Source of the DNA: a virus | Direction: 5' to 3' (one strand) | Virus record (IMG/VR): IMGVR_UViG_3300044614_002195 | Location: 124,001 to 188,000 of that record | DNA length: 64,000 bases | Shown: piece by piece, positions 1-64,000 of the stretch | Numbering within the stretch: position 1 is the first letter of the stretch | Layout: every line of letters starts with the position of its first letter | Made by a program: the position numbers and the translations under genes | Notes under the pieces: generated by a model | The model's database searches: none | What the model saw: only the letters and a program-made list of their open reading frames with translations | What the model was told of the DNA's origin: nothing

Positions 1-1
1 T

Positions 2-172
2 TATATCCAGGAAGTTCTCAAATATGTATTCTGCCACCATACAAAGCTAGCCACCGGAGATAATGTAGGTTGCGAGCTGGCCATCATGGATAGATGGAAA
101 GGTAAAGAAAAAGTATTTGAGAGAGAAACAGCCTGGAACTTTGAAAAGAACACATGGGAATGGAAAAAGTAA
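2..172 (+). CDS. 3' end of an unknown gene (cut by window edge)
   Basis: Only the last 56 codons are visible, ending in ...FEKNTWEWKK and TAA. The tail is rich in Lys, Glu and Trp, and I recognise no family. The stop lies 19 bases inside the following homing-endonuclease gene, so the two are probably on one transcript. Confidence 0.6.
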   Translation, partial: YIQEVLKYVFCHHTKLATGDNVGCELAIMDRWKGKEKVFERETAWNFEKNTWEWKK

Positions 173-732
173 AATATATAAAACTAGGTAGCAATGGTCA
201 TATAGCTATAGTAGATGCTGAAGACTACGATGATCTTGTTAAACATAAGTGGGGAGTTAAAAAAGGAAAATCCACTGCATACGCAGTTAGACATAAAAAG
301 AAAAACGAAGTACTAATAGCGGCTAAAAAGGTCCGTATGCATAGAGAGATATTATCAAAAATATCTGAGATACCAGAAAAAATGGTTATAGATCATATAA
401 ACCATAACGGTCTAGACAATAGAAAAGCTAACTTACGAGTATGCACTGTTTCTGAAAATGTCAGGAACAGTAGAACGTTTAAAAATAAAAAAGTTAAATA
501 CAAAGGTGTTTTTATGGATCTAAGCAGCGCTAAAAACCCGTACAGGGCCTGTATCAGAGTTGACGGCAAACGTATAAGTCTGGGACAATATCCTACACCA
601 GAAAAAGCAGCTAGAGCTTATAATGCCGCAGCTGTGAAATACTTTGGAGCTTTTGCCTACTTAAACGATGTGCCTGATACAGACGAAGAAGACTCAAAAG
701 AGTTGACGCAATCTGAGCTTGAGCTGTCATGA
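154..732 (+). CDS. HNH homing endonuclease with AP2 DNA-binding domain
   Basis: Probable free-standing homing endonuclease. Residues about 78-106 form an HNH_3-type nuclease core (VIDHINHNGLDNRKANLR, then NVRNSR), and residues about 115-171 form an AP2/ERF-type DNA-binding domain (YKGVF...YRACIRVDGKRISLGQY...AARAYNAAAVKYFG). This domain pair is typical of mobile nucleases in phage genomes. ATG occurs at 154 and again at 160; either could be the start. It overlaps the upstream gene by 19 bases and the next gene by 4 (ATGA), so it sits inside an operon rather than in an obvious intron. The acidic tail (about 20 residues) follows the AP2 domain. Confidence 0.88.
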   Translation: MGMEKVKYIKLGSNGHIAIVDAEDYDDLVKHKWGVKKGKSTAYAVRHKKKNEVLIAAKKVRMHREILSKISEIPEKMVIDHINHNGLDNRKANLRVCTVSENVRNSRTFKNKKVKYKGVFMDLSSAKNPYRACIRVDGKRISLGQYPTPEKAARAYNAAAVKYFGAFAYLNDVPDTDEEDSKELTQSELELS

Positions 733-1451
733 CTAGGTTTAAATTGACCAACAACAGCAAAGTCAGATTTAAAGCTAATCACTATAATACGTTTAGCCTG
801 ACGCAAGGAGATCCTAAAGAAGGAGGCACATGCCCTGGTATGACAGAAGGACCAGGAGGATGTGCCGAGAAATGCTACGATAAAAATCTAAGAAAGTTAT
901 ATAAAGCATACGCTAGTGTTGAAGATCACAATACTTCACTAGTAGTAGATAAATCTCCTGTAGATATGTATGAGACTATCAAGAATTCTGTAATGTACTG
1001 GTTGTTAAGTGGAGGCAATAGTACTCCCTACTTCCGCATACATACAGGAGGAGATTTTTATAACGAGGAGTATGCGAAAGCATGGGTCAAGGTAATGCAA
1101 GAGTACCCAGGAATAAATTTCTGGGCATACACCAGATCATTGTTCTGTGTTCCTATTCTTGCAGAAGTTAAAAATTTAACCTTGTATCTAAGCTGCGATC
1201 CAGTTAACAAAGACAAAGTACTGAAAGTATATTCAGGCTATAGAAATTATCCCAACGTAGCAATAGCTTGGATGGGTAATGAAATTCCTGAAAATTTATT
1301 TTCAGACAAAGCTTTTTTAGTTTGCCCTGAAGTTACGGGTAAGCTAAAAAATACAAAGACGGAAGGCGCTTGCTCTAGATGTAGAGCTTGCGTTGACCGT
1401 AAACTAAAAAACGGAAAAACAAGACACATACAGTTTCCTATCCACAGGTAA
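729..1451 (+). CDS. Gp88-like cysteine-rich protein
   Basis: 240 residues. The N-terminal part has a Cys cluster (TCPGMTEGPGGCAEKCY), the middle has HTGGDFYNEEYAKAW and FWAYTRS, and the C-terminus has a second cluster (CSRCRACVDRK). This arrangement resembles the phage Gp88 family, which is distantly like radical-SAM proteins; the spaced Cys residues could bind a metal or an Fe-S cluster. The biochemical role is not known. The start overlaps the stop of the HNH-AP2 gene by 4 bases. Family assignment is from memory of motifs, so treat it as likely rather than certain. Confidence 0.6.
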   Translation: MTRFKLTNNSKVRFKANHYNTFSLTQGDPKEGGTCPGMTEGPGGCAEKCYDKNLRKLYKAYASVEDHNTSLVVDKSPVDMYETIKNSVMYWLLSGGNSTPYFRIHTGGDFYNEEYAKAWVKVMQEYPGINFWAYTRSLFCVPILAEVKNLTLYLSCDPVNKDKVLKVYSGYRNYPNVAIAWMGNEIPENLFSDKAFLVCPEVTGKLKNTKTEGACSRCRACVDRKLKNGKTRHIQFPIHR

Positions 1452-1496
1452 TAGTCTGCAAAGGTGACTGTATTAACAAACAAAAAAATAAATAGT

Positions 1497-1790
1497 ATGA
1501 CCAAGAAATCATCAATCAAGAACAAGTCCTGCAAAACAGCCAAGTGCACCACAACAAAAACAAACACTTACAATGTTTATGCAGAAGAATTCAATGACGG
1601 TACGGTTGCTCGTTATGTTCGACTGAACAACAGCAAGCATTATTTCATCTCTGACCTAGTCGGCCATTGGGGTCGTGGATTTGTGGACAGCGTAAAAAAC
1701 ATTATCAAGCTCCGCATTAAACACAACAACAACAGTCAAGAGCGTCGTCTTGTGCGTGCGTCAGAATTACGCACACTCAAGTTGGCATAG
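1497..1790 (+). CDS. Small basic hypothetical protein
   Basis: 97 residues from the ATG at 1497; a GTG at 1464 would add 11 residues. The N-terminus is Lys/Thr/Asn-rich with two Cys (SCKTAKCTTTKTNTYN), followed by a compact segment YAEEFNDGTVARYVRLNNSKHYFISDLVGHW and a basic end. I do not recognise the family. The A-rich stretch just upstream of 1497 resembles the leaders of other genes here, which is why I prefer the ATG. Confidence 0.55.
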   Translation: MTKKSSIKNKSCKTAKCTTTKTNTYNVYAEEFNDGTVARYVRLNNSKHYFISDLVGHWGRGFVDSVKNIIKLRIKHNNNSQERRLVRASELRTLKLA

Positions 1791-1797
1791 TTTCCCT

Positions 1798-1823
1798 CCA
1801 AATGTTCCCCCCAGAACATTTGG
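1798..1823 (+). promoter_or_regulatory. 10-bp RNA hairpin in the leader of the next gene
   Basis: A perfect 10-bp stem CCAAATGTTC / GAACATTTGG closes a 6-base loop (CCCCCA). No T-tract follows, so it does not look like an intrinsic terminator. It is followed by a C/A-rich stretch up to the ATG at 1870, the same hairpin-plus-A-rich-leader layout seen at 21208, 35793 and 36459. Confidence 0.6.
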
Positions 1824-1869
1824 TCGCAGAAAAACAACAACACACAACTCAGTAAACACTAATATTATT

Positions 1870-2130
1870 ATGAATACATACAAAATCGAAATCGCAGACA
1901 AGACCGGACACACAACTGTAGCTGACCTGACGCTAGATCAGGCAGTAGACGGAATTCTGGAGCACGCCGAGAACAATGCCCGCTGGGTATTCATTAACGG
2001 CGAAAAGTTTGAGTTCCAAGGAACCAACTATCGTGCAGAAGAGAACCTCCAAAAGCTTCGCGGCAAACTCGAGGCAGTGCAGGATCCTGCTGTGCTCCTG
2101 ACCGGTATTCTGATCGGCGGCCACAAGTAA
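1870..2130 (+). CDS. Small protein ending in Gly-Gly; possible ubiquitin-like modifier
   Basis: 86 residues. The first half reads as strand-strand-helix-strand: YKIEIADK, TTVADLT, LDQAVDGILEHAENNA, RWVFINGEKFEF, an order compatible with a beta-grasp fold. The second half is probably helical, and the protein ends ILIGGHK, so a Gly-Gly pair lies two residues from the end. It sits upstream of JAB and E1-like genes, which makes a processed modifier conceivable. That is inference only: the helical C-terminal half is not typical of ubiquitin relatives. The gene is followed by a strong terminator. Start at ATG 1870 after an A/C-rich leader with a hairpin. Confidence 0.7.
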   Translation: MNTYKIEIADKTGHTTVADLTLDQAVDGILEHAENNARWVFINGEKFEFQGTNYRAEENLQKLRGKLEAVQDPAVLLTGILIGGHK

Positions 2131-2152
2131 ATCAGACAGGTCAATCAAAATC

Positions 2153-2190
2153 AAACCCCCTGGTGAGCAATCATCAGGGGGTTTCTTTTT
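2153..2190 (+). terminator. Intrinsic terminator after the 86-aa gene
   Basis: A perfect 10-bp stem (AAACCCCCTG / CAGGGGGTTT) with a 12-base loop is followed by CTTTTT. It separates the 86-residue gene from the 699-residue gene, whose ATG is 45 bases further on. Confidence 0.85.
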
Positions 2191-2234
2191 ACCCTTCGGG
2201 GGAGACACATACCACTTATAAAATAATAAATACT

Positions 2235-4334
2235 ATGGACCTACCTTATAAATCTTTTTTAAAAATAGCCAAACAAACACAAACATTAAGCAAGTACGTC
2301 AAGACAATGGACGTAAGCATCGATAAATCTACTGAATATGTGGATAATCAATATGTACCTACAGTAAAATTAGCTTACACAAGTCTACACTTCGATACGG
2401 TGGCAGACATGCATGCCTACTCCAAGTATCTACCTATACCCACACATAAGCTTAAAATAGGTGAAGACATCAGATACCAAGATCTTCAAGCAAACATAGC
2501 TCAACGTGGCGGATGGGACAATACGCACGTTATGCAATTTTTAAGACAGGATAGCTCTAAGGGCGAGCCTTCCGTAAAGCTTATCCCTGAAGAAACAGCG
2601 TATGCTTTTCGCCCTAATATAATCAAGCTCGCTCCTATCGAGTATACAGAAGGAGACTATACATACAGAATCCTTACAAACCAGAGTAGTAAAAACTATA
2701 CCGCTCGTATTCGAGTTATAGCTAGAAACGATGAGCCTATTTACGATTACCTGGATAAAGGGTTTTTCGTAATGACTGTTAATGAAAAATCTGACGAATT
2801 AACTAAGCCTTCGTTTGTTGTGTCAGATAGCTATGATGTGAATACTGCACACATTTTTATGATGTGTAAGCTACAGCATAACCTAATCAGTATGCTGAAA
2901 GACGAATGCTTTGTGAGTAAGTATGACGCAGAAATGCTTAAACTTAAAATGCTCAGAAAGCTAACTCCTGAAGCTAAAGCGTCATACTTGAAGCATTCGA
3001 AGGCGATTGATGAAGACTATCGTAAGAATACTACACTGGTAGTAGTTGGGAAATTGCTTAGCGGCGAAATTAAAAAAACGACTATTAGAGAAGTAGAGTT
3101 TTCAGCTACAACAGCAAAGTATGAGAATACTGAAATTGAAGCTGAGGATCTCATGACTGTACTGTCAAGAGACCTTGATTTTAATAGCGAGTTTGACATC
3201 TATGCTGTGGCTCAACTGTATGCCAATTATGCTGAAAAGTGCTTGGACGCTAAAGGCTGGAGTTACACAGAAATTGATGACATCAATGCTGGTGCAAATG
3301 AGCTCAAAAAGAAGAGTCTGCCTACGTTTAAAATAAACGGAATCAGTATATCTGCGGCAGTTTCTTATACAGGACAAAGGTACTTAAACGACACCAGGAT
3401 TAATCAGGACGAGGTGGCAAAGGCCATATACCGCGCTTCCTGCTATAGGTCAGCTGAAGACTATAATTTGTTCCTAAAGAGTATCAGCCGCATGAGTATC
3501 AAGAGACATGATATTATTGCAAATGGCCTGCAGGTAAAGATTCACGCAGGTATGACCATAGAAGAATTCAGGGAATCTACTCCTGGTGTAAATGCTCCTG
3601 CCCTTAAATTTGTGATTGATAAGCAAGATAAGCGTATCAAGCTGTATATTGATGAAAATCGACAAGTGCCTGTAGATATCAGCGGGCTGATCAAGAAGGT
3701 ACAAACGATCAACTCAAAAACAAACAATAGATCGTTTTACGATAGGTCAGACAATGCGTACAACTATATCAACAGAGATCATATTTGGGCAGCTGCGGAG
3801 CTTACAAAAGCCCTGATTGAGTTCACTACGTTCCCTGTAAAGTTTAAGAATCTGGAAGATGGTACGGTAATAGAAAAAGACCAGGTACTGATATCTAAAG
3901 ATGACGTTGCTAAACTGTTGAAAGTAGTTGATGAGCAGAACAAAGCTAAAATCGAAAGATCTAAGCAGTTCTTGAGTACTGCAGTAAAGCTTACAGGAGC
4001 TGAAGAAATTGAGTTCTTGGGACAAAAGGCTTATAGGGTAAAGGGTAGCCTTAGAGAATATGCTATAGTCATCAGTAACGCCAAGGTCTACGATTATGAG
4101 ACAAAACAATATCGCTGCATTGTTAATGACAGGCACTATAAAGGTGCAGGTTATGACGACGTGGCCAGCAGACTATTGGCTCTCAAGAACGACTCGGTAA
4201 TGCAAGATCATATCGGCACATTACGAGGGCAGGCTCAGCCAGGAGCTGAAAACGCTCACAATGATTACAGACCTGAACGTGACGTGCAGGACGTAATTAG
4301 CCCGATTGTAGATAAAGCATTCGAGAAAGTATAA
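2235..4334 (+). CDS. Large protein of unknown function upstream of JAB and E1 genes
   Basis: 699 residues from ATG 2235. An upstream GTG at 2163 is in frame but lies inside the terminator, so I reject it. I recognise no domain. The sequence is mixed alpha/beta and charged, with only five Cys (HIFMMCKLQHN, KDECFV, EKCLDAKGW, RASCYRSAED, QYRCIVND) and no membrane segment or signal peptide. The C-terminal about 40 residues look disordered (RGQAQPGAENAHNDYRPERD). Only 2 bases separate it from the JAB gene, and JAB from E1 by 1 base, so the three are one translational unit. It could be the conjugation partner, the target or a scaffold of the cassette; the sequence does not say which. Confidence 0.85.
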   Translation: MDLPYKSFLKIAKQTQTLSKYVKTMDVSIDKSTEYVDNQYVPTVKLAYTSLHFDTVADMHAYSKYLPIPTHKLKIGEDIRYQDLQANIAQRGGWDNTHVMQFLRQDSSKGEPSVKLIPEETAYAFRPNIIKLAPIEYTEGDYTYRILTNQSSKNYTARIRVIARNDEPIYDYLDKGFFVMTVNEKSDELTKPSFVVSDSYDVNTAHIFMMCKLQHNLISMLKDECFVSKYDAEMLKLKMLRKLTPEAKASYLKHSKAIDEDYRKNTTLVVVGKLLSGEIKKTTIREVEFSATTAKYENTEIEAEDLMTVLSRDLDFNSEFDIYAVAQLYANYAEKCLDAKGWSYTEIDDINAGANELKKKSLPTFKINGISISAAVSYTGQRYLNDTRINQDEVAKAIYRASCYRSAEDYNLFLKSISRMSIKRHDIIANGLQVKIHAGMTIEEFRESTPGVNAPALKFVIDKQDKRIKLYIDENRQVPVDISGLIKKVQTINSKTNNRSFYDRSDNAYNYINRDHIWAAAELTKALIEFTTFPVKFKNLEDGTVIEKDQVLISKDDVAKLLKVVDEQNKAKIERSKQFLSTAVKLTGAEEIEFLGQKAYRVKGSLREYAIVISNAKVYDYETKQYRCIVNDRHYKGAGYDDVASRLLALKNDSVMQDHIGTLRGQAQPGAENAHNDYRPERDVQDVISPIVDKAFEKV

Positions 4335-4336
4335 TT

Positions 4337-4771
4337 ATGTATATATTCAGATACGGTATAGAATCGTTCCTTAAAGCCATGATTGGTGCTTCTCTAGAGT
4401 GTACAAGCACCAAAGAGGAGGAAGGCGGTATTATCATGGAAAAAGATGCAGTGTATGAGTTCGTAAGAGTTAAAAATGTTTACGAAGGCACAGACAGAGC
4501 CTCAGGATTATATGAGACAGATCAAGAAGAGTTGTCTCAATTGATATTCTCCAGAGTCTGTAAAGGCTGGAAAATGCATGCCAGCTTTCATACGCATCCA
4601 TCGTTCAGTCCTACTCCTAGCAGCCTTGATTTGGATAAACTATTTCAAGGCTTTAGATACAACATCATATGGTCACCAACGCACAGAACATTCTCCTATT
4701 CAGCATGGATGGGTGAAGACTCGTATGTGACATACCTACCTATTAATACAATCGAGAAATTAATTAAATAA
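4337..4771 (+). CDS. JAB/JAMM-domain metalloprotease (Mov34/MPN family)
   Basis: 144 residues forming one compact JAB domain. The zinc site is readable: candidate glutamate E29 in EEEGGII, then H85-T-H87-P-x5-P94-S95-x-x-D98 (HTHPSFSPTPSSLD). Proteins with this signature remove ubiquitin-like proteins or mature their C-termini; other JAB proteins cleave peptidoglycan or tail components. Position directly before an E1-like gene, rather than beside tail genes, favours the ubiquitin-type reading. The stop is followed after one base by the E1 start. No signal peptide, so cytoplasmic. Confidence 0.88.
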   Translation: MYIFRYGIESFLKAMIGASLECTSTKEEEGGIIMEKDAVYEFVRVKNVYEGTDRASGLYETDQEELSQLIFSRVCKGWKMHASFHTHPSFSPTPSSLDLDKLFQGFRYNIIWSPTHRTFSYSAWMGEDSYVTYLPINTIEKLIK

Positions 4772-4772
4772 T

Positions 4773-5369
4773 ATGAAACTAGACAAAATTGCTATTGCAG
4801 GTGCAGGTGGAATCGGTTCTAACCTGTTGAGTATACTGTTTGACTACGGCTACAACAGAAAGCAGTTCAGCTATATGGATGTCGAGGTTGACATCTATGA
4901 CGATGATACTGTAGATATTAAAAACCTACTGCATCAAAACTTTAAAATTGATGACGTAGGCAAGCATAAAGTTAAAGTGCTAGAAGAAAAATACATTGCG
5001 CAAGGCATTGCTCGTCGGATGACTGAGGATGACTTCAGTAAATACAACGTGATCTTTAGCTGCGTGGACAGTATGTCGTTCAGGAAGAGCCTGTATGAGT
5101 ATGGCTGGAAAGTAGGAAACGATGAGTTATTCTGGGTTGACGGCAGGTGCACTAGCAGGCAAGGTGCATTGTTTACATCCGACATGCTTAAACCTGCGCT
5201 AGAGCCGTTTATTAATGACTCGCAAGAAGAGGGCGGTTGCCTTCTAGCCTACGAGAAAGAGCAGAACATCAGTCATACTCTACCTACAGTGGTAGCAGCT
5301 ATGATGGTTCAAGCATTCCTTAACAAGCTAAGGGGTCAGCAAACATTCAAGTCTGTATTCATGGTGTAA
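4773..5369 (+). CDS. E1/ThiF/MoeB-like adenylating enzyme
   Basis: 198 residues, a minimal Rossmann adenylation domain. Visible landmarks: glycine loop GAGGIGS at 10-16, D43-D45 and N51 with Q55 (DDDTVDIKNLLHQNF), K64/K66 after VGKHK, and D99 with R104 (FSCVDSMSFRKSLYEY). These match the ATP and Mg sites of ThiF/MoeB/E1 enzymes, which activate the C-terminal Gly of ubiquitin-like proteins. There is no CxxC zinc pair. C126 (DGRCTSRQG) and C156 (EEGGCLLAYE) are candidates for a thioester cysteine. Its stop overlaps the next start by one base (TAATGG). Confidence 0.88.
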   Translation: MKLDKIAIAGAGGIGSNLLSILFDYGYNRKQFSYMDVEVDIYDDDTVDIKNLLHQNFKIDDVGKHKVKVLEEKYIAQGIARRMTEDDFSKYNVIFSCVDSMSFRKSLYEYGWKVGNDELFWVDGRCTSRQGALFTSDMLKPALEPFINDSQEEGGCLLAYEKEQNISHTLPTVVAAMMVQAFLNKLRGQQTFKSVFMV

Positions 5370-5650
5370 TGGCGGACTTAAATGACAAACAGCAGCAGAC
5401 AATAACAGCTGAAAAATATCTTCTAGGTATCCTTGACAAGATCTGCCTAACCGTAGATCTTCGTAGGGATGAGTGGGAGTTAAACAAAGATTTGCTTATA
5501 GCCATAAGTAAAAGCTATAAGACAAAAAAGAAAAAAGATACCGCATTGTTCTATAGCTATGATCAATGCTTCAATATGCTAAAAAAACTAAATATAAAGA
5601 TATCGTCAAAGTTCAAATGGTTCACAAATCTGGAAGAACACGTAAAGTAA
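5369..5650 (+). CDS. Small hypothetical protein in the E1-JAB operon
   Basis: 93 residues, helical and Lys-rich (SKSYKTKKKKDTALFYSYDQCFNMLKKL is split by a short basic stretch). No family recognised. It starts one base into the E1 stop codon, so it is translated with the cassette. A 46-base A/C-rich leader then separates it from the SSB-like gene. Confidence 0.7.
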   Translation: MADLNDKQQQTITAEKYLLGILDKICLTVDLRRDEWELNKDLLIAISKSYKTKKKKDTALFYSYDQCFNMLKKLNIKISSKFKWFTNLEEHVK

Positions 5651-5696
5651 ATCGCAGTAAAACAAACAAACACTAACTACTAAATAAATAAACTAT

Positions 5697-6767
5697 ATGG
5701 CAATCATCAAACCATCACTAAAATTCGAAGGCTCAGAACTCAATCTTACGGTATCTGCCGCTCCATACATTCAAGAATCTGTCCGCAGGGCAGTGTTCAA
5801 CAAAACAAACAACCAAGAGGGCGCTTACCTGTATTTCTTGCCTGCTTACAAGGCAGACTCATCAGGTAACGGTATCTGGTACAAGAAGATCGCAGTTCGT
5901 GACAACTTTGGCACTAACTTCAAAGAAAAATACTACGTAGCTAATAGGGCTAACGACCCAGCCGAATACTTCGCAAACAACTTCAAGATCTTGTATCCTG
6001 AGGAAGCAAAGGTTACAGACACTGAAGTTAACGGTAGGAAGTTCAAGAAGTATCCAAACTTTGGTCGCGTTACTGAACGTGTTGTATACAACGTGGCTTT
6101 TGCTCAAAGCTTGTCTACAGGCGCGCATGTGCTAGATCTGCCGCTCAGGAATGGCGCAGACAACCTGATGAACTGGCTTGAGGGTAAGGATATGACTGGC
6201 AACAGGCGTAATCCTATCAATGATCCTGATCGTTGTGTACCTGTGTTTGTTAAGCTCAAGGAAAACAGCGCCAACCCTTGGATGATTCAGATTGAAAATA
6301 ATTCTCCAGTACAGTTGCCAGAGCAGCTTGCTGACAGTGATTATCTTTACAATCTAGATGAAATCTTCATAAATAAGCCTAAAGAAGAAATCATTGCAAA
6401 GCTGCGTGAGATGTATTCTGCGGATGTATTTGAGGATTGCATGAACGGTTACCCTGGGTTAACCAAGTCTAACACAGCAAGCTTCAATGTTACAGCCAAG
6501 CAGGTTACGCAGCCTGCTGTAGAATTACCTCCAGCTAGACCTCAAATGGAGATAGCTAAGGCTGTAATTAGTAGCGCTCCTGTCGCAGTGCCGGCAATAG
6601 AAATACCTAGAGCAGCGTTGACTGCCCCAGCGGTTGCCGTTAATGTTCCTATAGTGGCAAACATCTCTGATGCTCCTGCCGCTGTAGATATATCTTCCCT
6701 GCCACCAAATCCGATGGCAGGCAAGATTAGCCGCGCAGATGCGCTTAAGTTCATCAACCAAGACTAA
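5697..6767 (+). CDS. Probable single-stranded DNA-binding protein (gp32-like)
   Basis: 356 residues. The N-terminal two thirds contain GAYLYFLPAYKADSSG, VRDNFGTNFKEKYYVANR and PAEYFANNFKILYP, which recall the core of T4 gp32-type SSBs. The last about 90 residues are Pro/Ala/Val-rich and look like a flexible linker, ending in a short PMAGKISRADALKFINQD tail. The gene is seven bases before the UvsX/RecA gene, the expected neighbour. No Cys/His zinc knuckle as in T4 gp32 is visible, so the call rests on the core pattern and context. Confidence 0.55.
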   Translation: MAIIKPSLKFEGSELNLTVSAAPYIQESVRRAVFNKTNNQEGAYLYFLPAYKADSSGNGIWYKKIAVRDNFGTNFKEKYYVANRANDPAEYFANNFKILYPEEAKVTDTEVNGRKFKKYPNFGRVTERVVYNVAFAQSLSTGAHVLDLPLRNGADNLMNWLEGKDMTGNRRNPINDPDRCVPVFVKLKENSANPWMIQIENNSPVQLPEQLADSDYLYNLDEIFINKPKEEIIAKLREMYSADVFEDCMNGYPGLTKSNTASFNVTAKQVTQPAVELPPARPQMEIAKAVISSAPVAVPAIEIPRAALTAPAVAVNVPIVANISDAPAAVDISSLPPNPMAGKISRADALKFINQD

Positions 6768-6774
6768 ATAGACC

Positions 6775-7977
6775 ATGGATATAGACACATACCTGAACTC
6801 AATCAAGAAAAACTTCGGCAAGACCTTCAAGTCTGAAGCTGTTAATCTTGAACTGAATACGGCAGATAAAGAACTCCCGCCTACAGGCATTGTGTTGGAT
6901 AACCCGTTGTTAGAGTACGCATTCGACCGTAGGTTTATGGCCTACGGTCGGTGCTATCTACTCTACGGCAAGAAGGGCTGCTCCAAGACAACGCTATTGT
7001 TTGACCTGGCTAAAGTATTCCAGAAAGCTGGAGGAAAAATGTTTTGGATCGAGACCGAGAACGCTCCTGACTTCAGATATATGGAGTTACAGGGAGTAGA
7101 TCCGAAGCATGTAATCTACCACAACCCTAAAAGCCTGGAAGAGGCTCTTACGTTGTGCAAGATCATCATTCAAAACTATGCTAAGCATAGCGACGGCAAA
7201 ACACCTATCCTTATCGCACTAGACAGTATTGCAGGTGCTAGTACTGACTATGAGCGTGACCAAGATGTGATTGGTCAAACCAAAGTTGGCGAGCACGCAA
7301 AACTGATGAGTGCATTCTATAGGAATATTATTCCGTATCTAGAGTGTGAAAACATGGTGTTTGTTGCTACCAATCAGCTCAAAGAGCAGATTGGCGGAAT
7401 GACAGGCTTCGGTACAGAAAAGCCAGAAGCATTGATTGGTGGTGAAGCTCAGCGCTTTAACTCTACTTATCAATTCAAAGTGGCTCGAATCAAGGATAAT
7501 CTTGAAGAAGATCATATGGGAGTAAAGCGCAAGTCAGGCTCTACTCACACCCTGACAGTAAAGCGTAATAAGCTTGGTCGTGAGGGTAATAGCCAGAAGA
7601 TTGAATTCGATATCCATATCAATGGAGGTATTGATTGGTACTCTCCTCTAGTACGTATGCTGGGTGAAAATTATCCTGCATTGGTCGGTAAAACTGGAGG
7701 CTGGTATACCTGGAAAACTCCAGAAGTGCCATTCACTATTGATGTTGAAGGAGAACAGCAAACCCATAAAATTGACACAGAAAAGAAATTCCGTGAGCAA
7801 GATCTAGGGTTTGTAATCCAGAATAGTAGTGCAGCCAAAGAGATAGTGCGCAAAGCATTCGGTATTCCTGATATGCCTGCCCCTGAACTTGAGATGGAAA
7901 TCGAAAAAGTTAACAAGACAAAACGTAAAAGAGTAAGTGAATTAGAAGTTGAACCACTGGTCGAAAGCTATGAGTAA
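6775..7977 (+). CDS. uvsX: UvsX/RecA-like recombinase
   Basis: 400 residues. Walker A is at 65-73 (GKKGCSKTT, a variant with Cys and Ser in the loop), Walker B is about PILIALDSIAG near 143-153, and a loop-2-like segment is TNQLKEQIGGMTGFG. The family forms filaments on ssDNA, pairs homologous DNA and supports recombination-dependent replication. The last about 40 residues are basic and acidic, typical of a regulatory tail. It follows an SSB-like gene and is followed two genes later by a RuvC-like resolvase, a coherent recombination set. Confidence 0.88.
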   Translation: MDIDTYLNSIKKNFGKTFKSEAVNLELNTADKELPPTGIVLDNPLLEYAFDRRFMAYGRCYLLYGKKGCSKTTLLFDLAKVFQKAGGKMFWIETENAPDFRYMELQGVDPKHVIYHNPKSLEEALTLCKIIIQNYAKHSDGKTPILIALDSIAGASTDYERDQDVIGQTKVGEHAKLMSAFYRNIIPYLECENMVFVATNQLKEQIGGMTGFGTEKPEALIGGEAQRFNSTYQFKVARIKDNLEEDHMGVKRKSGSTHTLTVKRNKLGREGNSQKIEFDIHINGGIDWYSPLVRMLGENYPALVGKTGGWYTWKTPEVPFTIDVEGEQQTHKIDTEKKFREQDLGFVIQNSSAAKEIVRKAFGIPDMPAPELEMEIEKVNKTKRKRVSELEVEPLVESYE

Positions 7978-8443
7978 AAAGGAAATTGCTTGGTACAGTA
8001 CAGTATTTGACGAGCAAAGTAATCGCTTTGTCAAAACTGATAAAGTTACAGGAAAGTCGTGGTCTTGGCCTTACAAGGAAAGACCTTCACGTAAAACTCA
8101 CACAGTAAGCAGCAATGGCGTCACTATAGATAAACTGACAGCCGCTGGGTTTAAAGTTAGAATAAGACATCTCAGGTATGCGCTGTATATTCCTAATGAT
8201 TCTTTCATAGGATTGTATATAGGCGTGAGGGAGATTGTCGTACCTTCTACTTTTAGACACAGCCCTCATTACAAGCTGCAGCCTAAAGGAGGGTTTACAC
8301 ATATTACGATCAATATGAAAGACCAAGACTATATCTGTCTATCAAGTGAATGCTCTAAAAAAGATCCCTTCTGCTATAACGTGGGGATTGCTACAGCATT
8401 ATCTCGGCTCACTGCCGGAGACTTAAGTCGGTTGGGTTTGTAA
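7970..8443 (+). CDS. Hypothetical protein
   Basis: 157 residues from ATG 7970, which overlaps the recombinase stop by 8 bases; an upstream in-frame ATG at 7949 is less likely. No recognised domain. Contains WYSTVFDEQSNRF and a C-terminal CLSSECSKKDPFCYNVG with three Cys. Co-translated with the recombinase. Confidence 0.7.
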   Translation: MSKKEIAWYSTVFDEQSNRFVKTDKVTGKSWSWPYKERPSRKTHTVSSNGVTIDKLTAAGFKVRIRHLRYALYIPNDSFIGLYIGVREIVVPSTFRHSPHYKLQPKGGFTHITINMKDQDYICLSSECSKKDPFCYNVGIATALSRLTAGDLSRLGL

Positions 8444-8450
8444 TGTTAAG

Positions 8451-8639
8451 ATGACTAATAGTTACTTACAGAAGCTAGCGGAAATAGAAAAGCTGATAGC
8501 AAAGATGGATCTTCCTGCTTATCGGAAAACTGTGAAGCATAATGATGACGCCAGGTGGTTGAAGAACAATCTAGCGGTCAGAAATGCAAATCACAAAAAT
8601 TACGATAAAGTAATGGAACTTCTGGACAGTTTGGTCTGA
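8451..8639 (+). CDS. Small helical hypothetical protein
   Basis: 62 residues, Lys/Asn/Leu-rich and probably all alpha-helical (LQKLAEIEKLIAKMD, LDSLV end). No family recognised. It is followed by a strong hairpin at 8653. Confidence 0.55.
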   Translation: MTNSYLQKLAEIEKLIAKMDLPAYRKTVKHNDDARWLKNNLAVRNANHKNYDKVMELLDSLV

Positions 8640-8652
8640 GTTGTGTACATAT

Positions 8653-8683
8653 GCTAGATAGAGGTCCAACCCCTCTACCTAGC
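8653..8683 (+). promoter_or_regulatory. Hairpin with T-loop-like TCCAACC loop
   Basis: Stem GCTAG-A-TAGAGG / CCTCTA-C-CTAGC (11 bp with one A/C mismatch) closes a 7-base loop TCCAACC. It is followed by AAAACATTTTT and the ATG at 8695. It may be a weak terminator or a 5' UTR structure for the RuvC-like gene. A hairpin with the same loop pattern precedes the gene at 22252. Confidence 0.6.
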
Positions 8684-8694
8684 AAAACATTTTT

Positions 8695-9198
8695 ATGATA
8701 TTTATTGGATTCGACAACGGAGTAACCAGTCAAGGCATCGGTGTAGTGACTAGCGATAGGCACGCCGAGCTCATTAAGCTACCCATTAAAAAAGAGTTGA
8801 GCTATACCAAGGAGGCTAAAAATATTTCAAGAATAGATTTTTCCGCCTTGTGCGAAATATTTGAAAAGCTGCAGGCTAAGTATCTGGGAGATAAGTTTCT
8901 TGTAGGACTTGAAAGGCCTATGATTAACAGCACCAGGTTCAACGCCTCACTTTCAGCAATACGTGCGCTAGAGTCTACACTTATAGCTATCGAGCAGCAC
9001 TCTTTAAGATACGAATATGTAGATAGTAAAGAATGGCAGAAGGTATTGCTTCCTAAGAATATCAAAGGAAGCGACGAACTGAAGAGAGCCAGCCTCGATA
9101 TAGGTAAAAGGTTATTTCCAGAACTGGATATCAAAAAAGACGCAGACGGACTTCTGATCGCAGAGTTTCTAAGAAGAAGAGAAATTAATCAATTATAA
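8695..9198 (+). CDS. RuvC-like Holliday junction resolvase
   Basis: 167 residues, RNase H fold. Acidic residues are in the expected order: D7 (FIGFDNGVTSQGIGVV), E73 (VGLERPM) and D149/D151 (KKDADGLLIAEF). This DxG...E...DxxD layout is that of RuvC-type resolvases, which cut four-way junctions and branched phage DNA before packaging. Length is close to bacterial RuvC (about 170). Neighbours are recombination genes. Confidence 0.82.
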   Translation: MIFIGFDNGVTSQGIGVVTSDRHAELIKLPIKKELSYTKEAKNISRIDFSALCEIFEKLQAKYLGDKFLVGLERPMINSTRFNASLSAIRALESTLIAIEQHSLRYEYVDSKEWQKVLLPKNIKGSDELKRASLDIGKRLFPELDIKKDADGLLIAEFLRRREINQL

Positions 9199-9216
9199 AC
9201 TTAATGCAAACAACTG

Positions 9217-9972
9217 ATGCAGCTTAATTTTTTGTCGGGTTATGAAAACCATCAAATTAAGCTAGAAAAAACTCAAGCTCAATTTTGGGACACAAACTTC
9301 AATATAATCTCTCCACCGAAAAGAACTCCGGAATACTCTAAAGTTGAAAAGTTCTTTTTGTACTTAGATTATACTAAAGTACAGCAGTACAAAGAATACT
9401 GGCAGCAGGTAGCTCCTGATAATGATAGCGAAGTATTCCAAAGATGGCTGTTCGCGTTCATGAGTGTGCACACTTCATGGAAATCTAATATAGCAGGCTA
9501 CCAAGCAATTAAAGATTGGTGGGCATGGTTGAACAAAAGTGAAGATCTCCTAGATAAGCTTGAAAAAAGCAGGGTAGGTATGCAGTTTAATAGAGTAAAA
9601 TTCATAAATGAGTTTGCTCAAAAATTCTGGCAAAATCCTTCTGGGTATAAAAAATCATCCGCAGAAACTTGGGTGAGCTATAGAGATAGGATAAAAGAAA
9701 ATACTCTAGGCTTAGGTTCAGCAAAAACAAGTTTCGCCATAGAAATGTGCTATCCTAATAAAGCAAAAATTGTATGTCTTGACACACACATGTTTCAGGC
9801 TTACGGTCTAGATCAAACCAGGGATGCCAGATATTATAAAGATATCGAACAGCACTGGGTAGATATGTGTATCATGTGGAATGTCCCCTCGTACATAGCT
9901 AGATGCTTGTATTGGGACGATAAACAAGGATATAATGACAGCCGCTATTGGAGCCATGTACTAGAAAAATAA
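9217..9972 (+). CDS. HhH-GPD family protein, possible DNA glycosylase
   Basis: 251 residues. The C-terminal half holds a helix-hairpin-helix GPD-like signature: GLGSAKTSFAIEMCYP at 165-180, then IVCLDTHMFQAYGL with D189 where base-excision glycosylases carry their catalytic Asp. There is no Cys4 Fe-S cluster of the EndoIII type. The Trp/Tyr-rich N-terminal half is unlike standard glycosylases. DNA repair or base excision is likely; the substrate cannot be read. Confidence 0.55.
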   Translation: MQLNFLSGYENHQIKLEKTQAQFWDTNFNIISPPKRTPEYSKVEKFFLYLDYTKVQQYKEYWQQVAPDNDSEVFQRWLFAFMSVHTSWKSNIAGYQAIKDWWAWLNKSEDLLDKLEKSRVGMQFNRVKFINEFAQKFWQNPSGYKKSSAETWVSYRDRIKENTLGLGSAKTSFAIEMCYPNKAKIVCLDTHMFQAYGLDQTRDARYYKDIEQHWVDMCIMWNVPSYIARCLYWDDKQGYNDSRYWSHVLEK

Positions 9973-9973
9973 T

Positions 9974-10258
9974 ATGCACGAACAAGATCACAATGATTGG
10001 AATGGAGACGAATACGACGACGATGAAGACTTCGATGATGGAGCTGAAAGCGAAAATCGTAGATTGCCTGAACTGCATCATAAAGCTATACAGCAGATGT
10101 TTGCAGACATGGAGAGGCGCGCCAAAAAGTCTATCCAATATCTAATTATGGAAGGTTTTGTTGTGCCTACTGAAACCCCTGGAGTTTATGAATATACGCC
10201 AGAGGGACTGGTGCTCGCTCAGCAAAAATACAAGAAAATGCTTGAAGATGAAGAATAA
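9974..10258 (+). CDS. Acidic hypothetical protein
   Basis: 94 residues. The first about 28 are strongly acidic (DEYDDDEDFDDGAESE), followed by a helical part and a small winged-helix-like end (LIMEGFVVPTETPGVYEYTPEGLVLAQQ). It starts one base after the HhH-GPD stop. No family recognised. Confidence 0.65.
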   Translation: MHEQDHNDWNGDEYDDDEDFDDGAESENRRLPELHHKAIQQMFADMERRAKKSIQYLIMEGFVVPTETPGVYEYTPEGLVLAQQKYKKMLEDEE

Positions 10259-10275
10259 TTAAACGAAAGTTAGAT

Positions 10276-10518
10276 ATGAATAAAACAACAGAAGAAATCA
10301 AACTTGAAATACTAAGCATTGCCAGAGAAGACCTAATGTATAGGTTTAATCAATTACTGGAAACGTTTAGAGTGACGGCTGGCGAAAACAATAAGGAAGC
10401 TTTGTTTGAAGCTCAGTTTGAGCTCATTAGGGACGGGTATCCTACAGCTGAAGAAATCAAAGAAAGAGCTGAAGCGCTATACTTGTTTGTAGCTGGAGGT
10501 GAAGTAATTTCTCAGTAA
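10276..10518 (+). CDS. Small hypothetical protein
   Basis: 80 residues, helical, Glu-rich (ILSIAREDLMYRFNQLLETF). No family recognised. It is the last gene before the RNA island. Confidence 0.6.
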   Translation: MNKTTEEIKLEILSIAREDLMYRFNQLLETFRVTAGENNKEALFEAQFELIRDGYPTAEEIKERAEALYLFVAGGEVISQ

Positions 10519-10586
10519 CCACGAACCCAATGGTAGTAGGTTGGGCTGTAATTGGAATGTAGCAGCCTGTGAATCCTGCTGAGATT

Positions 10587-10671
10587 GCGACACATGCCAC
10601 TCTGGATAGCTCGGGGTGTTTGGACTGGGAATTCTCAGTCGACTAAGTTGTGTGACACTGGGAGAGACTAG
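10587..10671 (+). ncRNA. Structured RNA element, copy 1 (just before tmRNA)
   Basis: This 85-base stretch shares its two ends with 11342-11427. Both start GCGACAC and both end with GTGTGACACTGGGAGAGAC plus YAG, 63-64 bases later. ACACA at 10590-10594 pairs with TGTGT at 10649-10653, and CTGG pairs with CTAG around a GAGAGA loop. The interior contains another hairpin, GACTG...CAGTC. It ends 10 bases before the tmRNA. The upstream part of the gap (10519-10586) also has two hairpins (CCCAA/TTGGG and AGCAG/CTGCT). No T-arm is present, so it is not a tRNA. Confidence 0.5.
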
Positions 10672-10681
10672 ACAATTTTAA

Positions 10682-11072
10682 GGGGGTGATTTGGTTTCGA
10701 CTAGATATGAGCCCTTATAGATGCATGTAGAGGAAGCCTGGTAGGCCTCTTAAAAAATCTAGGCAAAATAAACGCAGAGTCCTTTGACTACGCTCCCTCA
10801 GTAGCAGAAGCAGACGCATTCCTCGAAGCCACTGGCTTCGTTGGTGCTGAGCTCCTCGCTGCATAAGGTACAGGCCGGATGCTATTAAAAGCCTGTAAAC
10901 GTTAGTAGCTAGTGCTTGAAATTAGGACTGTTATTCAAGCAGAACAAGAACGGTTCAAAAGAAATTATATAGTTTGATTGTTGACGCTATAATTTCTTGC
11001 AAAAAACAATCTAAGCATGTAGATTCTATAAGATAAGTATTTAGGACAGGGGTTCAACTCCCCTCACCTCCA
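10682..11072 (+). ncRNA. ssrA: tmRNA (ssrA)
   Basis: 391 bases. The tRNA-like ends pair as GGGGGTG (10682) with CACCTCC (11065-11071). The third pair is G-U, the alanine identity element. Near the 5' end is the conserved TTTCGAC and near the 3' end TTAGGACAGGGGTTCAACT, a standard T-arm. CCA is not encoded. The internal reading frame starts at GCA 10774, preceded by TAAAC as in other tmRNAs. It rescues stalled ribosomes with a proteolysis tag. The 3' part has several stem candidates, e.g. AGAAATTATA with TATAATTTCT, for pseudoknots. Confidence 0.93.
10774..10866 (+). other. tmRNA tag-peptide reading frame (30 codons)
   Basis: The frame from GCA to TAA encodes 30 residues. It begins AESFDYAPS and ends AELLAA. 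The end matches the hydrophobic (A)LAA-type degradation signal of bacterial tags, but the length is about three times the common 8-12 residues. The codons give A, E and D in abundance. An alternative resume codon one triplet upstream (AAC) would only add Asn. Confidence 0.8.
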
Positions 11073-11080
11073 CTTTTAAT

Positions 11081-11154
11081 CGCGGGATAGTGAAGTGGCA
11101 AAACAGGAGTCTCATAAGCTCCAGTCCCAGGTTCGATTCCTGGTCCCGCAACCA
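11081..11154 (+). tRNA. tRNA-Met (CAT), initiator-like with C1-A72 mismatch
   Basis: 74 bases with CCA encoded. Anticodon loop CTCATAA gives anticodon CAT. T-arm CCAGG-TTCGATT-CCTGG fixes the register, so the acceptor is CGCGGGA against TCCCGCA. Position 1-72 is therefore a C-A mismatch, the hallmark of bacterial initiator tRNA. The anticodon stem is GGAGT/GCTCC and lacks the three G-C pairs usual in initiators, and the D-arm pairs poorly. Confidence 0.85.
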
Positions 11155-11158
11155 ATTT

Positions 11159-11243
11159 GGGTAGTTCGCATAGCGGCTATTGCAGGAGACTGTAAATCTC
11201 CCCTCTTCGGAGACCGATGGTTCGAGTCCATCACTGCCCACCA
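11159..11243 (+). tRNA. tRNA-Tyr (GTA)
   Basis: 85 bases with a long variable arm and CCA encoded. Acceptor GGGTAGT/ACTGCCC, anticodon stem-loop GGAGA-CTGTAAA-TCTCC with anticodon GTA, T-arm GATGG-TTCGAGT-CCATC. The class II variable arm fits bacterial tRNA-Tyr. Confidence 0.92.
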
Positions 11244-11244
11244 G

Positions 11245-11319
11245 GCCAGCATAGCTCAGTGGTAGAGCATTGGTTTTGTAAACCAACGGTCGTCGGTTCA
11301 ATCCCGACTGCTGGCTCCA
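11245..11319 (+). tRNA. tRNA-Thr (TGT)
   Basis: 75 bases with CCA encoded. Acceptor GCCAGCA/TGCTGGC, anticodon stem-loop TTGGT-TTTGTAA-ACCAA with anticodon TGT, T-arm GTCGG-TTCAATC-CCGAC. Reads ACA codons. Only one base separates it from tRNA-Tyr. Confidence 0.93.
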
Positions 11320-11341
11320 TATTTTCTCCTCCAATTGGAGA

Positions 11342-11427
11342 GCGACACCTGCTGGTGGCTCAGTGCCATCAAGCCCTGATTGGGTCCATCCCTATTTGGG
11401 AAGTGGTGTGACACTGGGAGAGACCAG
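11342..11427 (+). ncRNA. Structured RNA element, copy 2 (just before tRNA-Asn)
   Basis: Counterpart of 10587-10671, with conserved ends and a different interior. ACACC at 11345-11349 pairs with GGTGT at 11405-11409. The last pair is C-G here and A-T in copy 1, a compensatory change. The terminal hairpin is CTGG-GAGAGA-CCAG (copy 1 has CTAG, a G-U pair). Interior mini-hairpins CCC-TGATT-GGG and CCC-TATTT-GGG are visible. It ends six bases before tRNA-Asn. Confidence 0.5.
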
Positions 11428-11433
11428 GCATAC

Positions 11434-11508
11434 TCCTAGATAGCTCAATGGTAGAGCATTCGGCTGTTAACCGAACGGTTCCTGGTTCGAGTCCAGGTCT
11501 AGGAGCCA
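11434..11508 (+). tRNA. tRNA-Asn (GTT)
   Basis: 75 bases with CCA encoded. Acceptor TCCTAGA/TCTAGGA, anticodon stem-loop TTCGG-CTGTTAA-CCGAA with anticodon GTT, T-arm CCTGG-TTCGAGT-CCAGG, discriminator G. Confidence 0.93.
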
Positions 11509-11519
11509 TTTTTTTAAAT

Positions 11520-11753
11520 ATGACAGATTGGATTACTACATTTTTATCTGTATTTTTCACAGATATCTTCTACACATACTATTTAAAAGCTGTACAAGAA
11601 AGCCATGCGCTTAAAGCTAGCTTTTGGGCTTCGGTTGTTTTTTGTATTGCTTGCGTCGCAGTTATAAACTATACGTCTAATCATGCCTTGCTTTTACCTG
11701 CGGCTCTCGGAGCCTTCCTGGGTACATATGTAGGTATAAAGTTAAAACAATGA
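11520..11753 (+). CDS. Small three-helix membrane protein
   Basis: 77 residues from ATG 11520, 11 bases after tRNA-Asn. Three hydrophobic segments: WITTFLSVFFTDIFYTYYL, ASFWASVVFCIACVAVINY and ALLLPAALGAFLGTYVGI. Small proteins of this kind occur in other large phages, but I know no function. The frame continues upstream through the tRNA, which is not a valid start. Confidence 0.7.
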   Translation: MTDWITTFLSVFFTDIFYTYYLKAVQESHALKASFWASVVFCIACVAVINYTSNHALLLPAALGAFLGTYVGIKLKQ

Positions 11754-11968
11754 AACCAACTATAGGTAAATATTATTATATAAATTACGTAGATAAACAA
11801 CAGCCTGAAGGTTCTTATGCAGGAATCGCCAGGTGCGTTGCAAAGTATGAGCGAGATGAGTGGGGCAATAACTTAAAAGAAGTTTTCTATGAATTTGAGC
11901 ATCCTCAAGACGAACAGATGGTAAGGAGTCTATACACAGATAATGAAATACTCATGGAGGCAAAATGA
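11750..11968 (+). CDS. Hypothetical protein
   Basis: 72 residues (MKPTIGKYYYINYVDK...EILMEAK), overlapping the membrane-protein gene by 4 bases (ATGA). No domain recognised; the sequence looks like a small beta-rich domain. Confidence 0.65.
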   Translation: MKPTIGKYYYINYVDKQQPEGSYAGIARCVAKYERDEWGNNLKEVFYEFEHPQDEQMVRSLYTDNEILMEAK

Positions 11969-12018
11969 TTGTACTTTTATTTCTTTTTATACTTATTTTA
12001 ATAGCAAATAGAGACTAA
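11965..12018 (+). CDS. Possible 17-residue membrane peptide
   Basis: MIVLLFLFILILIANRD, almost entirely hydrophobic. ATG overlaps the previous stop by 4 bases (ATGA), and its TAA is followed at once by the next start, so the coupling is what a real gene would show. Too short for homology evidence. Confidence 0.35.
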   Translation: MIVLLFLFILILIANRD

Positions 12019-12555
12019 ATGATGAAAACTTTTGATATAGGATTAATAGGGCTAGCTGGCAGCGGTAAAGATACTGTTGCAGATATTATTTGTGCTGAAC
12101 TAAATTACAAGCGAGCCAGCTTTGCTACCGCCCTAAAAAATCTATGCTTTAGTATGGGGTGGAACGGGCATAAAGACGCTAGAGGCAGAAAGCTGTTGCA
12201 AGATGTGGGTATGGCGTTCAGGGAATACGATAAAGATATATGGGTGGATAAAACTGCCAGCTCTATACTGAATAACCACAAATATGTGTTCACCGACGTA
12301 AGGTTCTCAAACGAGGCCCATTATATAAAGCACTCTAGAAATGGTATAATTATTAGAGTAGTAAGGCCTGATTTAGAAATAGGTCTGGCGCATCAACATG
12401 TTAGCGAAAAAGGACAGCGCGAAATAGACGTAGCCTACACTATAATGAATCACGGCACTATCGACGATTTAAAACTATTAGTCATGGGTCTTATGCTTAG
12501 AATAGCTGAAGAAAAAGGAGAATCATCATGCCTGCAACCTATCAAAACATTATAA
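12019..12555 (+). CDS. Deoxynucleoside monophosphate kinase
   Basis: 178 residues. P-loop GLAGSGKDT at 11-19, then the pattern SFATALKNLCF and VFTDVRFSNEAHYI typical of phage dNMP kinases (T4 gp1 type). These phosphorylate dNMPs, including modified ones, to dNDPs for phage DNA synthesis. T4 gp1 is longer (about 240), so this is a compact version. The next gene starts 28 bases before its stop. Confidence 0.8.
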   Translation: MMKTFDIGLIGLAGSGKDTVADIICAELNYKRASFATALKNLCFSMGWNGHKDARGRKLLQDVGMAFREYDKDIWVDKTASSILNNHKYVFTDVRFSNEAHYIKHSRNGIIIRVVRPDLEIGLAHQHVSEKGQREIDVAYTIMNHGTIDDLKLLVMGLMLRIAEEKGESSCLQPIKTL

Positions 12556-12944
12556 TAACAGAGGAAATATTGAACAGCGAGCCCAACGCATTCTTTGTTT
12601 ACGGAGATAACGTAAAAAGAATAGGTCTTGGAGGAGCCGCAAAGCTTCGTAATCACCCTAGAGCTGTAGGGTTTGTGACAAAGAAAGAGCCTACAAATAA
12701 CCAGGGAGCGTGTTTCACACCTGAAGAATATGCCAAGCCCTTCTTTGATCAGCTGGATCAATTATCCGCGCACATCAAAAACAGCCCTAATAACAAGTTC
12801 TATGTATCTAAGCTAGGCTCAGGGTTAGCCAACAGATACTGGATATGGGAAAGAGTTATCAGTCACAATTTACAAGATGAACTTGGAGGATATGATAATG
12901 TTGTATTCTGCTGGGATCAAGATGACGAAAACTTTAATAAATAG
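12528..12944 (+). CDS. Conserved phage hypothetical protein (YGDN/GGAA motif)
   Basis: 138 residues. Signature FFVYGDNVKRIGLGGAAKLR, then GFVTKKEPTNNQGACF and KFYVSKLGSGLANRYWIW. I have seen this pattern in phage proteins of unknown function; the glycine-rich GLGGAA and final GSGLAN segments suggest a nucleotide- or ADP-ribose-type binding pocket, but that is inference. A clear Shine-Dalgarno AAAGGAGA lies 5-6 bases before the ATG, fixing the start within the previous gene. Confidence 0.75.
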   Translation: MPATYQNIIITEEILNSEPNAFFVYGDNVKRIGLGGAAKLRNHPRAVGFVTKKEPTNNQGACFTPEEYAKPFFDQLDQLSAHIKNSPNNKFYVSKLGSGLANRYWIWERVISHNLQDELGGYDNVVFCWDQDDENFNK

Positions 12945-12946
12945 TT

Positions 12947-13966
12947 ATGGAAAAATATGCAGTAGTGGCAAAAATACTAGAGCTTAACCCTATCGAGGGA
13001 GCTGATCGTATCGAGGTGGCCACAGTTTTGGGTTGGAATGTTGTTACACAAAAGCATCTCCATAAAGTAGGAGATCTTGTTGTGATGATATTTCCTGACA
13101 CACTAGTACCTAAAAAATTCCTAGACGGAGCCTACCAGGGAGATGAAAAAGTGCGGTTAAAAACTGTAAAACTGAAAGGACAGTATAGTGCAGGACTATT
13201 ACTACCTATGAGTGTTGTGGGTAGCACCTTTAGTGAGGGAGATGAAGTCAGTGAACTCTTAGGTATTGAGAAGTGGATTGCGCCTGCGGCAGCTTCTATC
13301 TCGGGTGATGCAGTAGGTAATTTTCCAACAGGGGTTATTTCAAAAACAGATGAGTTTAATGCTAGGTCAGAACCAAATGCACTGAACGAGGCGCGCTTAT
13401 CTCCACTTGTAGGCCATGAGTTTGTTGTTACACTTAAATGTGACGGCAGCAGCGGTACATTTATATCAAAAGACGGGAAGCTTCGCGTATGCTCAAGAAA
13501 CCTTGAGCTAAAAGAGACAGAGGGAAATGCTTTCTGGCAGGTAGCTAAAAAGTATAACCTGCACGAGAAGCTCTTAAAATTTGGTGATGCTGTCGCCTTG
13601 CAGGGAGAAGTTTGTGGTCCAGGTATTCAGGGTAATCCCATGAAGCTTACTGAACTCACATTCTTCGCATTCCTGATGAAGGACATTAGACACGACGCAT
13701 GGTTAAGCTGGGGCACACTAAAGGCCTTTTGTGAAGAGTATCAAATTCCTCATGTAGAAGAGCTGAAGGTATTTAAATTCACTGAAACATCTCCTACACT
13801 AGAAGAACTGCAAGAGATGGCAAATAATGCGAAATACGATCATGGTCGTACTAATGCAGAAGGTATTGTTATCAGACCTGTAGCACCAATCAGATCATTA
13901 GTATTACAGAAGCCCTGGTGGAGCCTGAAAGTAATGAATCAACCGTACGACATGAAGAAAGGTTAA
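12947..13966 (+). CDS. RNA ligase with N-terminal OB-like domain
   Basis: 339 residues. Residues 1-110 form an OB-like domain. The ligase core follows, with motif I TLKCDGSSG (nucleotidyl Lys K164), a motif III-like segment (LQGEVCGPGIQGN), motif IV (AEGIVIRP) and motif V (WWSLKVMN). The layout resembles the DRB0094/Rnl5 branch of RNA ligases. They seal nicked RNA, for example cleaved tRNAs, via an AMP intermediate. Two bases separate it from the upstream gene and the next gene starts right after its stop. Confidence 0.82.
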   Translation: MEKYAVVAKILELNPIEGADRIEVATVLGWNVVTQKHLHKVGDLVVMIFPDTLVPKKFLDGAYQGDEKVRLKTVKLKGQYSAGLLLPMSVVGSTFSEGDEVSELLGIEKWIAPAAASISGDAVGNFPTGVISKTDEFNARSEPNALNEARLSPLVGHEFVVTLKCDGSSGTFISKDGKLRVCSRNLELKETEGNAFWQVAKKYNLHEKLLKFGDAVALQGEVCGPGIQGNPMKLTELTFFAFLMKDIRHDAWLSWGTLKAFCEEYQIPHVEELKVFKFTETSPTLEELQEMANNAKYDHGRTNAEGIVIRPVAPIRSLVLQKPWWSLKVMNQPYDMKKG

Positions 13967-14626
13967 ATGAAAAATACAGTAGAACTAATCGGATATTATG
14001 GTAATGATATGCTCCATGCCTGTAGCGCCTGGACCAGTACAAGTAGAAGTTTATCAGAGGAAAAGAAGGCTAGAATTCCTAAGATGTTAAAGGATCTTGC
14101 TAGCGCAGGACACCACACACCTTTCGAGAAAAGCAGCCTTCATTTCCTGGTAGATTGCGACATAGCAAGCCATATCCATCTACTCAAACACAGGGTAGGT
14201 GTTTCATTGAATGCTGAGTCAGCCAGGTATAAAGAGTTAAAAGAAGATAAGTTCTATATTCCTGAGGAATTCTATAGTACTCCTATAGATGCCCAGCATG
14301 GGCTGCATCCCTACGATAACTGGGGAGATTTGCTTAATGATAAATCTCAGGAAATGAACATGCTTTATCATGCAGCGTTAACAGATGTTGAAAAAGCCTA
14401 CGGACGTAAGAGAGCCAAAGAAAGCGCGAGATTCTTCAAAATGTATAATAGTCAGATTGAATCTGATGTTATGTTTAATTGGAGGTCCTTCCAGCACTTC
14501 CAAAAGCTCAGGAACAGTCCGGACGCACAGAAAGAGATACGAGAAATTGCTGAAAAAATGCTTTCTTTAGTAAAGGAAATCGAAGAATCTCCTTTTAAGC
14601 ATACAATAGCCGCATTTGAACTATAA
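13967..14626 (+). CDS. thyX: Flavin-dependent thymidylate synthase ThyX
   Basis: 219 residues, normal for ThyX. The signature region is KHRVGVSLNAESARYKEL at 74-91. The family consensus is RHR-x7-S with RY; here the first Arg is Lys (K74) and one residue is inserted between HR and the first Ser. HHTPFEKSSLHF and SQIESDVMFNWRSFQHFQKLR (split by function) also fit. Makes dTMP from dUMP using FAD, NADPH and methylene-folate, independent of the host ThyA. Confidence 0.88.
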   Translation: MKNTVELIGYYGNDMLHACSAWTSTSRSLSEEKKARIPKMLKDLASAGHHTPFEKSSLHFLVDCDIASHIHLLKHRVGVSLNAESARYKELKEDKFYIPEEFYSTPIDAQHGLHPYDNWGDLLNDKSQEMNMLYHAALTDVEKAYGRKRAKESARFFKMYNSQIESDVMFNWRSFQHFQKLRNSPDAQKEIREIAEKMLSLVKEIEESPFKHTIAAFEL

Positions 14627-14627
14627 T

Positions 14628-14852
14628 ATGATTCTTAAACTCATTAAATACACTAGTAGACCTAACGACGAGGACTATATCTATTTAGCTTCTGATAAAA
14701 TTTATATTATGGAAGAAATCTATACTATAGATAAAAAAACTGAAAGCTTTAAGTTTTCTCATACAGCTATTGATATAGGCTTTGACGAATATGTCGTTAA
14801 AGTCAGAAATCCTGCAGAAGAAATTTGCAAGATGATTAGAGGTAAAAAATAA
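14628..14852 (+). CDS. Hypothetical protein
   Basis: 74 residues from ATG 14628, two bases after the thyX stop. Beta-rich N-terminal half (MILKLIKYTS, YIYLASDKIYIMEEIY), helical end. A TTG start 12 bases upstream is less likely. No family recognised. Confidence 0.6.
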   Translation: MILKLIKYTSRPNDEDYIYLASDKIYIMEEIYTIDKKTESFKFSHTAIDIGFDEYVVKVRNPAEEICKMIRGKK

Positions 14853-14854
14853 CT

Positions 14855-15037
14855 ATGAGCTTAGACGACAAGAAAGCTAAAAACTTTTTTAATACAAAAA
14901 TAAAAAAAAGTGAAATAGAGTCTATCAAAGCAAAAAAAATTGCAGAAGCTGTAACCAGACATATCGAGAAAAGTAAAAACAAACTAGACGATAAGCTATT
15001 AGACATAATGAAAGACGTACCGGATAGATTAAATTAA
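14855..15037 (+). CDS. Small Lys-rich hypothetical protein
   Basis: 60 residues, nearly all helical and highly charged (KKAKNFFNTKIKKSEIESIK). No family recognised. Two bases downstream of the previous stop. Confidence 0.5.
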   Translation: MSLDDKKAKNFFNTKIKKSEIESIKAKKIAEAVTRHIEKSKNKLDDKLLDIMKDVPDRLN

Positions 15038-15045
15038 ATAAAATT

Positions 15046-15345
15046 ATGCAGATAACAAAAAGATCTCCATTCACAAATAAACTAAACACTGTAGACGTTC
15101 CTATCACTCAAGAGCAGTATATTACATACAAAGAAGGAATTAGTGCGGAGCTTGTTTTTCCTGAGCTATCGCGAGAGTATATGCTATTTATCAAGTATGG
15201 AATTTCTCCAAGTGAGCATGCTAATTTAGTTAAAACTTACGTGGAAGCTAACCAAGTGGCCTTTGATAGCCTACACAATAAAAAAGTCGCAATAGACGTT
15301 AAGCCTGAAATAGAAACAACCGAAGGAATTGTGTTCCCAAACTAA
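15046..15345 (+). CDS. Small conserved phage protein, paralogue A
   Basis: 99 residues. The first 65 align with the next gene: MxITxxSPxTxxxxTVDxPxTxEQ, then a Tyr-Gly pair, FPELS/FPNLS and FIKxGI. This short pattern recurs in small proteins of large phages; the role is unknown. It has a longer C-terminal tail than its partner. Confidence 0.7.
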   Translation: MQITKRSPFTNKLNTVDVPITQEQYITYKEGISAELVFPELSREYMLFIKYGISPSEHANLVKTYVEANQVAFDSLHNKKVAIDVKPEIETTEGIVFPN

Positions 15346-15351
15346 ACTATT

Positions 15352-15561
15352 ATGACTATTACAAGAACATCACCAATCACAGGCATCACACACACTGTCG
15401 ATTTGCCTGTTACAGAAGAGCAGCTTATGAGTTATCAGCAGGGTGCGCTCCTGCAGAATGCCTTCCCTAACCTGTCAGCAGGAGACAGAGAATTCATCAA
15501 GTCTGGAATCACTGATGCTGAATGGCAATCGCTTTTCGGTCCAGAGGCTGAGGAAGAATAG
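15352..15561 (+). CDS. Small conserved phage protein, paralogue B
   Basis: 69 residues, MTITRTSPITGITHTVDLP then FPNLSAGDREFIKSGITDAEW. It is a tandem paralogue of 15046-15345, six bases downstream. A terminator follows, closing the operon that starts with the dNMP kinase region. Confidence 0.75.
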   Translation: MTITRTSPITGITHTVDLPVTEEQLMSYQQGALLQNAFPNLSAGDREFIKSGITDAEWQSLFGPEAEEE

Positions 15562-15584
15562 CAACTAACCAGTAACACCTAATC

Positions 15585-15616
15585 ACCCAGCACTCTAACA
15601 GGTGCTGGGTTTTTTT
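15585..15616 (+). terminator. Intrinsic terminator
   Basis: Stem ACCCAGCAC / GTGCTGGGT (9 bp) with an 8-base loop, then six T. The ATG of the following gene begins on the very next base, leaving no room for a new promoter in between. Confidence 0.85.
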
Positions 15617-16156
15617 ATGCAATACTTTTGGGGTAACAACAAGACAGCGGAAGTTTGGTTTAGAAATAAACGTAAACCTCCAGAGCAAAATCATAAATTA
15701 ATAACCGACAACTATGCGCCAACGGCTATTTTGTTTGGGTCCAGCTTATGTAGGGAGCTGTTTAATGCAGATGCGCCCACAGTCAATAGGTTTGCAATAC
15801 TTAGACTAGTGAGGCTAGACGGAGGCTATAGCGCTTCTGGGAGTATATTTGTGAATGACAGCCTGACAATGAGTAAAATAAAGCGCTATGACTATGTTGA
15901 GCGTAGAGAAATTGAAGGGCAAGGTATCTATAGAATCGCAGATGTCAGCTTCCACACGTTGACATGTACATATGAGGTAAAGCTGCTAGGAAACTCTGAG
16001 TCTTCCAGGCTAGCTAAAAATAAAGAAATGTTTCAAGCCATGAGGTCAAATCTAGATAGATCTACATTAAACATATATGTAGAGCTGATGATGGACTTGC
16101 CAAACATGGCTGAGGAGCTTTTTCACGTAATACCAGAGGTTAAAAGAAAAAAATGA
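15617..16156 (+). CDS. Hypothetical protein
   Basis: 179 residues from ATG 15617. An in-frame GTG 15 bases upstream lies in the terminator stem and is rejected. Contains MQYFWGNNKTAEVWFRNKRKPP and FHTLTCTYEVKLLG; no domain recognised. It must depend on read-through of the terminator or a promoter inside the previous gene. Overlaps the sigma-factor gene by 4 bases. Confidence 0.7.
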   Translation: MQYFWGNNKTAEVWFRNKRKPPEQNHKLITDNYAPTAILFGSSLCRELFNADAPTVNRFAILRLVRLDGGYSASGSIFVNDSLTMSKIKRYDYVERREIEGQGIYRIADVSFHTLTCTYEVKLLGNSESSRLAKNKEMFQAMRSNLDRSTLNIYVELMMDLPNMAEELFHVIPEVKRKK

Positions 16157-16794
16157 ACACTAACATACCTGAAGATAAGTTTAATGAAATATACAAAAAA
16201 TATTTTGAAAAAATTCGCTGTTATATTAACGCATTTATTTATGATGTAGGCGTCTCAGAAGATTTGGCACAACAAACATTTTTGAAGTTTTTGAAATCTG
16301 ATTTTGCAGGTTTTGAAGATGAACAATATGTAGTAGCGTTCTTAAAAGCTATAGCTAAAAACTGCTTTAAAAATCACCTAAGGCACAGGCATGTAGCTGG
16401 GCGAAATTTTTTACTAGTTGATGATTACAACGTAAAAATAATCTTTAAAGCTAAAAAAGGGAAAGTAGCTAACTCTGAAGATGCCGAGACTACGATGGAA
16501 AGATATAATTATATAGGGTTAGCAAACAAGCTTGATACATTTTCTGCTGAAGATGAGTATGAAAGAATTAGGAAAGAGGTGGCATTCGAAGAGCTTGTTA
16601 GCAAAATAAGACAACTTGTCGAAGCGATGCCTCCAAAGCAAAAAGAGGCTATGCTTGAGGTTTATTTCAATGGGCTGAAACCTAGAGAGGCAGCAAAAAA
16701 ACTTAAAAGCACAGCTAACCGTATTTCATTTCTAACCTACAAAGGAAGAGAACAACTAATAAATAAAGTAAAATATGTTCAAAATCTATTTTAA
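16153..16794 (+). CDS. ECF-like RNA polymerase sigma factor
   Basis: 213 residues. Region 2 is residues about 7-75 (YKKYFEKIRCYINAFI, SEDLAQQTFLKFLK, AFLKAIAKNCFKNHLRHRH). Region 4 is about 155-205 (MPPKQKEAMLEVYFNGLKPREAAKKL, split here only for reading; then RISFLTYKGREQL). About 70 residues of spacer join them, longer than in most ECF factors. It would redirect host RNA polymerase to phage promoters; the GGTATAnTAnnTTGA motif in this window is a candidate target. Confidence 0.82.
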   Translation: MNTNIPEDKFNEIYKKYFEKIRCYINAFIYDVGVSEDLAQQTFLKFLKSDFAGFEDEQYVVAFLKAIAKNCFKNHLRHRHVAGRNFLLVDDYNVKIIFKAKKGKVANSEDAETTMERYNYIGLANKLDTFSAEDEYERIRKEVAFEELVSKIRQLVEAMPPKQKEAMLEVYFNGLKPREAAKKLKSTANRISFLTYKGREQLINKVKYVQNLF

Positions 16795-17227
16795 AAATAA
16801 AGGATGTACCAGGAAGCTGAGCATGACTAACAGGCTTAACTGTGAACCGCAGGAGCTTACCCCTGAATTTTGGGGAGCTCAAGAAGGCCAGCTGGTGTGC
16901 TTCATAGACCCTGTACACGAAGATAAAAAGTATTGGAGAGCAAATATGCAGATAATCGATTCCAAAAAAATAAGCTATCAGACGTACACGCTTTCTGATG
17001 GTCAAAGAAGGGTCTCAGGCTATTGGAGCCCTGTGGCATATCTTGAGTTAGATAAATATAAAGCCTTTTTTACAGAGCGGGTAGGTGTTGCTCTGCACGA
17101 TGTTAGAAATAGTCCTGCCGCTCATGAAGCATGGGAGCATCTGTGTGCTATTCCCCATATATTTAGGGCAGCAGTGGATGAATTCCACGAATGGTTTCCA
17201 AACACAAACAACGTAAACAAACAATGA
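16775..17227 (+). CDS. Hypothetical protein
   Basis: 150 residues if translated from ATG 16775, which overlaps the sigma gene by 20 bases. A second ATG at 16823 has a better ribosome site (CAGGAAG). The middle reads PEFWGAQEGQLVCFIDPVHEDKKYW. No family recognised. Confidence 0.6.
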   Translation: MFKIYFKNKGCTRKLSMTNRLNCEPQELTPEFWGAQEGQLVCFIDPVHEDKKYWRANMQIIDSKKISYQTYTLSDGQRRVSGYWSPVAYLELDKYKAFFTERVGVALHDVRNSPAAHEAWEHLCAIPHIFRAAVDEFHEWFPNTNNVNKQ

Positions 17228-17427
17228 ATCAACTACAAGTAGGAGTAAGTATGAGTGTAGAAGACGCTGCAGAATATCTTGAATCTGTTGGCGAATGGCA
17301 TACTATCCGTAATGTGCCCAGAGATGCGATGATCAAATGGGCTGAATACCTTAAACAACATGAAATATCTAGTAATTCCGGACGTACACCAAAAACTGGA
17401 CAAAGTAAAAAGAATAATAGAGAATAA
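17224..17427 (+). CDS. Small hypothetical protein overlapping the phosphatase gene
   Basis: 67 residues from ATG 17224 (ATGA overlap with the previous stop). Pattern MSVEDAAEYLESVGEWHTIRN looks like a small helical domain. The last 68 bases overlap the next gene in another frame, so the C-terminal end may be less constrained. No family recognised. Confidence 0.55.
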   Translation: MNQLQVGVSMSVEDAAEYLESVGEWHTIRNVPRDAMIKWAEYLKQHEISSNSGRTPKTGQSKKNNRE

Positions 17428-18178
17428 TGATTTTGATAAACTGATCTCTCTAGGAGACTGGTTTGACAACTTTCATGATTCTCCTGAAGACAGCATGCGT
17501 ACAGCCATGTATATTTTGGATTTGTACGAAAGGCTAGAAGACGATTTTATATGGCTCATGGGTAACCATGATATTCCATATTTGTTTCCTGAGACATACG
17601 ATATACTCAGATGCAGCGGAAATACTTTCGATAAACTCACAATTATTCAAAAGGTGTTCAAAGATAAGCTGCAACGGGCTAGATTGATGTTGGCCTACAG
17701 AATTAAATACGCAAAAAAGAAAGATATCATCCTTTCGCATGCAGGAGTGAGTAGATATCACTTTGCCAAACATTCTGGCAATATTTCTTCTAAACGTGTT
17801 TTAGACCTATGTCATGAAACAATGGGAACCTTATTCCGCATGGAAGGAGATCCTATGGTCGAGGGGTACCTGCCTATTCTAAAGGCAGGTAGAGCTAGGA
17901 GAGGGGATATGCCTGTAGGAGGCATAACCTGGCAGGACTGGAACCTTGAGTTTCGACCTCACCCTCAGATAAGTCAGATTGTAGGACATACTCCTACTCA
18001 GAATCCTCAAATCATGGATGGTAATGGCTCAGCCATAGCCCCTGATAAGGGCACTCTGGAGACAGGGCTAGAGTATCATCTAGCTCCAGGCGTAAGCTAT
18101 AACTTCAACATAGATACGCACCTAAACCATTACATCATAATTGAAAACGGAAAAATAACAATTCACAGAAATGAATAA
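17360..18178 (+). CDS. Calcineurin-like metallophosphatase
   Basis: 272 residues. Metal-site motifs in order: PDVH at 7-10, LGDWFDN near 31-37, MGNHD near 66-70, LSHAG near 125-129 and GHTPT near 209-213. This is the PP1/diadenosine-tetraphosphatase type of phosphoesterase. In phages such enzymes may remove phosphates from proteins, nucleotides or RNA ends. It directly precedes DNA ligase and Pnkp genes, so an end-healing role is plausible. Start is fixed by the first beta strand (MKYLVIPDVH). Confidence 0.82.
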   Translation: MKYLVIPDVHQKLDKVKRIIENNDFDKLISLGDWFDNFHDSPEDSMRTAMYILDLYERLEDDFIWLMGNHDIPYLFPETYDILRCSGNTFDKLTIIQKVFKDKLQRARLMLAYRIKYAKKKDIILSHAGVSRYHFAKHSGNISSKRVLDLCHETMGTLFRMEGDPMVEGYLPILKAGRARRGDMPVGGITWQDWNLEFRPHPQISQIVGHTPTQNPQIMDGNGSAIAPDKGTLETGLEYHLAPGVSYNFNIDTHLNHYIIIENGKITIHRNE

Positions 18179-19301
18179 ACTCGCAACACTGTATAAGCTG
18201 ACATCGACAGGAGCCACGCAAGAATGGACTATCTTCTCTGAGGATGGTTCTTTCTGGACTGTAAGCGGCCAGACGGACGGTAAGAAAGTTACTAGCGCAA
18301 AAACAAATTGTGCTGGCAAAAACGTAGGCAGAAAGAATGCCACTACTCCCAATGAGCAAGCATTAAGAGAGGCACAGGCTAGATGGCAAAAGAAGAAAGA
18401 TGAAGGTTATGTAGAGGACATCAAAGATATTGATGTGGTGGATGACAGGGTTGATCCTATGCTCGCGAAGAACTATGAAGATTATAGTTCAGAGTTAGAG
18501 TTTCCTGTGTACTCTCAACCTAAGCTTGACGGCTTGCGTTGTATCGTTACAAGGCAGGGAGCGTTCAGTCGCAAATGGAAGCCATTTACAACGCTTCAAC
18601 ATATCAGAGACGCTTTGCAGCCTATCTTTGATAAGTATCCAATGGTGCAGGCGTTTGACGGTGAGATGTACTCGCATGCTCTAAATGATAACTTTGAGGA
18701 GATTGTAAGTATCGTCAAGCAACCTAAAGCTACAGCTGAAGACATTGAAAAATGTAAGCGGATGGTGCAGTATCATGTCTATGACTATGTACCATCCAAC
18801 GATCTTGCTGACCTCATATTTAAAACGAGAGATCTTGATCTAAGTGTGATGATTCCTAAAGATAGTGAGCATCTGAAGCTAGTCAAAACCAAAATGATTT
18901 GGAATAGGGAAGAGCTAGATGAAGAGTATCAATGGTATATGGTTGACGGATACGAAGGCCAGATGATCAGAGCAGATGCTCCATACCAACAGAAGAGAAC
19001 AAAGTATCTACTAAAGCGCAAAGACTTTGTAGATGAGGAGTTCTTGATTGTCGGATATAAAGAGGGTAAAGGTAATAGAGAAGGCTGCATTACACTCAGA
19101 TTGTCTACCAAAGATGGTAAAGAATTTGACTCTGTTCCTGTAGGTGGAGTTGAATACCTTCAGCATCTGTGGGAAAAGCGTATACTACTTCCAGGGTTGT
19201 ACGCTACTGTGAAGTATCAAAACCTCAGTACTGATGGAATACCGAGGTTCAACAATACCATCAAATTCAGAAACGCAATTGGAGAAGACGTAGTAATATG
19301 A
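18171..19301 (+). CDS. ATP-dependent DNA ligase with N-terminal WGR-like domain
   Basis: 376 residues. Residues 1-80 look like a WGR-type domain (ATQEWTIFSEDGSFWTVSG). The nucleotidyltransferase core has K118 in QPKLDGLRC (motif I), FDGEMYSH (III), VDGYEGQMIRAD (IV) and YLLKRKDF (V). An OB-like domain follows (EFLIVGYKEGKGNREG). It seals DNA nicks with an AMP intermediate. Overlaps both neighbours by 4-8 bases, in an operon with metallophosphatase and Pnkp. Confidence 0.87.
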   Translation: MNKLATLYKLTSTGATQEWTIFSEDGSFWTVSGQTDGKKVTSAKTNCAGKNVGRKNATTPNEQALREAQARWQKKKDEGYVEDIKDIDVVDDRVDPMLAKNYEDYSSELEFPVYSQPKLDGLRCIVTRQGAFSRKWKPFTTLQHIRDALQPIFDKYPMVQAFDGEMYSHALNDNFEEIVSIVKQPKATAEDIEKCKRMVQYHVYDYVPSNDLADLIFKTRDLDLSVMIPKDSEHLKLVKTKMIWNREELDEEYQWYMVDGYEGQMIRADAPYQQKRTKYLLKRKDFVDEEFLIVGYKEGKGNREGCITLRLSTKDGKEFDSVPVGGVEYLQHLWEKRILLPGLYATVKYQNLSTDGIPRFNNTIKFRNAIGEDVVI

Positions 19302-20158
19302 GTAAAATTATTGTATTAAGAGGACTACCGGCCTCAGGTAAAAGCACCTGGGCCAAAGACTATATCAGTAGGAACCCTAAGACCTCTAGGGTAAATAAAG
19401 ATGATTTGAGAGCAATGCTCCATAATAGTCAGTGGAGTCAAGAAAACGAAGAGCTAGTACTAGATATTCGTGACAGTATCATCATATCAACGCTTAATCA
19501 TAATTATGATGTCATTGTGGATGATACTAACTTTGCTGCAAAGCACGTAACCACCATTCAAGAGCTGGCAGGAGATTGGAATGCGGAATTTGAGGTTAAG
19601 GACTTTGATGTTCCTCTTGATGTATGTCTTGAGAGAAACAGAAAGAGAGACAGCAGCGTACCAGACAAAGTTATCATTGATATGTACGAAAAATACGTAC
19701 TACCAAAGAAAGAAAAGGTGGTGCAGACACCTGGTAAAACAAAATGTGTGATCGTGGACCTTGACGGCACACTAGCTATACATAATAGAGACCCGTTTGA
19801 TATTGGAAAGTGCGGAACGGATAAACCTAACGCACCTGTGCTTAATGCTATAAAAGCACTAAGTCAGTTTGGATACAGGCTAATCTTTTTAACAGGGAGA
19901 GAAAATTCTTTCAGACCGCAAACAGAGAAGTGGCTAAAAGAAGTCTGCCAAGTAGACTTGTTTGCTCCGTGGTATATGCTATATATGCGCCCTACGGGTG
20001 ACAATCGCAAAGACAGTTTAGTTAAAGAAGAAATTCTAAGAAATGAAATTCTCCCTAATTACTACGTCGAGTTTGCGCTAGACGATAGACAGCAAGTGGT
20101 AGACCATCTCAGAGGGATGGGACTTACCGTATTTCAAGTAGCACCAGGAAATTATTAA
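19298..20158 (+). CDS. pseT: Polynucleotide kinase/phosphatase (T4 PseT-like)
   Basis: 286 residues. Kinase domain first: P-loop GLPASGKST at 9-17 and VDDTNF near 74-79. Phosphatase domain second: HAD motif DLDGT with D154 and D156, later FLTGR and LDDRQQVVD. It phosphorylates 5'-OH and removes 3'-phosphate, preparing RNA or DNA ends for ligation. T4 PseT is about 300 residues with the same order. Together with the ligases here it can repair tRNAs cut by host anticodon nucleases. Confidence 0.9.
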   Translation: MSKIIVLRGLPASGKSTWAKDYISRNPKTSRVNKDDLRAMLHNSQWSQENEELVLDIRDSIIISTLNHNYDVIVDDTNFAAKHVTTIQELAGDWNAEFEVKDFDVPLDVCLERNRKRDSSVPDKVIIDMYEKYVLPKKEKVVQTPGKTKCVIVDLDGTLAIHNRDPFDIGKCGTDKPNAPVLNAIKALSQFGYRLIFLTGRENSFRPQTEKWLKEVCQVDLFAPWYMLYMRPTGDNRKDSLVKEEILRNEILPNYYVEFALDDRQQVVDHLRGMGLTVFQVAPGNY

Positions 20159-20159
20159 T

Positions 20160-20756
20160 ATGGGAATGTTCGACACACTGTTAGTTCATAAAAGCATAAT
20201 TTTTCCCTTGTTGGAGGGAGAAGAGCTATTGAAAGAAAATTGGCGTGCAGACGTAGAAGATTGTCTGCATTTTCAGACTAAAGATCTGGAAAACTTTATG
20301 TGGTTATACAAGATAGGAGAAGACCACAAAGTATGGCGAGAGGTGCACGAATACATTGAAGATCCAGAGTGCAAATTTGGTATGCGTCACGAAAGGCTAC
20401 CTGATGAGCGCTGCGAAAAGCTAAATGCTTACATCAATTTCTATGACATGATTCGCCATATTGGCGAAGATGAAGTATGGATTGAGTTTGAAGGGCATAT
20501 ATTGAATGGGCAGCTAGCCGAAGTTTCTTTAGTAAAATTAGAGAAAACAAACATGGCTTATAAGGAAGCTGAAATACAAAAGCAGCAGTTACGCTGGGAC
20601 AAGATTAGAAACACATATAGTTGGAGAGCGTTCTCAGCTATAAGTAACTTTGAGTGGAAGTTGCGTAGGTTAGTTAGACCTGTATTTAATAAGTACGAAA
20701 ACTTCCTGGATAAATTAAGAAAAGACGCAGAAAATCAATACCCACCCGAAGAATGA
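20160..20756 (+). CDS. Hypothetical protein (MGMFDTL N-terminus)
   Basis: 198 residues. It opens MGMFDTLLV, an N-terminus found in a number of uncharacterised phage proteins. Otherwise acidic and Trp-rich with a helical C-terminal half. One base downstream of the Pnkp stop. Confidence 0.65.
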   Translation: MGMFDTLLVHKSIIFPLLEGEELLKENWRADVEDCLHFQTKDLENFMWLYKIGEDHKVWREVHEYIEDPECKFGMRHERLPDERCEKLNAYINFYDMIRHIGEDEVWIEFEGHILNGQLAEVSLVKLEKTNMAYKEAEIQKQQLRWDKIRNTYSWRAFSAISNFEWKLRRLVRPVFNKYENFLDKLRKDAENQYPPEE

Positions 20757-21187
20757 CACTAGTACAAGTAAGAGTTTGTGAAGCATTGGCGAAACACTAT
20801 CGAGTTAAAAAGCAGGTAGTGTCGGACAGTATTAAAGAATACCTGAAAGATCTTGGTGAAGAGCATCCAGTGATAGAGGCTAGCGTAAAGGATGCTTCCT
20901 TTCGGATAGGTACGACTAAAGATACTGTAGCCTTAGGCAAGCTGTTCTTCTATAGACTGTTTATCAAGACAGACCTGTATTCAAATGCTGTAATGCTATT
21001 TGAAAACGAAGATGTAGAATGCGTGGCGTTCTATTCTGGAGGAGCATTAATGGCTATATCTGAAGCCTCGCAATATGATGGCGAAGGTGGAGTATTGCTG
21101 AGAGATTCAGACAAAACATTAGGTTATGCTATAGAGCCGATGGCTCATTACTTGAAGAGAACAAGCCCAGTATATTTTGAGGAATAA
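20753..21187 (+). CDS. Hypothetical protein
   Basis: 144 residues. Mixed alpha/beta, with VSDSIKEYLKDLGEEHPVIE and a compact FYSGGALMAISEASQYDGEGG. No family recognised. Overlaps the previous stop by 4 bases. Last gene before a promoter at 21190. Confidence 0.65.
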   Translation: MTLVQVRVCEALAKHYRVKKQVVSDSIKEYLKDLGEEHPVIEASVKDASFRIGTTKDTVALGKLFFYRLFIKTDLYSNAVMLFENEDVECVAFYSGGALMAISEASQYDGEGGVLLRDSDKTLGYAIEPMAHYLKRTSPVYFEE

Positions 21188-21189
21188 TT

Positions 21190-21225
21190 GGTATAATATA
21201 TTGAGATACTTTGCTTTCGCAAGGT
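21190..21225 (+). promoter_or_regulatory. Promoter GGTATAATATATTGA with start-site hairpin
   Basis: GGTATAATATATTGA at 21190-21204, identical over 15 bases to 33283-33297; TATAAT is at 21192-21197. No TTGACA-like box lies 17 bases upstream. The predicted RNA begins with hairpin ACTTTGC-TTTC-GCAAGGT (21208-21225), then an A-rich leader to the ATG at 21257. Confidence 0.65.
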
Positions 21226-21256
21226 CTTAATAAATAAAACCCAAAAAAACTCAAAA

Positions 21257-22195
21257 ATGGTTAAAATCCAAATACCTGAAGCGTTAGAAAAATCGATAGT
21301 CAATGTTAGCGAGCAGCCTGCGCAGTCGCTTGATGCAGATAAACAGAAAGCGTATTGTGAGGCGTTGTGTGTAGATATAGCGCCAATGATAATAGAAAGA
21401 ATGGGTCAATTGCCTAAGGCGATAGACGCCGCTTTCATTATGCGCTGCACTGAAAATGAAATTCAGCGCCGCAAGACCAGCTACAGCCAGACCAACGAAG
21501 CTGAATTCAAATCCTCCATAGATAGACCTGATGTGGGTGTCATTGACCCTGCAGGAAAATTTGTGGAAAGCTATGAGCAGTTTAGGGGAATGGTTGAAGC
21601 GTTGGGACCACTTAAAGAAGTGGCCTATAATGGCCACGACAAGAGTGATGTTATCTTGCTGCAGGCTAGATTGCCGAAAAATTATGTAGGCTCTGTTGCA
21701 TGGGTGCAAAGAAGACACATCCCGCAGTTTGCCTTTGATGCGGACATGCTAGTCGAAAAAAGACTGATCAGTGGAGCTAAAGAAACATATATGTCTCTAT
21801 GCCGCAGAATTAATCCGGCTCGAACAAATCTTGATTATTACAAGATCAACAAATCTGAAATATGGAAAACATATGGGTTTGTGAACTTCAAAATCAAGAA
21901 ATCGAGCCAGACAGTAATGTCGTGGTTTTGTGGCTTGGATATCGACTCAGCTCAACCTTCCGCAGCATCTCATGGATTTGTTCTCGTGGGCGCGCATTGG
22001 AAGAAAGAAAAGACACACAAAAAACACGCTATAAAGCCTGAGGCTGTTGAAACCCAATCTGCAGTCGAAGATGTGCAGCCTGTTATTATTGAAGAGAAAA
22101 TTGAGTCAAAACCTACAAAAATTAAGTTAAAAGCCAGAAGCCAGAAAAAGAAGATCGCTAAACCGGCCAACCCGTTTGAAATGATCTTTGGGTAA
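21257..22195 (+). CDS. Hypothetical protein with basic C-terminal tail
   Basis: 312 residues. A globular N-terminal two thirds (about 1-235, with FAFDADMLVEKRLISG and INPARTNLDYYKINKSE) is followed by a Lys/Glu/Pro-rich linker and a basic end (KIKLKARSQKKKIAKPANP). The basic tail suggests nucleic-acid contact. I recognise no family. It has its own promoter and leader. Confidence 0.75.
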   Translation: MVKIQIPEALEKSIVNVSEQPAQSLDADKQKAYCEALCVDIAPMIIERMGQLPKAIDAAFIMRCTENEIQRRKTSYSQTNEAEFKSSIDRPDVGVIDPAGKFVESYEQFRGMVEALGPLKEVAYNGHDKSDVILLQARLPKNYVGSVAWVQRRHIPQFAFDADMLVEKRLISGAKETYMSLCRRINPARTNLDYYKINKSEIWKTYGFVNFKIKKSSQTVMSWFCGLDIDSAQPSAASHGFVLVGAHWKKEKTHKKHAIKPEAVETQSAVEDVQPVIIEEKIESKPTKIKLKARSQKKKIAKPANPFEMIFG

Positions 22196-22204
22196 TATTA
22201 TAAG

Positions 22205-22232
22205 CCGAACTGGGGTCCAATCCCCCATTCGG
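22205..22232 (+). promoter_or_regulatory. Hairpin with T-loop-like TCCAATC loop
   Basis: CCGAA-[C]-TGGGG / CCCCA-TTCGG, a 10-bp stem with one bulged C and a 7-base loop TCCAATC. It starts just after TAATATTATAA, a possible -10 region, and is 20 bases before the ATG at 22252. Same loop pattern as the hairpin at 8653. Confidence 0.6.
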
Positions 22233-22251
22233 TAAACATCAATAAACACTC

Positions 22252-22578
22252 ATGAAATTAAGCATAACCATAGGAAGTTTATTTTTAGCTACGCTAGGTA
22301 TAATAGGGCAAGTTACAGGCAATTCAGTAGTAAGTTTAACGTATAGTTTATTAACATGCTCGTCATTACTAGTAGTGGGTGTTGGTGGTATTGTGAGCTA
22401 TCGCAATAACGCTGACATAAGAGATATTTATAGGGAAAAAGACTTAATCCAGAAAGATAAGATTCAGAATCTTACAGAAAAACTAATTGGACTCGAAAAA
22501 GAATTAATTCTACGTGGAAAAGAAGAAAACACACAAAATATCGCCATTAATACTAGCGCTTGGAGACAAGAAAACTAG
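22252..22578 (+). CDS. Membrane protein with C-terminal coiled coil
   Basis: 108 residues. Two hydrophobic segments (ITIGSLFLATLGIIGQVTG and LLTCSSLLVVGVGGIVSY) are followed by a charged helix (REKDLIQKDKIQNLTEKLIG). Role unknown. Overlaps the next frame by about 65 bases. Confidence 0.6.
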   Translation: MKLSITIGSLFLATLGIIGQVTGNSVVSLTYSLLTCSSLLVVGVGGIVSYRNNADIRDIYREKDLIQKDKIQNLTEKLIGLEKELILRGKEENTQNIAINTSAWRQEN

Positions 22579-22984
22579 GAATTTTGCAATAACTGCAGTA
22601 GTAGCTAAAAAGCTAAGTGAAAAATACGTATATAATGCAGATTATTTTGGTGACTTTATAAAGTTTAATTTCGGAAACAGAAAAAATTGCAAAAAAGTTT
22701 ATGCTCATGTGAACCCAGCCGATCCTCCTATGAGTGAAAGGGACAGGTTTATCATGCTGTATAGAAAACTTAAAAATTACAACACAGATGAGATATATTC
22801 AAAACTGGGGTTGGAGCAAACGTCTACCAATAAAAATGCCCCTATTGAAACTAAATGGGCTTTTGAGTACAGAAAGAAATACAAGTCATTATTGTACAAA
22901 AAAAATAACGTAATCAGCAATGAGAGAATACTCACTCCTTTGAAGTCCTTGAAAGACAAAAAGAGGTATGCTGATATGTTTTAA
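22514..22984 (+). CDS. Basic hypothetical protein (start uncertain)
   Basis: Up to 156 residues, Lys/Asn/Tyr-rich, from a GTG at 22514 that lies inside the previous gene. The first ATG in frame is only at about 22730, but the coding pattern is continuous from the GTG, so I keep the longer form. No family recognised. A terminator follows. Confidence 0.55.
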   Translation: MEKKKTHKISPLILALGDKKTRNFAITAVVAKKLSEKYVYNADYFGDFIKFNFGNRKNCKKVYAHVNPADPPMSERDRFIMLYRKLKNYNTDEIYSKLGLEQTSTNKNAPIETKWAFEYRKKYKSLLYKKNNVISNERILTPLKSLKDKKRYADMF

Positions 22985-23005
22985 ATCGTAAATACAATAG
23001 CCATT

Positions 23006-23041
23006 AAAAAGGAAAATCCTTGGTGGGTTTTCCTTTTTTTT
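23006..23041 (+). terminator. Intrinsic terminator with AGCTATCAG trailer
   Basis: AAAAAGGAAAATCC pairs with GGGTTTTCCTTTTT, then a run of T. The sequence AGCTATCAG (23042-23050) follows directly, as after four other terminators here. Confidence 0.85.
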
Positions 23042-23053
23042 AGCTATCAGCTA

Positions 23054-23070
23054 TGCTATAATTTTAATTA
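23054..23070 (+). promoter_or_regulatory. Extended -10 promoter giving a leaderless transcript
   Basis: TGCTATAAT at 23054-23062 is a perfect extended -10. Only nine bases separate it from the ATG at 23072, so transcription should begin at or within a few bases of the start codon. Confidence 0.7.
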
Positions 23071-23071
23071 T

Positions 23072-23353
23072 ATGGAACAAGATCAAAACTCCCGAGGTTT
23101 CACTATACCAAAAAGTTTCTTAACTCAGCTAAGTGAATACACCCGAGGGTATATGCTCTTAGTTTGTAACGAAAAAGGTGAATTGTTTGCTCACGAAACA
23201 TATGACAACCCTGTGATTAAACTAGGCATAGTCAATTTTGCTGAATTACACGTAGACGCAATTCAGAAGCACATGAAGAATATTGCTCTGAAAGAAGAAG
23301 AAAGCTTCAACATCGAGGACGGCGAAGAAGGTGACGATATTGATGAAGAATAG
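23072..23353 (+). CDS. Small acidic hypothetical protein
   Basis: 93 residues with an acidic end (IEDGEEGDDIDEE). The first half (GFTIPKSFLTQLSEYTRGYMLLVCNEKGELF) is split here into a likely helix and strand. No family recognised. It ends exactly where the convergent endolysin gene ends. Confidence 0.65.
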   Translation: MEQDQNSRGFTIPKSFLTQLSEYTRGYMLLVCNEKGELFAHETYDNPVIKLGIVNFAELHVDAIQKHMKNIALKEEESFNIEDGEEGDDIDEE

Positions 23354-23956
23354 CTAGGCTGACTTAAGTATCAACTCAGCCTCTCTATCTCTACGCCCTA
23401 CGAGTCCGCTTGTTTTGTCCCAGAGTCTTTTCATGCTCTTGAATTGAGCTGCCATTTTGTCATAGTCTTTTGACGAGGCTATAATATTTTTAAGCTCCAG
23501 CATTTCTACTCTAGATGTACCCTTGAAAGACGTTCCACGGTTAAACACTAGAGACACTATAGCGGCCTGGGCATTTTCATGCAACTCTACTACTCCAGGG
23601 AAAGCTCTTTCTGTAAGCTTTGTAAACTTAGGGAGAATAAATTCTTTAAATGTTTGAATAGCCTCTTCCCATGTAAAAGTTATACCCTTAAGCTTCACAG
23701 TATATTCTTTTGCACTAATACCTTTTAAGCCTCTGCCTCCACGTATTAAAGATAGCTCAGTGTTGTCAGTTAATGGTTTAAAAATCTTATCGACCTCTTC
23801 CTCAGTATAATAGCCAATATCAATACCCACCATGGCTGTCGGACCAGATGCTCCTCCTGGCCAGGTAAAAGTGCTCTTATATACCTTTTCATAGTAGGCT
23901 CTCCCACCTGTTTCCTCATTAACAATAAACTCAATACCTTTGTCATTTAGTTTCAT
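23354..23956 (-). CDS. Lysozyme-like endolysin
   Basis: 200 residues from ATG 23956 on the minus strand; upstream frame is rejected because it overlaps the membrane gene fully. N-terminus NEETGGRAYYEK, then GPTAMVGIDIGYYT and, further on, AQAAIVSLVFNRGTSFKG, the pattern of phage lysozyme-like muramidases of the GH24/pesticin type. Candidate catalytic residues are E14/E15 and D46. It cuts peptidoglycan at the end of infection. No signal peptide, so it needs the membrane proteins upstream. A GGAG lies 9 bases before the start. Confidence 0.78.
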   Translation of the reverse strand: MKLNDKGIEFIVNEETGGRAYYEKVYKSTFTWPGGASGPTAMVGIDIGYYTEEEVDKIFKPLTDNTELSLIRGGRGLKGISAKEYTVKLKGITFTWEEAIQTFKEFILPKFTKLTERAFPGVVELHENAQAAIVSLVFNRGTSFKGTSRVEMLELKNIIASSKDYDKMAAQFKSMKRLWDKTSGLVGRRDREAELILKSA

Positions 23957-24383
23957 CTTCAATCTCCAGTGTATAGTCGCCTTCTTTTTCGTTTGTAATC
24001 TTACGTTCAGTAATATCCACAACTTCAACTTTAGCCTCCAAAGAAGCGTTGCTGGTACTATTGTACTTAACGTCCACAATAGCCTGACCTCCCAGGTAGA
24101 CAGCCATTATCGCCGCGAACACCTCAACTGTTTTTGTAAATATGGTCGGGTATACTGCTAGTAACGCAGGATTATGTTCTAAAAGAAACAGTAACCCTAT
24201 GCTGGAGATATAGAATATCGCCAGAATAATGAAACCAGAAAAAGCTGCAAAAAACTTTTTACTCGTTAAGTGGTTGGTGTTGGCGATGTCAGGATTCTGT
24301 TCTGGACAAACTCCTGGAGGTGTAACACCATTCTGCAGAAATGCTGCAGCGTTTTTAGTTATATTAAGTAATGATTTAAACAT
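23943..24383 (-). CDS. Two-helix membrane protein, holin candidate
   Basis: 146 residues from ATG 24383. Hydrophobic segments FFAAFSGFIILAIFYISSIG and FTKTVEVFAAIMAVYLGG, then a charged tail (EKEGDYTLEIEDETK). It directly precedes and overlaps the endolysin gene by 14 bases, the usual place of a holin. An upstream in-frame start would run into the neighbour and is not needed. Confidence 0.55.
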   Translation of the reverse strand: MFKSLLNITKNAAAFLQNGVTPPGVCPEQNPDIANTNHLTSKKFFAAFSGFIILAIFYISSIGLLFLLEHNPALLAVYPTIFTKTVEVFAAIMAVYLGGQAIVDVKYNSTSNASLEAKVEVVDITERKITNEKEGDYTLEIEDETK

Positions 24384-24384
24384 A

Positions 24385-24903
24385 TTAAAAATAAAATTTA
24401 ATAAACATGTACCCTGCCGTGAAAGCCCCGAAGGGTCCAAGTAGATGTACAATTGGCCCCCAAGGACCTGCAACGGCTAACATTGAGGTTACCGAAGAGC
24501 CAAATTTAATATATAGCAAAGCTAGAAAGGCCCCAGCCAGATAACCCATAATAGCTTTAATTCTATCATACTTATCAGCTGTTTTTTGATGGGCCGTTTT
24601 TTCATTAACAACACGCTGCTCTGCGCTAGATAATAAACTGCGTATCTCTGTATTTTCTTCGTATATATGAATCTTCTCTGTTTGCTGATTCAACGCCCAG
24701 TCTTCTAGGTCTTTAAAAGACTGCTCTATAGCTTGCTTGTCTTTACGTAATTGAATAATTCTAGCGCTAGCCTGCGTTAACTCTCCTCTTAGCTCAAGCA
24801 ACTCTGCAGTTATAGATGTTTTCTGTAGCACTGGCTCCGCTGCTTTTGCTTTAAAAGATAGAATGAATAAAGCTGTAATTATAAAATATCTAATATTCAT
24901 CAT
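24385..24903 (-). CDS. Signal peptide, coiled coil and membrane segments; lysis or spanin partner candidate
   Basis: 172 residues. Signal-like N-terminus (YFIITALFILSFKAKA), then about 80 residues of coiled coil (LLELRGELTQASARIIQLRK, QSFKDLEDWALN), then hydrophobic segments (IMGYLAGAFLALLYIKFG, PFGAFTAGYMFIKFYF). The start has a strong AGGAGG just upstream. Partner of the lipoprotein it overlaps. Order and topology fit a lysis complex, but this is not a textbook i-spanin. Confidence 0.5.
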   Translation of the reverse strand: MMNIRYFIITALFILSFKAKAAEPVLQKTSITAELLELRGELTQASARIIQLRKDKQAIEQSFKDLEDWALNQQTEKIHIYEENTEIRSLLSSAEQRVVNEKTAHQKTADKYDRIKAIMGYLAGAFLALLYIKFGSSVTSMLAVAGPWGPIVHLLGPFGAFTAGYMFIKFYF

Positions 24904-25100
24904 TTACCTCCTAATTCCGCAATAATTCTATCTATTCTAGATAAAGACTTATTCATTACATTGTCGAGCTCGTCAATATTTTTACCCAAAGAACCTGATG
25001 AGCCTTTTGGCGGAGTTTGCAAAGTTGGCGCGCTTCTGGGTGGCAGCGAGCTTGCGCACCCAGTTAAAAATAAAAACATTAATATGTATACTTTACCCAT
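24900..25100 (-). CDS. Small outer-membrane lipoprotein, o-spanin candidate
   Basis: 66 residues from ATG 25100. N-terminus MGKVYILMFLFLTGC is a lipoprotein signal with lipobox LTGC (Cys 15), followed by a Pro/Ser-rich linker (SSLPPRSAPTLQTPPKGSSG) and a short helix. Rz1-type o-spanins look like this and disrupt the outer membrane in Gram-negative hosts. It overlaps the coiled-coil gene start. Confidence 0.6.
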   Translation of the reverse strand: MGKVYILMFLFLTGCASSLPPRSAPTLQTPPKGSSGSLGKNIDELDNVMNKSLSRIDRIIAELGGK

Positions 25101-25143
25101 TACCGAACGGTAGCATAAAACTTTAAAATTGTCCAGTGTATAC

Positions 25144-25171
25144 AAAAAAACCCGATCGGTAAGATCGGGTT
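25144..25171 (-). terminator. Intrinsic terminator between membrane gene and lipoprotein gene
   Basis: On the minus strand AACCCGATC-TTACC-GATCGGGTT is followed by seven T. It separates the 170-residue membrane gene from the four-gene lysis set, so the latter needs read-through or its own promoter. On the plus strand the same stem is followed by ATGTTTTT and could act weakly there too. Confidence 0.75.
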
Positions 25172-25195
25172 ATGTTTTTAATGATTTATTAGAGG

Positions 25196-25708
25196 CTATT
25201 TTGTCTGTTTATTACTCTCTTGCTGTTTATCTATATAGATTAAAACTTTGTTAAGGTCTTCTTTTAAGCTTTGCTGTTGTTGATGCTGACCTGAAAAATA
25301 CCAAACAGCTCCTGCGAACTGAGCCAACAAGCCTATGGCTGCAGTTGCAAAAAATTTAATAACTAGATCGCGCATTTCCATATAGCTGTCTGCTGTTCGA
25401 CGTAAAAAACTAAATTCTTTAACTAGTACATTTACTTGCTCAGATAATGTGGCTATAGAGCCTCTTAAACCGTTTTTACCGTCAACGCCTACGCTTATAT
25501 GCATCGCGTCCCTAGCCATGTCTCTTATAGCCGCAACGGAGGTTTCAAGAGATTTAATACTTTCCCCTGTGTCATCTGAAATGTTGGATATTCTATGCTT
25601 TATAGCCTCGATTTCAGCATCTCTAACAAGTTTTTGTTGCTGCAATTGTATGATCGCAGCAACTGTATTAAATTCTTGATGACTTAAATCTTCTAAATAT
25701 TCCGACAT
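25196..25708 (-). CDS. Coiled-coil protein with one membrane segment
   Basis: 170 residues. A long helical N-terminal part (EFNTVAAIIQLQQQKLV, RHAEIEAIK-like charged stretch) and a single hydrophobic segment near 118-135 (FFATAAIGLLAQFAGAVWYF), then a Gln/Lys tail. It could belong to lysis or to a tail or membrane channel; the sequence does not decide. Confidence 0.6.
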   Translation of the reverse strand: MSEYLEDLSHQEFNTVAAIIQLQQQKLVRDAEIEAIKHRISNISDDTGESIKSLETSVAAIRDMARDAMHISVGVDGKNGLRGSIATLSEQVNVLVKEFSFLRRTADSYMEMRDLVIKFFATAAIGLLAQFAGAVWYFSGQHQQQQSLKEDLNKVLIYIDKQQESNKQTK

Positions 25709-25734
25709 AATCTTTACATCTATTATATTAGAAT

Positions 25735-26109
25735 TTAAGGATTTTGTCGTTTAATTATTTCAATTTTTTCTTCAGGATCCACGATTTCTTCGTCAGATAT
25801 GTAGTAGTTTAACTCCTTATTGTCATAAGCAGACTTTTCAGGGATATCGTCATCCTCCTCTTGTTCTTGAGATGCCTCTTTCCTGGCACCTCTAAAAACA
25901 GACCTTACAGAGTCATCGTAGACCTTGTCTACTAGAAGAAGCTCGCTTGTACCTACCTCTCCAAGGAAAAGTCCCTGCTTTGGTTTTGTTAGGGAATGCT
26001 CAACGCATGTCCAGAGATGCTCTGGTGTTCCCAGCATTTTTAGAGCCTCCACTCTGTCTTTTGGTATTGTTTTACCACTAACTACACATTTATAGCTTTT
26101 ATTGCTCAT
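25735..26109 (-). CDS. Hypothetical protein beside portal gene
   Basis: 124 residues. N-terminal half YKCVVSGKTIPKDRVEALKML with CVVSG and a later LWTCVEHS looks like a small Cys-pair domain; the C-terminal half is acidic. Co-transcribed after the portal gene (3 bases apart). No family recognised. Confidence 0.6.
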   Translation of the reverse strand: MSNKSYKCVVSGKTIPKDRVEALKMLGTPEHLWTCVEHSLTKPKQGLFLGEVGTSELLLVDKVYDDSVRSVFRGARKEASQEQEEDDDIPEKSAYDNKELNYYISDEEIVDPEEKIEIIKRQNP

Positions 26110-26112
26110 ATA

Positions 26113-27879
26113 TTATTGCTGTGGTGCTCCTGCGGCTTGTTGTTTTGCTCCTTGTAATCCTTGTGATCTAGATTGCGAGGTCATTTGCTCAAGCTGTGAT
26201 TTTACCTGAGCATACAGCTCCTGATCTTGCGCCTTAATCTGCTGTAATTGCGCTCTTCTTTGTGCTCCATCTAAGGGAAATAGCTGCTGTGCGATCTGCT
26301 GCGCCTGCTGCAGTGCATCCTGTGGCGTCATTGCCTGCTGACCTCCTGCTGCTCCAGCTCCTCCTTGTTGTTGACCTCCCTGAAGCATTTGCATCAGAGA
26401 TTGATTTGTGGAATCAGCGATTTGCTGGCGCTCTTGCTCTTCCTTCTGAAGATCTTGAGTGATCTTATCTTCTTCCATCTTTTTCTTAACCTGATCCGAA
26501 TAATCGAAGTTGTAGAGCTTGAGCAATTCGCTTCTCGCAATAGCGTTGGCTGAAACAAGCTGACCAACAATACCCTTGCGTTCAATATCATCAGAAAAGG
26601 TGATAGGGATGAGAGATATTTTGGCTTTTGGTAAGCCTAAAATATTACTTATAACTTCTCCAATATGGTTTAACAGGATATTGTAATTGCTTGGGACGAC
26701 ACTCCAGGCATTCTCAAACATCCTAAGCATAGGCCCTGCGGCTTGCTGCTGGAAACTCATCTGGAACATTTCCACAGGTACATCCAGTGCATTTAGAATA
26801 GCATTTCTTGCGTTTTCCATCATCTCTACAGGGGCCAGTTTTGTTCCTTCGCCTCCTAGTTGCTGGTAGTTAATCGGAAAAGCAAATTTGTGGTATGAAC
26901 CAGGATCTCTCCTGTGTTCATCAATCATATTATCCACAGCATTACTCCAAACAGCCCCGTTCTGGTTTAATAGAGGGTTGGCCGCAGGGTTGTTAGAGTC
27001 TCCCATAGATATCACCCTAAATGGAGCAATGTCTTCAAAACAAATTACCTCGTTATAGCGTTTCAAAGTTTGAAGCATGAATAAATCTTCAAATATAAAC
27101 ATGCTTGGAGGAATAGCCTTACCGTCGGTTCTGATGGTGCTAGGGGTATCCAGCTTCAAATGCACAAAGTTTTTAGTGTTAAACGCCAGCATTGTCTTGT
27201 TAAAGACGCAGTCGAAGACTACTTTTGGCGTTTTCTTGCTATAAAACTTATTGTTTTTTGTAATTACTTTTTTAGCGTATTGCTGAGGGATATCCCAGAA
27301 ATATTCAGATTCTCCAGTAGTTTCTTCGTATCTAATTTTTATTTCTTTGGCAGGCCAGTGTACAACATGAATTTTTTCTATGTCATTCGCAGGTTTATCT
27401 ACACATTTATGCTCACCTTTATAGTTGCACTTGAGACAAGCCATCATATACTTGCCTTTATTGAACTCAAAGTTGTTAAGTTTATCTATATTAGAGGTCT
27501 TGTTACAGTTAGGGCAGGATAGATAGCGATGAAACCCTTGGTTAACAGTCACGAACTCATTACCATAAGCCAGTAAGTTTAAACCAGCCTTAGAGCATAT
27601 CTTTTTCCACTGAAGCTTATCTAAAGTTTCTTGATAAGTTTTCTTTGCTTCTTCGTCATCGCATTCAATGGTGAGAGAAGTAATAAAATAGTTAGCAATT
27701 CTATTAAGTGCCTGCTTATAGAATCCATTTCTGAAAAGAAAGTGCTCTGCCCACAAAAGCATCCCCTCGATGTTCATCGGAAGATACTGCAGCGGCACAT
27801 TATAGAATGGGTTGGAATAACGGTCTCTACCGTTGTCTCCCACTTTGAAATAACTTTGAGGATCGTCTGGCGTAGTCAT
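26113..27879 (-). CDS. Portal protein
   Basis: 588 residues. Reads as a portal: early helical segments (LLWAEHFLFRNGFYKQALNR), a core with VISMGDSNNPAANPLL and ALDVPVEMFQMSFQQQAAG, and a Gln/Ala/Gly-rich C-terminal tail (QQQGGAGAAGGQQAMTPQ). Forms the ring through which DNA enters the head and to which the tail attaches. Residues 122-151 hold a zinc-ribbon-like insertion, C122-x2-C125 and C148-x2-C151. The neighbouring small genes may be head-completion partners. Confidence 0.82.
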   Translation of the reverse strand: MTTPDDPQSYFKVGDNGRDRYSNPFYNVPLQYLPMNIEGMLLWAEHFLFRNGFYKQALNRIANYFITSLTIECDDEEAKKTYQETLDKLQWKKICSKAGLNLLAYGNEFVTVNQGFHRYLSCPNCNKTSNIDKLNNFEFNKGKYMMACLKCNYKGEHKCVDKPANDIEKIHVVHWPAKEIKIRYEETTGESEYFWDIPQQYAKKVITKNNKFYSKKTPKVVFDCVFNKTMLAFNTKNFVHLKLDTPSTIRTDGKAIPPSMFIFEDLFMLQTLKRYNEVICFEDIAPFRVISMGDSNNPAANPLLNQNGAVWSNAVDNMIDEHRRDPGSYHKFAFPINYQQLGGEGTKLAPVEMMENARNAILNALDVPVEMFQMSFQQQAAGPMLRMFENAWSVVPSNYNILLNHIGEVISNILGLPKAKISLIPITFSDDIERKGIVGQLVSANAIARSELLKLYNFDYSDQVKKKMEEDKITQDLQKEEQERQQIADSTNQSLMQMLQGGQQQGGAGAAGGQQAMTPQDALQQAQQIAQQLFPLDGAQRRAQLQQIKAQDQELYAQVKSQLEQMTSQSRSQGLQGAKQQAAGAPQQ

Positions 27880-28041
27880 TTATTTTTCTTGTTTCAAATT
27901 CTCTATTGCTTGAGGATTTTTAAGTTTTTCTTTGTTTTTGTCGTCAGCAACTAAAAAACCGTCCTTGTCATACCATTCAGCTTTTTTGGTGTTGTCAAAG
28001 TCACTTAGAGACTTGTCTGTGAGCATTCCATTTTTTTCCAT
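27880..28041 (-). CDS. Small hypothetical protein between portal and its upstream gene
   Basis: 53 residues from ATG 28041, too short to be obvious. It starts MEKNGMLTDKSLSDFDNTKK and ends LKQEK. The stop TAA is immediately followed by the portal ATG, and its start follows the upstream gene within 5 bases, so the frame fits the operon. Confidence 0.55.
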   Translation of the reverse strand: MEKNGMLTDKSLSDFDNTKKAEWYDKDGFLVADDKNKEKLKNPQAIENLKQEK

Positions 28042-28045
28042 AATA

Positions 28046-28651
28046 TTATTCTTGATTTTCTGTAGGTATTTTAAATAGAATCATAATCTTTTTAACCGAA
28101 TCTGGCCAGTCAAAAGTCACCCCAGGGTAATACACGTCATGTTTGCGCTTGTACTGATCATATAACGCTAGAGTTTCTCCTATCTTAGGCTCAAAAACTA
28201 CGTCATCTTCGTTTTTAAATACAAGCATGAAGGCTTGCTCATGTTCCACCAAGCTTTCTACCTTTGCTTTCATCTTACCGAAGGCATTTTCAAACTGTAT
28301 GGTGACTAGCTGCACTTCGGGCGGTGGAATAAATTGCTCTTGAGAATAAAAAGAATCCGCAGTCTCAGCTAATTTACGCTTAGACCATGAATTTTCTGAA
28401 GTTTTTTTAATTTCTTTTTTCTTTGCTGATTTATTGCCTGGTGACTGTACCTTTTTTCCTCCGTTCCTGGTAAGAGACTGCATGATTTCTTGCTGCTGAG
28501 CTTCAAGATCTGCCTCGGATCCGTAAATAAATGTACCTGCACTGTTTATTTTAGCTCCTGTAGCAGAATAAACAGATTTACTTGGATCTGAAGAACCTAT
28601 AACTAAATCTCCGGTTCTAAACATATCTGAATTGTTGTATTGCATAGCCAT
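28046..28651 (-). CDS. Hypothetical protein at head of portal operon
   Basis: 201 residues. A variable Ser/Lys-rich middle (QSPGNKSAKKKEIKK) separates an N-terminal segment from a C-terminal globular domain (VQLVTIQFENAFGKMKAKVE, YYPGVTFDWPDSVKKIMILF). No family recognised. First gene of the minus-strand block. Confidence 0.6.
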   Translation of the reverse strand: MAMQYNNSDMFRTGDLVIGSSDPSKSVYSATGAKINSAGTFIYGSEADLEAQQQEIMQSLTRNGGKKVQSPGNKSAKKKEIKKTSENSWSKRKLAETADSFYSQEQFIPPPEVQLVTIQFENAFGKMKAKVESLVEHEQAFMLVFKNEDDVVFEPKIGETLALYDQYKRKHDVYYPGVTFDWPDSVKKIMILFKIPTENQE

Positions 28652-28726
28652 ATTTTTATTAATTTTGCTCTTAGGACAACTTAATGTATAATAACTAGAT
28701 AAAATGGCAACATCTTTGTACTTAAA
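28652..28726. promoter_or_regulatory. Divergent promoter region
   Basis: 75 bases between the minus-strand head/lysis block and the plus-strand structural block. On the plus strand TGTATAAT at 28685-28692 is a -10 candidate; on the minus strand TTGCCA with TTATTATAC is a weaker candidate. No other feature is visible. Confidence 0.4.
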
Positions 28727-29992
28727 ATGAGAAAAAGCATCCAGATATCTAAGCGGAGCACAATCTATATACCCGACATATCATCTTTTAAGCTGGTCGT
28801 AGAGACTTTGAACGCTGAGAATATGTCGGACAAAATTTTTGTCAACCAGAGAATAAGAAATTTTGCGAAAGAGCAGTTCGATGACACCTTTGTTGCTGTT
28901 TGCACCCCTGTACAATTAGAGGATTTTGCAGAAGATTCACCAGAAGAGGACACATCTTTCTACAGAACAAACAGCATTGAGCTTATAGGTAGAACTCCAG
29001 AATATTTACAGACAGTTTTTGAATCTTTGGTGTATGAAGTTAAAAAATTGGTACTGGATTTAGAGCAGTTAGACTCTTTAAGTGAGGCTGAGATTTATAC
29101 TATTACTTCAGAAGAAGAAATTTTGATGACTCCTAGTGCTCCAACCATAACAGCCGCAGAAGGCGGCAATGGAGAAATCGCAGTGTATTTTACACCTCCA
29201 GAAAGCAATGGAGGATCTGTAATAATTAACTACGAATATACTTTAAATGACGGTTTTTCTTGGGTCAGTAGATCTCCTGTGAGTGTTTCCTCTCCATTGA
29301 AAATTTATGGACTAGAAAATAACAGTATATACAGAATAAAACTCAGAGCAGCAAACAAAACAGGCGCAGGACTATCTTCTGCAAAAGTTTATGCAGCGCC
29401 CACTTTACCAGGCGTGCCGAATTCTCCTGTAATAATTGGTGTGTATACTGATGTTGACGACAGTTTAGCTATAGAATTTAACCGACCTATAAGTACCGGA
29501 GGAAGCACTATCACTGGCTATCAGTATAGTCTTGATGCTGGAGATACATGGCAGGAAGGCTCTAGCGCACTTAAAATTAATGTAACAAACATCGTATTAA
29601 ACCAAACGTACTATGTAAGTGTGCGAGCTAAAACAAGCACAATTGGGGTATATGGAGCAAAATCAACGCCAGTACAGTACGAAAAACGAGGTATAGTGGG
29701 TAGCTTGTTTACAGGCAGCGAAGATAGCAATTGGAGTAATTTAAACAACTGGACTTCTCAATCAGGTGCAGCCGCTTCAAGTTATCCTCAATCTACTACC
29801 GCTGTAACGTTAGATGCAGATTGTGTTGTAGATGTGGATGCGCAGTCATGGATCGAGCCAGCGGCAATAACTATCGGGGAATATAACATAGTATTTAATT
29901 CCTCGCTTGAGCCCCATCCTATTATTTCATGCGATATAACCGCCACTACAGGAACTGTAACATTTAATGGAGTAGATTACGGAGCACTATGA
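28727..29992 (+). CDS. Structural protein with two FN3-like domains
   Basis: 421 residues. N-terminal 130 residues unknown, then two fibronectin-type III repeats: PSAPTITAAEGGNGEIAVYF...SNGGSVIINYEYTLNDG...SPLKIYGLENN and PNSPVIIGVYTDVDD...ISTGGSTITGYQYSLDAG. A last beta-rich domain (SNWSNLNNWTSQSG) resembles repeat-containing secreted proteins. Likely exposed on the virion. Overlaps the next gene by 4 bases. Confidence 0.7.
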   Translation: MRKSIQISKRSTIYIPDISSFKLVVETLNAENMSDKIFVNQRIRNFAKEQFDDTFVAVCTPVQLEDFAEDSPEEDTSFYRTNSIELIGRTPEYLQTVFESLVYEVKKLVLDLEQLDSLSEAEIYTITSEEEILMTPSAPTITAAEGGNGEIAVYFTPPESNGGSVIINYEYTLNDGFSWVSRSPVSVSSPLKIYGLENNSIYRIKLRAANKTGAGLSSAKVYAAPTLPGVPNSPVIIGVYTDVDDSLAIEFNRPISTGGSTITGYQYSLDAGDTWQEGSSALKINVTNIVLNQTYYVSVRAKTSTIGVYGAKSTPVQYEKRGIVGSLFTGSEDSNWSNLNNWTSQSGAAASSYPQSTTAVTLDADCVVDVDAQSWIEPAAITIGEYNIVFNSSLEPHPIISCDITATTGTVTFNGVDYGAL

Positions 29993-31215
29993 GTACAATA
30001 ATAGGAAACACAGAGTTTAATAACAGCAATAACAATGGCGCTGTGACGGGCGAGGCAGTCTTTAACGGTGACAGTACAAACGTAGGTATTGTAGTGGGAG
30101 ACGCTTATTTTTCAGATACATCGACTAACACAGGCACAATTGACGGCAATGCTGCTTTTTATGATACAGCTGTAAACAGCGGTGAGGTAATAGAAGCTGC
30201 TGCATTTTTGGGTGAAGCTCAAAATAATGGTGAGATAGGACAGACCATGACTGAGCCGGAGATTACAGCGCAACCCCAGACTGTAAAAAAATTATCTGGC
30301 ACAGGAAATGCGGAATTTTCAATTTCTGGTGAAGGCGCAATGTTAAATTGTAACTGGACAAATGGTTCTTGCGGTGGGCCTTACGGTAAATATGCAGAAT
30401 ATAGGGTAATTACAATAGACGATCCAGGCCAGGGCCAATCAAGGGCTTGCGATGTGCTTTGCAAACTTGAAAATCCTGCAGGTCAAACTACAGGAAACCT
30501 GGCTTTATGTATTTTTGGTGTTTTTCCTAGCGTGGATTTCACGCAGAACCCAGGAAACATAACTGTAGATGAATATACTGATGTGACTTTGAATTTAAAT
30601 GGCACAAGCAATGACGATAAAGTATTATTAACTCTGGTAAACGCCGGAAATAACGCGATAATTACGTCAGGCACAGAAATTAGTGTTACAAATGGAAGTT
30701 ACAACGTACAAAACGTAGTAGTTGCCGCACAAGTACCCTTCTCTGCAAATAATACTAGCGTTAGAGTTAGAGTATCTGATTCTTTTGGTGAAAACTATTC
30801 ACAGCCATTTATGTTGTTTGTAAACGACATGACGTTTGATCCACAAATAATTCAACAGCCTCAAAGTGTAGAGGCTTATCCAGGGCAAACAGTATCATTT
30901 ACAATTGTAGCAAGCGACGCTGTAGATTTCTATAAATGGTTGCTGTTTAATGCGAACAACCCACCTTTAAATTTGATGGAGCTCTCTATCCCCGCAGCAT
31001 GGAGTCCTGTTGGAGAAAATACATCCACACTCACAGTCACAATACCTGAAGGTTTACCTCTAGGCTATTACGACCCTAACAATATAGGAGGTTTATGTTT
31101 TCATTGCTTTATCTCGCATCCAGACTCACCGGGAGACGGGACTGGTGCAAAAATACCGCTCATGTCATATCCTGCATGTATGACTATCATTGAGCCTCCT
31201 CAACCGCCGGAATAA
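29989..31215 (+). CDS. Structural protein with N-terminal repeats and Ig-like domains
   Basis: 408 residues. Residues 1-80 contain about five degenerate repeats of the form Asn-x-Gly-x-(V/I)-x-G-x-A-x-F (e.g. STNVGIVVGDAYFSD, STNTGTIDGNAAFYD), suggesting a short beta-solenoid. Two Ig-like domains follow (FSISGEGAMLNCNWTNG; IIQQPQSVEAYPGQTVSFTI). Probably a virion decoration or fibre protein. Pro-rich end. Confidence 0.65.
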   Translation: MSTIIGNTEFNNSNNNGAVTGEAVFNGDSTNVGIVVGDAYFSDTSTNTGTIDGNAAFYDTAVNSGEVIEAAAFLGEAQNNGEIGQTMTEPEITAQPQTVKKLSGTGNAEFSISGEGAMLNCNWTNGSCGGPYGKYAEYRVITIDDPGQGQSRACDVLCKLENPAGQTTGNLALCIFGVFPSVDFTQNPGNITVDEYTDVTLNLNGTSNDDKVLLTLVNAGNNAIITSGTEISVTNGSYNVQNVVVAAQVPFSANNTSVRVRVSDSFGENYSQPFMLFVNDMTFDPQIIQQPQSVEAYPGQTVSFTIVASDAVDFYKWLLFNANNPPLNLMELSIPAAWSPVGENTSTLTVTIPEGLPLGYYDPNNIGGLCFHCFISHPDSPGDGTGAKIPLMSYPACMTIIEPPQPPE

Positions 31216-31278
31216 CGTAAAAAGTCTTTGCACAATTCAAATAGTTGGTTATATTTCTGGATACAGCGAACACAGTGT

Positions 31279-31312
31279 TTGACTGTACAAGAGGTGTACA
31301 AATTGTATATCT
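31279..31312 (+). promoter_or_regulatory. Possible promoter with two TGTACA repeats
   Basis: TTGACT at 31279-31284 is a -35 candidate; ATTGTATATC about 17-21 bases on is a -10 candidate. TGTACA occurs twice (31284-31289 and 31295-31300) between the boxes, which could be an operator. The 158-base gap (31216-31373) holds no gene. Confidence 0.35.
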
Positions 31313-31373
31313 CTTGAAATTAAGTAATTACGCAAATTTCTGAAAAAAATCAGTTGTTTGCAAAAATAAAAAA

Positions 31374-32870
31374 ATGACCAGAACAACACTAATCAAGCAT
31401 TGTCTAAAGCTGCAAAAACAAAAAAAAGGTGTAGCTTCGTATTTAAAAACACAGGGATACAGTAGTAGAGAAATTGCTGATATTCAAAGAGATATGCAAG
31501 GAAAGCGGAAAGAAGTTAAGACAAAAGCAGCCAATATTGAGTTAGAGGATGACAAGTCCTGGAAGACCGGGCTAAAGTTCACAAAGAAGTACGTTTACAA
31601 CAAAGAAGACGACAAGTATGTCATGTATCTTAAGGCAGCCAACAACAACATAGTGTTACCTGGAGATACTGTTAGGGGAATTGTGAAGAACTACTCTAAT
31701 TGGTGTGGCAAAGAAAACAGCATCAACGAGCTTTGTCGTAACTACAAAATACCTAGAGCCTATTTTAATGAACTAAGAGATATTCTTGAAATCACTCACG
31801 ACTCAGAACCTATAACAAAAGAAGAACTGCAAGAGCGTGATGTAGATGAAATTGCTGAAGATTTGCTGCAGCAAAAAAGATTTCAGCTGCATCAAGAATT
31901 CCAGAAGCGTAGCTGGGAACAGACTGAAGAAGCTGCGTCTAAATGGTTCAAGATGCAGGAAGGCGTATATAACCCGTTCACGAATTTCCTTAACTCATGG
32001 AAGCCTCAAAAATATACACCTGTTAAATACTCTGGACCTGTTAAAAAAAATAAGCCTAGTAAGAAAGCATTGATTGTGGGACTCAGTGACGTCCATTTTG
32101 GGGCAAAATCAAATCCTAAAGATTCTTATAGGAACAAAGGTTATAGTACACAAGAAGCAGTCGAATGCTTGGATGTTTACGCTAAAGGTATTAAAGATAT
32201 TGTAGAAGAAAGGAATTACACATTTGATGAATGTGTGCTTACTTCACTAGGAGATATCCTCCATACCACAGGTTCAGGCTTCACAACAAAAGGAACAATG
32301 CTTGTACATGACTGCGTTAAAGAAGAGCAATTTAATGCTGCTTTTGAGAGTATTTCAAAGCTAATCATGAATTTGCTTTCCTTATTTCCGAAAGTACATG
32401 TGAAGAGTGTAAAGGGTAACCATAATGACTTTGGTGACTATGTTTTATTTAAGGCTCTTGAATGTTATTTCAGAGCAGAGAAGCGTATCACTTTCGATGT
32501 GTTCCAGTCTGACCACGGGCTGTTTAAAATTAACAAATGCTTGTTTATTATTTCCCATGGATACAGTGCAGAATATAAAGGGCGAATTCCTGCTCAGGGA
32601 AAAGCTAGAGAAAGCTATATTGCCAATCTATTCCTGAGTAAGCCTGAAACATTGTTAGATGTAAGCCAGAAAGTACTTCTCACTGCAGATCAGCATCATC
32701 TTGAAATGCGTGAGTATAGCGAGTTCGAGCACTATATGCTTTCTACTACAGTTAGAGGAGACAAGCATAGCGAAGCTATGGGTCTCAATAATAAACCAAG
32801 ACAATCTTGTTTTGTTGTAGACAACGACGGCATTAAAGAGATAGTTTATTGCTATGGTAAAGGTAATTAA
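31374..32870 (+). CDS. Large metallophosphoesterase with HTH-like N-terminus
   Basis: 498 residues. A helical N-terminal 220 residues begins with LIKHCLKLQKQKKGVASYLK and SREIADIQRDM, like a DNA-binding or phage initiator segment. The phosphoesterase domain follows: SDVHFG at 238-243, LGDILH near 292-297, KGNHNDFGD near 347-355 and ISHG near 385. Such enzymes cut or trim DNA ends, cyclic nucleotides or RNA. I cannot name the substrate. It has its own possible promoter. Confidence 0.78.
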   Translation: MTRTTLIKHCLKLQKQKKGVASYLKTQGYSSREIADIQRDMQGKRKEVKTKAANIELEDDKSWKTGLKFTKKYVYNKEDDKYVMYLKAANNNIVLPGDTVRGIVKNYSNWCGKENSINELCRNYKIPRAYFNELRDILEITHDSEPITKEELQERDVDEIAEDLLQQKRFQLHQEFQKRSWEQTEEAASKWFKMQEGVYNPFTNFLNSWKPQKYTPVKYSGPVKKNKPSKKALIVGLSDVHFGAKSNPKDSYRNKGYSTQEAVECLDVYAKGIKDIVEERNYTFDECVLTSLGDILHTTGSGFTTKGTMLVHDCVKEEQFNAAFESISKLIMNLLSLFPKVHVKSVKGNHNDFGDYVLFKALECYFRAEKRITFDVFQSDHGLFKINKCLFIISHGYSAEYKGRIPAQGKARESYIANLFLSKPETLLDVSQKVLLTADQHHLEMREYSEFEHYMLSTTVRGDKHSEAMGLNNKPRQSCFVVDNDGIKEIVYCYGKGN

Positions 32871-33255
32871 ACTATCGCTAATCCTATTAGCGGTAACGTG
32901 CTTAGGACTTACACTGAATCAAGATTACCACATCACAGACAACTCTGGTGTGGTAATTCCTGGTCAACTTGTATATGCCGCCACAGGAGCTACAGTAACG
33001 ATAAGAAGAACAGATGGTTTTCTGTATGTAGGTAAAATTACAGAAGTACAAGAATCAGCTGAAGGCTTTAAGGTTTACGGTCAAATTGACAATGTGGACG
33101 ACAGCTTCTTCGGTTTTTCCATATCAAAAGGCGGAGTATTTGCGGGCGCAATTGTAGAAAGATCAGCTAATAAAACTTATGTGCTAGAGTTTAGCTTAGA
33201 ACATAAAGGTTATATCTTTTTAAGAACGCTGAAGTACGACAAAACTTTCGCATAG
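32854..33255 (+). CDS. Secreted or periplasmic protein
   Basis: 133 residues with a signal peptide (MVKVIKLSLILLAVTCLGLTL) and a beta-rich mature part (GATVTIRRTDGFLYVGKITEV). No family recognised. Overlaps the phosphoesterase stop by 17 bases. Confidence 0.6.
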   Translation: MVKVIKLSLILLAVTCLGLTLNQDYHITDNSGVVIPGQLVYAATGATVTIRRTDGFLYVGKITEVQESAEGFKVYGQIDNVDDSFFGFSISKGGVFAGAIVERSANKTYVLEFSLEHKGYIFLRTLKYDKTFA

Positions 33256-33282
33256 AGGACAAAATTATTTTGTTCTTTTTTT

Positions 33283-33310
33283 GGTATAATATATTGATAG
33301 AGCAATCTAT
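33283..33310 (+). promoter_or_regulatory. Promoter GGTATAATATATTGA ahead of the second tRNA cluster
   Basis: Same 15-base core as at 21190. TATAAT at 33285-33290. The predicted RNA starts with a small hairpin ATAGA-GCAA-TCTAT (33297-33310), 10 bases before the first tRNA. Confidence 0.65.
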
Positions 33311-33320
33311 TAAAGCTTTC

Positions 33321-33396
33321 GGGATTGTAGCTCAATGGTCAGAGCAGGCGACTCATAATCGCTTGGTTGGGGGTTCGAATCCCTCCAGTCCCACCA
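33321..33396 (+). tRNA. tRNA with CAT anticodon (Met or Ile2)
   Basis: 76 bases with CCA encoded. Acceptor GGGATTG/CAGTCCC, anticodon stem-loop GGCGA-CTCATAA-TCGCT, discriminator A. Position 1-72 is G-C, so it is not initiator-like. A lysidine-type Ile2 tRNA cannot be excluded from sequence. Confidence 0.9.
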
Positions 33397-33407
33397 TTTT
33401 TTGATTA

Positions 33408-33495
33408 GGCTAAGTGGCGAAATGGCAGACGCAACGGACTTAAAATCCGTTGAGGAGCAATCCTCGTGAGGGTTCGAGTCCCTCCTTAGCTACCA
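33408..33495 (+). tRNA. tRNA-Leu (TAA)
   Basis: 88 bases, class II, with CCA encoded. Acceptor GGCTAAG/CTTAGCT, anticodon stem-loop ACGGA-CTTAAAA-TCCGT with anticodon TAA. Reads UUA. Confidence 0.92.
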
Positions 33496-33504
33496 TTTTA
33501 ATAT

Positions 33505-33564
33505 ATGTATTTACTCGTAATAGCCGCCATAGCCGTAACAATTTTCAACATCAGTAAGAAATAA
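33505..33564 (+). CDS. Possible 19-residue membrane peptide between tRNAs
   Basis: MYLLVIAAIAVTIFNISKK, one hydrophobic helix with a basic end, in the 75-base gap between tRNA-Leu and tRNA-Arg. It resembles in style the 17-residue peptide at 11965. The evidence is only an open frame with a plausible composition. Confidence 0.3.
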   Translation: MYLLVIAAIAVTIFNISKK

Positions 33565-33570
33565 CTTTCT

Positions 33571-33647
33571 GTGCCTGTAGCTCAGCTGGATAGAGCAACG
33601 GATTTCTAATCCGTTGGTCGCAGGTTCAAATCCTGCCAGGCACGCCA
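33571..33647 (+). tRNA. tRNA-Arg (TCT)
   Basis: 77 bases with CCA encoded. Acceptor GTGCCTG/CAGGCAC, anticodon stem-loop ACGGA-TTTCTAA-TCCGT with anticodon TCT. Reads AGA. Discriminator G. Confidence 0.93.
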
Positions 33648-33652
33648 TTTTT

Positions 33653-33880
33653 ATGAATATCATCATATCTTTGATTATATTGACCGTATTTGGTCTTACT
33701 ATAATATTTGCGCCATTTGCTCTGGTATGGGCAATCAATGTTCTATTCGATCTGCACAACGAATATAATGTTGTTTCGTGGTTGGCTAGTGTTGTGCTGA
33801 TCGTAACAATGTTAGGAATATTCAAACCCACAAATGCAGAAAAACATCACCGAATCTCAGGAAAAGATTCAGACCCATAA
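33653..33880 (+). CDS. Two-helix membrane protein
   Basis: 75 residues from ATG 33653, five bases after tRNA-Arg. Hydrophobic segments ISLIILTVFGLTIIFAPFAL and NVVSWLASVVLIVTMLGIF, then a short basic/acidic tail. Like the gene at 11520 it sits directly behind a tRNA. Confidence 0.6.
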   Translation: MNIIISLIILTVFGLTIIFAPFALVWAINVLFDLHNEYNVVSWLASVVLIVTMLGIFKPTNAEKHHRISGKDSDP

Positions 33881-34487
33881 ACAAATCAATAAATTTCTTT
33901 TTCCCTGGATTGATCACAACAGGGGTAAAGCTCAAAGCCAAGTGATCACAATGCCTGCCAACTCTGGCAGGCACGAGAACCAGATTCTAGAGTATCTCAA
34001 TCAAGAAAAGTCGAACACGGTGTTAAGGACGTTCGACAAAGACTTTTCTTCAGCCGAGACAGGAATCAATATAAAAGGTAAGTGGGAGCACTACCGAGGC
34101 GATATATTCAGATCGCTGGAAAAAATAAACCCAGCTCCGCAACCAACGGCCGCATGGTTTGATTTCTGTGGAGGACTCACTGAAGACAATAAGATCGGGA
34201 TAGTCCAATCTATAGATAAATTTTTTACGCATGGATCATTGTTGTTTGTAACTTTAGCTGTGAATGCTATTCGCAGTCTTGGCAACAACTCAACAACCCG
34301 TGAGGTATACGAATGTGCCAGCAGTAGCTACGGTAAAATGATCTTAACAGATCAGTTACTTAGGCAAATGGTGGCGAGAACAGGAAAGAAAATAAACCCA
34401 ATAACCGAAACATACACATATAGACGAATGGCGACTACCTTTGCGGTATATAGCTATATAGTCGAATCAACAACACACATCATATGA
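33834..34487 (+). CDS. Hypothetical protein, perhaps Rossmann-like
   Basis: 217 residues. TMPANSGRHENQILEYLNQ, then WFDFCGGLT, and later FTHGSLLFVTLAVNAIRSLG suggest an alpha/beta fold like SAM-dependent methyltransferases, but no clear glycine-rich SAM loop is present. It begins 47 bases inside the previous gene. Function unassigned. Confidence 0.6.
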   Translation: MQKNITESQEKIQTHKQINKFLFPWIDHNRGKAQSQVITMPANSGRHENQILEYLNQEKSNTVLRTFDKDFSSAETGINIKGKWEHYRGDIFRSLEKINPAPQPTAAWFDFCGGLTEDNKIGIVQSIDKFFTHGSLLFVTLAVNAIRSLGNNSTTREVYECASSSYGKMILTDQLLRQMVARTGKKINPITETYTYRRMATTFAVYSYIVESTTHII

Positions 34488-35179
34488 AAGAAACATTCAA
34501 CAGCAGAAGTAAGGTAATCTACGCAAAAGCATTGGAGGTAGCCGCAGAAGAGGTGGCTTTCTATCAGAGTAAACTTGAAAAGTCGAAAGAGCTATTCTCA
34601 CTTTGCGAGAGGCTTCTAGGAGGGTTAGATGAGAAAAGGCCGATATTCTACAGAAAGCCTATATCGAAAGATTTTGACATCAAACTAGAGTTTAATAAAG
34701 GGTTTGAAGACGCAATCAACCGTGCAGGTGGAAGAGAAAAGATAGAAAAGGAAATGGCAAAACAGGCCGCTAAATCTCCAATTGTTAGCGGAATATTTCC
34801 TTTTATGTCTCAAGGCGGAGCGTTTACTACAACAGAGCTGGCAGAGAAGACAGGACTATCCAAAAAGTCTGTGCAGAATTGGCTATGCGCCAATAAAAAC
34901 ATGCTTGAGGTTGAGCTGGTTCCTGGTCAGCTTGTTCGTAAACAATATAAACTAGTTAAAAAAAATCTGCCGAGTGCGGAAAAGATTACTGCTTTTGATC
35001 TAATAGAAAAATCCGTTAGCAGCAAACCTTTATCCGTAAAAGAAATTACACATGTTTCAGGAGTAAGTAGTGCAACAGTATTTAGGTGGTTACGACTAAA
35101 TAAAAAACATATTGAGACAGGCAGCAAGCCCTGCGACGGTCGTAAGGGTTGGAGTACACCTACATATAAATTAAAATAA
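34484..35179 (+). CDS. DNA-binding protein with two helix-turn-helix domains
   Basis: 231 residues. Two HTH motifs are clear: TTTELAEKTGLSKKSVQNWL near 117-136 and SVKEITHVSGVSSATVFRWL near 183-202. The N-terminal part is helical. It may be a transcription regulator or a replication-origin factor. Overlaps the previous stop by 4 bases. Confidence 0.7.
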   Translation: MKETFNSRSKVIYAKALEVAAEEVAFYQSKLEKSKELFSLCERLLGGLDEKRPIFYRKPISKDFDIKLEFNKGFEDAINRAGGREKIEKEMAKQAAKSPIVSGIFPFMSQGGAFTTTELAEKTGLSKKSVQNWLCANKNMLEVELVPGQLVRKQYKLVKKNLPSAEKITAFDLIEKSVSSKPLSVKEITHVSGVSSATVFRWLRLNKKHIETGSKPCDGRKGWSTPTYKLK

Positions 35180-35180
35180 C

Positions 35181-35456
35181 ATGAGGAATATAGTCGCATC
35201 AGTAGCTATTATTATCTGCCTTTCTCTTGGAGTATGGCAGATAAAAACGGAAGGCCACAAAGAGCAGCAGCCTAGCACCACTGTAACTGAAAGAACAGGC
35301 ATGCAGTGTCCTGCGCTTTACGGTGTGCCTGGAGCTACAGTAGATCAGGATCTTCCCAGCTCAATAAAGCATTGCAAATGTGAGATCGGCGCAATGCTAG
35401 AGCAAAAGGATGGTTCGTTCAGATGTTCGTATTGCGGTAAAACCGAAAACGAATAA
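35181..35456 (+). CDS. Signal-anchored protein with zinc-ribbon-like end
   Basis: 91 residues. N-terminal hydrophobic anchor (IVASVAIIICLSLGVW), linker, then Cys pairs CKC and CSYC (HCKCEIG...FRCSYCGKT). One base after the HTH gene. Function unknown. Confidence 0.6.
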   Translation: MRNIVASVAIIICLSLGVWQIKTEGHKEQQPSTTVTERTGMQCPALYGVPGATVDQDLPSSIKHCKCEIGAMLEQKDGSFRCSYCGKTENE

Positions 35457-35475
35457 TCAAAAAATGTCCCCACGG

Positions 35476-35519
35476 GCCTCACTCTCCTTATGGAGGGTGG
35501 GGCTTTTTTTAGCTATCAG
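35476..35519 (+). terminator. Intrinsic terminator with AGCTATCAG trailer
   Basis: A 12-bp stem (GCCTCACTCTCC / GGAGGGTGGGGC) closes a TTAT loop and is followed by seven T, then AGCTATCAG at 35511-35519. Confidence 0.9.
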
Positions 35520-35546
35520 GCCCCCTAATGTAATATACGATATCCT

Positions 35547-35561
35547 GGTATAGTAATTTGA
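35547..35561 (+). promoter_or_regulatory. Promoter GGTATAGTAATTTGA overlapping the start codon
   Basis: TATAGT at 35549-35554 lies six bases before the ATG at 35561, so the mRNA should be leaderless. Member of the GGTATAnTAnnTTGA set. Confidence 0.55.
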
Positions 35562-35731
35562 TGAATAATACATACATTATGCTTGGTTGTAGTCTGCTAG
35601 GATTTATTGATATGGAAATATACAAAAAAGTACAATATCAACCCGAAGCGCCGCTGTGGGTGGGTTTGATAGCTGTTAGTACCATTGTATTTGTATCTTC
35701 CGTATTCAATATACTAGAAAACCAAGACTAG
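35561..35731 (+). CDS. Small membrane protein
   Basis: 56 residues, MNNTYIMLGCSLLGFIDMEI...NILENQD. One clear hydrophobic segment (LWVGLIAVSTIVFVSSVF). Bounded by a promoter that overlaps its ATG and by the next promoter. No family recognised. Confidence 0.55.
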   Translation: MNNTYIMLGCSLLGFIDMEIYKKVQYQPEAPLWVGLIAVSTIVFVSSVFNILENQD

Positions 35732-35775
35732 CGTACCCCTCCCCCTACCCCCCCACCTAAAATAGGGGGTTTAGA

Positions 35776-35816
35776 GGTATATTATATTGAACGGGCTTGA
35801 TTAGTTTTTCAAGTCC
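35776..35816 (+). promoter_or_regulatory. Promoter plus start-site hairpin
   Basis: GGTATATTATATTGA at 35776-35790, then hairpin GGGCTTGA / TCAAGTCC (35793-35816), then the leader CCCAAAAACAAAACAAA to the ATG at 35851. Confidence 0.6.
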
Positions 35817-35850
35817 ACAAAAAAACCCAAAAACAAAACAAAACAAAAAT

Positions 35851-36351
35851 ATGTCTGAACCAGTAACAACAACAACAGCGTCAGTGTTTATGCCATCGCC
35901 AATCCAATGCGTAATTGCCGGAGTGGCGCTAGGGTTTGGCGCAACCCTAGGCTATAAGTTTGCCTGCGCCTCATCAGAAGCAGTAAGCGAAGGGCTACAA
36001 AAGAGCAACATCAAGGAAAGAGTCAAAGCCTTGATGAAGAAAAAAGAAGAGCAACCAGCTGAACAGCCGCAGCAAGAAGCTGCCACTGTAGAGCTGAAGC
36101 CAGCGGCCAAGAAGTCAGTTGAGCGGCTCTTAAAGGATAAATCAAAAAACATAAAGTGGGATCAGAAAAAGTTCAACACATGGGCAAAAGAAAATGCTCG
36201 TGATTTGAACAAAATGTACAGCCTTGGAAAGCTGAGCGATCCTACAGAAGACCAGGCAGCACGCGCCTTGAAAATAGGTATGCGGCTACAAAAGTCTGCT
36301 ACTGCGGCAGGCTTATTGAGGGCACCCAAGAAAGCTGCACCAAAAAAATAG
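35851..36351 (+). CDS. Membrane-anchored protein, paralogue A
   Basis: 166 residues from ATG 35851; an upstream in-frame ATG at 35797 lies in the leader hairpin and is rejected. The N-terminus MSEPVTTTTASVFMPSP, the segment CVIAGVALGFGATLGYKFAC and ASSEAVSEGL are nearly identical to the next gene. After residue 60 it diverges into a Lys/Ala/Glu-rich, helical, basic tail. Function unknown. Confidence 0.7.
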   Translation: MSEPVTTTTASVFMPSPIQCVIAGVALGFGATLGYKFACASSEAVSEGLQKSNIKERVKALMKKKEEQPAEQPQQEAATVELKPAAKKSVERLLKDKSKNIKWDQKKFNTWAKENARDLNKMYSLGKLSDPTEDQAARALKIGMRLQKSATAAGLLRAPKKAAPKK

Positions 36352-36361
36352 CAGCTGCAGC

Positions 36362-36408
36362 AAAAAGTCCAATCACTTAACGGTGGTTGGACTTTTTTTA
36401 GCTATCAG
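36362..36408 (+). terminator. Intrinsic terminator with AGCTATCAG trailer
   Basis: GTCCAATCAC / GTGGTTGGAC (10 bp, one G-U) with loop TTAACG, seven T, then AGCTATCAG at 36400-36408. A TATATAAT follows at about 36419. Confidence 0.9.
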
Positions 36409-36439
36409 CACCCCCCCTATATAATGCGTGTGTTTTTGT

Positions 36440-36479
36440 GTGATAATACTTTGATTAGCCTCAACTTTATAGTTAGAGG
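36440..36479 (+). promoter_or_regulatory. Promoter plus start-site hairpin
   Basis: GTGATAATACTTTGA (36440-36454) fits the promoter set. Hairpin CCTCAACT-TTAT-AGTT-A-GAGG (36459-36479) follows, then the leader CCCAAAAACAAAACAAA to ATG 36513. The layout matches 35776. Confidence 0.55.
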
Positions 36480-36512
36480 TTGTCAATACAAACCCAAAAA
36501 CAAAACAAAAAT

Positions 36513-36944
36513 ATGTCTGAACCGGTAACAACAACAACGTCAGTGTTTATACTCCCTTCACCTCTGCAATGCGTAATTGCTGGAGCTGCCCTAGGGTTCG
36601 GTGCAACCCTGGGCTATAAGTTCGCCTGCGCCTCCTCAGAGGCAGTAAGCTCAGGACTGGATAAGAGTAAAATCAAGGATAGGGTAAAAGCCTTGATGGA
36701 AAAAAGAGAAAAGAAAAACACAGAAAATGAGGTAAATGAAAATGAGGTAAATGAAAATGAGGTCGACATTGATGATGACCTCGATGATGAGGATGATGGG
36801 GATGATAACGAAGACAACGAAGAAAATGGCGAAGATGACGGAGATGAAGACGAGGGAAATGTAGACGAGGGAAATGTAGACGAGGGAAATGTAGAGCAAG
36901 TTAAGAAAAGCGCTAAGAAGGCGCGACAACAAGCAACTGCATAA
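36513..36944 (+). CDS. Membrane-anchored protein, paralogue B, with acidic repeats
   Basis: 143 residues. Residues 1-55 match paralogue A (MSEPVTTTTSVFILPSPLQC, GFGATLGYKFACASSEAV). Then the tail becomes extremely acidic: NENEV repeated about three times, a run of Asp/Glu/Asn, and DEGNV repeated three times, ending in a basic KKSAKKARQQATA. The charge reversal relative to paralogue A is striking. Function unknown. Confidence 0.7.
   Translation: MSEPVTTTTSVFILPSPLQCVIAGAALGFGATLGYKFACASSEAVSSGLDKSKIKDRVKALMEKREKKNTENEVNENEVNENEVDIDDDLDDEDDGDDNEDNEENGEDDGDEDEGNVDEGNVDEGNVEQVKKSAKKARQQATA
36723..36763 (+). repeat. 15-base tandem repeat (NENEV)
   Basis: Unit GAAAATGAGGTAAAT occurs about 2.7 times in frame, encoding NENEV blocks. 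The copies are nearly identical at DNA level, suggesting recent expansion. Confidence 0.85.
36849..36893 (+). repeat. 15-base tandem repeat x3 (DEGNV)
   Basis: Three identical units of GACGAGGGAAATGTA, in frame, encoding DEGNV x3. Identity at all 45 bases points to recent slippage or selection. Confidence 0.9.
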
Positions 36945-36988
36945 AAAGGCTATCCCAGTGGGGATATAAGCAGTGGTGAAGCCACTGG

Positions 36989-37034
36989 AAAGCTTCCTTC
37001 CCCAAAAGGGTTGGAAGCTTTTTTTAGCTATCAG
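36989..37034 (+). terminator. Intrinsic terminator with AGCTATCAG trailer
   Basis: AAAGCTTCC / GGAAGCTTT stem with an inner CCC-AAAA-GGG, then T, then AGCTATCAG at 37026-37034. A separate hairpin CAGTGG-TGAAG-CCACTG sits at 36971-36987. Confidence 0.85.
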
Positions 37035-37049
37035 CCTTTACGACTATAG

Positions 37050-37064
37050 TATATAATCTTCTAT
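37050..37064 (+). promoter_or_regulatory. TATAAT promoter giving a leaderless transcript
   Basis: GTATATAAT with TATAAT at 37052-37057, eight bases before the ATG at 37066. Confidence 0.65.
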
Positions 37065-37065
37065 T

Positions 37066-37569
37066 ATGACCACAAAAGAAGCCAACCTAAATAAAGCATT
37101 CGAAGAAAAGATCAAAAACCTAATTCATGGCAAAAGATCAGGATACAAAACATTTGGAACAATCACAGGAGGAATGCTTGGTTCAGGTATAGGAGGAACC
37201 AAAGGGCTAGTAGACGCTATTCAAAGTCAGAACAGAGGTGAAATGGACAATCTTGAAACAAAAGAAAAGATTAAACAATATATGCGAATGATGCTAAAAC
37301 CTGGTGCAAAAGGTCTAGCAGTAGGCGCAACTCTTGGACTTGGAGGAGGTCAGTTATTAAAGAATAGAGATGTGGGTATGGAGATGAATAAAATAAGCCC
37401 TAAAATACAAGAAACATTAAAAGGATTTAGTAAAAAAGAAATGCCTTATGCTGAAAAGGCGGTATATGAAGATCTTGAGAAGGTAATTCCTAAATTTGAC
37501 ATGATTGAGAATATTGTGGCTAAAATAAAAGGCAAAAACTTAATGCCCCCACCCCCTCCAAGTAAATAA
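37066..37569 (+). CDS. Glycine-zipper membrane protein
   Basis: 167 residues. Two Gly-rich hydrophobic segments (FGTITGGMLGSGIGGTKGLV, GAKGLAVGATLGLGGGQLL) flank a helical stretch; a Pro-rich end (LMPPPPPSK). Glycine-zipper proteins of this kind may insert in membranes or sit in virions for DNA delivery. No family recognised. Confidence 0.6.
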   Translation: MTTKEANLNKAFEEKIKNLIHGKRSGYKTFGTITGGMLGSGIGGTKGLVDAIQSQNRGEMDNLETKEKIKQYMRMMLKPGAKGLAVGATLGLGGGQLLKNRDVGMEMNKISPKIQETLKGFSKKEMPYAEKAVYEDLEKVIPKFDMIENIVAKIKGKNLMPPPPPSK

Positions 37570-37579
37570 AGGTTTTTAG

Positions 37580-37637
37580 GGTATATTAGTCTGATGAGCC
37601 TCTAATAGTTTTTAGCGGGCCAAAAAAAACCCAAAAA
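37580..37637 (+). promoter_or_regulatory. Promoter GGTATATTAGTCTGA with leader
   Basis: Motif at 37580-37594, then a GAGCCTCTAA...TTAGCGGGC imperfect hairpin and the A/C-rich CCCAAAAACC just before the ATG at 37640. The layout matches 35776 and 36440. Confidence 0.45.
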
Positions 37638-37639
37638 CC

Positions 37640-37801
37640 ATGAAAACACTAGCACTATTATTAGCATTGACAGTTAACCTCCAGGCGCAAACCTGGAATA
37701 AAGCAGACCTGATCGAGGGGCTATTCGAGCCTATCGAGGAAAACATTAACATAGAGGAAATATACGCTCCTTTGGAAAAGGACAATAACAACAAAGCTTA
37801 A
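37640..37801 (+). CDS. Small secreted protein
   Basis: 53 residues with a signal peptide (MKTLALLLALTVNLQAQ) and an acidic mature part (EPIEENINIEEIYAPLEKD). Likely exported. Its own promoter and leader, no partner gene in the operon. No family recognised. Confidence 0.55.
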   Translation: MKTLALLLALTVNLQAQTWNKADLIEGLFEPIEENINIEEIYAPLEKDNNNKA

Positions 37802-37859
37802 AACCATGTGAACAAAACTTGAGAATAAGCACCAACTGGAAAAAAACCTAATCTACCAT

Positions 37860-38171
37860 ATGGGAAACCTGGTAATTCGAAGTTATATAGATCTAGCGGA
37901 AACCTTGATAAGTTGTAGGGCATATCTGGAAACAATGGATCAATGGGAAACATTCCCTGAAGATCTGACTGACCACTATAGAAAACCTATATTAGATAAG
38001 CTTTGTAATAAAACGATGGATTGGTTAGAGCTGAAACAGAGTGACAGAGAGGCTGTGTTTACAATCATAGACGACGCGCTCTGTTATGAAGATCCTTTAC
38101 CGATTCTAAAAGAGCTCACAAAGCTAGGAAGAATTGCTGATCTTGAGTGGAAGGTCTGGATTGATGATTGA
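37860..38171 (+). CDS. Small helical hypothetical protein
   Basis: 103 residues, acidic and helical (LAETLISCRAYLETMDQWETF). No family recognised. Separated from the secreted protein by 58 bases, closed by a terminator. Confidence 0.6.
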   Translation: MGNLVIRSYIDLAETLISCRAYLETMDQWETFPEDLTDHYRKPILDKLCNKTMDWLELKQSDREAVFTIIDDALCYEDPLPILKELTKLGRIADLEWKVWIDD

Positions 38172-38175
38172 TGAG

Positions 38176-38227
38176 TAAAAAAAGCGCATCTCTGTAAAGA
38201 GAGTAAGTCGCTTTTTTTAGCTATCAG
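38176..38227 (+). terminator. Intrinsic terminator with AGCTATCAG trailer
   Basis: AAAAAAAGCG pairs with CGCTTTTTTT; inner hairpin TCTCT-GTAA-AGAGA. Followed by AGCTATCAG at 38219-38227. Confidence 0.8.
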
Positions 38228-38237
38228 ACATTAGACC

Positions 38238-38310
38238 TATAATATATAATAGGCTAATAAAGATAATAAGATAATAGTAGGCAAAATATTACTAGGTAAA
38301 TATTGCCTAC
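38238..38310 (+). promoter_or_regulatory. Promoter and 5' UTR hairpin for the KTSC gene
   Basis: Two overlapping TATAAT (38238-38243 and 38245-38250). The RNA then has hairpin GTAGGC-AA-AATATT / AATATT-GCCTAC (38277-38310). The leader to ATG 38359 is about 100 bases; no gene is visible in it. Confidence 0.55.
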
Positions 38311-38358
38311 CTAGGCAGAAAAAGCTTTAAACTTGTACACTTTCACGGAAACCGCAGT

Positions 38359-39258
38359 ATGATCCCAGGAAAAGAACATAAAAAAGAAAAATTTATAACG
38401 CTACTAGATAAAATAGCGAATGCTGTAGCTATTCCTGGTATGCGTGTTCCTGCTATAGGTGAAGTTCCTAGCGTAGGTAAATCGCCGGATGTTAAACCAA
38501 TGACCGCCCCTTTTAAGCTAGATAAAAAACTTAATACTCCAAAGCTTAAAGCTAATAGTTCTGCCAGTACGGACGCATTCAGACCTAGTATGAGTACTCC
38601 TGCTAGAGGTAGAACTAGTCCAGAGCCAAAGCCGTTACGTCCGCAAGAGGTAACTCATATACCTAGGCCTTTCTCAAAGATTGCATATAAGCGTAATACA
38701 GGATTAGTGGACAGCAATGGTTTGCCATATACCAACACTGACGACGTCATACTATTAAGTAAACTAGGGTACACTATAGATAAAGATTATTATCTGTTCC
38801 TTCCTAGAGGAGAAGAGAGAGAAGGTTTGTACACATATATAGAGAAGAATGCTGGTGTACCTAAAGATGTGAGTAGGTGTATTGATGAGGGTACAGCGTT
38901 CAGTGCGGAATATCTAAAGGATATGGATTATGAGGTACCAGAGGGATATGAGATAAAAGGTGATCTATGTTGTCCTGTCGAGAAGACTAGAAAAGAGGAA
39001 AAAGAGTATCCTGAGAAGACTGCTGCGGCTAATCACGAACTCAAAAGCTCTAACATCAAGGCTGTAGGATATAACAAAGAGGATAAGAGCATGGACGTAG
39101 CTTTCCATAGTGGTGGTAACTATACCTATAAGGATGTACCCAAGAGCTTATTTGATCGTATTAAGCGGGTAAAGAGCCCAGGCAAGTTCTTCCATAAGCA
39201 TATTAAAAGAGATAACTCTTATCAGTATAATAAAACTGAGAAAGAAAACCTCGCGTAA
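38359..39258 (+). CDS. KTSC-domain protein with Pro-rich linker
   Basis: 299 residues. N-terminal KEKFITLLDKIANAV, a Pro/Ser/Lys-rich linker (about 25-100), a middle domain, and a C-terminal KTSC domain (SSNIKAVGYNKEDKSMDVAF, YKDVPKSLFDRIK, GKFFHKHIK). KTSC domains occur in many phage proteins; function poorly known. Two Cys (GDLCCPVEKT). Probably structural or head associated. Confidence 0.65.
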   Translation: MIPGKEHKKEKFITLLDKIANAVAIPGMRVPAIGEVPSVGKSPDVKPMTAPFKLDKKLNTPKLKANSSASTDAFRPSMSTPARGRTSPEPKPLRPQEVTHIPRPFSKIAYKRNTGLVDSNGLPYTNTDDVILLSKLGYTIDKDYYLFLPRGEEREGLYTYIEKNAGVPKDVSRCIDEGTAFSAEYLKDMDYEVPEGYEIKGDLCCPVEKTRKEEKEYPEKTAAANHELKSSNIKAVGYNKEDKSMDVAFHSGGNYTYKDVPKSLFDRIKRVKSPGKFFHKHIKRDNSYQYNKTEKENLA

Positions 39259-39277
39259 AGATTATCTTTCTATTTAT

Positions 39278-39292
39278 GGTATAATTATTTGA
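39278..39292 (+). promoter_or_regulatory. Promoter GGTATAATTATTTGA, leaderless
   Basis: TATAAT at 39280-39285, eight bases before the ATG at 39294. Member of the GGTATAnTAnnTTGA set, no -35 box seen. Confidence 0.65.
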
Positions 39293-39293
39293 A

Positions 39294-39767
39294 ATGAGTA
39301 ATTTAACTAAACAAATATATGTTGAGACCGTCGCGTACCTTAAAAGTATAGGTGTAAAAATACCTAAGCATGAGGTTTTTTTTAAAGAAGGCTATAGCGG
39401 ATCATATGTCACAAGATCCAGATACGAGATAAAACTTGTACTGGGAAAATATGTGACGCATAAAATATGTAAAAGATTTGTTATGCATGAGTTAATTCAT
39501 GTGATAGCCGCCAGAAAAAAGCTACCAGTAATCTTTAGCAGACAGCAAAGTATTTCCGAAAATCTACCTCTACAGATTCTATCAGGAATTCCTGATTGCT
39601 TCAGGCCTTGCGGATATGCTTCTTGGTATGCTAAACTAAGCAATGGGGAAGAGGCTTTAGCTGAACTTTTAGGGTATATTTACTCTAAAGGAAATTTTGG
39701 CGAAGTTGATATTCCTGAAGATTTAAATACTGAATATAACAAAGCTATAAACTGGTTAAAGAAGTAA
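39294..39767 (+). CDS. HExxH zinc metallopeptidase-like protein
   Basis: 157 residues. VMHELIHVIAARK holds an HELIH zinc motif; a downstream SNGEEALAELLGYI has the conserved Glu expected for the third ligand. Small proteins with this shape occur in phages. It has its own leaderless promoter and a terminator. Substrate unknown. Confidence 0.65.
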   Translation: MSNLTKQIYVETVAYLKSIGVKIPKHEVFFKEGYSGSYVTRSRYEIKLVLGKYVTHKICKRFVMHELIHVIAARKKLPVIFSRQQSISENLPLQILSGIPDCFRPCGYASWYAKLSNGEEALAELLGYIYSKGNFGEVDIPEDLNTEYNKAINWLKK

Positions 39768-39770
39768 AAT

Positions 39771-39805
39771 AAAAAAAGCTTTAGATTCGTCTAGAGCTTT
39801 TTTTT
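39771..39805 (+). terminator. Intrinsic terminator (TTCG loop)
   Basis: AAAAAAAGCTTTAGA-TTCG-TCTAGAGCTTTTTTTT, a 15-bp stem with a stable TTCG tetraloop. It is followed by AGATATCAAA, a variant of the trailer seen elsewhere. Confidence 0.9.
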
Positions 39806-39821
39806 AGATATCAAACATTAT

Positions 39822-41207
39822 ATGAGTCCAAAACTTAAACAACTATATATTAAATTAAGGCAGCTAGCCAATGCTAACTTTGAAAGAGGTGCATATGGTC
39901 CTGGTATAGCTAGAGAAGCACGCGAAAAAGGCGTTAGATTAATTGAGCCTGTGATGCATGAAGGCAACACAGAATATTTAAAGCTTTCTAAAAAATTGAT
40001 GGCTAGTGAAAATCCTGTGCTGCGAAGAATAGGGAAAAAGCTAAGTAATTCTTTTGGATTAGAGGGAGAGATACCTACAGATCAGCTAGGTAAATCTCCC
40101 ATTAACATTAATCCTTTAACTAATAGCCCTTTTGATTCGCATAAACTACACAAAGGAACACTTAAAACTAAAAAACAGCTAGATAAGATTCTTGAATTAG
40201 AGGGCAACAAAGCAGAAGAAGCTTCTATTTTTCCTCATATTGGAGAAACTGTAAGATTAAGCGATTTTGAATATGACCGTAAACGATTGATTGAAGAATT
40301 GCGTAAAAAATTTCCTGAAGGTTTTGTAGTAAAAAAGAACGATGCGAGAAACTCTATAAAATCAAGAGGCACAAAAAGACCGGAGATATATTTTTCAGGA
40401 GACGCTAATATTGGAGATATTAGTAAAATTAAAGCACATGACATGACTGATTGGATTGTGCAGCCCGATAAAAAATTAAAAGGATTACCTTCTTTTCTTA
40501 GTAAAATAGATAAACGTTTTTTCCCAAAAGGAAATCCCTCTGGAGCTAATGAATATAGGGTGAACGTTGTTAATGGAAGGATTGTTCCCTATGGTACAAA
40601 GCACAGGGGGAGCCCAAGCATAAACATGATGCAAACCATATTGCCGTTTAGAACTCCAGAGTTACGTCGAGTAGAAAGATACGCGCAAGAAGCAATCGAT
40701 GCTGCTCATCCAGATGCCAGGAAAGGGCACTATGCTTTTGATGTAGGTTTTGATACAGCAAATAAGCCTAAATTAATAGAAACCAATCCTGGCGGTAAGG
40801 GTATAAATGGTTTTTATTTTACAGATCCAAATGTTCCTGACGCAATTAGAGCTAATATTCAAGAAAGATTACCTTATTTTGTAAAGGCTCGCAGAGCTCT
40901 TTGGGGAGCAGCTGGTCTTGGCGGACTAGCTGCAGCAACTTCAGGGAATAAAAACGAAGAACAGCCTGCAGCTAAAATGGCACATATTAAAGAACTTATA
41001 AAGAAAGCTGCAAATAAACAATCTTTATTGCCTGGAATTAATAAATGGTTAAAAACTCAGCCATTTAATTATGCTGAGGACGCTTATACACATGGAAGAA
41101 TACCCAAACATGTAAGAGACGCTATTGTTAGCGGCAGAGCAGCTGCAGAATACAGGCCAAAATTTCAAGAAATATTGGAACACTTGAGAAGTTCTGGTAA
41201 AAAATAA
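39822..41207 (+). CDS. ATP-grasp-like protein
   Basis: 461 residues. Residues about 160-350 look like an ATP-grasp fold: GFVVKKNDARNS, the nucleotide Lys region DWIVQPDKKLKG, YRVNVVNGRIVPYG, and HYAFDVGFDTANKPKLIETNPGG near the end. ATP-grasp enzymes ligate a carboxylate to an amine or thiol. After the domain, a hydrophobic WGAAGLGGLAAATSG and a helical segment (MAHIKELIKKAANKQ) resembling the KRA tags of later genes. Its start is 17 bases after a terminator. Confidence 0.6.
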   Translation: MSPKLKQLYIKLRQLANANFERGAYGPGIAREAREKGVRLIEPVMHEGNTEYLKLSKKLMASENPVLRRIGKKLSNSFGLEGEIPTDQLGKSPININPLTNSPFDSHKLHKGTLKTKKQLDKILELEGNKAEEASIFPHIGETVRLSDFEYDRKRLIEELRKKFPEGFVVKKNDARNSIKSRGTKRPEIYFSGDANIGDISKIKAHDMTDWIVQPDKKLKGLPSFLSKIDKRFFPKGNPSGANEYRVNVVNGRIVPYGTKHRGSPSINMMQTILPFRTPELRRVERYAQEAIDAAHPDARKGHYAFDVGFDTANKPKLIETNPGGKGINGFYFTDPNVPDAIRANIQERLPYFVKARRALWGAAGLGGLAAATSGNKNEEQPAAKMAHIKELIKKAANKQSLLPGINKWLKTQPFNYAEDAYTHGRIPKHVRDAIVSGRAAAEYRPKFQEILEHLRSSGKK

Positions 41208-41215
41208 TAAAATAA

Positions 41216-41229
41216 AATATAATCTTCTG
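41216..41229 (+). promoter_or_regulatory. AATATAATCTTCTGA promoter, leaderless
   Basis: TATAAT at 41218-41223 lies six bases before the ATG at 41230. Fits the motif set except GG is AA. Confidence 0.5.
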
Positions 41230-41592
41230 ATGGAACCCCCAAAATCGATAGACTTAAAACAATACGGAATTGACGTGGGTCTATTGATCAGTGGTTTGTT
41301 CGGGGCAATACTTCTCACCAGTAAAGGGTCAGCCAATAACCTACCTAGAACAATCAGTAGTCTTATAGGCGGCGCAGCAAGCGCCAACTATATTACTCCT
41401 ATTGTAGTATCTATAGCCAAGCTGGACGACAGTCACTATCATTATGGTATAGCCTTTCTACTTGGTTTTCTAGGCTTGAAAGGTATTGAATATTTTAGTA
41501 AAAAATTAATTCCTGACAACAAAGAAGAGGAAGAGCCGGCACCCATTAAAAAGCCTAGAGCTAAGAGAACAACTAAAAGAAAAGCAGTATGA
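41230..41592 (+). CDS. Membrane protein with basic tail
   Basis: 120 residues. Two or three hydrophobic segments (VGLLISGLFGAILLTSKG, SSLIGGAASANYITPIVVSI, YHYGIAFLLGFLGLKGIEYF), then a Lys/Arg tail ending KRTTKRKAV. Possibly holin-like. It has its own leaderless promoter. Confidence 0.6.
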   Translation: MEPPKSIDLKQYGIDVGLLISGLFGAILLTSKGSANNLPRTISSLIGGAASANYITPIVVSIAKLDDSHYHYGIAFLLGFLGLKGIEYFSKKLIPDNKEEEEPAPIKKPRAKRTTKRKAV

Positions 41593-41972
41593 CCAATCTA
41601 ACCCTAGTTAATGTAATAGCCAATAGCACCACTGCGTTTAGTGGGCTTGGGCTGTTAATTCATATATTTGGAGATCCTGATAACAGTATCTGGAATAACA
41701 GGATGAAAGCTGCTCTGGCTAAGCTAGGGTTGAGTATTACTACATGTGGTGCTGTAGCCAACTGTATCACACTGTCAGCTCCTCCTCCTACAGAAGTGGT
41801 ATTGAATGTAGGTATTGCTGTCACATTTTTTTGGCTGAACTGGTGGCAGTTTGAAATGTTTAAGGCTATGCAAAAATCTCACAATGAGTTAAAATCTAAA
41901 AAACCTAGAACTAGAAAACAACCGGTTAAACCTAAAACAAAAAAATATGAACACAGAACAAGCATACATTGA
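41589..41972 (+). CDS. Membrane protein with basic tail, partner of the previous gene
   Basis: 127 residues. Hydrophobic segments (FSGLGLLIHIFGDP, GLSITTCGAVANCITL, VVLNVGIAVTFFWLNWWQF) and a strongly basic tail (KSKKPRTRKQPVKPKTKK). Overlaps the previous gene by 4 bases, so the two are translated together. Role unknown. Confidence 0.6.
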   Translation: MTNLTLVNVIANSTTAFSGLGLLIHIFGDPDNSIWNNRMKAALAKLGLSITTCGAVANCITLSAPPPTEVVLNVGIAVTFFWLNWWQFEMFKAMQKSHNELKSKKPRTRKQPVKPKTKKYEHRTSIH

Positions 41973-42231
41973 AGGATTCGTGAAAAGAGCCAGTGAATAT
42001 GGATTTTCTGAACACGAGGCTATTGAACTATTGAAACAGGCTGGCAAAAAGATAGGTGTACCAAAAAAAGCTCCATCTATACCTGGGAAATATCATAATT
42101 CACCTCCGCTAAATTACAAACCTAAATTAATAAGACAAGCTACTTCAGCACAACAAGAAAAATTAAAATCTTTGCAGAAAAAAAACCCTAGAGGTGCTGC
42201 AAATTATCTTTATAACTTGCTAGAAGAATAA
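41947..42231 (+). CDS. Tag-bearing protein 1 (shared N-terminal domain)
   Basis: 94 residues. The N-terminus MNTEQAYIEGFVKRASEYGF, then SEHEAIELLKQAG, matches the genes at 42260, 43723 and 45438. The rest is Lys/Pro-rich and low complexity. The shared segment is followed by unrelated sequence in each protein, which looks like a targeting or scaffold signal. Overlaps the previous gene by 26 bases. Confidence 0.7.
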   Translation: MNTEQAYIEGFVKRASEYGFSEHEAIELLKQAGKKIGVPKKAPSIPGKYHNSPPLNYKPKLIRQATSAQQEKLKSLQKKNPRGAANYLYNLLEE

Positions 42232-42259
42232 TAATTTATAGTTAAATTTCAAAATAGCT

Positions 42260-42907
42260 ATGAATGAAGAACAAGCATACGTTGATGGCTTTTTTAAGAG
42301 AGCAGCAGACTATGGTTTCTCAGAAGAGGAAGCTATAAATTTATTGAAGGAAGCTGAAAAGCCTGGCTTGTGGGCAAACATCAGAGCAAGGAGAGCTAGA
42401 GGAGAAAGAGCGGCTAAACCTGGCGAAGAAGATTATCCTGATAAGAAGCAATGGAATAAACTGACTAAAGCGTCATCGACAGAAAAAAATGCTAACGTAA
42501 TAGAGCGATTACGTAAAACAACAGGATTGCTTCCTGAGCATATAATGGCTGCGGGTACAGGAGCTATAAGTCTTGGAGCGCTAGCGCATCAGCTTAATAA
42601 AGATAAAAATGAAAAAAATGCTGCAAGCTCTCCAGCATGGCAGCGTAGCGCTGGAAAGAATCCTGAAGGCGGATTAAATGCCAAGGGTAGAGCTAGCTAT
42701 AAAAAGCAAACCGGCGGTACTCTTAAGGCTCCTGTGACAGAGAGTAATCCAAAGGGGGAAAGAGCCAAAAGACAGAATAGTTTCTGTAGCCGTATGTGTG
42801 GCATGAAGCGGGTTAATACAGGAAGTAAGGCAAAAAGCGATCCAGATAGCCGTATCAACAAGTCTTTGCGTAAGTGGAATTGTAAGTGCGGTGAGTGCGA
42901 AGAATAG
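42260..42907 (+). CDS. Tag-bearing protein 2 with DUF6321-like C-terminus
   Basis: 215 residues. Tag MNEEQAYVDGFFKRAADYGF, then SEEEAINLLKEAE. A hydrophobic MAAGTGAISLGALAHQLNK follows, then a conserved C-terminal region (AWQRSAGKNPEGGLNAKGRA, ...DPDSRINKSLRKWNC) similar to DUF6321, a family seen in phages. Two Cys pairs (CSRMC, CKCGEC). Likely a virion or head-associated protein; role unknown. Confidence 0.65.
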   Translation: MNEEQAYVDGFFKRAADYGFSEEEAINLLKEAEKPGLWANIRARRARGERAAKPGEEDYPDKKQWNKLTKASSTEKNANVIERLRKTTGLLPEHIMAAGTGAISLGALAHQLNKDKNEKNAASSPAWQRSAGKNPEGGLNAKGRASYKKQTGGTLKAPVTESNPKGERAKRQNSFCSRMCGMKRVNTGSKAKSDPDSRINKSLRKWNCKCGECEE

Positions 42908-42910
42908 TGT

Positions 42911-43270
42911 ATGGCTAAAAATGTAACTACAGAGAAAGAGCTCTTGGAAGGTAAAGAAAATCCAGAGCACAAGCGTAGTACTAAATGGGCCAGTGTGAGA
43001 AGAACACACATCAAAGCTAATCCCGAGTGCGCTCTCTGTGGGGGTACTCGTAAGCTAGAGGTGCATCATGTTAAACCTTTTCATACTCATCCTGAGCTAG
43101 AGTTAGACCCTAACAATCTTATTACTCTATGCGAAGATAAAGGTCACGGAGTATACTGTCATCTGTTCTTTGGGCATCTAGGCAACTATAAGGGTATTAA
43201 TGAAAACCTGAGAGAAGACATACTGGTGTGGAAAGATAGATTGAGGAATAGGAAAAATGCGTCTACCTAG
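42911..43270 (+). CDS. HNH endonuclease
   Basis: 119 residues. HNH core: CALCGGTRKLEVHHVKPF, then LDPNNLITLCE and CHLFFGH. Cys pairs suggest a zinc site. Three bases after the previous stop. Possibly a homing endonuclease or a head-associated packaging nuclease; context inside the tag-protein cluster favours insertion. Confidence 0.8.
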   Translation: MAKNVTTEKELLEGKENPEHKRSTKWASVRRTHIKANPECALCGGTRKLEVHHVKPFHTHPELELDPNNLITLCEDKGHGVYCHLFFGHLGNYKGINENLREDILVWKDRLRNRKNAST

Positions 43271-43706
43271 TGTAGAGTGCCCTATTTGCGGCAAAATATG
43301 GCGAGAACCTTCTCAGAGGATGCGGGAAGGTAAAACATGTAGCAAAATCTGTAGTAGTATAAAAGGCTATCTGAGCGGAGATAGAAAAGAAACTGGCATA
43401 GAGCTCAAACTCCAAGCACTATTAACTGAAATGAGTATAGAGTTTGTTACTCAAAAGCCTATACTAGGAGTTACAATTGCGGATCTATTCGTATATCCTA
43501 ATGTAGTATTGTTTGCTGACGGCAAATACTGGCATCACAACACAGAAGCACAAGAGAACAAGGATAGGGCTATAACTCAAAAGCTAAAAAAGGCAGGATA
43601 TATAGTTTTAAGGCTTGAAGAAGATGAAATAAATAAATATATTGAAGAAGTTAAAAAGAAAGTGACTCTGGCCTACAGTTGTCGTAAAATAGAAAAGAAA
43701 TTATAA
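43257..43706 (+). CDS. Very-short-patch-repair-like / PD-(D/E)XK nuclease with zinc finger
   Basis: 149 residues. N-terminal CPICGKIW and CSKICSS zinc site, then a Vsr/DUF559-like nuclease core: ELKLQALLTEMSIEFVTQKP, IADLFVYPNVVLFADGKYWH, KKAGYIVLRLEEDEI. Overlaps the HNH gene by 14 bases. With the HNH gene it forms a nuclease pair between tag-bearing genes. Confidence 0.75.
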   Translation: MRLPSVECPICGKIWREPSQRMREGKTCSKICSSIKGYLSGDRKETGIELKLQALLTEMSIEFVTQKPILGVTIADLFVYPNVVLFADGKYWHHNTEAQENKDRAITQKLKKAGYIVLRLEEDEINKYIEEVKKKVTLAYSCRKIEKKL

Positions 43707-43722
43707 CTACCATATAACTACC

Positions 43723-44145
43723 ATGAACACAGAACAAGCATACATCGAAGGATTCTTAAAAAGAGCTAACGAACACGGGTTTAGCCGTGACGAGGCTGTC
43801 GAACTATATAAGCAAGCTTTTGCTGAAGAGGACGGACCTTACAGGCAAGAACAAGCAGCTAGAATGATGGCCGCAGAGCAGGTACTAAAAGCAATTGCTC
43901 ATAATAAAGAGAAACACAAAGGGCATTATTACTTGAATCCTTTCGTGGGAGGACCATTAACTGAAATGGGTACTCGCTTACAAAGAAGATTTCACGCAGG
44001 CTCGGCTGGAGAGCAAGGAGGGCTGATGAATTCACTTTTAGGTCTGCCTGGCGTAATTGCAAATACGGTCATGGGCGATAAAGAAACAAGGGACAAGCAC
44101 AGAGAGATGTATAAAGCGCACTCAGATAAAAAATCTCCAGAATAA
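43723..44145 (+). CDS. Tag-bearing protein 3
   Basis: 140 residues. Tag MNTEQAYIEGFLKRANEHGF, then SRDEAVELYKQAF. The rest is helical with a Gly/Ser segment (FHAGSAGEQGGLMNSLLGL). No other family recognised. Confidence 0.65.
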   Translation: MNTEQAYIEGFLKRANEHGFSRDEAVELYKQAFAEEDGPYRQEQAARMMAAEQVLKAIAHNKEKHKGHYYLNPFVGGPLTEMGTRLQRRFHAGSAGEQGGLMNSLLGLPGVIANTVMGDKETRDKHREMYKAHSDKKSPE

Positions 44146-44157
44146 ATTAGCTACACC

Positions 44158-45435
44158 ATGCCCTTTAAATCACAAGCTCAACGTAGATGGATGTATGCTA
44201 ATCATCCAGAAATGGCTGAAGAATGGAGCGAGCATACACCTAAAGGGGCTAAACTTCCAGAACGCGTAAAGCATAAAAAAGCAGAAAATGCTATAGACCC
44301 TGCATTAGAGCAGGCTCTAAATAGATATTTAGAGCAAAAAAAGAATATAAATGACCCTTATCATCCTAATTATGGTCGTGTATTAGATCCTAAAAAGGAA
44401 GTACTTAAAAAGAAAATACTGGAAAAAATAAAAAAAGACTCAGATGAGTCGATGAAGTTTGACTCAACTATTCCCGCAAGTATTGGTTCTTTATATGGCG
44501 GAGGGTTAGGTCTAGCGGCAGGTACAATAGCTTCACCTAAAAGTAAACTGACAACTTTAATTTTAGGTTTACTGGGAGCGGCAGGAGGTGGCTATGCTGG
44601 GCATAAAATATCTAAGAATAGAAAAGAACAATATAATAAAATAAACGATAGTGAAAAAGATGAGCAAATAGCCGAATACGTCAATAAATCAAAAGATCAG
44701 CCTAACCAGTATTTTGATAATAAACGCGCTAGGCTTTTTTCTGGTATTGCAGGAGTGGCTTCGATACCTGCATCTTTGTTGGCGCAGAAAGTTTTTTCAT
44801 TAGGTGCAGACAAACTTGATAAACTTGAAGATAGACATTTGGACGAGATTATAGAAAACGCTAAACTAAAAAATAAGTTAGACATAGAAAAACCTACGCC
44901 AGAAAGTAAGGTTGATAACGCTTATTTTAAAGGATATAATGGCAAGCCCGGTAAAGTTGGACTGGTTAAAGCGTTATCTGAAAGAGTATATAAACCAGGA
45001 GTTATGGCACATGAAATTGGACATGCTAATATTCATGCATCGCCTGGTATTGTAGGAAAAATACAAAGAAACCTTTACGGACCTACTCAAAAATTTAATA
45101 TGCTCGGAGGAGGCATTCTTGCACCTAGACTCGCTTATAAACTCGTAGGAAAAGATGACGATAGTATGCTTTCAGGGGCAGCCAAAGGAGCATTATTAGG
45201 TACAGCAGCTAATGCTGGTGTTTTAATTCCTGAGTTTGAAGCCTCGAGGAGAGGTATTAAATACATGATGAATTCTTCTATGCCACGTAGAAAAGTATTA
45301 GGTAACGCGCTATCAATCTTGCCTGCTTTTCTATCATATGGTACAACTCTTGCGGCTCCCTCCGCAATCACAGGAGCTTTAAAAGCTTACATAAATAAAA
45401 AAAGAATAGAGCACGACGAAAAAATAAATAAATAA
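44158..45435 (+). CDS. Membrane protein with PFKSQAQRRW motif and HExxH site
   Basis: 425 residues. N-terminus MPFKSQAQRRWMYANHPEMA then EEWSEHTPKG, a motif found in many phage proteins. Gly-rich membrane segments (IGSLYGGGLGLAAGTIASP, LGLLGAAGGGYAGH) follow. A zinc site VMAHEIGHANIHASPG lies near 282-297 and further hydrophobic segments near the end. Perhaps a peptidase in the virion that acts on the host envelope during entry; that role is inference. Confidence 0.65.
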   Translation: MPFKSQAQRRWMYANHPEMAEEWSEHTPKGAKLPERVKHKKAENAIDPALEQALNRYLEQKKNINDPYHPNYGRVLDPKKEVLKKKILEKIKKDSDESMKFDSTIPASIGSLYGGGLGLAAGTIASPKSKLTTLILGLLGAAGGGYAGHKISKNRKEQYNKINDSEKDEQIAEYVNKSKDQPNQYFDNKRARLFSGIAGVASIPASLLAQKVFSLGADKLDKLEDRHLDEIIENAKLKNKLDIEKPTPESKVDNAYFKGYNGKPGKVGLVKALSERVYKPGVMAHEIGHANIHASPGIVGKIQRNLYGPTQKFNMLGGGILAPRLAYKLVGKDDDSMLSGAAKGALLGTAANAGVLIPEFEASRRGIKYMMNSSMPRRKVLGNALSILPAFLSYGTTLAAPSAITGALKAYINKKRIEHDEKINK

Positions 45436-45437
45436 AT

Positions 45438-45692
45438 ATGAATACAACACAAGCATACATCAATGGGTTCGTTAAAAGAGCAATGGAACATGGCTACTCT
45501 CAAAAAGAGGCTGTGGATATTCTCAATAAACTAGCTGCACCTGTAGCGTTTAAGAAACCTGCTCCTGTTGCTCCTGGAAAACCTGCACCAATAAAGCCTG
45601 GTCAGGGAGATCTTAACGACGCTGCAGCATCCAAAGGCAAATATACTCCTCCCCCATTAAAGCCAGTGAAAGGTCAAGAAGCATACTATTAA
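45438..45692 (+). CDS. Tag-bearing protein 4, mostly Pro-rich
   Basis: 84 residues. Tag MNTTQAYINGFVKRAMEHGY, then SQKEAVDILNKLA. After it a Pro/Lys-rich tail (APVAPGKPAPIKPGQ) of low complexity. So the tag is attached to almost nothing else. Confidence 0.65.
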   Translation: MNTTQAYINGFVKRAMEHGYSQKEAVDILNKLAAPVAFKKPAPVAPGKPAPIKPGQGDLNDAAASKGKYTPPPLKPVKGQEAYY

Positions 45693-45693
45693 T

Positions 45694-46326
45694 ATGCTTA
45701 ACGCTGAACAGCAAAATCTGTTAAAGCAAATAATCTTTGGGAATAGCTATATTCCTACGCCAGCTCCTGGAGAGGGAGCTTATGACGCATTCTTAGAAAA
45801 GAATAGAAATATAACAAAAAGAAATCTACAGGCAGATGCATTTAGAAATAACCCTGTCTTTCAGCGCATGGGTGTATCTAATAGCCCTATACTTAAAAAT
45901 CTGAGCTACGCTGTGCATCCTAACAGTAAAATAAACAAAGCACTGTCATATGCTTCAGGCGGAAATACTATGAAAGCTGTGGGAGATCTATATGATGGTA
46001 TGAGAGGTAGCGCAATGGGTAACTTTGGCAGAATCGGTGACATAACCGAAGAGGGAGCTAAAAGTATAATGTCAGGTATAGGTAAGCATTTCTATAAACA
46101 TGCAAAAGAAAAGCTCGTGGGAGGAGAAGGTGACAACAAACCTGACAGCAAATATCCTAAAAAAGAATTGGCTAAAGGGCTAGCTCACGAACAGGAGCAT
46201 ACCAAAAGTAAAAGCATAGCCAAAGAGATAGCAAAAGATCATCTTGAAGAAGATTCTAATTACTATTCTACTCTAGATAAATATAAAATAGGTTGTCTTC
46301 GCTCTGCTTTTGAATTTTTAAAATAG
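45694..46326 (+). CDS. Hypothetical protein with DUF5661-like C-terminus
   Basis: 210 residues. The C-terminal part (LAKGLAHEQEHTKSKSIAKE, then AKDHLEEDSNYYSTLDKYKI) resembles DUF5661, common in phage proteins. The middle is a Gly/Ser-rich helical stretch. One base after the previous stop. A small hairpin AGAAATT-GTA-AATTTCT (46325-46341) follows before the fibre genes. Confidence 0.6.
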   Translation: MLNAEQQNLLKQIIFGNSYIPTPAPGEGAYDAFLEKNRNITKRNLQADAFRNNPVFQRMGVSNSPILKNLSYAVHPNSKINKALSYASGGNTMKAVGDLYDGMRGSAMGNFGRIGDITEEGAKSIMSGIGKHFYKHAKEKLVGGEGDNKPDSKYPKKELAKGLAHEQEHTKSKSIAKEIAKDHLEEDSNYYSTLDKYKIGCLRSAFEFLK

Positions 46327-46368
46327 AAATTGTAAATTTCTCTTGTTTGCCGTAATATAAACTTAATT

Positions 46369-48537
46369 ATGGACGAACAAAAGAAACAAATTCCCCAGCT
46401 TGACGGCGCAACTGGGCTAAGTGCTGCCGATTTGTTTATTGTCAGTCAAAACGAGGGCGTTGATCTAGATTATACACGCACCGTTAATTACGGATTTTTA
46501 AAGCAAAGTATAATTGCAGGAGTACAAGGGTCGACTGGTTCGATTGGTGCAACTGGTGATCCTGGTCCTAGTGGGGCTACGGGACCTAGAGGATTCACTG
46601 GACCTAGCGGAGCTACTGGTCCTAGCGGTATTGCTGATAGATATCAGACAACTTCATTAACTTTATTAACTTTAGGCTTAGGAACTAAAATTCTAACTGT
46701 TGAAGCCGAGTTAAATTACACTCCAAACCAGTATATAACAATAAGCCAGTCTAGTGATCCTACAAATCACATGCATGGCACTGTTATTAGCTATAATAGA
46801 ACTTCAGGAGAACTACAGGCTGAGGTTTTTAGATTTAGTGGATCAGGAGTTTCAGCTGCTTCGTGGATTGTAAATCTAGCCGGAGCTGTAGGTGCCATTG
46901 GAGCAACCGGACTCAAAGGAAGCACAGGGGAAACGGGTGCAACTGGATTAGAAGGACCTCAAGGGGCACCAGGAAGTTTAGGAGCTACTGGGTTAACAGG
47001 AGATAGAGGTAGTACTGGTTTAACAGGAGCAACTGGATTAACTGGGGCTACTGGACAGGATGGCGCTACTGGATCTCAGGGACCTACAGGCCTACAAGGA
47101 AGCACAGGCGAGACTGGATTAACAGGGGCTACTGGTCCTCAAGGAGACTCAGGTGCTACAGGAGAAGGATCCACTGGAGCAACTGGATTAACCGGAGCTA
47201 CCGGATTATCTGGGGATAGATATCAAACCACATCCTCAACGCCATTAACCGTCGGGGACGGTACAGAAGGAAAACAAACCTTAACAATAGAAACAGGCTT
47301 AAGCTATACACCTAATCAGAGTGTGACGATTTCTTTGGTAAGTAATGCGAATGCTCACATGCATGGTAATGTATTCAGCTATGATGCTGGTACGGGCGTG
47401 TTAGTTGTATCTATTACTTCACATAGCAGCACAGGAACAACAGGAAGTTCTTGGACAGTTAATTTAGCTGGAGCTGTAGGTGTGGTCGGAGCTACTGGCT
47501 TAACAGGAGCAACTGGACCTGCTGGCGGCGGGGCCAGCTTAGAGGTTGCTCCTAATTCAGGTATAGCTATAGTCAGTAATCAAATATCTACCATTTATAA
47601 TACAGCAATTGCGGATCTGGTTGCTAGTGTTGCTGTAGGTGGAGCATCTACGGCTCAGGCTAGTGCATGGAAGCAGAAATCTTTAGTTCAAGCATTAGAC
47701 GCTATTCTGTTTCCAGACCAGCCGCCTACTTACACAATACCAACTATTCAACTCACAGCCAGCCCTAGTTTTGCAGGTAATCAAGAAGTAGGATTTGTGA
47801 TCAATCAAACTTTAACCCTTGTGGCTACAGAAAATGACGCTGGTGCATTTACACAGCTATCAATTAATAAAAATAGCGTAGCACTATATACTAACAGCAG
47901 TCCTACAGCTGTAGAGACCACTGCAGTAAGTCCTCAGTTTGGATACGCTAATCCTAACCAGCCTAACAATAATTACACAATCACTTACACTAATAATAAC
48001 TTCACAGTACCTGAAGGATTAACCAGATGGAACGGATCTGGAAACTATGGAGCCGGACTTAAAAAGTTAAATAATAAAGGTGCTGAAGATTCTAGAAATT
48101 TTAGTTTAAGGAGTTCAGCTGCACCGCAGTCTGCTGGAACAAACTTTACATCAGGAAATATTGATGTGACTGGCATATATCCATATTTTTGGGGAAAGAG
48201 CAGTACAGCAATATCTCCTGCAAATGTGGCAGCATTGATAGCTGCAGGTACACAAAACAAAGTTTTAGCTAGCGCAGCTGGAGATATATCCATAGCTTAC
48301 GGAGCTTCTGACGAGTATATCTGGCTAGCTGTACATGAGTCATATGCTTTAAAGCAACGTTGGGCTAATTCGATAGTAGACATCAACAACGGACCTATCG
48401 GACCAGGTCAATTTATTCTTGCACCAGTCGAGTATGCTGTAACCTCTCCTAGCGGGCTATGGTCTAGCATACCTTTTAATATTTATATTAGCTTGGAAGC
48501 TTCTTCAACTGCAGGCTCGATTATTTTTAAAGTTTAA
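46369..48537 (+). CDS. Collagen-like fibre protein 1
   Basis: 722 residues. Collagen-like Gly-X-Y repeats dominated by GAT, GST and GLT (e.g. [16 protein letters not shown]). Two copies of a beta module (DRYQTTS...LTIE...LSYTPNQSVTIS... NAHMHGNVFSYD... [10 protein letters not shown]) interrupt them, at about residues 87-175 and 284-373. The C-terminal 300 residues are a globular, Asn/Ser-rich receptor-binding-like region. Probably trimeric host-binding fibre. Confidence 0.82.
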   Translation: MDEQKKQIPQLDGATGLSAADLFIVSQNEGVDLDYTRTVNYGFLKQSIIAGVQGSTGSIGATGDPGPSGATGPRGFTGPSGATGPSGIADRYQTTSLTLLTLGLGTKILTVEAELNYTPNQYITISQSSDPTNHMHGTVISYNRTSGELQAEVFRFSGSGVSAASWIVNLAGAVGAIGATGLKGSTGETGATGLEGPQGAPGSLGATGLTGDRGSTGLTGATGLTGATGQDGATGSQGPTGLQGSTGETGLTGATGPQGDSGATGEGSTGATGLTGATGLSGDRYQTTSSTPLTVGDGTEGKQTLTIETGLSYTPNQSVTISLVSNANAHMHGNVFSYDAGTGVLVVSITSHSSTGTTGSSWTVNLAGAVGVVGATGLTGATGPAGGGASLEVAPNSGIAIVSNQISTIYNTAIADLVASVAVGGASTAQASAWKQKSLVQALDAILFPDQPPTYTIPTIQLTASPSFAGNQEVGFVINQTLTLVATENDAGAFTQLSINKNSVALYTNSSPTAVETTAVSPQFGYANPNQPNNNYTITYTNNNFTVPEGLTRWNGSGNYGAGLKKLNNKGAEDSRNFSLRSSAAPQSAGTNFTSGNIDVTGIYPYFWGKSSTAISPANVAALIAAGTQNKVLASAAGDISIAYGASDEYIWLAVHESYALKQRWANSIVDINNGPIGPGQFILAPVEYAVTSPSGLWSSIPFNIYISLEASSTAGSIIFKV

Positions 48538-48564
48538 TCTATAATAACAAAACAACAACACTAA

Positions 48565-51084
<2,520 letters not shown>

Positions 51085-51122
51085 TATTTACTAAACTACA
51101 GTTAGTATGATTAGAGAATATT

Positions 51123-53183
51123 ATGGCAATATTATTAAATGATAACCTTAAGATAGCTGCAGCCAAACCAATAGATAATAGGTATGGCCCTTATATCGAT
51201 GTGGCTGCAGCTAAAACCGCTATTCCGGTAGCTCAGAGGCATCCAGGTCTGGTTGTAGGTATCAGAGATGGTGGTGACGTTGTAGAGCATTGGTTTAAAG
51301 CTGGAGTAACAAACAATGATCTTGTACCTAAATCGGGAGGATCTAGTGATTGGCAGATAGTATCGTCTAATTCTACAGTAGCTGATAACAGCTGGATTCT
51401 TGCCGACTCTTCTAGTGATGGATTTACTCTTACATTATCAGCTAATCCTACAGTAGGAGCATACGTTTGGATTCAGGATGCTAAAGGATCATGGGAGACA
51501 AATAATGTTATTGTTGATCCTAATGGTAATACTATTGTTGGTTTAAATGACTCATTAAATTTAAACATATCTAATGCTATTGTTCTTTTTACATATGTAG
51601 ACGAAAGCATTGGTTGGGATGTTAAAAATGTTGCTGGCGATTTCTCTGACTATCTTACAGGAATAATCGGGGCCACAGGCGCAACTGGGGCAGGTATCTC
51701 ACCGTTGACCACTGCCGCATTAGGTTCTTTTGGAAGTAGCTCACAAATTCCAAGCCTTACTATTGATGAATATGGAAGAGTTGTGAGCGCTAGCAATAAT
51801 AGTATTACTCCTCAAGGTATTGGAGCACTCAGTACTGCAGATATTATAGGTTTAACAAATGGAGGTACAGGAAGCACTAGTGCGGTAGCTGCACTTACTG
51901 CTTTGGGTGCTCAGGCAGCTTTAACTAGTGCTGCACCATTAGCTATATCACAAGGTGGAACAGGAGTTATAACTATAGATGAAGCTAGAGTTAGTTTTAA
52001 CTCACCTATATCTGCAACCATACGACACAATTCAAATTTAACATTGGCCACTGTAGGAACAGGCACGTTTTCTTACACAAACGGTTCTACTACAGTCAAT
52101 TATTCTGCGTTAAGTAGTGGAGTACAACTTGTACCAGGGATGTGTTTACAGGTAGGTGCGTTGCAAACATTCGTAATTAGATCAATTGATACAGGTACAG
52201 GAGCGTCGGGCAGTACTGGAACATTAACAATGAGTGGTAGCCCATCCGCAGGAGGAACATCTACTACAAATATTTTTAATTGTTCAACTACACAGTTAAT
52301 TTCATCGAGTGTTATTTCGATGGATACTCGGACATTGCAGATTAATGATATCATATTACTCACAGGACAAACTGCATCAGCCTTAAATGGACCTTGGAAA
52401 GTTAACTCTATTGGTGCAAGTTTTACTGGTACAATTTCTGGCACAACACTCACAGTTTCTGCGGTTAGCGGTGCACTGGAAATAGGTCAATATATTGCAG
52501 GAACCGGAGTAACTGCCGGAACATATATTACCGGAGGAAGCGGATCCAGTTGGACTGTAAACGTGTCGCAGTCTGTAGGTCCAATTGCCATGACTACTGG
52601 ATTTGTAATGAATAGACCTTCGTGGTTTTCAGGTACACTCACAGGAGCAATGTATTTTGATATTCAGTTAGGTGCTGCAAATTCAGGATTTACTGTCAGC
52701 TTGATGCCATCATTAGTTAATTCAACCGCAACAATAGGTTTTGATTCTCTTGTAGCATATAATGTTAGTGTACGAGCAAATAATGCTCAAATTGGCTCAA
52801 ATACATTTACAGCTGCGCAAACTTTTGTAGCCGGAACTACTGGGGTAGCACCGTATTCATTTCAAGGAGGTATATTGCTAAACACTGCAACAGCTCATCG
52901 CGTTGAATGGGATAGCAATTTGATGTATCTTACTCCCTCTGCTGCTGCAGGTAATATTAAAAGAACTATTAATGCTGGTTATATAACCGCATCAACTAGT
53001 GCAGATATTCTTACTCTAGGAGCAGCTCAATCTACAGTACAATTCGGTGCATTAACATCTACTTCTCCTGGATTACTAGGTCAAACAATTCTAGACACCT
53101 CAAACGATGCTTTGTATATTTGTACAGGTACAGGTGTAGCAGGTGCAGCTAAATGGAGGAAAGTTTCTTTATCTACTTTCTAA
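51123..53183 (+). CDS. Fibre protein 3 (non-collagen, beta-rich)
   Basis: 686 residues. N-terminus MAILLNDNLKIAAAKPIDNR matches fibre 2. A second domain (DWQIVSSNSTVADNSWILADS...GWDVKNVAGDF) recurs in the 1299-residue fibre. Only a short GATGATGAG bit is collagen-like. The rest is Ser/Thr/Ala-rich and beta-rich, ending in a tail with ALYICTGTGVAGAAKWRKV, a pattern common at tail-fibre ends. Confidence 0.75.
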   Translation: MAILLNDNLKIAAAKPIDNRYGPYIDVAAAKTAIPVAQRHPGLVVGIRDGGDVVEHWFKAGVTNNDLVPKSGGSSDWQIVSSNSTVADNSWILADSSSDGFTLTLSANPTVGAYVWIQDAKGSWETNNVIVDPNGNTIVGLNDSLNLNISNAIVLFTYVDESIGWDVKNVAGDFSDYLTGIIGATGATGAGISPLTTAALGSFGSSSQIPSLTIDEYGRVVSASNNSITPQGIGALSTADIIGLTNGGTGSTSAVAALTALGAQAALTSAAPLAISQGGTGVITIDEARVSFNSPISATIRHNSNLTLATVGTGTFSYTNGSTTVNYSALSSGVQLVPGMCLQVGALQTFVIRSIDTGTGASGSTGTLTMSGSPSAGGTSTTNIFNCSTTQLISSSVISMDTRTLQINDIILLTGQTASALNGPWKVNSIGASFTGTISGTTLTVSAVSGALEIGQYIAGTGVTAGTYITGGSGSSWTVNVSQSVGPIAMTTGFVMNRPSWFSGTLTGAMYFDIQLGAANSGFTVSLMPSLVNSTATIGFDSLVAYNVSVRANNAQIGSNTFTAAQTFVAGTTGVAPYSFQGGILLNTATAHRVEWDSNLMYLTPSAAAGNIKRTINAGYITASTSADILTLGAAQSTVQFGALTSTSPGLLGQTILDTSNDALYICTGTGVAGAAKWRKVSLSTF

Positions 53184-53205
53184 TATAGTTTAATATTACA
53201 GCCAT

Positions 53206-54980
53206 ATGATTTCCCTACAAACACTCAGACCCAGATTTCAAGGACCAGACGGAGCAACAGGCTCTATAGGAGCCACGGGCTCTACTGGAGAAATAGGGGC
53301 AACTGGTTTAATGGGTGCGACTGGTTTGGGAGCTACAGGCTTAACCGGCAGTACGGGTGAGATTGGTCCAACTGGTCTTCAAGGATCTACCGGATTAACT
53401 GGAGCTACTGGATCAGGTGCTACTGGAGCTACCGGACCAGCAGGGATTTCTGACAGATATCAGACTTCATCTAATTCTAGTCTCGATGTAGACAACGGCA
53501 CAAAAAATCTTACTGTCGAAACAGGATTAAACTACACACCTAACCAGAGTGTAATTATTTCTTATACTACAGATCCTACTACTCACATGGAGGGTACTGT
53601 AACCAATTATACTTCTGGCTCAGGAGCATTAGTTGTTAATGTTACAAGTCATAACGGATCTGGAACTGGGCTTTCTGGTTGGACAGTTAACCTTGCTGGT
53701 GCAGTAGGTAGTGTTGGTGCCACAGGATTAACAGGAGCTACCGGCCCTGCGGGAGCTGCTGGTGAAAGTAATTTTGTTTTTGAAAGTACCGGGTCCACAA
53801 GAACACTTACAGGCTATATTGAAAATGGCGTTACTTCTACGGTTAGAACAGCAGCTATAACTAACGGTAATTTAATATTAACATTAGCTGCATTTACTCC
53901 TACAGTCGGAGCAGCTTCAAACGGAACATTAAATTGGGATGTGGCTGCTTCTTCCTTTACTGTTAGCGCAGATAATCCTTCAGACGTACTTGATCAATAT
54001 ATTAGTAGTGTTCTTTCATTGACTCAATTAACTGGCAGCGTATCTACAAATTTAAGTGCATATACTGCGGGCAGCTATAGTGCAAGTCCTGCAGGAGGAG
54101 TAGACTGGTCTAGAACGTTTACAACTAATAATTCTACTTCGTATATTAGATCTACCTCAAATACTTCAGCTGGAGGAAGCGCAAGCGGAAGAGTTACATT
54201 TAATTACTGGAACGGCACCAGTACAGACACATGGACTAGTACAGCTGACTTTAGTGTAAGCTGGAATGCAGTAAATCATTCTATCAGCCTTGCTGCACTT
54301 ACAGGTAAAACATTTTTACAAACATACGCTAGCTCTGCGTACACTGTAGCTACAACAGGATTAACGGACACAGCTAACAGGGCTTTTACTATAACTGGAA
54401 CTAATGGAAGCCCTAGCAATCTTTCTGGCTCTGGAACATTAACTTTTTCTACAGCAATTAATAAAACTAACGCTAGTTCTACAACGACTCGCGTAACGCT
54501 CACCACGCTATGCACTAGACCAGCTGAAGTTACAGGTACTTCATATCAGGTCACGTTGGGTCCAACAAATAGCGCAAACATCAACACTGCGGCTTCGTTT
54601 ACGTATCCTTCATTCTGGATGTGGACTTCTGGCACAGGTACAGTTCCAACAAGAGCTGATGTTGTGAATGATAGTGGCTCTGGAGGCTTTGAATCTACCG
54701 TCACCCAATTGGCAGATCAGGTTAAAGTTCTAAGTACACAAGCTATCAATAATACAGATAGTAATCCTAGAGCGTTCTGGTTTGCTGTAAGAGCATCAGC
54801 AAGTCAGCCAACATCATTTAAAACAGGAGCAAGCGCAGGATTACTCAGTGATGTAAGCGTTGTTGATGGTGGCACTGTTGCTCTACAGCCTGATACTCCT
54901 CCTGCTGGATATTCTGCAGAGAACTATAGATTTTGGGGTATTACCCTACAACCTGGAACCACTTACGTGAGCATATCATA

Positions 54981-54981
<1 letters not shown>
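53206..54981 (+). CDS. Collagen-like fibre protein 4
   Basis: 591 residues. N-terminus [16 protein letters not shown] is also found, slightly changed, in the genes at 59912 and 60545. A short collagen region and one DRYQT module (about 83-170) follow, then a long Ser/Thr-rich beta region with FN3-like strands ([13 protein letters not shown]). Its stop TAA shares one base with the next ATG. Confidence 0.78.
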
Positions 54982-58877
<3,896 letters not shown>

Positions 58878-58878
58878 T

Positions 58879-59910
58879 ATGCCTACTATAGCTAACATAG
58901 GTGCAGGAACAATTAGATCTTTGTCTCCTGGGAGTATCATTCCAGCTGGAAATAAAAGCTGGACTGGTGTTGAGATTTTAACAAATAATAGTGCAAACGT
59001 GTTAAATGCAAATACAGTATTTACCCCGTCAAATAAATCTTCCTTACACAATACAGTTGTATACAGAAATATAGCACTTACTCAAAAGCTAAATAATACC
59101 TGTTTTAAAATAGGTTCTAACTATTTTTATGCAGATAATAATGGCTGGACAGTAGGTATACATAACTTTAACGGTCCTGGAGATACGTATATCACAGGAC
59201 CGCAATCTATATTAGATTTTAGGTACGAAAATTGCACTATTGAGATGTTTTTGTATGCCCGCACTTTACCTACCTGGGCATACGCTGCATATGAATCTGT
59301 GTTTGAACCTAAGCATTGCCAAAGAATTACAGGGTTTTTTAGCAGCTCTAACGGCATTTATAATAATAAAAAACTTTGCTTTGCTGTAGATTATAGACAA
59401 GGAAGTCAGTACAGTAAAATAAACCCTGGGTTTGAAGTCGTGGGTATGTGTAATCAGGTTATACATCACGATTATGATACTGAACGCCCTGTAATGAATG
59501 AGGGGTTTACTAAAGAACAATGGCACCATATAGCTATGACCAGACACAACGGGTCAATACGATTATATTTCAATGGGCAACTCCAGGATATTAGAGCAAT
59601 GAATCCTAATAATTGCGATTGGAAGGCTAGCGATTTAGTTAATCCTTTAGCTATTGGCTGCAGAGCTGAGAAGTGTTTTAGTGATACTTATTTTTCTGGA
59701 ATGTGGAACGGTTTTATTTCCGATGTGCGGGTAATCAAGTCTCAAGCATTATATACCGGAACAACATACAACGTACCTGTTAGACCTCTCACAAGTACAG
59801 GGCATAGAAACGGTAATCAAAATATTACGGGAGAAATACGCTTGTTGGCTTGTCAGGATGGACTATCAACACTAGGCCCCAGCCTTCAGAGAAACTTAAT
59901 AGGACAGTAA
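58879..59910 (+). CDS. LamG/ConA-like lectin fibre protein
   Basis: 343 residues from ATG 58879. The C-terminal 230 residues have the LamG-3 or concanavalin-like jelly-roll pattern: TIEMFLYARTLPTW, QWHHIAMTRHNGSIRLYFNG, GMWNGFISDVRVIKSQALY, TGTTYNVPVRPLT. Such domains bind glycans in fibres. Seven Cys, unusual for a phage fibre. One base after the previous stop. Confidence 0.75.
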   Translation: MPTIANIGAGTIRSLSPGSIIPAGNKSWTGVEILTNNSANVLNANTVFTPSNKSSLHNTVVYRNIALTQKLNNTCFKIGSNYFYADNNGWTVGIHNFNGPGDTYITGPQSILDFRYENCTIEMFLYARTLPTWAYAAYESVFEPKHCQRITGFFSSSNGIYNNKKLCFAVDYRQGSQYSKINPGFEVVGMCNQVIHHDYDTERPVMNEGFTKEQWHHIAMTRHNGSIRLYFNGQLQDIRAMNPNNCDWKASDLVNPLAIGCRAEKCFSDTYFSGMWNGFISDVRVIKSQALYTGTTYNVPVRPLTSTGHRNGNQNITGEIRLLACQDGLSTLGPSLQRNLIGQ

Positions 59911-59911
59911 T

Positions 59912-60466
59912 ATGAAACAATTATCTTTATTACAGCCTAATTTGATTGGTCCAAGAGGTAGAGATATATCTTTACAGAAAAGTCTCACGCACATCCAATA
60001 TCAATATGTAGGTAACAACTCTTGGACAAATTTGGTAGATCTCAACGCTTTGGCTCCTGAGGCAATTAGAAAAACAGGAGGAGTATTTTCTGGAAATATT
60101 CAATTCAAGGGTTCTTTAGCTCAAACCTTCTATCCTTCGTCAGCAGACAACATAGTACCTATTAATCTTTCGTTTGGTTCTTACTTTTGGCTAACGCTTA
60201 CTGAAAATGTTACAAGTTTTGAGATTATCAACGCTCCTCCAAATGTAGTGACATTTACTCTTGTTATTGAACAAAACACACAGAGTGTTTATAGCGTAGA
60301 TTTTGATTTTGGAAGCTCGACAATAAAATGGGCTAACAACGATTCACCTGACTCTGTGGTATCTGGGCTTGGGCATATGGACGTATTTTTATTCAGCTCT
60401 AAAGATCAGGGTGCAACATGGTTTGCTCAAATTTTAGGTCAGGATTTTAAGAGTAATTACATTTAA
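59912..60466 (+). CDS. Small tail-fibre-like protein A
   Basis: 184 residues. N-terminus MKQLSLLQPNLIGPRGRD, then beta-rich; paralogue of the next gene (THIQYQYVGNNSWTNLVDL; KTGGVFSGNIQFKG). The N-terminus matches fibre 4. Likely an attachment or cap protein. Confidence 0.65.
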   Translation: MKQLSLLQPNLIGPRGRDISLQKSLTHIQYQYVGNNSWTNLVDLNALAPEAIRKTGGVFSGNIQFKGSLAQTFYPSSADNIVPINLSFGSYFWLTLTENVTSFEIINAPPNVVTFTLVIEQNTQSVYSVDFDFGSSTIKWANNDSPDSVVSGLGHMDVFLFSSKDQGATWFAQILGQDFKSNYI

Positions 60467-60544
60467 AAGTATCTTGGTTTTTAGAGATTTTAATTTTATA
60501 ATGTTTTTAACTGAATTAAGCTGCACGGCTTTTAAAATAACATT

Positions 60545-61111
60545 ATGAAATCTCTCGCAACAATAAAACCCAGGTTTAGAGGGCCTGAAGGCAAAAAGCT
60601 ACAATTAAACACTAGCGAAACACATTTGCAATGGAGGCTTGAGGGAGACCAGACATGGACGGATCTATCTTCTTTAGATAGTTTGGCTACTCTGGCTATG
60701 CCTAAAACAGGAGGAGCTTTTACAGGAAATGTGCAAGTTAGAAATATACTTGAAACTTTGGTTACTCCTACAGGAAATATACAAGGTGTTGTTTCTTTAG
60801 ATTTATCTCTGGGTAATGTTTTTCAAATAAACCCTACAGGAAATATTGTAAAATTTAACTTGTCTAATATTCCGCAGGCTATTACAGGACAAGCTGTTAC
60901 AAGTTTCACAATAATTTTTCAGCAGGCTTCTACAGGAATATATAACGCTGACTTTGCTTTTAGCTATGCAGGCGCAAATAAAACTGTTCTTTGGCCTGGA
61001 GGATTTGTTCCTGCTGTTTCATCTATTTATAGCGCTGTAGATATTTTTTCTTTTTTGTCCTTCGACGCAGGAGAAACCTGGTTTGGATTTGTTGGCGGAC
61101 AAGGTTATTAA
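60545..61111 (+). CDS. Small tail-fibre-like protein B
   Basis: 188 residues. N-terminus MKSLATIKPRFRGPEGKK; paralogue of 59912-60466 (THLQWRLEGDQTWTDLSSL; KTGGAFTGNVQVRN). The 78-base gap before it holds TATAAT at about 60495 and a small GC hairpin. Confidence 0.65.
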   Translation: MKSLATIKPRFRGPEGKKLQLNTSETHLQWRLEGDQTWTDLSSLDSLATLAMPKTGGAFTGNVQVRNILETLVTPTGNIQGVVSLDLSLGNVFQINPTGNIVKFNLSNIPQAITGQAVTSFTIIFQQASTGIYNADFAFSYAGANKTVLWPGGFVPAVSSIYSAVDIFSFLSFDAGETWFGFVGGQGY

Positions 61112-61120
61112 TTTGATACC

Positions 61121-62233
61121 ATGAGAGGCATAGCTAGATCAGGACTTTTTAAAAGCCATGGATTAGATAAATCCTATGGACCTCCTTCTGCTAGCTTGCC
61201 CTCAGGAGTGGATTCTTCCGGTGTGCCTGTGGTAGTCGGAGTAAATGCTATATTGTACAATCCTAAAAATTTATTGTTTGGGTCTGTAACTCCCCAAGCA
61301 GATATATCTTCAGGGTTAAGAGCTAATTTAAAAAATATAGCTAAAAACTCCACAAAGCCCCCTGTGGCTATGATTGTGTTCACAGCTTATCACAAGCCTG
61401 ATGCAGAACTGTTTGTTTCTGTAATATATTCTAAATATCCAAATTTTCCAGCAATTGAAGTTAAGGAAAAAAACATGATAGTGACTTCTGGTAATGCTGT
61501 GACTTTTAGCTTAATGGACTTAGATCCTGGCGCTACATATTATTTAAAAGCCCAAGCAAGATCATTAGAAACAGGCGTAAGCTGTTTGCCAACACCAGCA
61601 TCACCAATCATAATAAACACACCAACAGCTCCTCAGAATGGCTGGTTTAGCGGCATATATTTTATAAACGGAGAAATTACAAGTTTAAATCAATCAGGTA
61701 CAGGTGAATGGGATGGTGTGTATTATGTTAACGCACAGCCTACGCAGTTAGTTAATCTTCCTAATTTTGGCTGGTCTGGAGTTTACAACTATCAACAATA
61801 CTATTATGGCGAGCTTGCGCACGGATTAATAGATGATAAATGGTGGAGGTATGGCGTACTAACAACTGAGGTATTCTTTAATAGCGGAAACGGCCACTTG
61901 ACTGACGGGCTTTTTTATCGAAACTACGTTCCATTTACAGGACGTTATAACGGCGAGTGGTATTACAAAGGTGTTTTAAAACAATTTAATACGGACGGTT
62001 ACGGCACTGACGGGTTTTTTACTTATATGAATGGCGATTTGTTCACAGGATTCGCAGGCGGAGTATACTATGTTAATGGTCTTCCGACTACTTTAGGCGC
62101 CAACGGAATAGGAACATGGAATGGTCAGTATTATAGTGGAGGAGTTTATGTTGGAAATGTCGGAAATCCGTACGATTCCGGGCAAACATCTAGCCAGGGA
62201 AGCAGATTTAGCGAGGGGGTAACCTATGGATAA
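61121..62233 (+). CDS. Fibre protein with YY-x-NG repeats
   Basis: 370 residues. N-terminal half has an FN3-like strand pattern (GNAVTFSLMDLDPGATYYLKA). C-terminal half has about six repeats of W-x-G-x-Y-x-(V/I)-NG type (e.g. GVYYVNAQPTQL, GLFYRNYVPFTGRYNGEWYY, GGVYYVNGLPTTLGANGIGT), MORN-like. Likely an exposed fibre or tip protein. Its stop overlaps the glycosyltransferase start by 8 bases. Confidence 0.7.
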   Translation: MRGIARSGLFKSHGLDKSYGPPSASLPSGVDSSGVPVVVGVNAILYNPKNLLFGSVTPQADISSGLRANLKNIAKNSTKPPVAMIVFTAYHKPDAELFVSVIYSKYPNFPAIEVKEKNMIVTSGNAVTFSLMDLDPGATYYLKAQARSLETGVSCLPTPASPIIINTPTAPQNGWFSGIYFINGEITSLNQSGTGEWDGVYYVNAQPTQLVNLPNFGWSGVYNYQQYYYGELAHGLIDDKWWRYGVLTTEVFFNSGNGHLTDGLFYRNYVPFTGRYNGEWYYKGVLKQFNTDGYGTDGFFTYMNGDLFTGFAGGVYYVNGLPTTLGANGIGTWNGQYYSGGVYVGNVGNPYDSGQTSSQGSRFSEGVTYG

Positions 62234-63302
62234 TATTATTTCAGAAGAAGAGCTTCTTAAAAAAATCTCTGTCTGTTTCAATAGACCTAAAGATCTGACT
62301 AAATTTTATGCTGTAATTGATCCTGAAATATGGAAAAACGAAAAGCCTAAGCTTGATTTACCTAAAGACAAGGATCTTGTTTGGAGCGAACCGTTAGATG
62401 GGGTTTATTTAATAAATCTACCTCTGATGAATATGTTCAAGCCGAAGTTGAGTAACGTGGACGAGTTATTCAAAGAAATAGTGGACTGCGGATTTAAGAT
62501 AGACTCGAAGAGATTCTCTGTGCCAAGCAAATCAAAGCTAGTAGACATAGCTAAAGTTACAGACAAGCCTTCATTGGCTATAGTGAGTATGTTTTCTCCA
62601 AAAGGTTTTGTTACCTATTGGGAGCAATTTCTAATTGATACTCTGCTGCCTGAGGATGTAGTTGTTGACATTGTTGTTGGTGACAATACAAACAAAGAGG
62701 AATTTAAAACCTGGTTTGAAGGATTTAAAGAAAGAATGTCTGAGAAGTATAGGCACATACATAGAGTAGACTTAGGTGTTCCCCATAAGACTGAAGATGA
62801 TATGCACTGCATAGAAACAAACAGACATGCACATGTAGCCAGAACTTATTCTAAATTACTTTCTCAAATTGTAGATAGCTATGATTATATTCTTACCGTA
62901 GAAGACGACATGGAGCCTACCCAAGATGGTCTTGTGCTATTGTATGAGCATATAAAAAACCTAGAAGACAATAACATCAAAGCTGCTTCAGTGGCAGGCT
63001 GCTATCCTCAGAAGATGGATCCAACTACTGTATGTATCAGTCTACAGCCTAAGATTTGGGGAAAAATACCTAAAGTAAAAAATGTAAAACCGAAGTTGTT
63101 TAGAGTAGAAATGCAGGGTGGAGGATTTACTCTATATGACACAAGAGCAATCAAAAAGGTTCTTCCATACAGACTAGTTTTTAAAACGCTTTCAGGTAAT
63201 TTCTACATGACTGGTTGGGACGGATATATTGGTGAAGAGTGGTCTAAAATAGGCTGGAAGCAATACTGTGACGGATCGGTGATGTGTAATCACCATTTTT
63301 AA
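62226..63302 (+). CDS. Glycosyltransferase (GT-A fold)
   Basis: 358 residues. An N-terminal 110 residues unlike GTs is followed by a GT2/GT-A core: SLAIVSMFSPKGFVTYWE, VVVDIVVGDNTN, and the DxD-like EDD at 226-228 in YILTVEDDMEP. It would transfer a sugar from a nucleotide-sugar donor. The gene follows fibre genes, so virion glycosylation is plausible. A C-terminal CDGSVMCNHHF tail has two Cys and two His. Confidence 0.78.
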   Translation: MDNIISEEELLKKISVCFNRPKDLTKFYAVIDPEIWKNEKPKLDLPKDKDLVWSEPLDGVYLINLPLMNMFKPKLSNVDELFKEIVDCGFKIDSKRFSVPSKSKLVDIAKVTDKPSLAIVSMFSPKGFVTYWEQFLIDTLLPEDVVVDIVVGDNTNKEEFKTWFEGFKERMSEKYRHIHRVDLGVPHKTEDDMHCIETNRHAHVARTYSKLLSQIVDSYDYILTVEDDMEPTQDGLVLLYEHIKNLEDNNIKAASVAGCYPQKMDPTTVCISLQPKIWGKIPKVKNVKPKLFRVEMQGGGFTLYDTRAIKKVLPYRLVFKTLSGNFYMTGWDGYIGEEWSKIGWKQYCDGSVMCNHHF

Positions 63303-63353
63303 TTAAAGCAAAATAAAATACTACAGTGTTCTCGATTTTTTTTGTGTGCTAGC

Positions 63354-63370
63354 TATAATAAGCATATACA
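63354..63370 (+). promoter_or_regulatory. TATAAT promoter ahead of the last gene
   Basis: GCTAGCTATAATAAG with TATAAT at 63354-63359, 13 bases before the ATG at 63373. No clear -35 is seen. Confidence 0.5.
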
Positions 63371-63372
63371 CA

Positions 63373-64000
63373 ATGAAAAATGTTTTTGTAAAAACACATA
63401 TTTTTAGAGGCCAAAAAAGAACAAAAGAGTGTCTGCAAAATTTATCCAGTTCGGAAATTTCTGCAGACATATATATTAATAGCTTTTGCTATTTGTGTTA
63501 TAGGGTTATTGATTCAAGCTTGCAGGAAGATTTAAGCAAATCTACCGGCTTGTTTTTATTTAAAAATTTTAAAAAAGCTCAAAGCAGACTGGAGGAAATA
63601 AGCTGCCCCGCAGTTAAAGCCAGGTGGTACTCTTCTTTAGTTATGGCTTATTGTTACATGTATACGCAATTAATTGGATTTGATGAAAATATTTTTGAAA
63701 TAACTTTAGATTTTGTAAAAAAGGACACCACAAAATTTTGGAAGAACTCCATAGTCAATTCGATGATGTGTCGTCTTGCTTGCGTGGCACACATGATTAA
63801 AAAAGAAAACTACAAAGAGGCAAACGCTTTAATCTCTGAGTCTGACGATGTGTATAAAAAGGCTGTAACTGACTTTGATACAAAAAGTTTTTTTGATACA
63901 CTTTTTGAAATTAGTGACGCGACAAAATTGTATTTTTGTATTATTCTTTTTGGGAAAATTAGCGGGTATCCTTTAATTTATTCTGTCGATAAAATATTTG
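63373..64000 (+). CDS. 5' end of an unknown gene (cut by window end)
   Basis: 209 codons are open to the window end with no stop. It begins MKNVFVKTHIFRGQKRTKE. Cys- and Phe-rich in part (SFCYLCYRVIDS, MMCRLACVAHMIKKE), otherwise helical. No family recognised; it may act with the preceding glycosyltransferase. It has its own promoter. Confidence 0.6.
   Translation, partial: MKNVFVKTHIFRGQKRTKECLQNLSSSEISADIYINSFCYLCYRVIDSSLQEDLSKSTGLFLFKNFKKAQSRLEEISCPAVKARWYSSLVMAYCYMYTQLIGFDENIFEITLDFVKKDTTKFWKNSIVNSMMCRLACVAHMIKKENYKEANALISESDDVYKKAVTDFDTKSFFDTLFEISDATKLYFCIILFGKISGYPLIYSVDKIF

Follow-up and report, generated by a model that had tools for sequence, protein, structure and literature searches.

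Most of what is known about ubiquitin-like conjugation in bacteria comes from the antiphage defences of hosts and from plasmid cassettes that are functional orphans. Among the latter, the PRTRC loci, found on plasmids of Deinococcus, Sphingomonas, Alteromonas and Azospira, encode in order a ubiquitin-like protein (Ubl) with a conserved C-terminal glycine, one or more large proteins, a JAB peptidase and a ThiF-type E1, and they sometimes lie near replication or partition genes, such as dnaN and parB. On the basis of gene content, we equate PRTRC with the cassettes classified as type 6d (PMC1779556). In type 6d operons, the E1 is predicted to load the Ubl on a cysteine, from which it passes to lysines, with the JAB reversing the modification; more broadly, E1-like enzymes that accompany a JAB and a glycine-ended Ubl have been predicted to move the Ubl straight to lysines (Iyer 2006, PMC1779556).

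The phage locus described here lies in a window of 64,000 nucleotides, positions 124,001 to 188,000 of the 198,289-base IMG/VR virus record IMGVR_UViG_3300044614_002195; coordinates below are those of the window, and every feature is on its plus strand. The first gene encodes an 86-aa putative ubiquitin-like modifier (1870–2130) and is followed by an intrinsic terminator (2153–2184), a 14-pair stem with a T run that is the strongest of the region. Beyond it, a 699-aa partner protein (2235–4334, from ATG start to stop), a 144-aa JAB/JAMM metallopeptidase (4337–4771) and a 198-aa minimal E1 comprising a ThiF/UBA domain (4773–5369) are encoded with gaps of only 2 bases and 1 base between them. 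The E1 stop is overlapped by a gene for a 93-aa protein (5369–5650), seen in most but not all loci and without a family match in profile searches. An alternative GTG start at 2163 would extend the partner to 723 aa; this codon falls within the terminator hairpin and relatives begin at the equivalent ATG, so we take 699 aa as the right length. In nearly all of 21 loci the gap between the modifier and partner genes contains a strong hairpin, its sequence differing between loci, and the predicted terminator that sets the modifier gene apart from the downstream operon is a conserved feature. The upstream neighbour of the cassette is gp88; downstream lie a putative SSB, which has no family match, UvsX and a RuvC-like gene. 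This is the non-tail context, ahead of SSB and UvsX, that a sequence-only reading of the window had described.

Several lines of evidence support the cassette as a real unit. First, 28 IMG/VR contigs besides the window carry an E1 51–98% identical to the window E1, and a survey of these contigs recovered a single order: modifier, 699-aa family, JAB, E1, often the 93-aa protein, putative SSB, UvsX and usually the RuvC-like gene, with gp88 ahead of the modifier gene. The four genes for modifier, partner, JAB and E1 were found together in all contigs covering the region, so the possibility that homologues of the set would never co-occur with a JAB is not borne out. Second, the cassette genes are under purifying selection where this could be measured, with dN/dS of 0.03–0.11 for the modifier, 0.09–0.10 for the 699-aa protein, 0.04–0.06 for the JAB and 0.04 for the E1 in its one unsaturated comparison. 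That homologues recur in an unchanged order in 28 contigs besides the window, together with this selection, places the cassette beyond chance. Relatives of the 699-aa protein were absent from 50,697 cultured-phage records and from a bacterial genome scan, and we found no description of such a phage cassette in the literature, in a search limited to open-licence papers. The cassette looks like part of the core gene set of one lineage of large uncultured phages, within its replication block. Many relatives have an extra gene between the 699-aa gene and the JAB; considered as an E2 candidate, its product instead resembled a PolB/RNase-H type 3′-5′ exonuclease.

The 86-aa protein, which ends in LLTGILIGG-HK, was compared across 27 homologous open reading frames from the window and related IMG/VR contigs. 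All 27 keep the motif [LIM][TS][GA]x[LV]xGG, and the tail after GG ranges from 0 to about 150 residues. In three relatives (L013, L019 and L052) the modifier stops exactly at GG; most others have tails of 1 to about 9 residues, variable in sequence. Two modifiers (L054 and L055) have an internal GG followed by a longer extra region, and these two regions align over about 60 residues in a profile built from both, although pairwise BLAST did not join them. A fixed GG with a variable tail is what would be expected of a precursor that is cleaved behind the GG, as far as sequence comparison can tell. An AlphaFold model (pLDDT 79) has the order E E H E E H E, with a disordered C-terminus, and its best matches in a fold search against the PDB were mostly ubiquitin-like or other beta-grasp proteins at E values of 0.016–0.06, which are not significant alone; a bacterial E1–E2–Ubl complex stood at rank 24. 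The model thus weakly indicates a ubiquitin-like (beta-grasp) fold class. Taken together, the GG in 27 of 27 sequences, the variable, processed-looking tail and the beta-grasp model make the assignment of the 86-aa protein as modifier well supported, as the sequence-only reading had proposed.

The two enzymes match their Pfam families above cut-off (PF14464, E = 3e-7, for the JAB; PF00899, E = 4e-17, for the E1). The window JAB has a complete JAMM motif (E and HxH-x7-SxxD), in which Glu27/Glu28 and H85-T-H87-x7-S95-x2-D98 are invariant in 14 sequences. L013, L019 and L052, whose modifiers stop at GG, have a JAB all the same, and its retention where no trimming is needed argues that it may also have a deconjugation role. 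In the E1, aligned with MoeB and ThiF, the GAGGIGS loop, Asp43, Lys66 and Asp99 are invariant in 13 sequences, and the NLxRQ motif reads NLLHQ, its Arg replaced by an invariant His54. Cys156 is likewise invariant and aligns with Cys184 of Escherichia coli ThiF and with the cysteine of the SCS motif of PRTRC ThiF, making it the candidate thioester cysteine. Apart from the His54 substitution, which corrects the sequence-only reading, the adjacent E1 and JAMM genes directly behind the 699-aa gene are as first noted from the sequence, and the possibility that the E1 would lack an ATP site or thioester cysteine is not borne out by these residues.

We consider it fairly probable that the block specifies a self-contained cycle in which a ubiquitin-like modifier is conjugated and removed again, serving phage DNA replication or recombination. 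In such a cycle, the modifier gene, with a terminator of its own, would yield a precursor with a short extension at the C-terminus, which the JAMM peptidase would cut to expose Gly-Gly. The E1, whose motifs are those of an adenylating enzyme, would adenylate the C-terminal glycine and receive the modifier as a thioester on Cys156. Lysines may then receive the modifier either from the E1 itself or by way of the 699-aa protein, which would act as a ligase or adaptor or would itself be the main substrate, and the JAMM peptidase would finally strip and recycle the tag. Several points weigh against this cycle: the fold match of the modifier reaches only E = 0.016 at best, no E2 or E3 was recognised beside a 699-aa protein that resembles nothing solved, and His54 of the E1 stands where NLxRQ has Arg. 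For the E2 families PF14460 and PF00179, no match was found in the 198,289-base virus record, which may be incomplete, so an E2 could be encoded elsewhere.

The 699-aa protein had been suggested to fill a missing role such as that of the E2, and this part of the sequence-only reading found no support. Its family spans 22–93% identity to the window member, and in a 23-member alignment Cys403 and Cys628 are invariant in every sequence. No match to Pfam E2 families was found in the 23 members; profile comparisons with PRTRC proteins B, F and E (hhalign probability below 1% for F and E) and with the proteins of Flavobacterium phage FpV4 showed no similarity; and a PDB sequence search and PHROGs were negative. 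The AlphaFold model has a pLDDT of 84 and a pTM of 0.52, so that its domain arrangement is uncertain, and a structure search of the kind first proposed gave no match among PDB folds. One BFVD entry, the unnamed viral protein A0A516MG04, matched at E = 2e-6. Nor did the converse suggestion, that the protein would fold as an unrelated enzyme, find a candidate, as it resembles no solved fold. Two more specific ideas were discarded. The C-terminal beta strands and Cys628 were considered as an E2 beta-meander, and a C-terminal domain shared with DUF4132/MolR proteins was considered, for which a test with E. coli YehI was negative; we therefore claim only a weak, below-cut-off Pfam similarity of the C-terminus to DUF7737, seen in 20 of 23 members. 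Lacking similarity to E2 or PRTRC proteins and to any solved fold, an E2 or E3 role for the 699-aa protein is unsupported. Its gene does sit between Ubl and JAB, where PRTRC loci have F and the E2-like B, a correspondence of position that is suggestive and not evidence of homology.

Two further roles can be considered for this protein. It may be the main substrate of the system, with the modifier attached to it and removed by the JAB so that the protein is turned on or off during replication, in the way that the CD-NTase of type II CBASS is conjugated by its own system. This reading parts from the main one only in what the large protein does, and we regard it as somewhat unlikely, while taking it seriously. 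The protein always occurs with JAB and E1, and its gene lies close to theirs, which would fit a dedicated target, as would its faster evolution (about 47% identity where the E1 has about 75%), multidomain character and lack of a recognised enzyme family, and CBASS provides a precedent (PMC10097602), but the invariant Cys403 and Cys628 could equally be catalytic. The bolder alternative gives these cysteines a function: the 699-aa family may represent ubiquitin-like ligases of a new class that work without an E2, forming a thioester on Cys403 or Cys628, and the cassette may reversibly tag the phage's own SSB and UvsX. In eukaryotes, SUMO and ubiquitin tag PCNA and RPA. We rate this proposal as unlikely.

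A sulfur-carrier system appears improbable. In this reading, on the model of CysO/Mec+ or siderophore pathways, the E1 would convert the GG protein to a thiocarboxylate that feeds a thiolation reaction, and the JAB would trim this carrier or release it. The E1 has ThiF/MoeB ancestry, and a JAB occurs in some sulfur-carrier operons (PMC1779556), but the phylogeny points elsewhere. In the E1 tree, the phage E1s, FpV4 and PRTRC ThiF split from MoeB/ThiF with support of 100/99, and although the phage clade itself is moderately supported and several long branches meet, the tree places the phage E1 as sister to plasmid PRTRC ThiF. The best NCBIfam model is PRTRC_ThiF (E = 1.9e-12), at 47 bits below its cut-off of 144.75, and tblastn of the E1 against plasmids gave mainly PRTRC ThiF matches. 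Further, rhodanese, cysteine desulfurase and PAPS reductase (PF00581, PF00266 and PF01507) had no match in the virus record, and no metabolic enzyme is among the recognised neighbours of the cassette.

More doubtful still is a counter-defence role, in which the phage set would compete with or reverse host ubiquitin-like antiphage conjugation such as Bil or type II CBASS. Host systems of that kind exist, and the JAB and E1 score weakly against the PADLOC models for generic JAB and E1-E2, but for the E1 the match is confined to the nucleotide-site region. Counter-defence genes are usually patchy in distribution, whereas this block is fixed in its lineage amid SSB, UvsX and RuvC genes, which makes counter-defence, one of the uses first imagined for the set, less likely than a core role in DNA metabolism. 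A tail-assembly type pair of JAB and Ubl is highly implausible: among PHROGs the JAB scores best against 5556, ‘tail protein’ (E = 2e-7), but no tail gene was recognised near the cassette and an E1 is present, whereas lambda-type sets have none (PMC1779556).

If the conjugation cycle is correct, a phage lineage in which modifier, E1 and deconjugase genes all belong to the fixed core, beside SSB and UvsX, would mean that ubiquitin-like tagging serves the phages' own biology. With no E2 and an orphan 699-aa partner, the set would point to direct transfer from the E1 or to an unrecognised transferase. Its compact four genes would also allow a direct test of a long-standing question, the targets of PRTRC-type systems.

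Among known systems, the lambda/T1 tail-assembly pair TapI–TapK shares a Ubl with a C-terminal glycine and a JAB, but has no E1 and belongs to a structural context. Bil and type II CBASS share the chemistry of E1 and JAB peptidase, but require an E2, often have the E1 fused to it, and include an effector or CD-NTase; none of these was recognised in the phage cassette. Salmonella phage Arash has JAB and ThiF genes side by side, as here, but a neighbouring gene product is weakly E2-D-like (E = 0.024), and no GG modifier was recognised. The cultured Flavobacterium phage FpV4 has the same order, with an N-terminal domain that is Ubl-like by eye, a 420-aa protein, a JAB-containing protein and ThiF, and its E1 places with the phage clade with weak support and on a long branch; its proteins are too divergent for profile alignment, and its 420-aa protein shows no similarity to the 699-aa family. 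Closest is PRTRC, which the sequence-only reading had also named: the order of genes and the terminal glycine of the modifier agree, and PRTRC ThiF proteins are the nearest E1 relatives. The phage cassette differs in that no E2-like protein B (Prok-E2_D), helical protein F, protein E or ParB is among the neighbours examined, with a single 699-aa protein in place of F and B; its JAB consists of the JAB domain only, without the N-terminal alpha+beta domain; its modifier has no profile similarity to protein C; and its E1 falls below the PRTRC_ThiF cut-off, in a sister group. Given the differences in E2, F, E, ThiF score and JAB N-terminal domain, we file the phage set as one that works like PRTRC and is not a PRTRC member. 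Our preferred interpretation is a ubiquitin-like cassette related to the PRTRC/‘6d’ type, lacking an E2 and working in phage DNA metabolism.

Two related IMG/VR contigs encode a modifier with a long region beyond the conserved Gly-Gly after which JAB is proposed to cut (L054:4644-5375 and L055:4922-5407). These additional regions can be aligned with each other across approximately 60 residues, and may represent a co-translated partner that is set free by JAB.

Many relatives carry an inserted gene of roughly 210-230 aa between the 699-aa gene and JAB (loci L014, L016, L029, L036, L038, L047 and L050-L053), the product of which resembles a PolB/RNase-H type 3′-5′ exonuclease. In some relatives, HIET stands in place of the DIET motif, a substitution that, at the sequence level, suggests loss of a catalytic Asp from these proteins. 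Separately, the E1 gene of contig L050 (L050:6682-8456) is split after DIYDDDTV by an insert of about 1.15 kb, which contains a LAGLIDADG-type ORF (7061-8032) and has no intron match in Rfam.

The window also encodes a phage tmRNA at 10682-11073 (Rfam, 148.6 bits), with a long tag of 30 residues, AESFDYAPSVAEADAFLEATGFVGAELLAA, and followed by four tRNAs. Across the 59 window ORFs of at least 120 aa, upstream sequences are A-rich and Shine-Dalgarno-like sites are few (12 of 59, versus 5.3 expected), as in Bacteroidota, a likeness rather than a host assignment.

Finally, JAB and ThiF genes occur together in two cultured phages. Salmonella phage Arash (OQ632216; L087:1519-4539) encodes JAB (gp247c) and ThiF (gp246c), adjoined by the weakly E2-D-like gp248c; both gp246c and gp248c are annotated as 'structural protein'. 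In Flavobacterium phage FpV4 (L074:2532-6543), a putative Ubl domain, judged by eye and followed by KSGGRG, precedes a protein of 420 aa, another that contains JAB, and finally ThiF. The gene order in FpV4 is the same as that of the window cassette.
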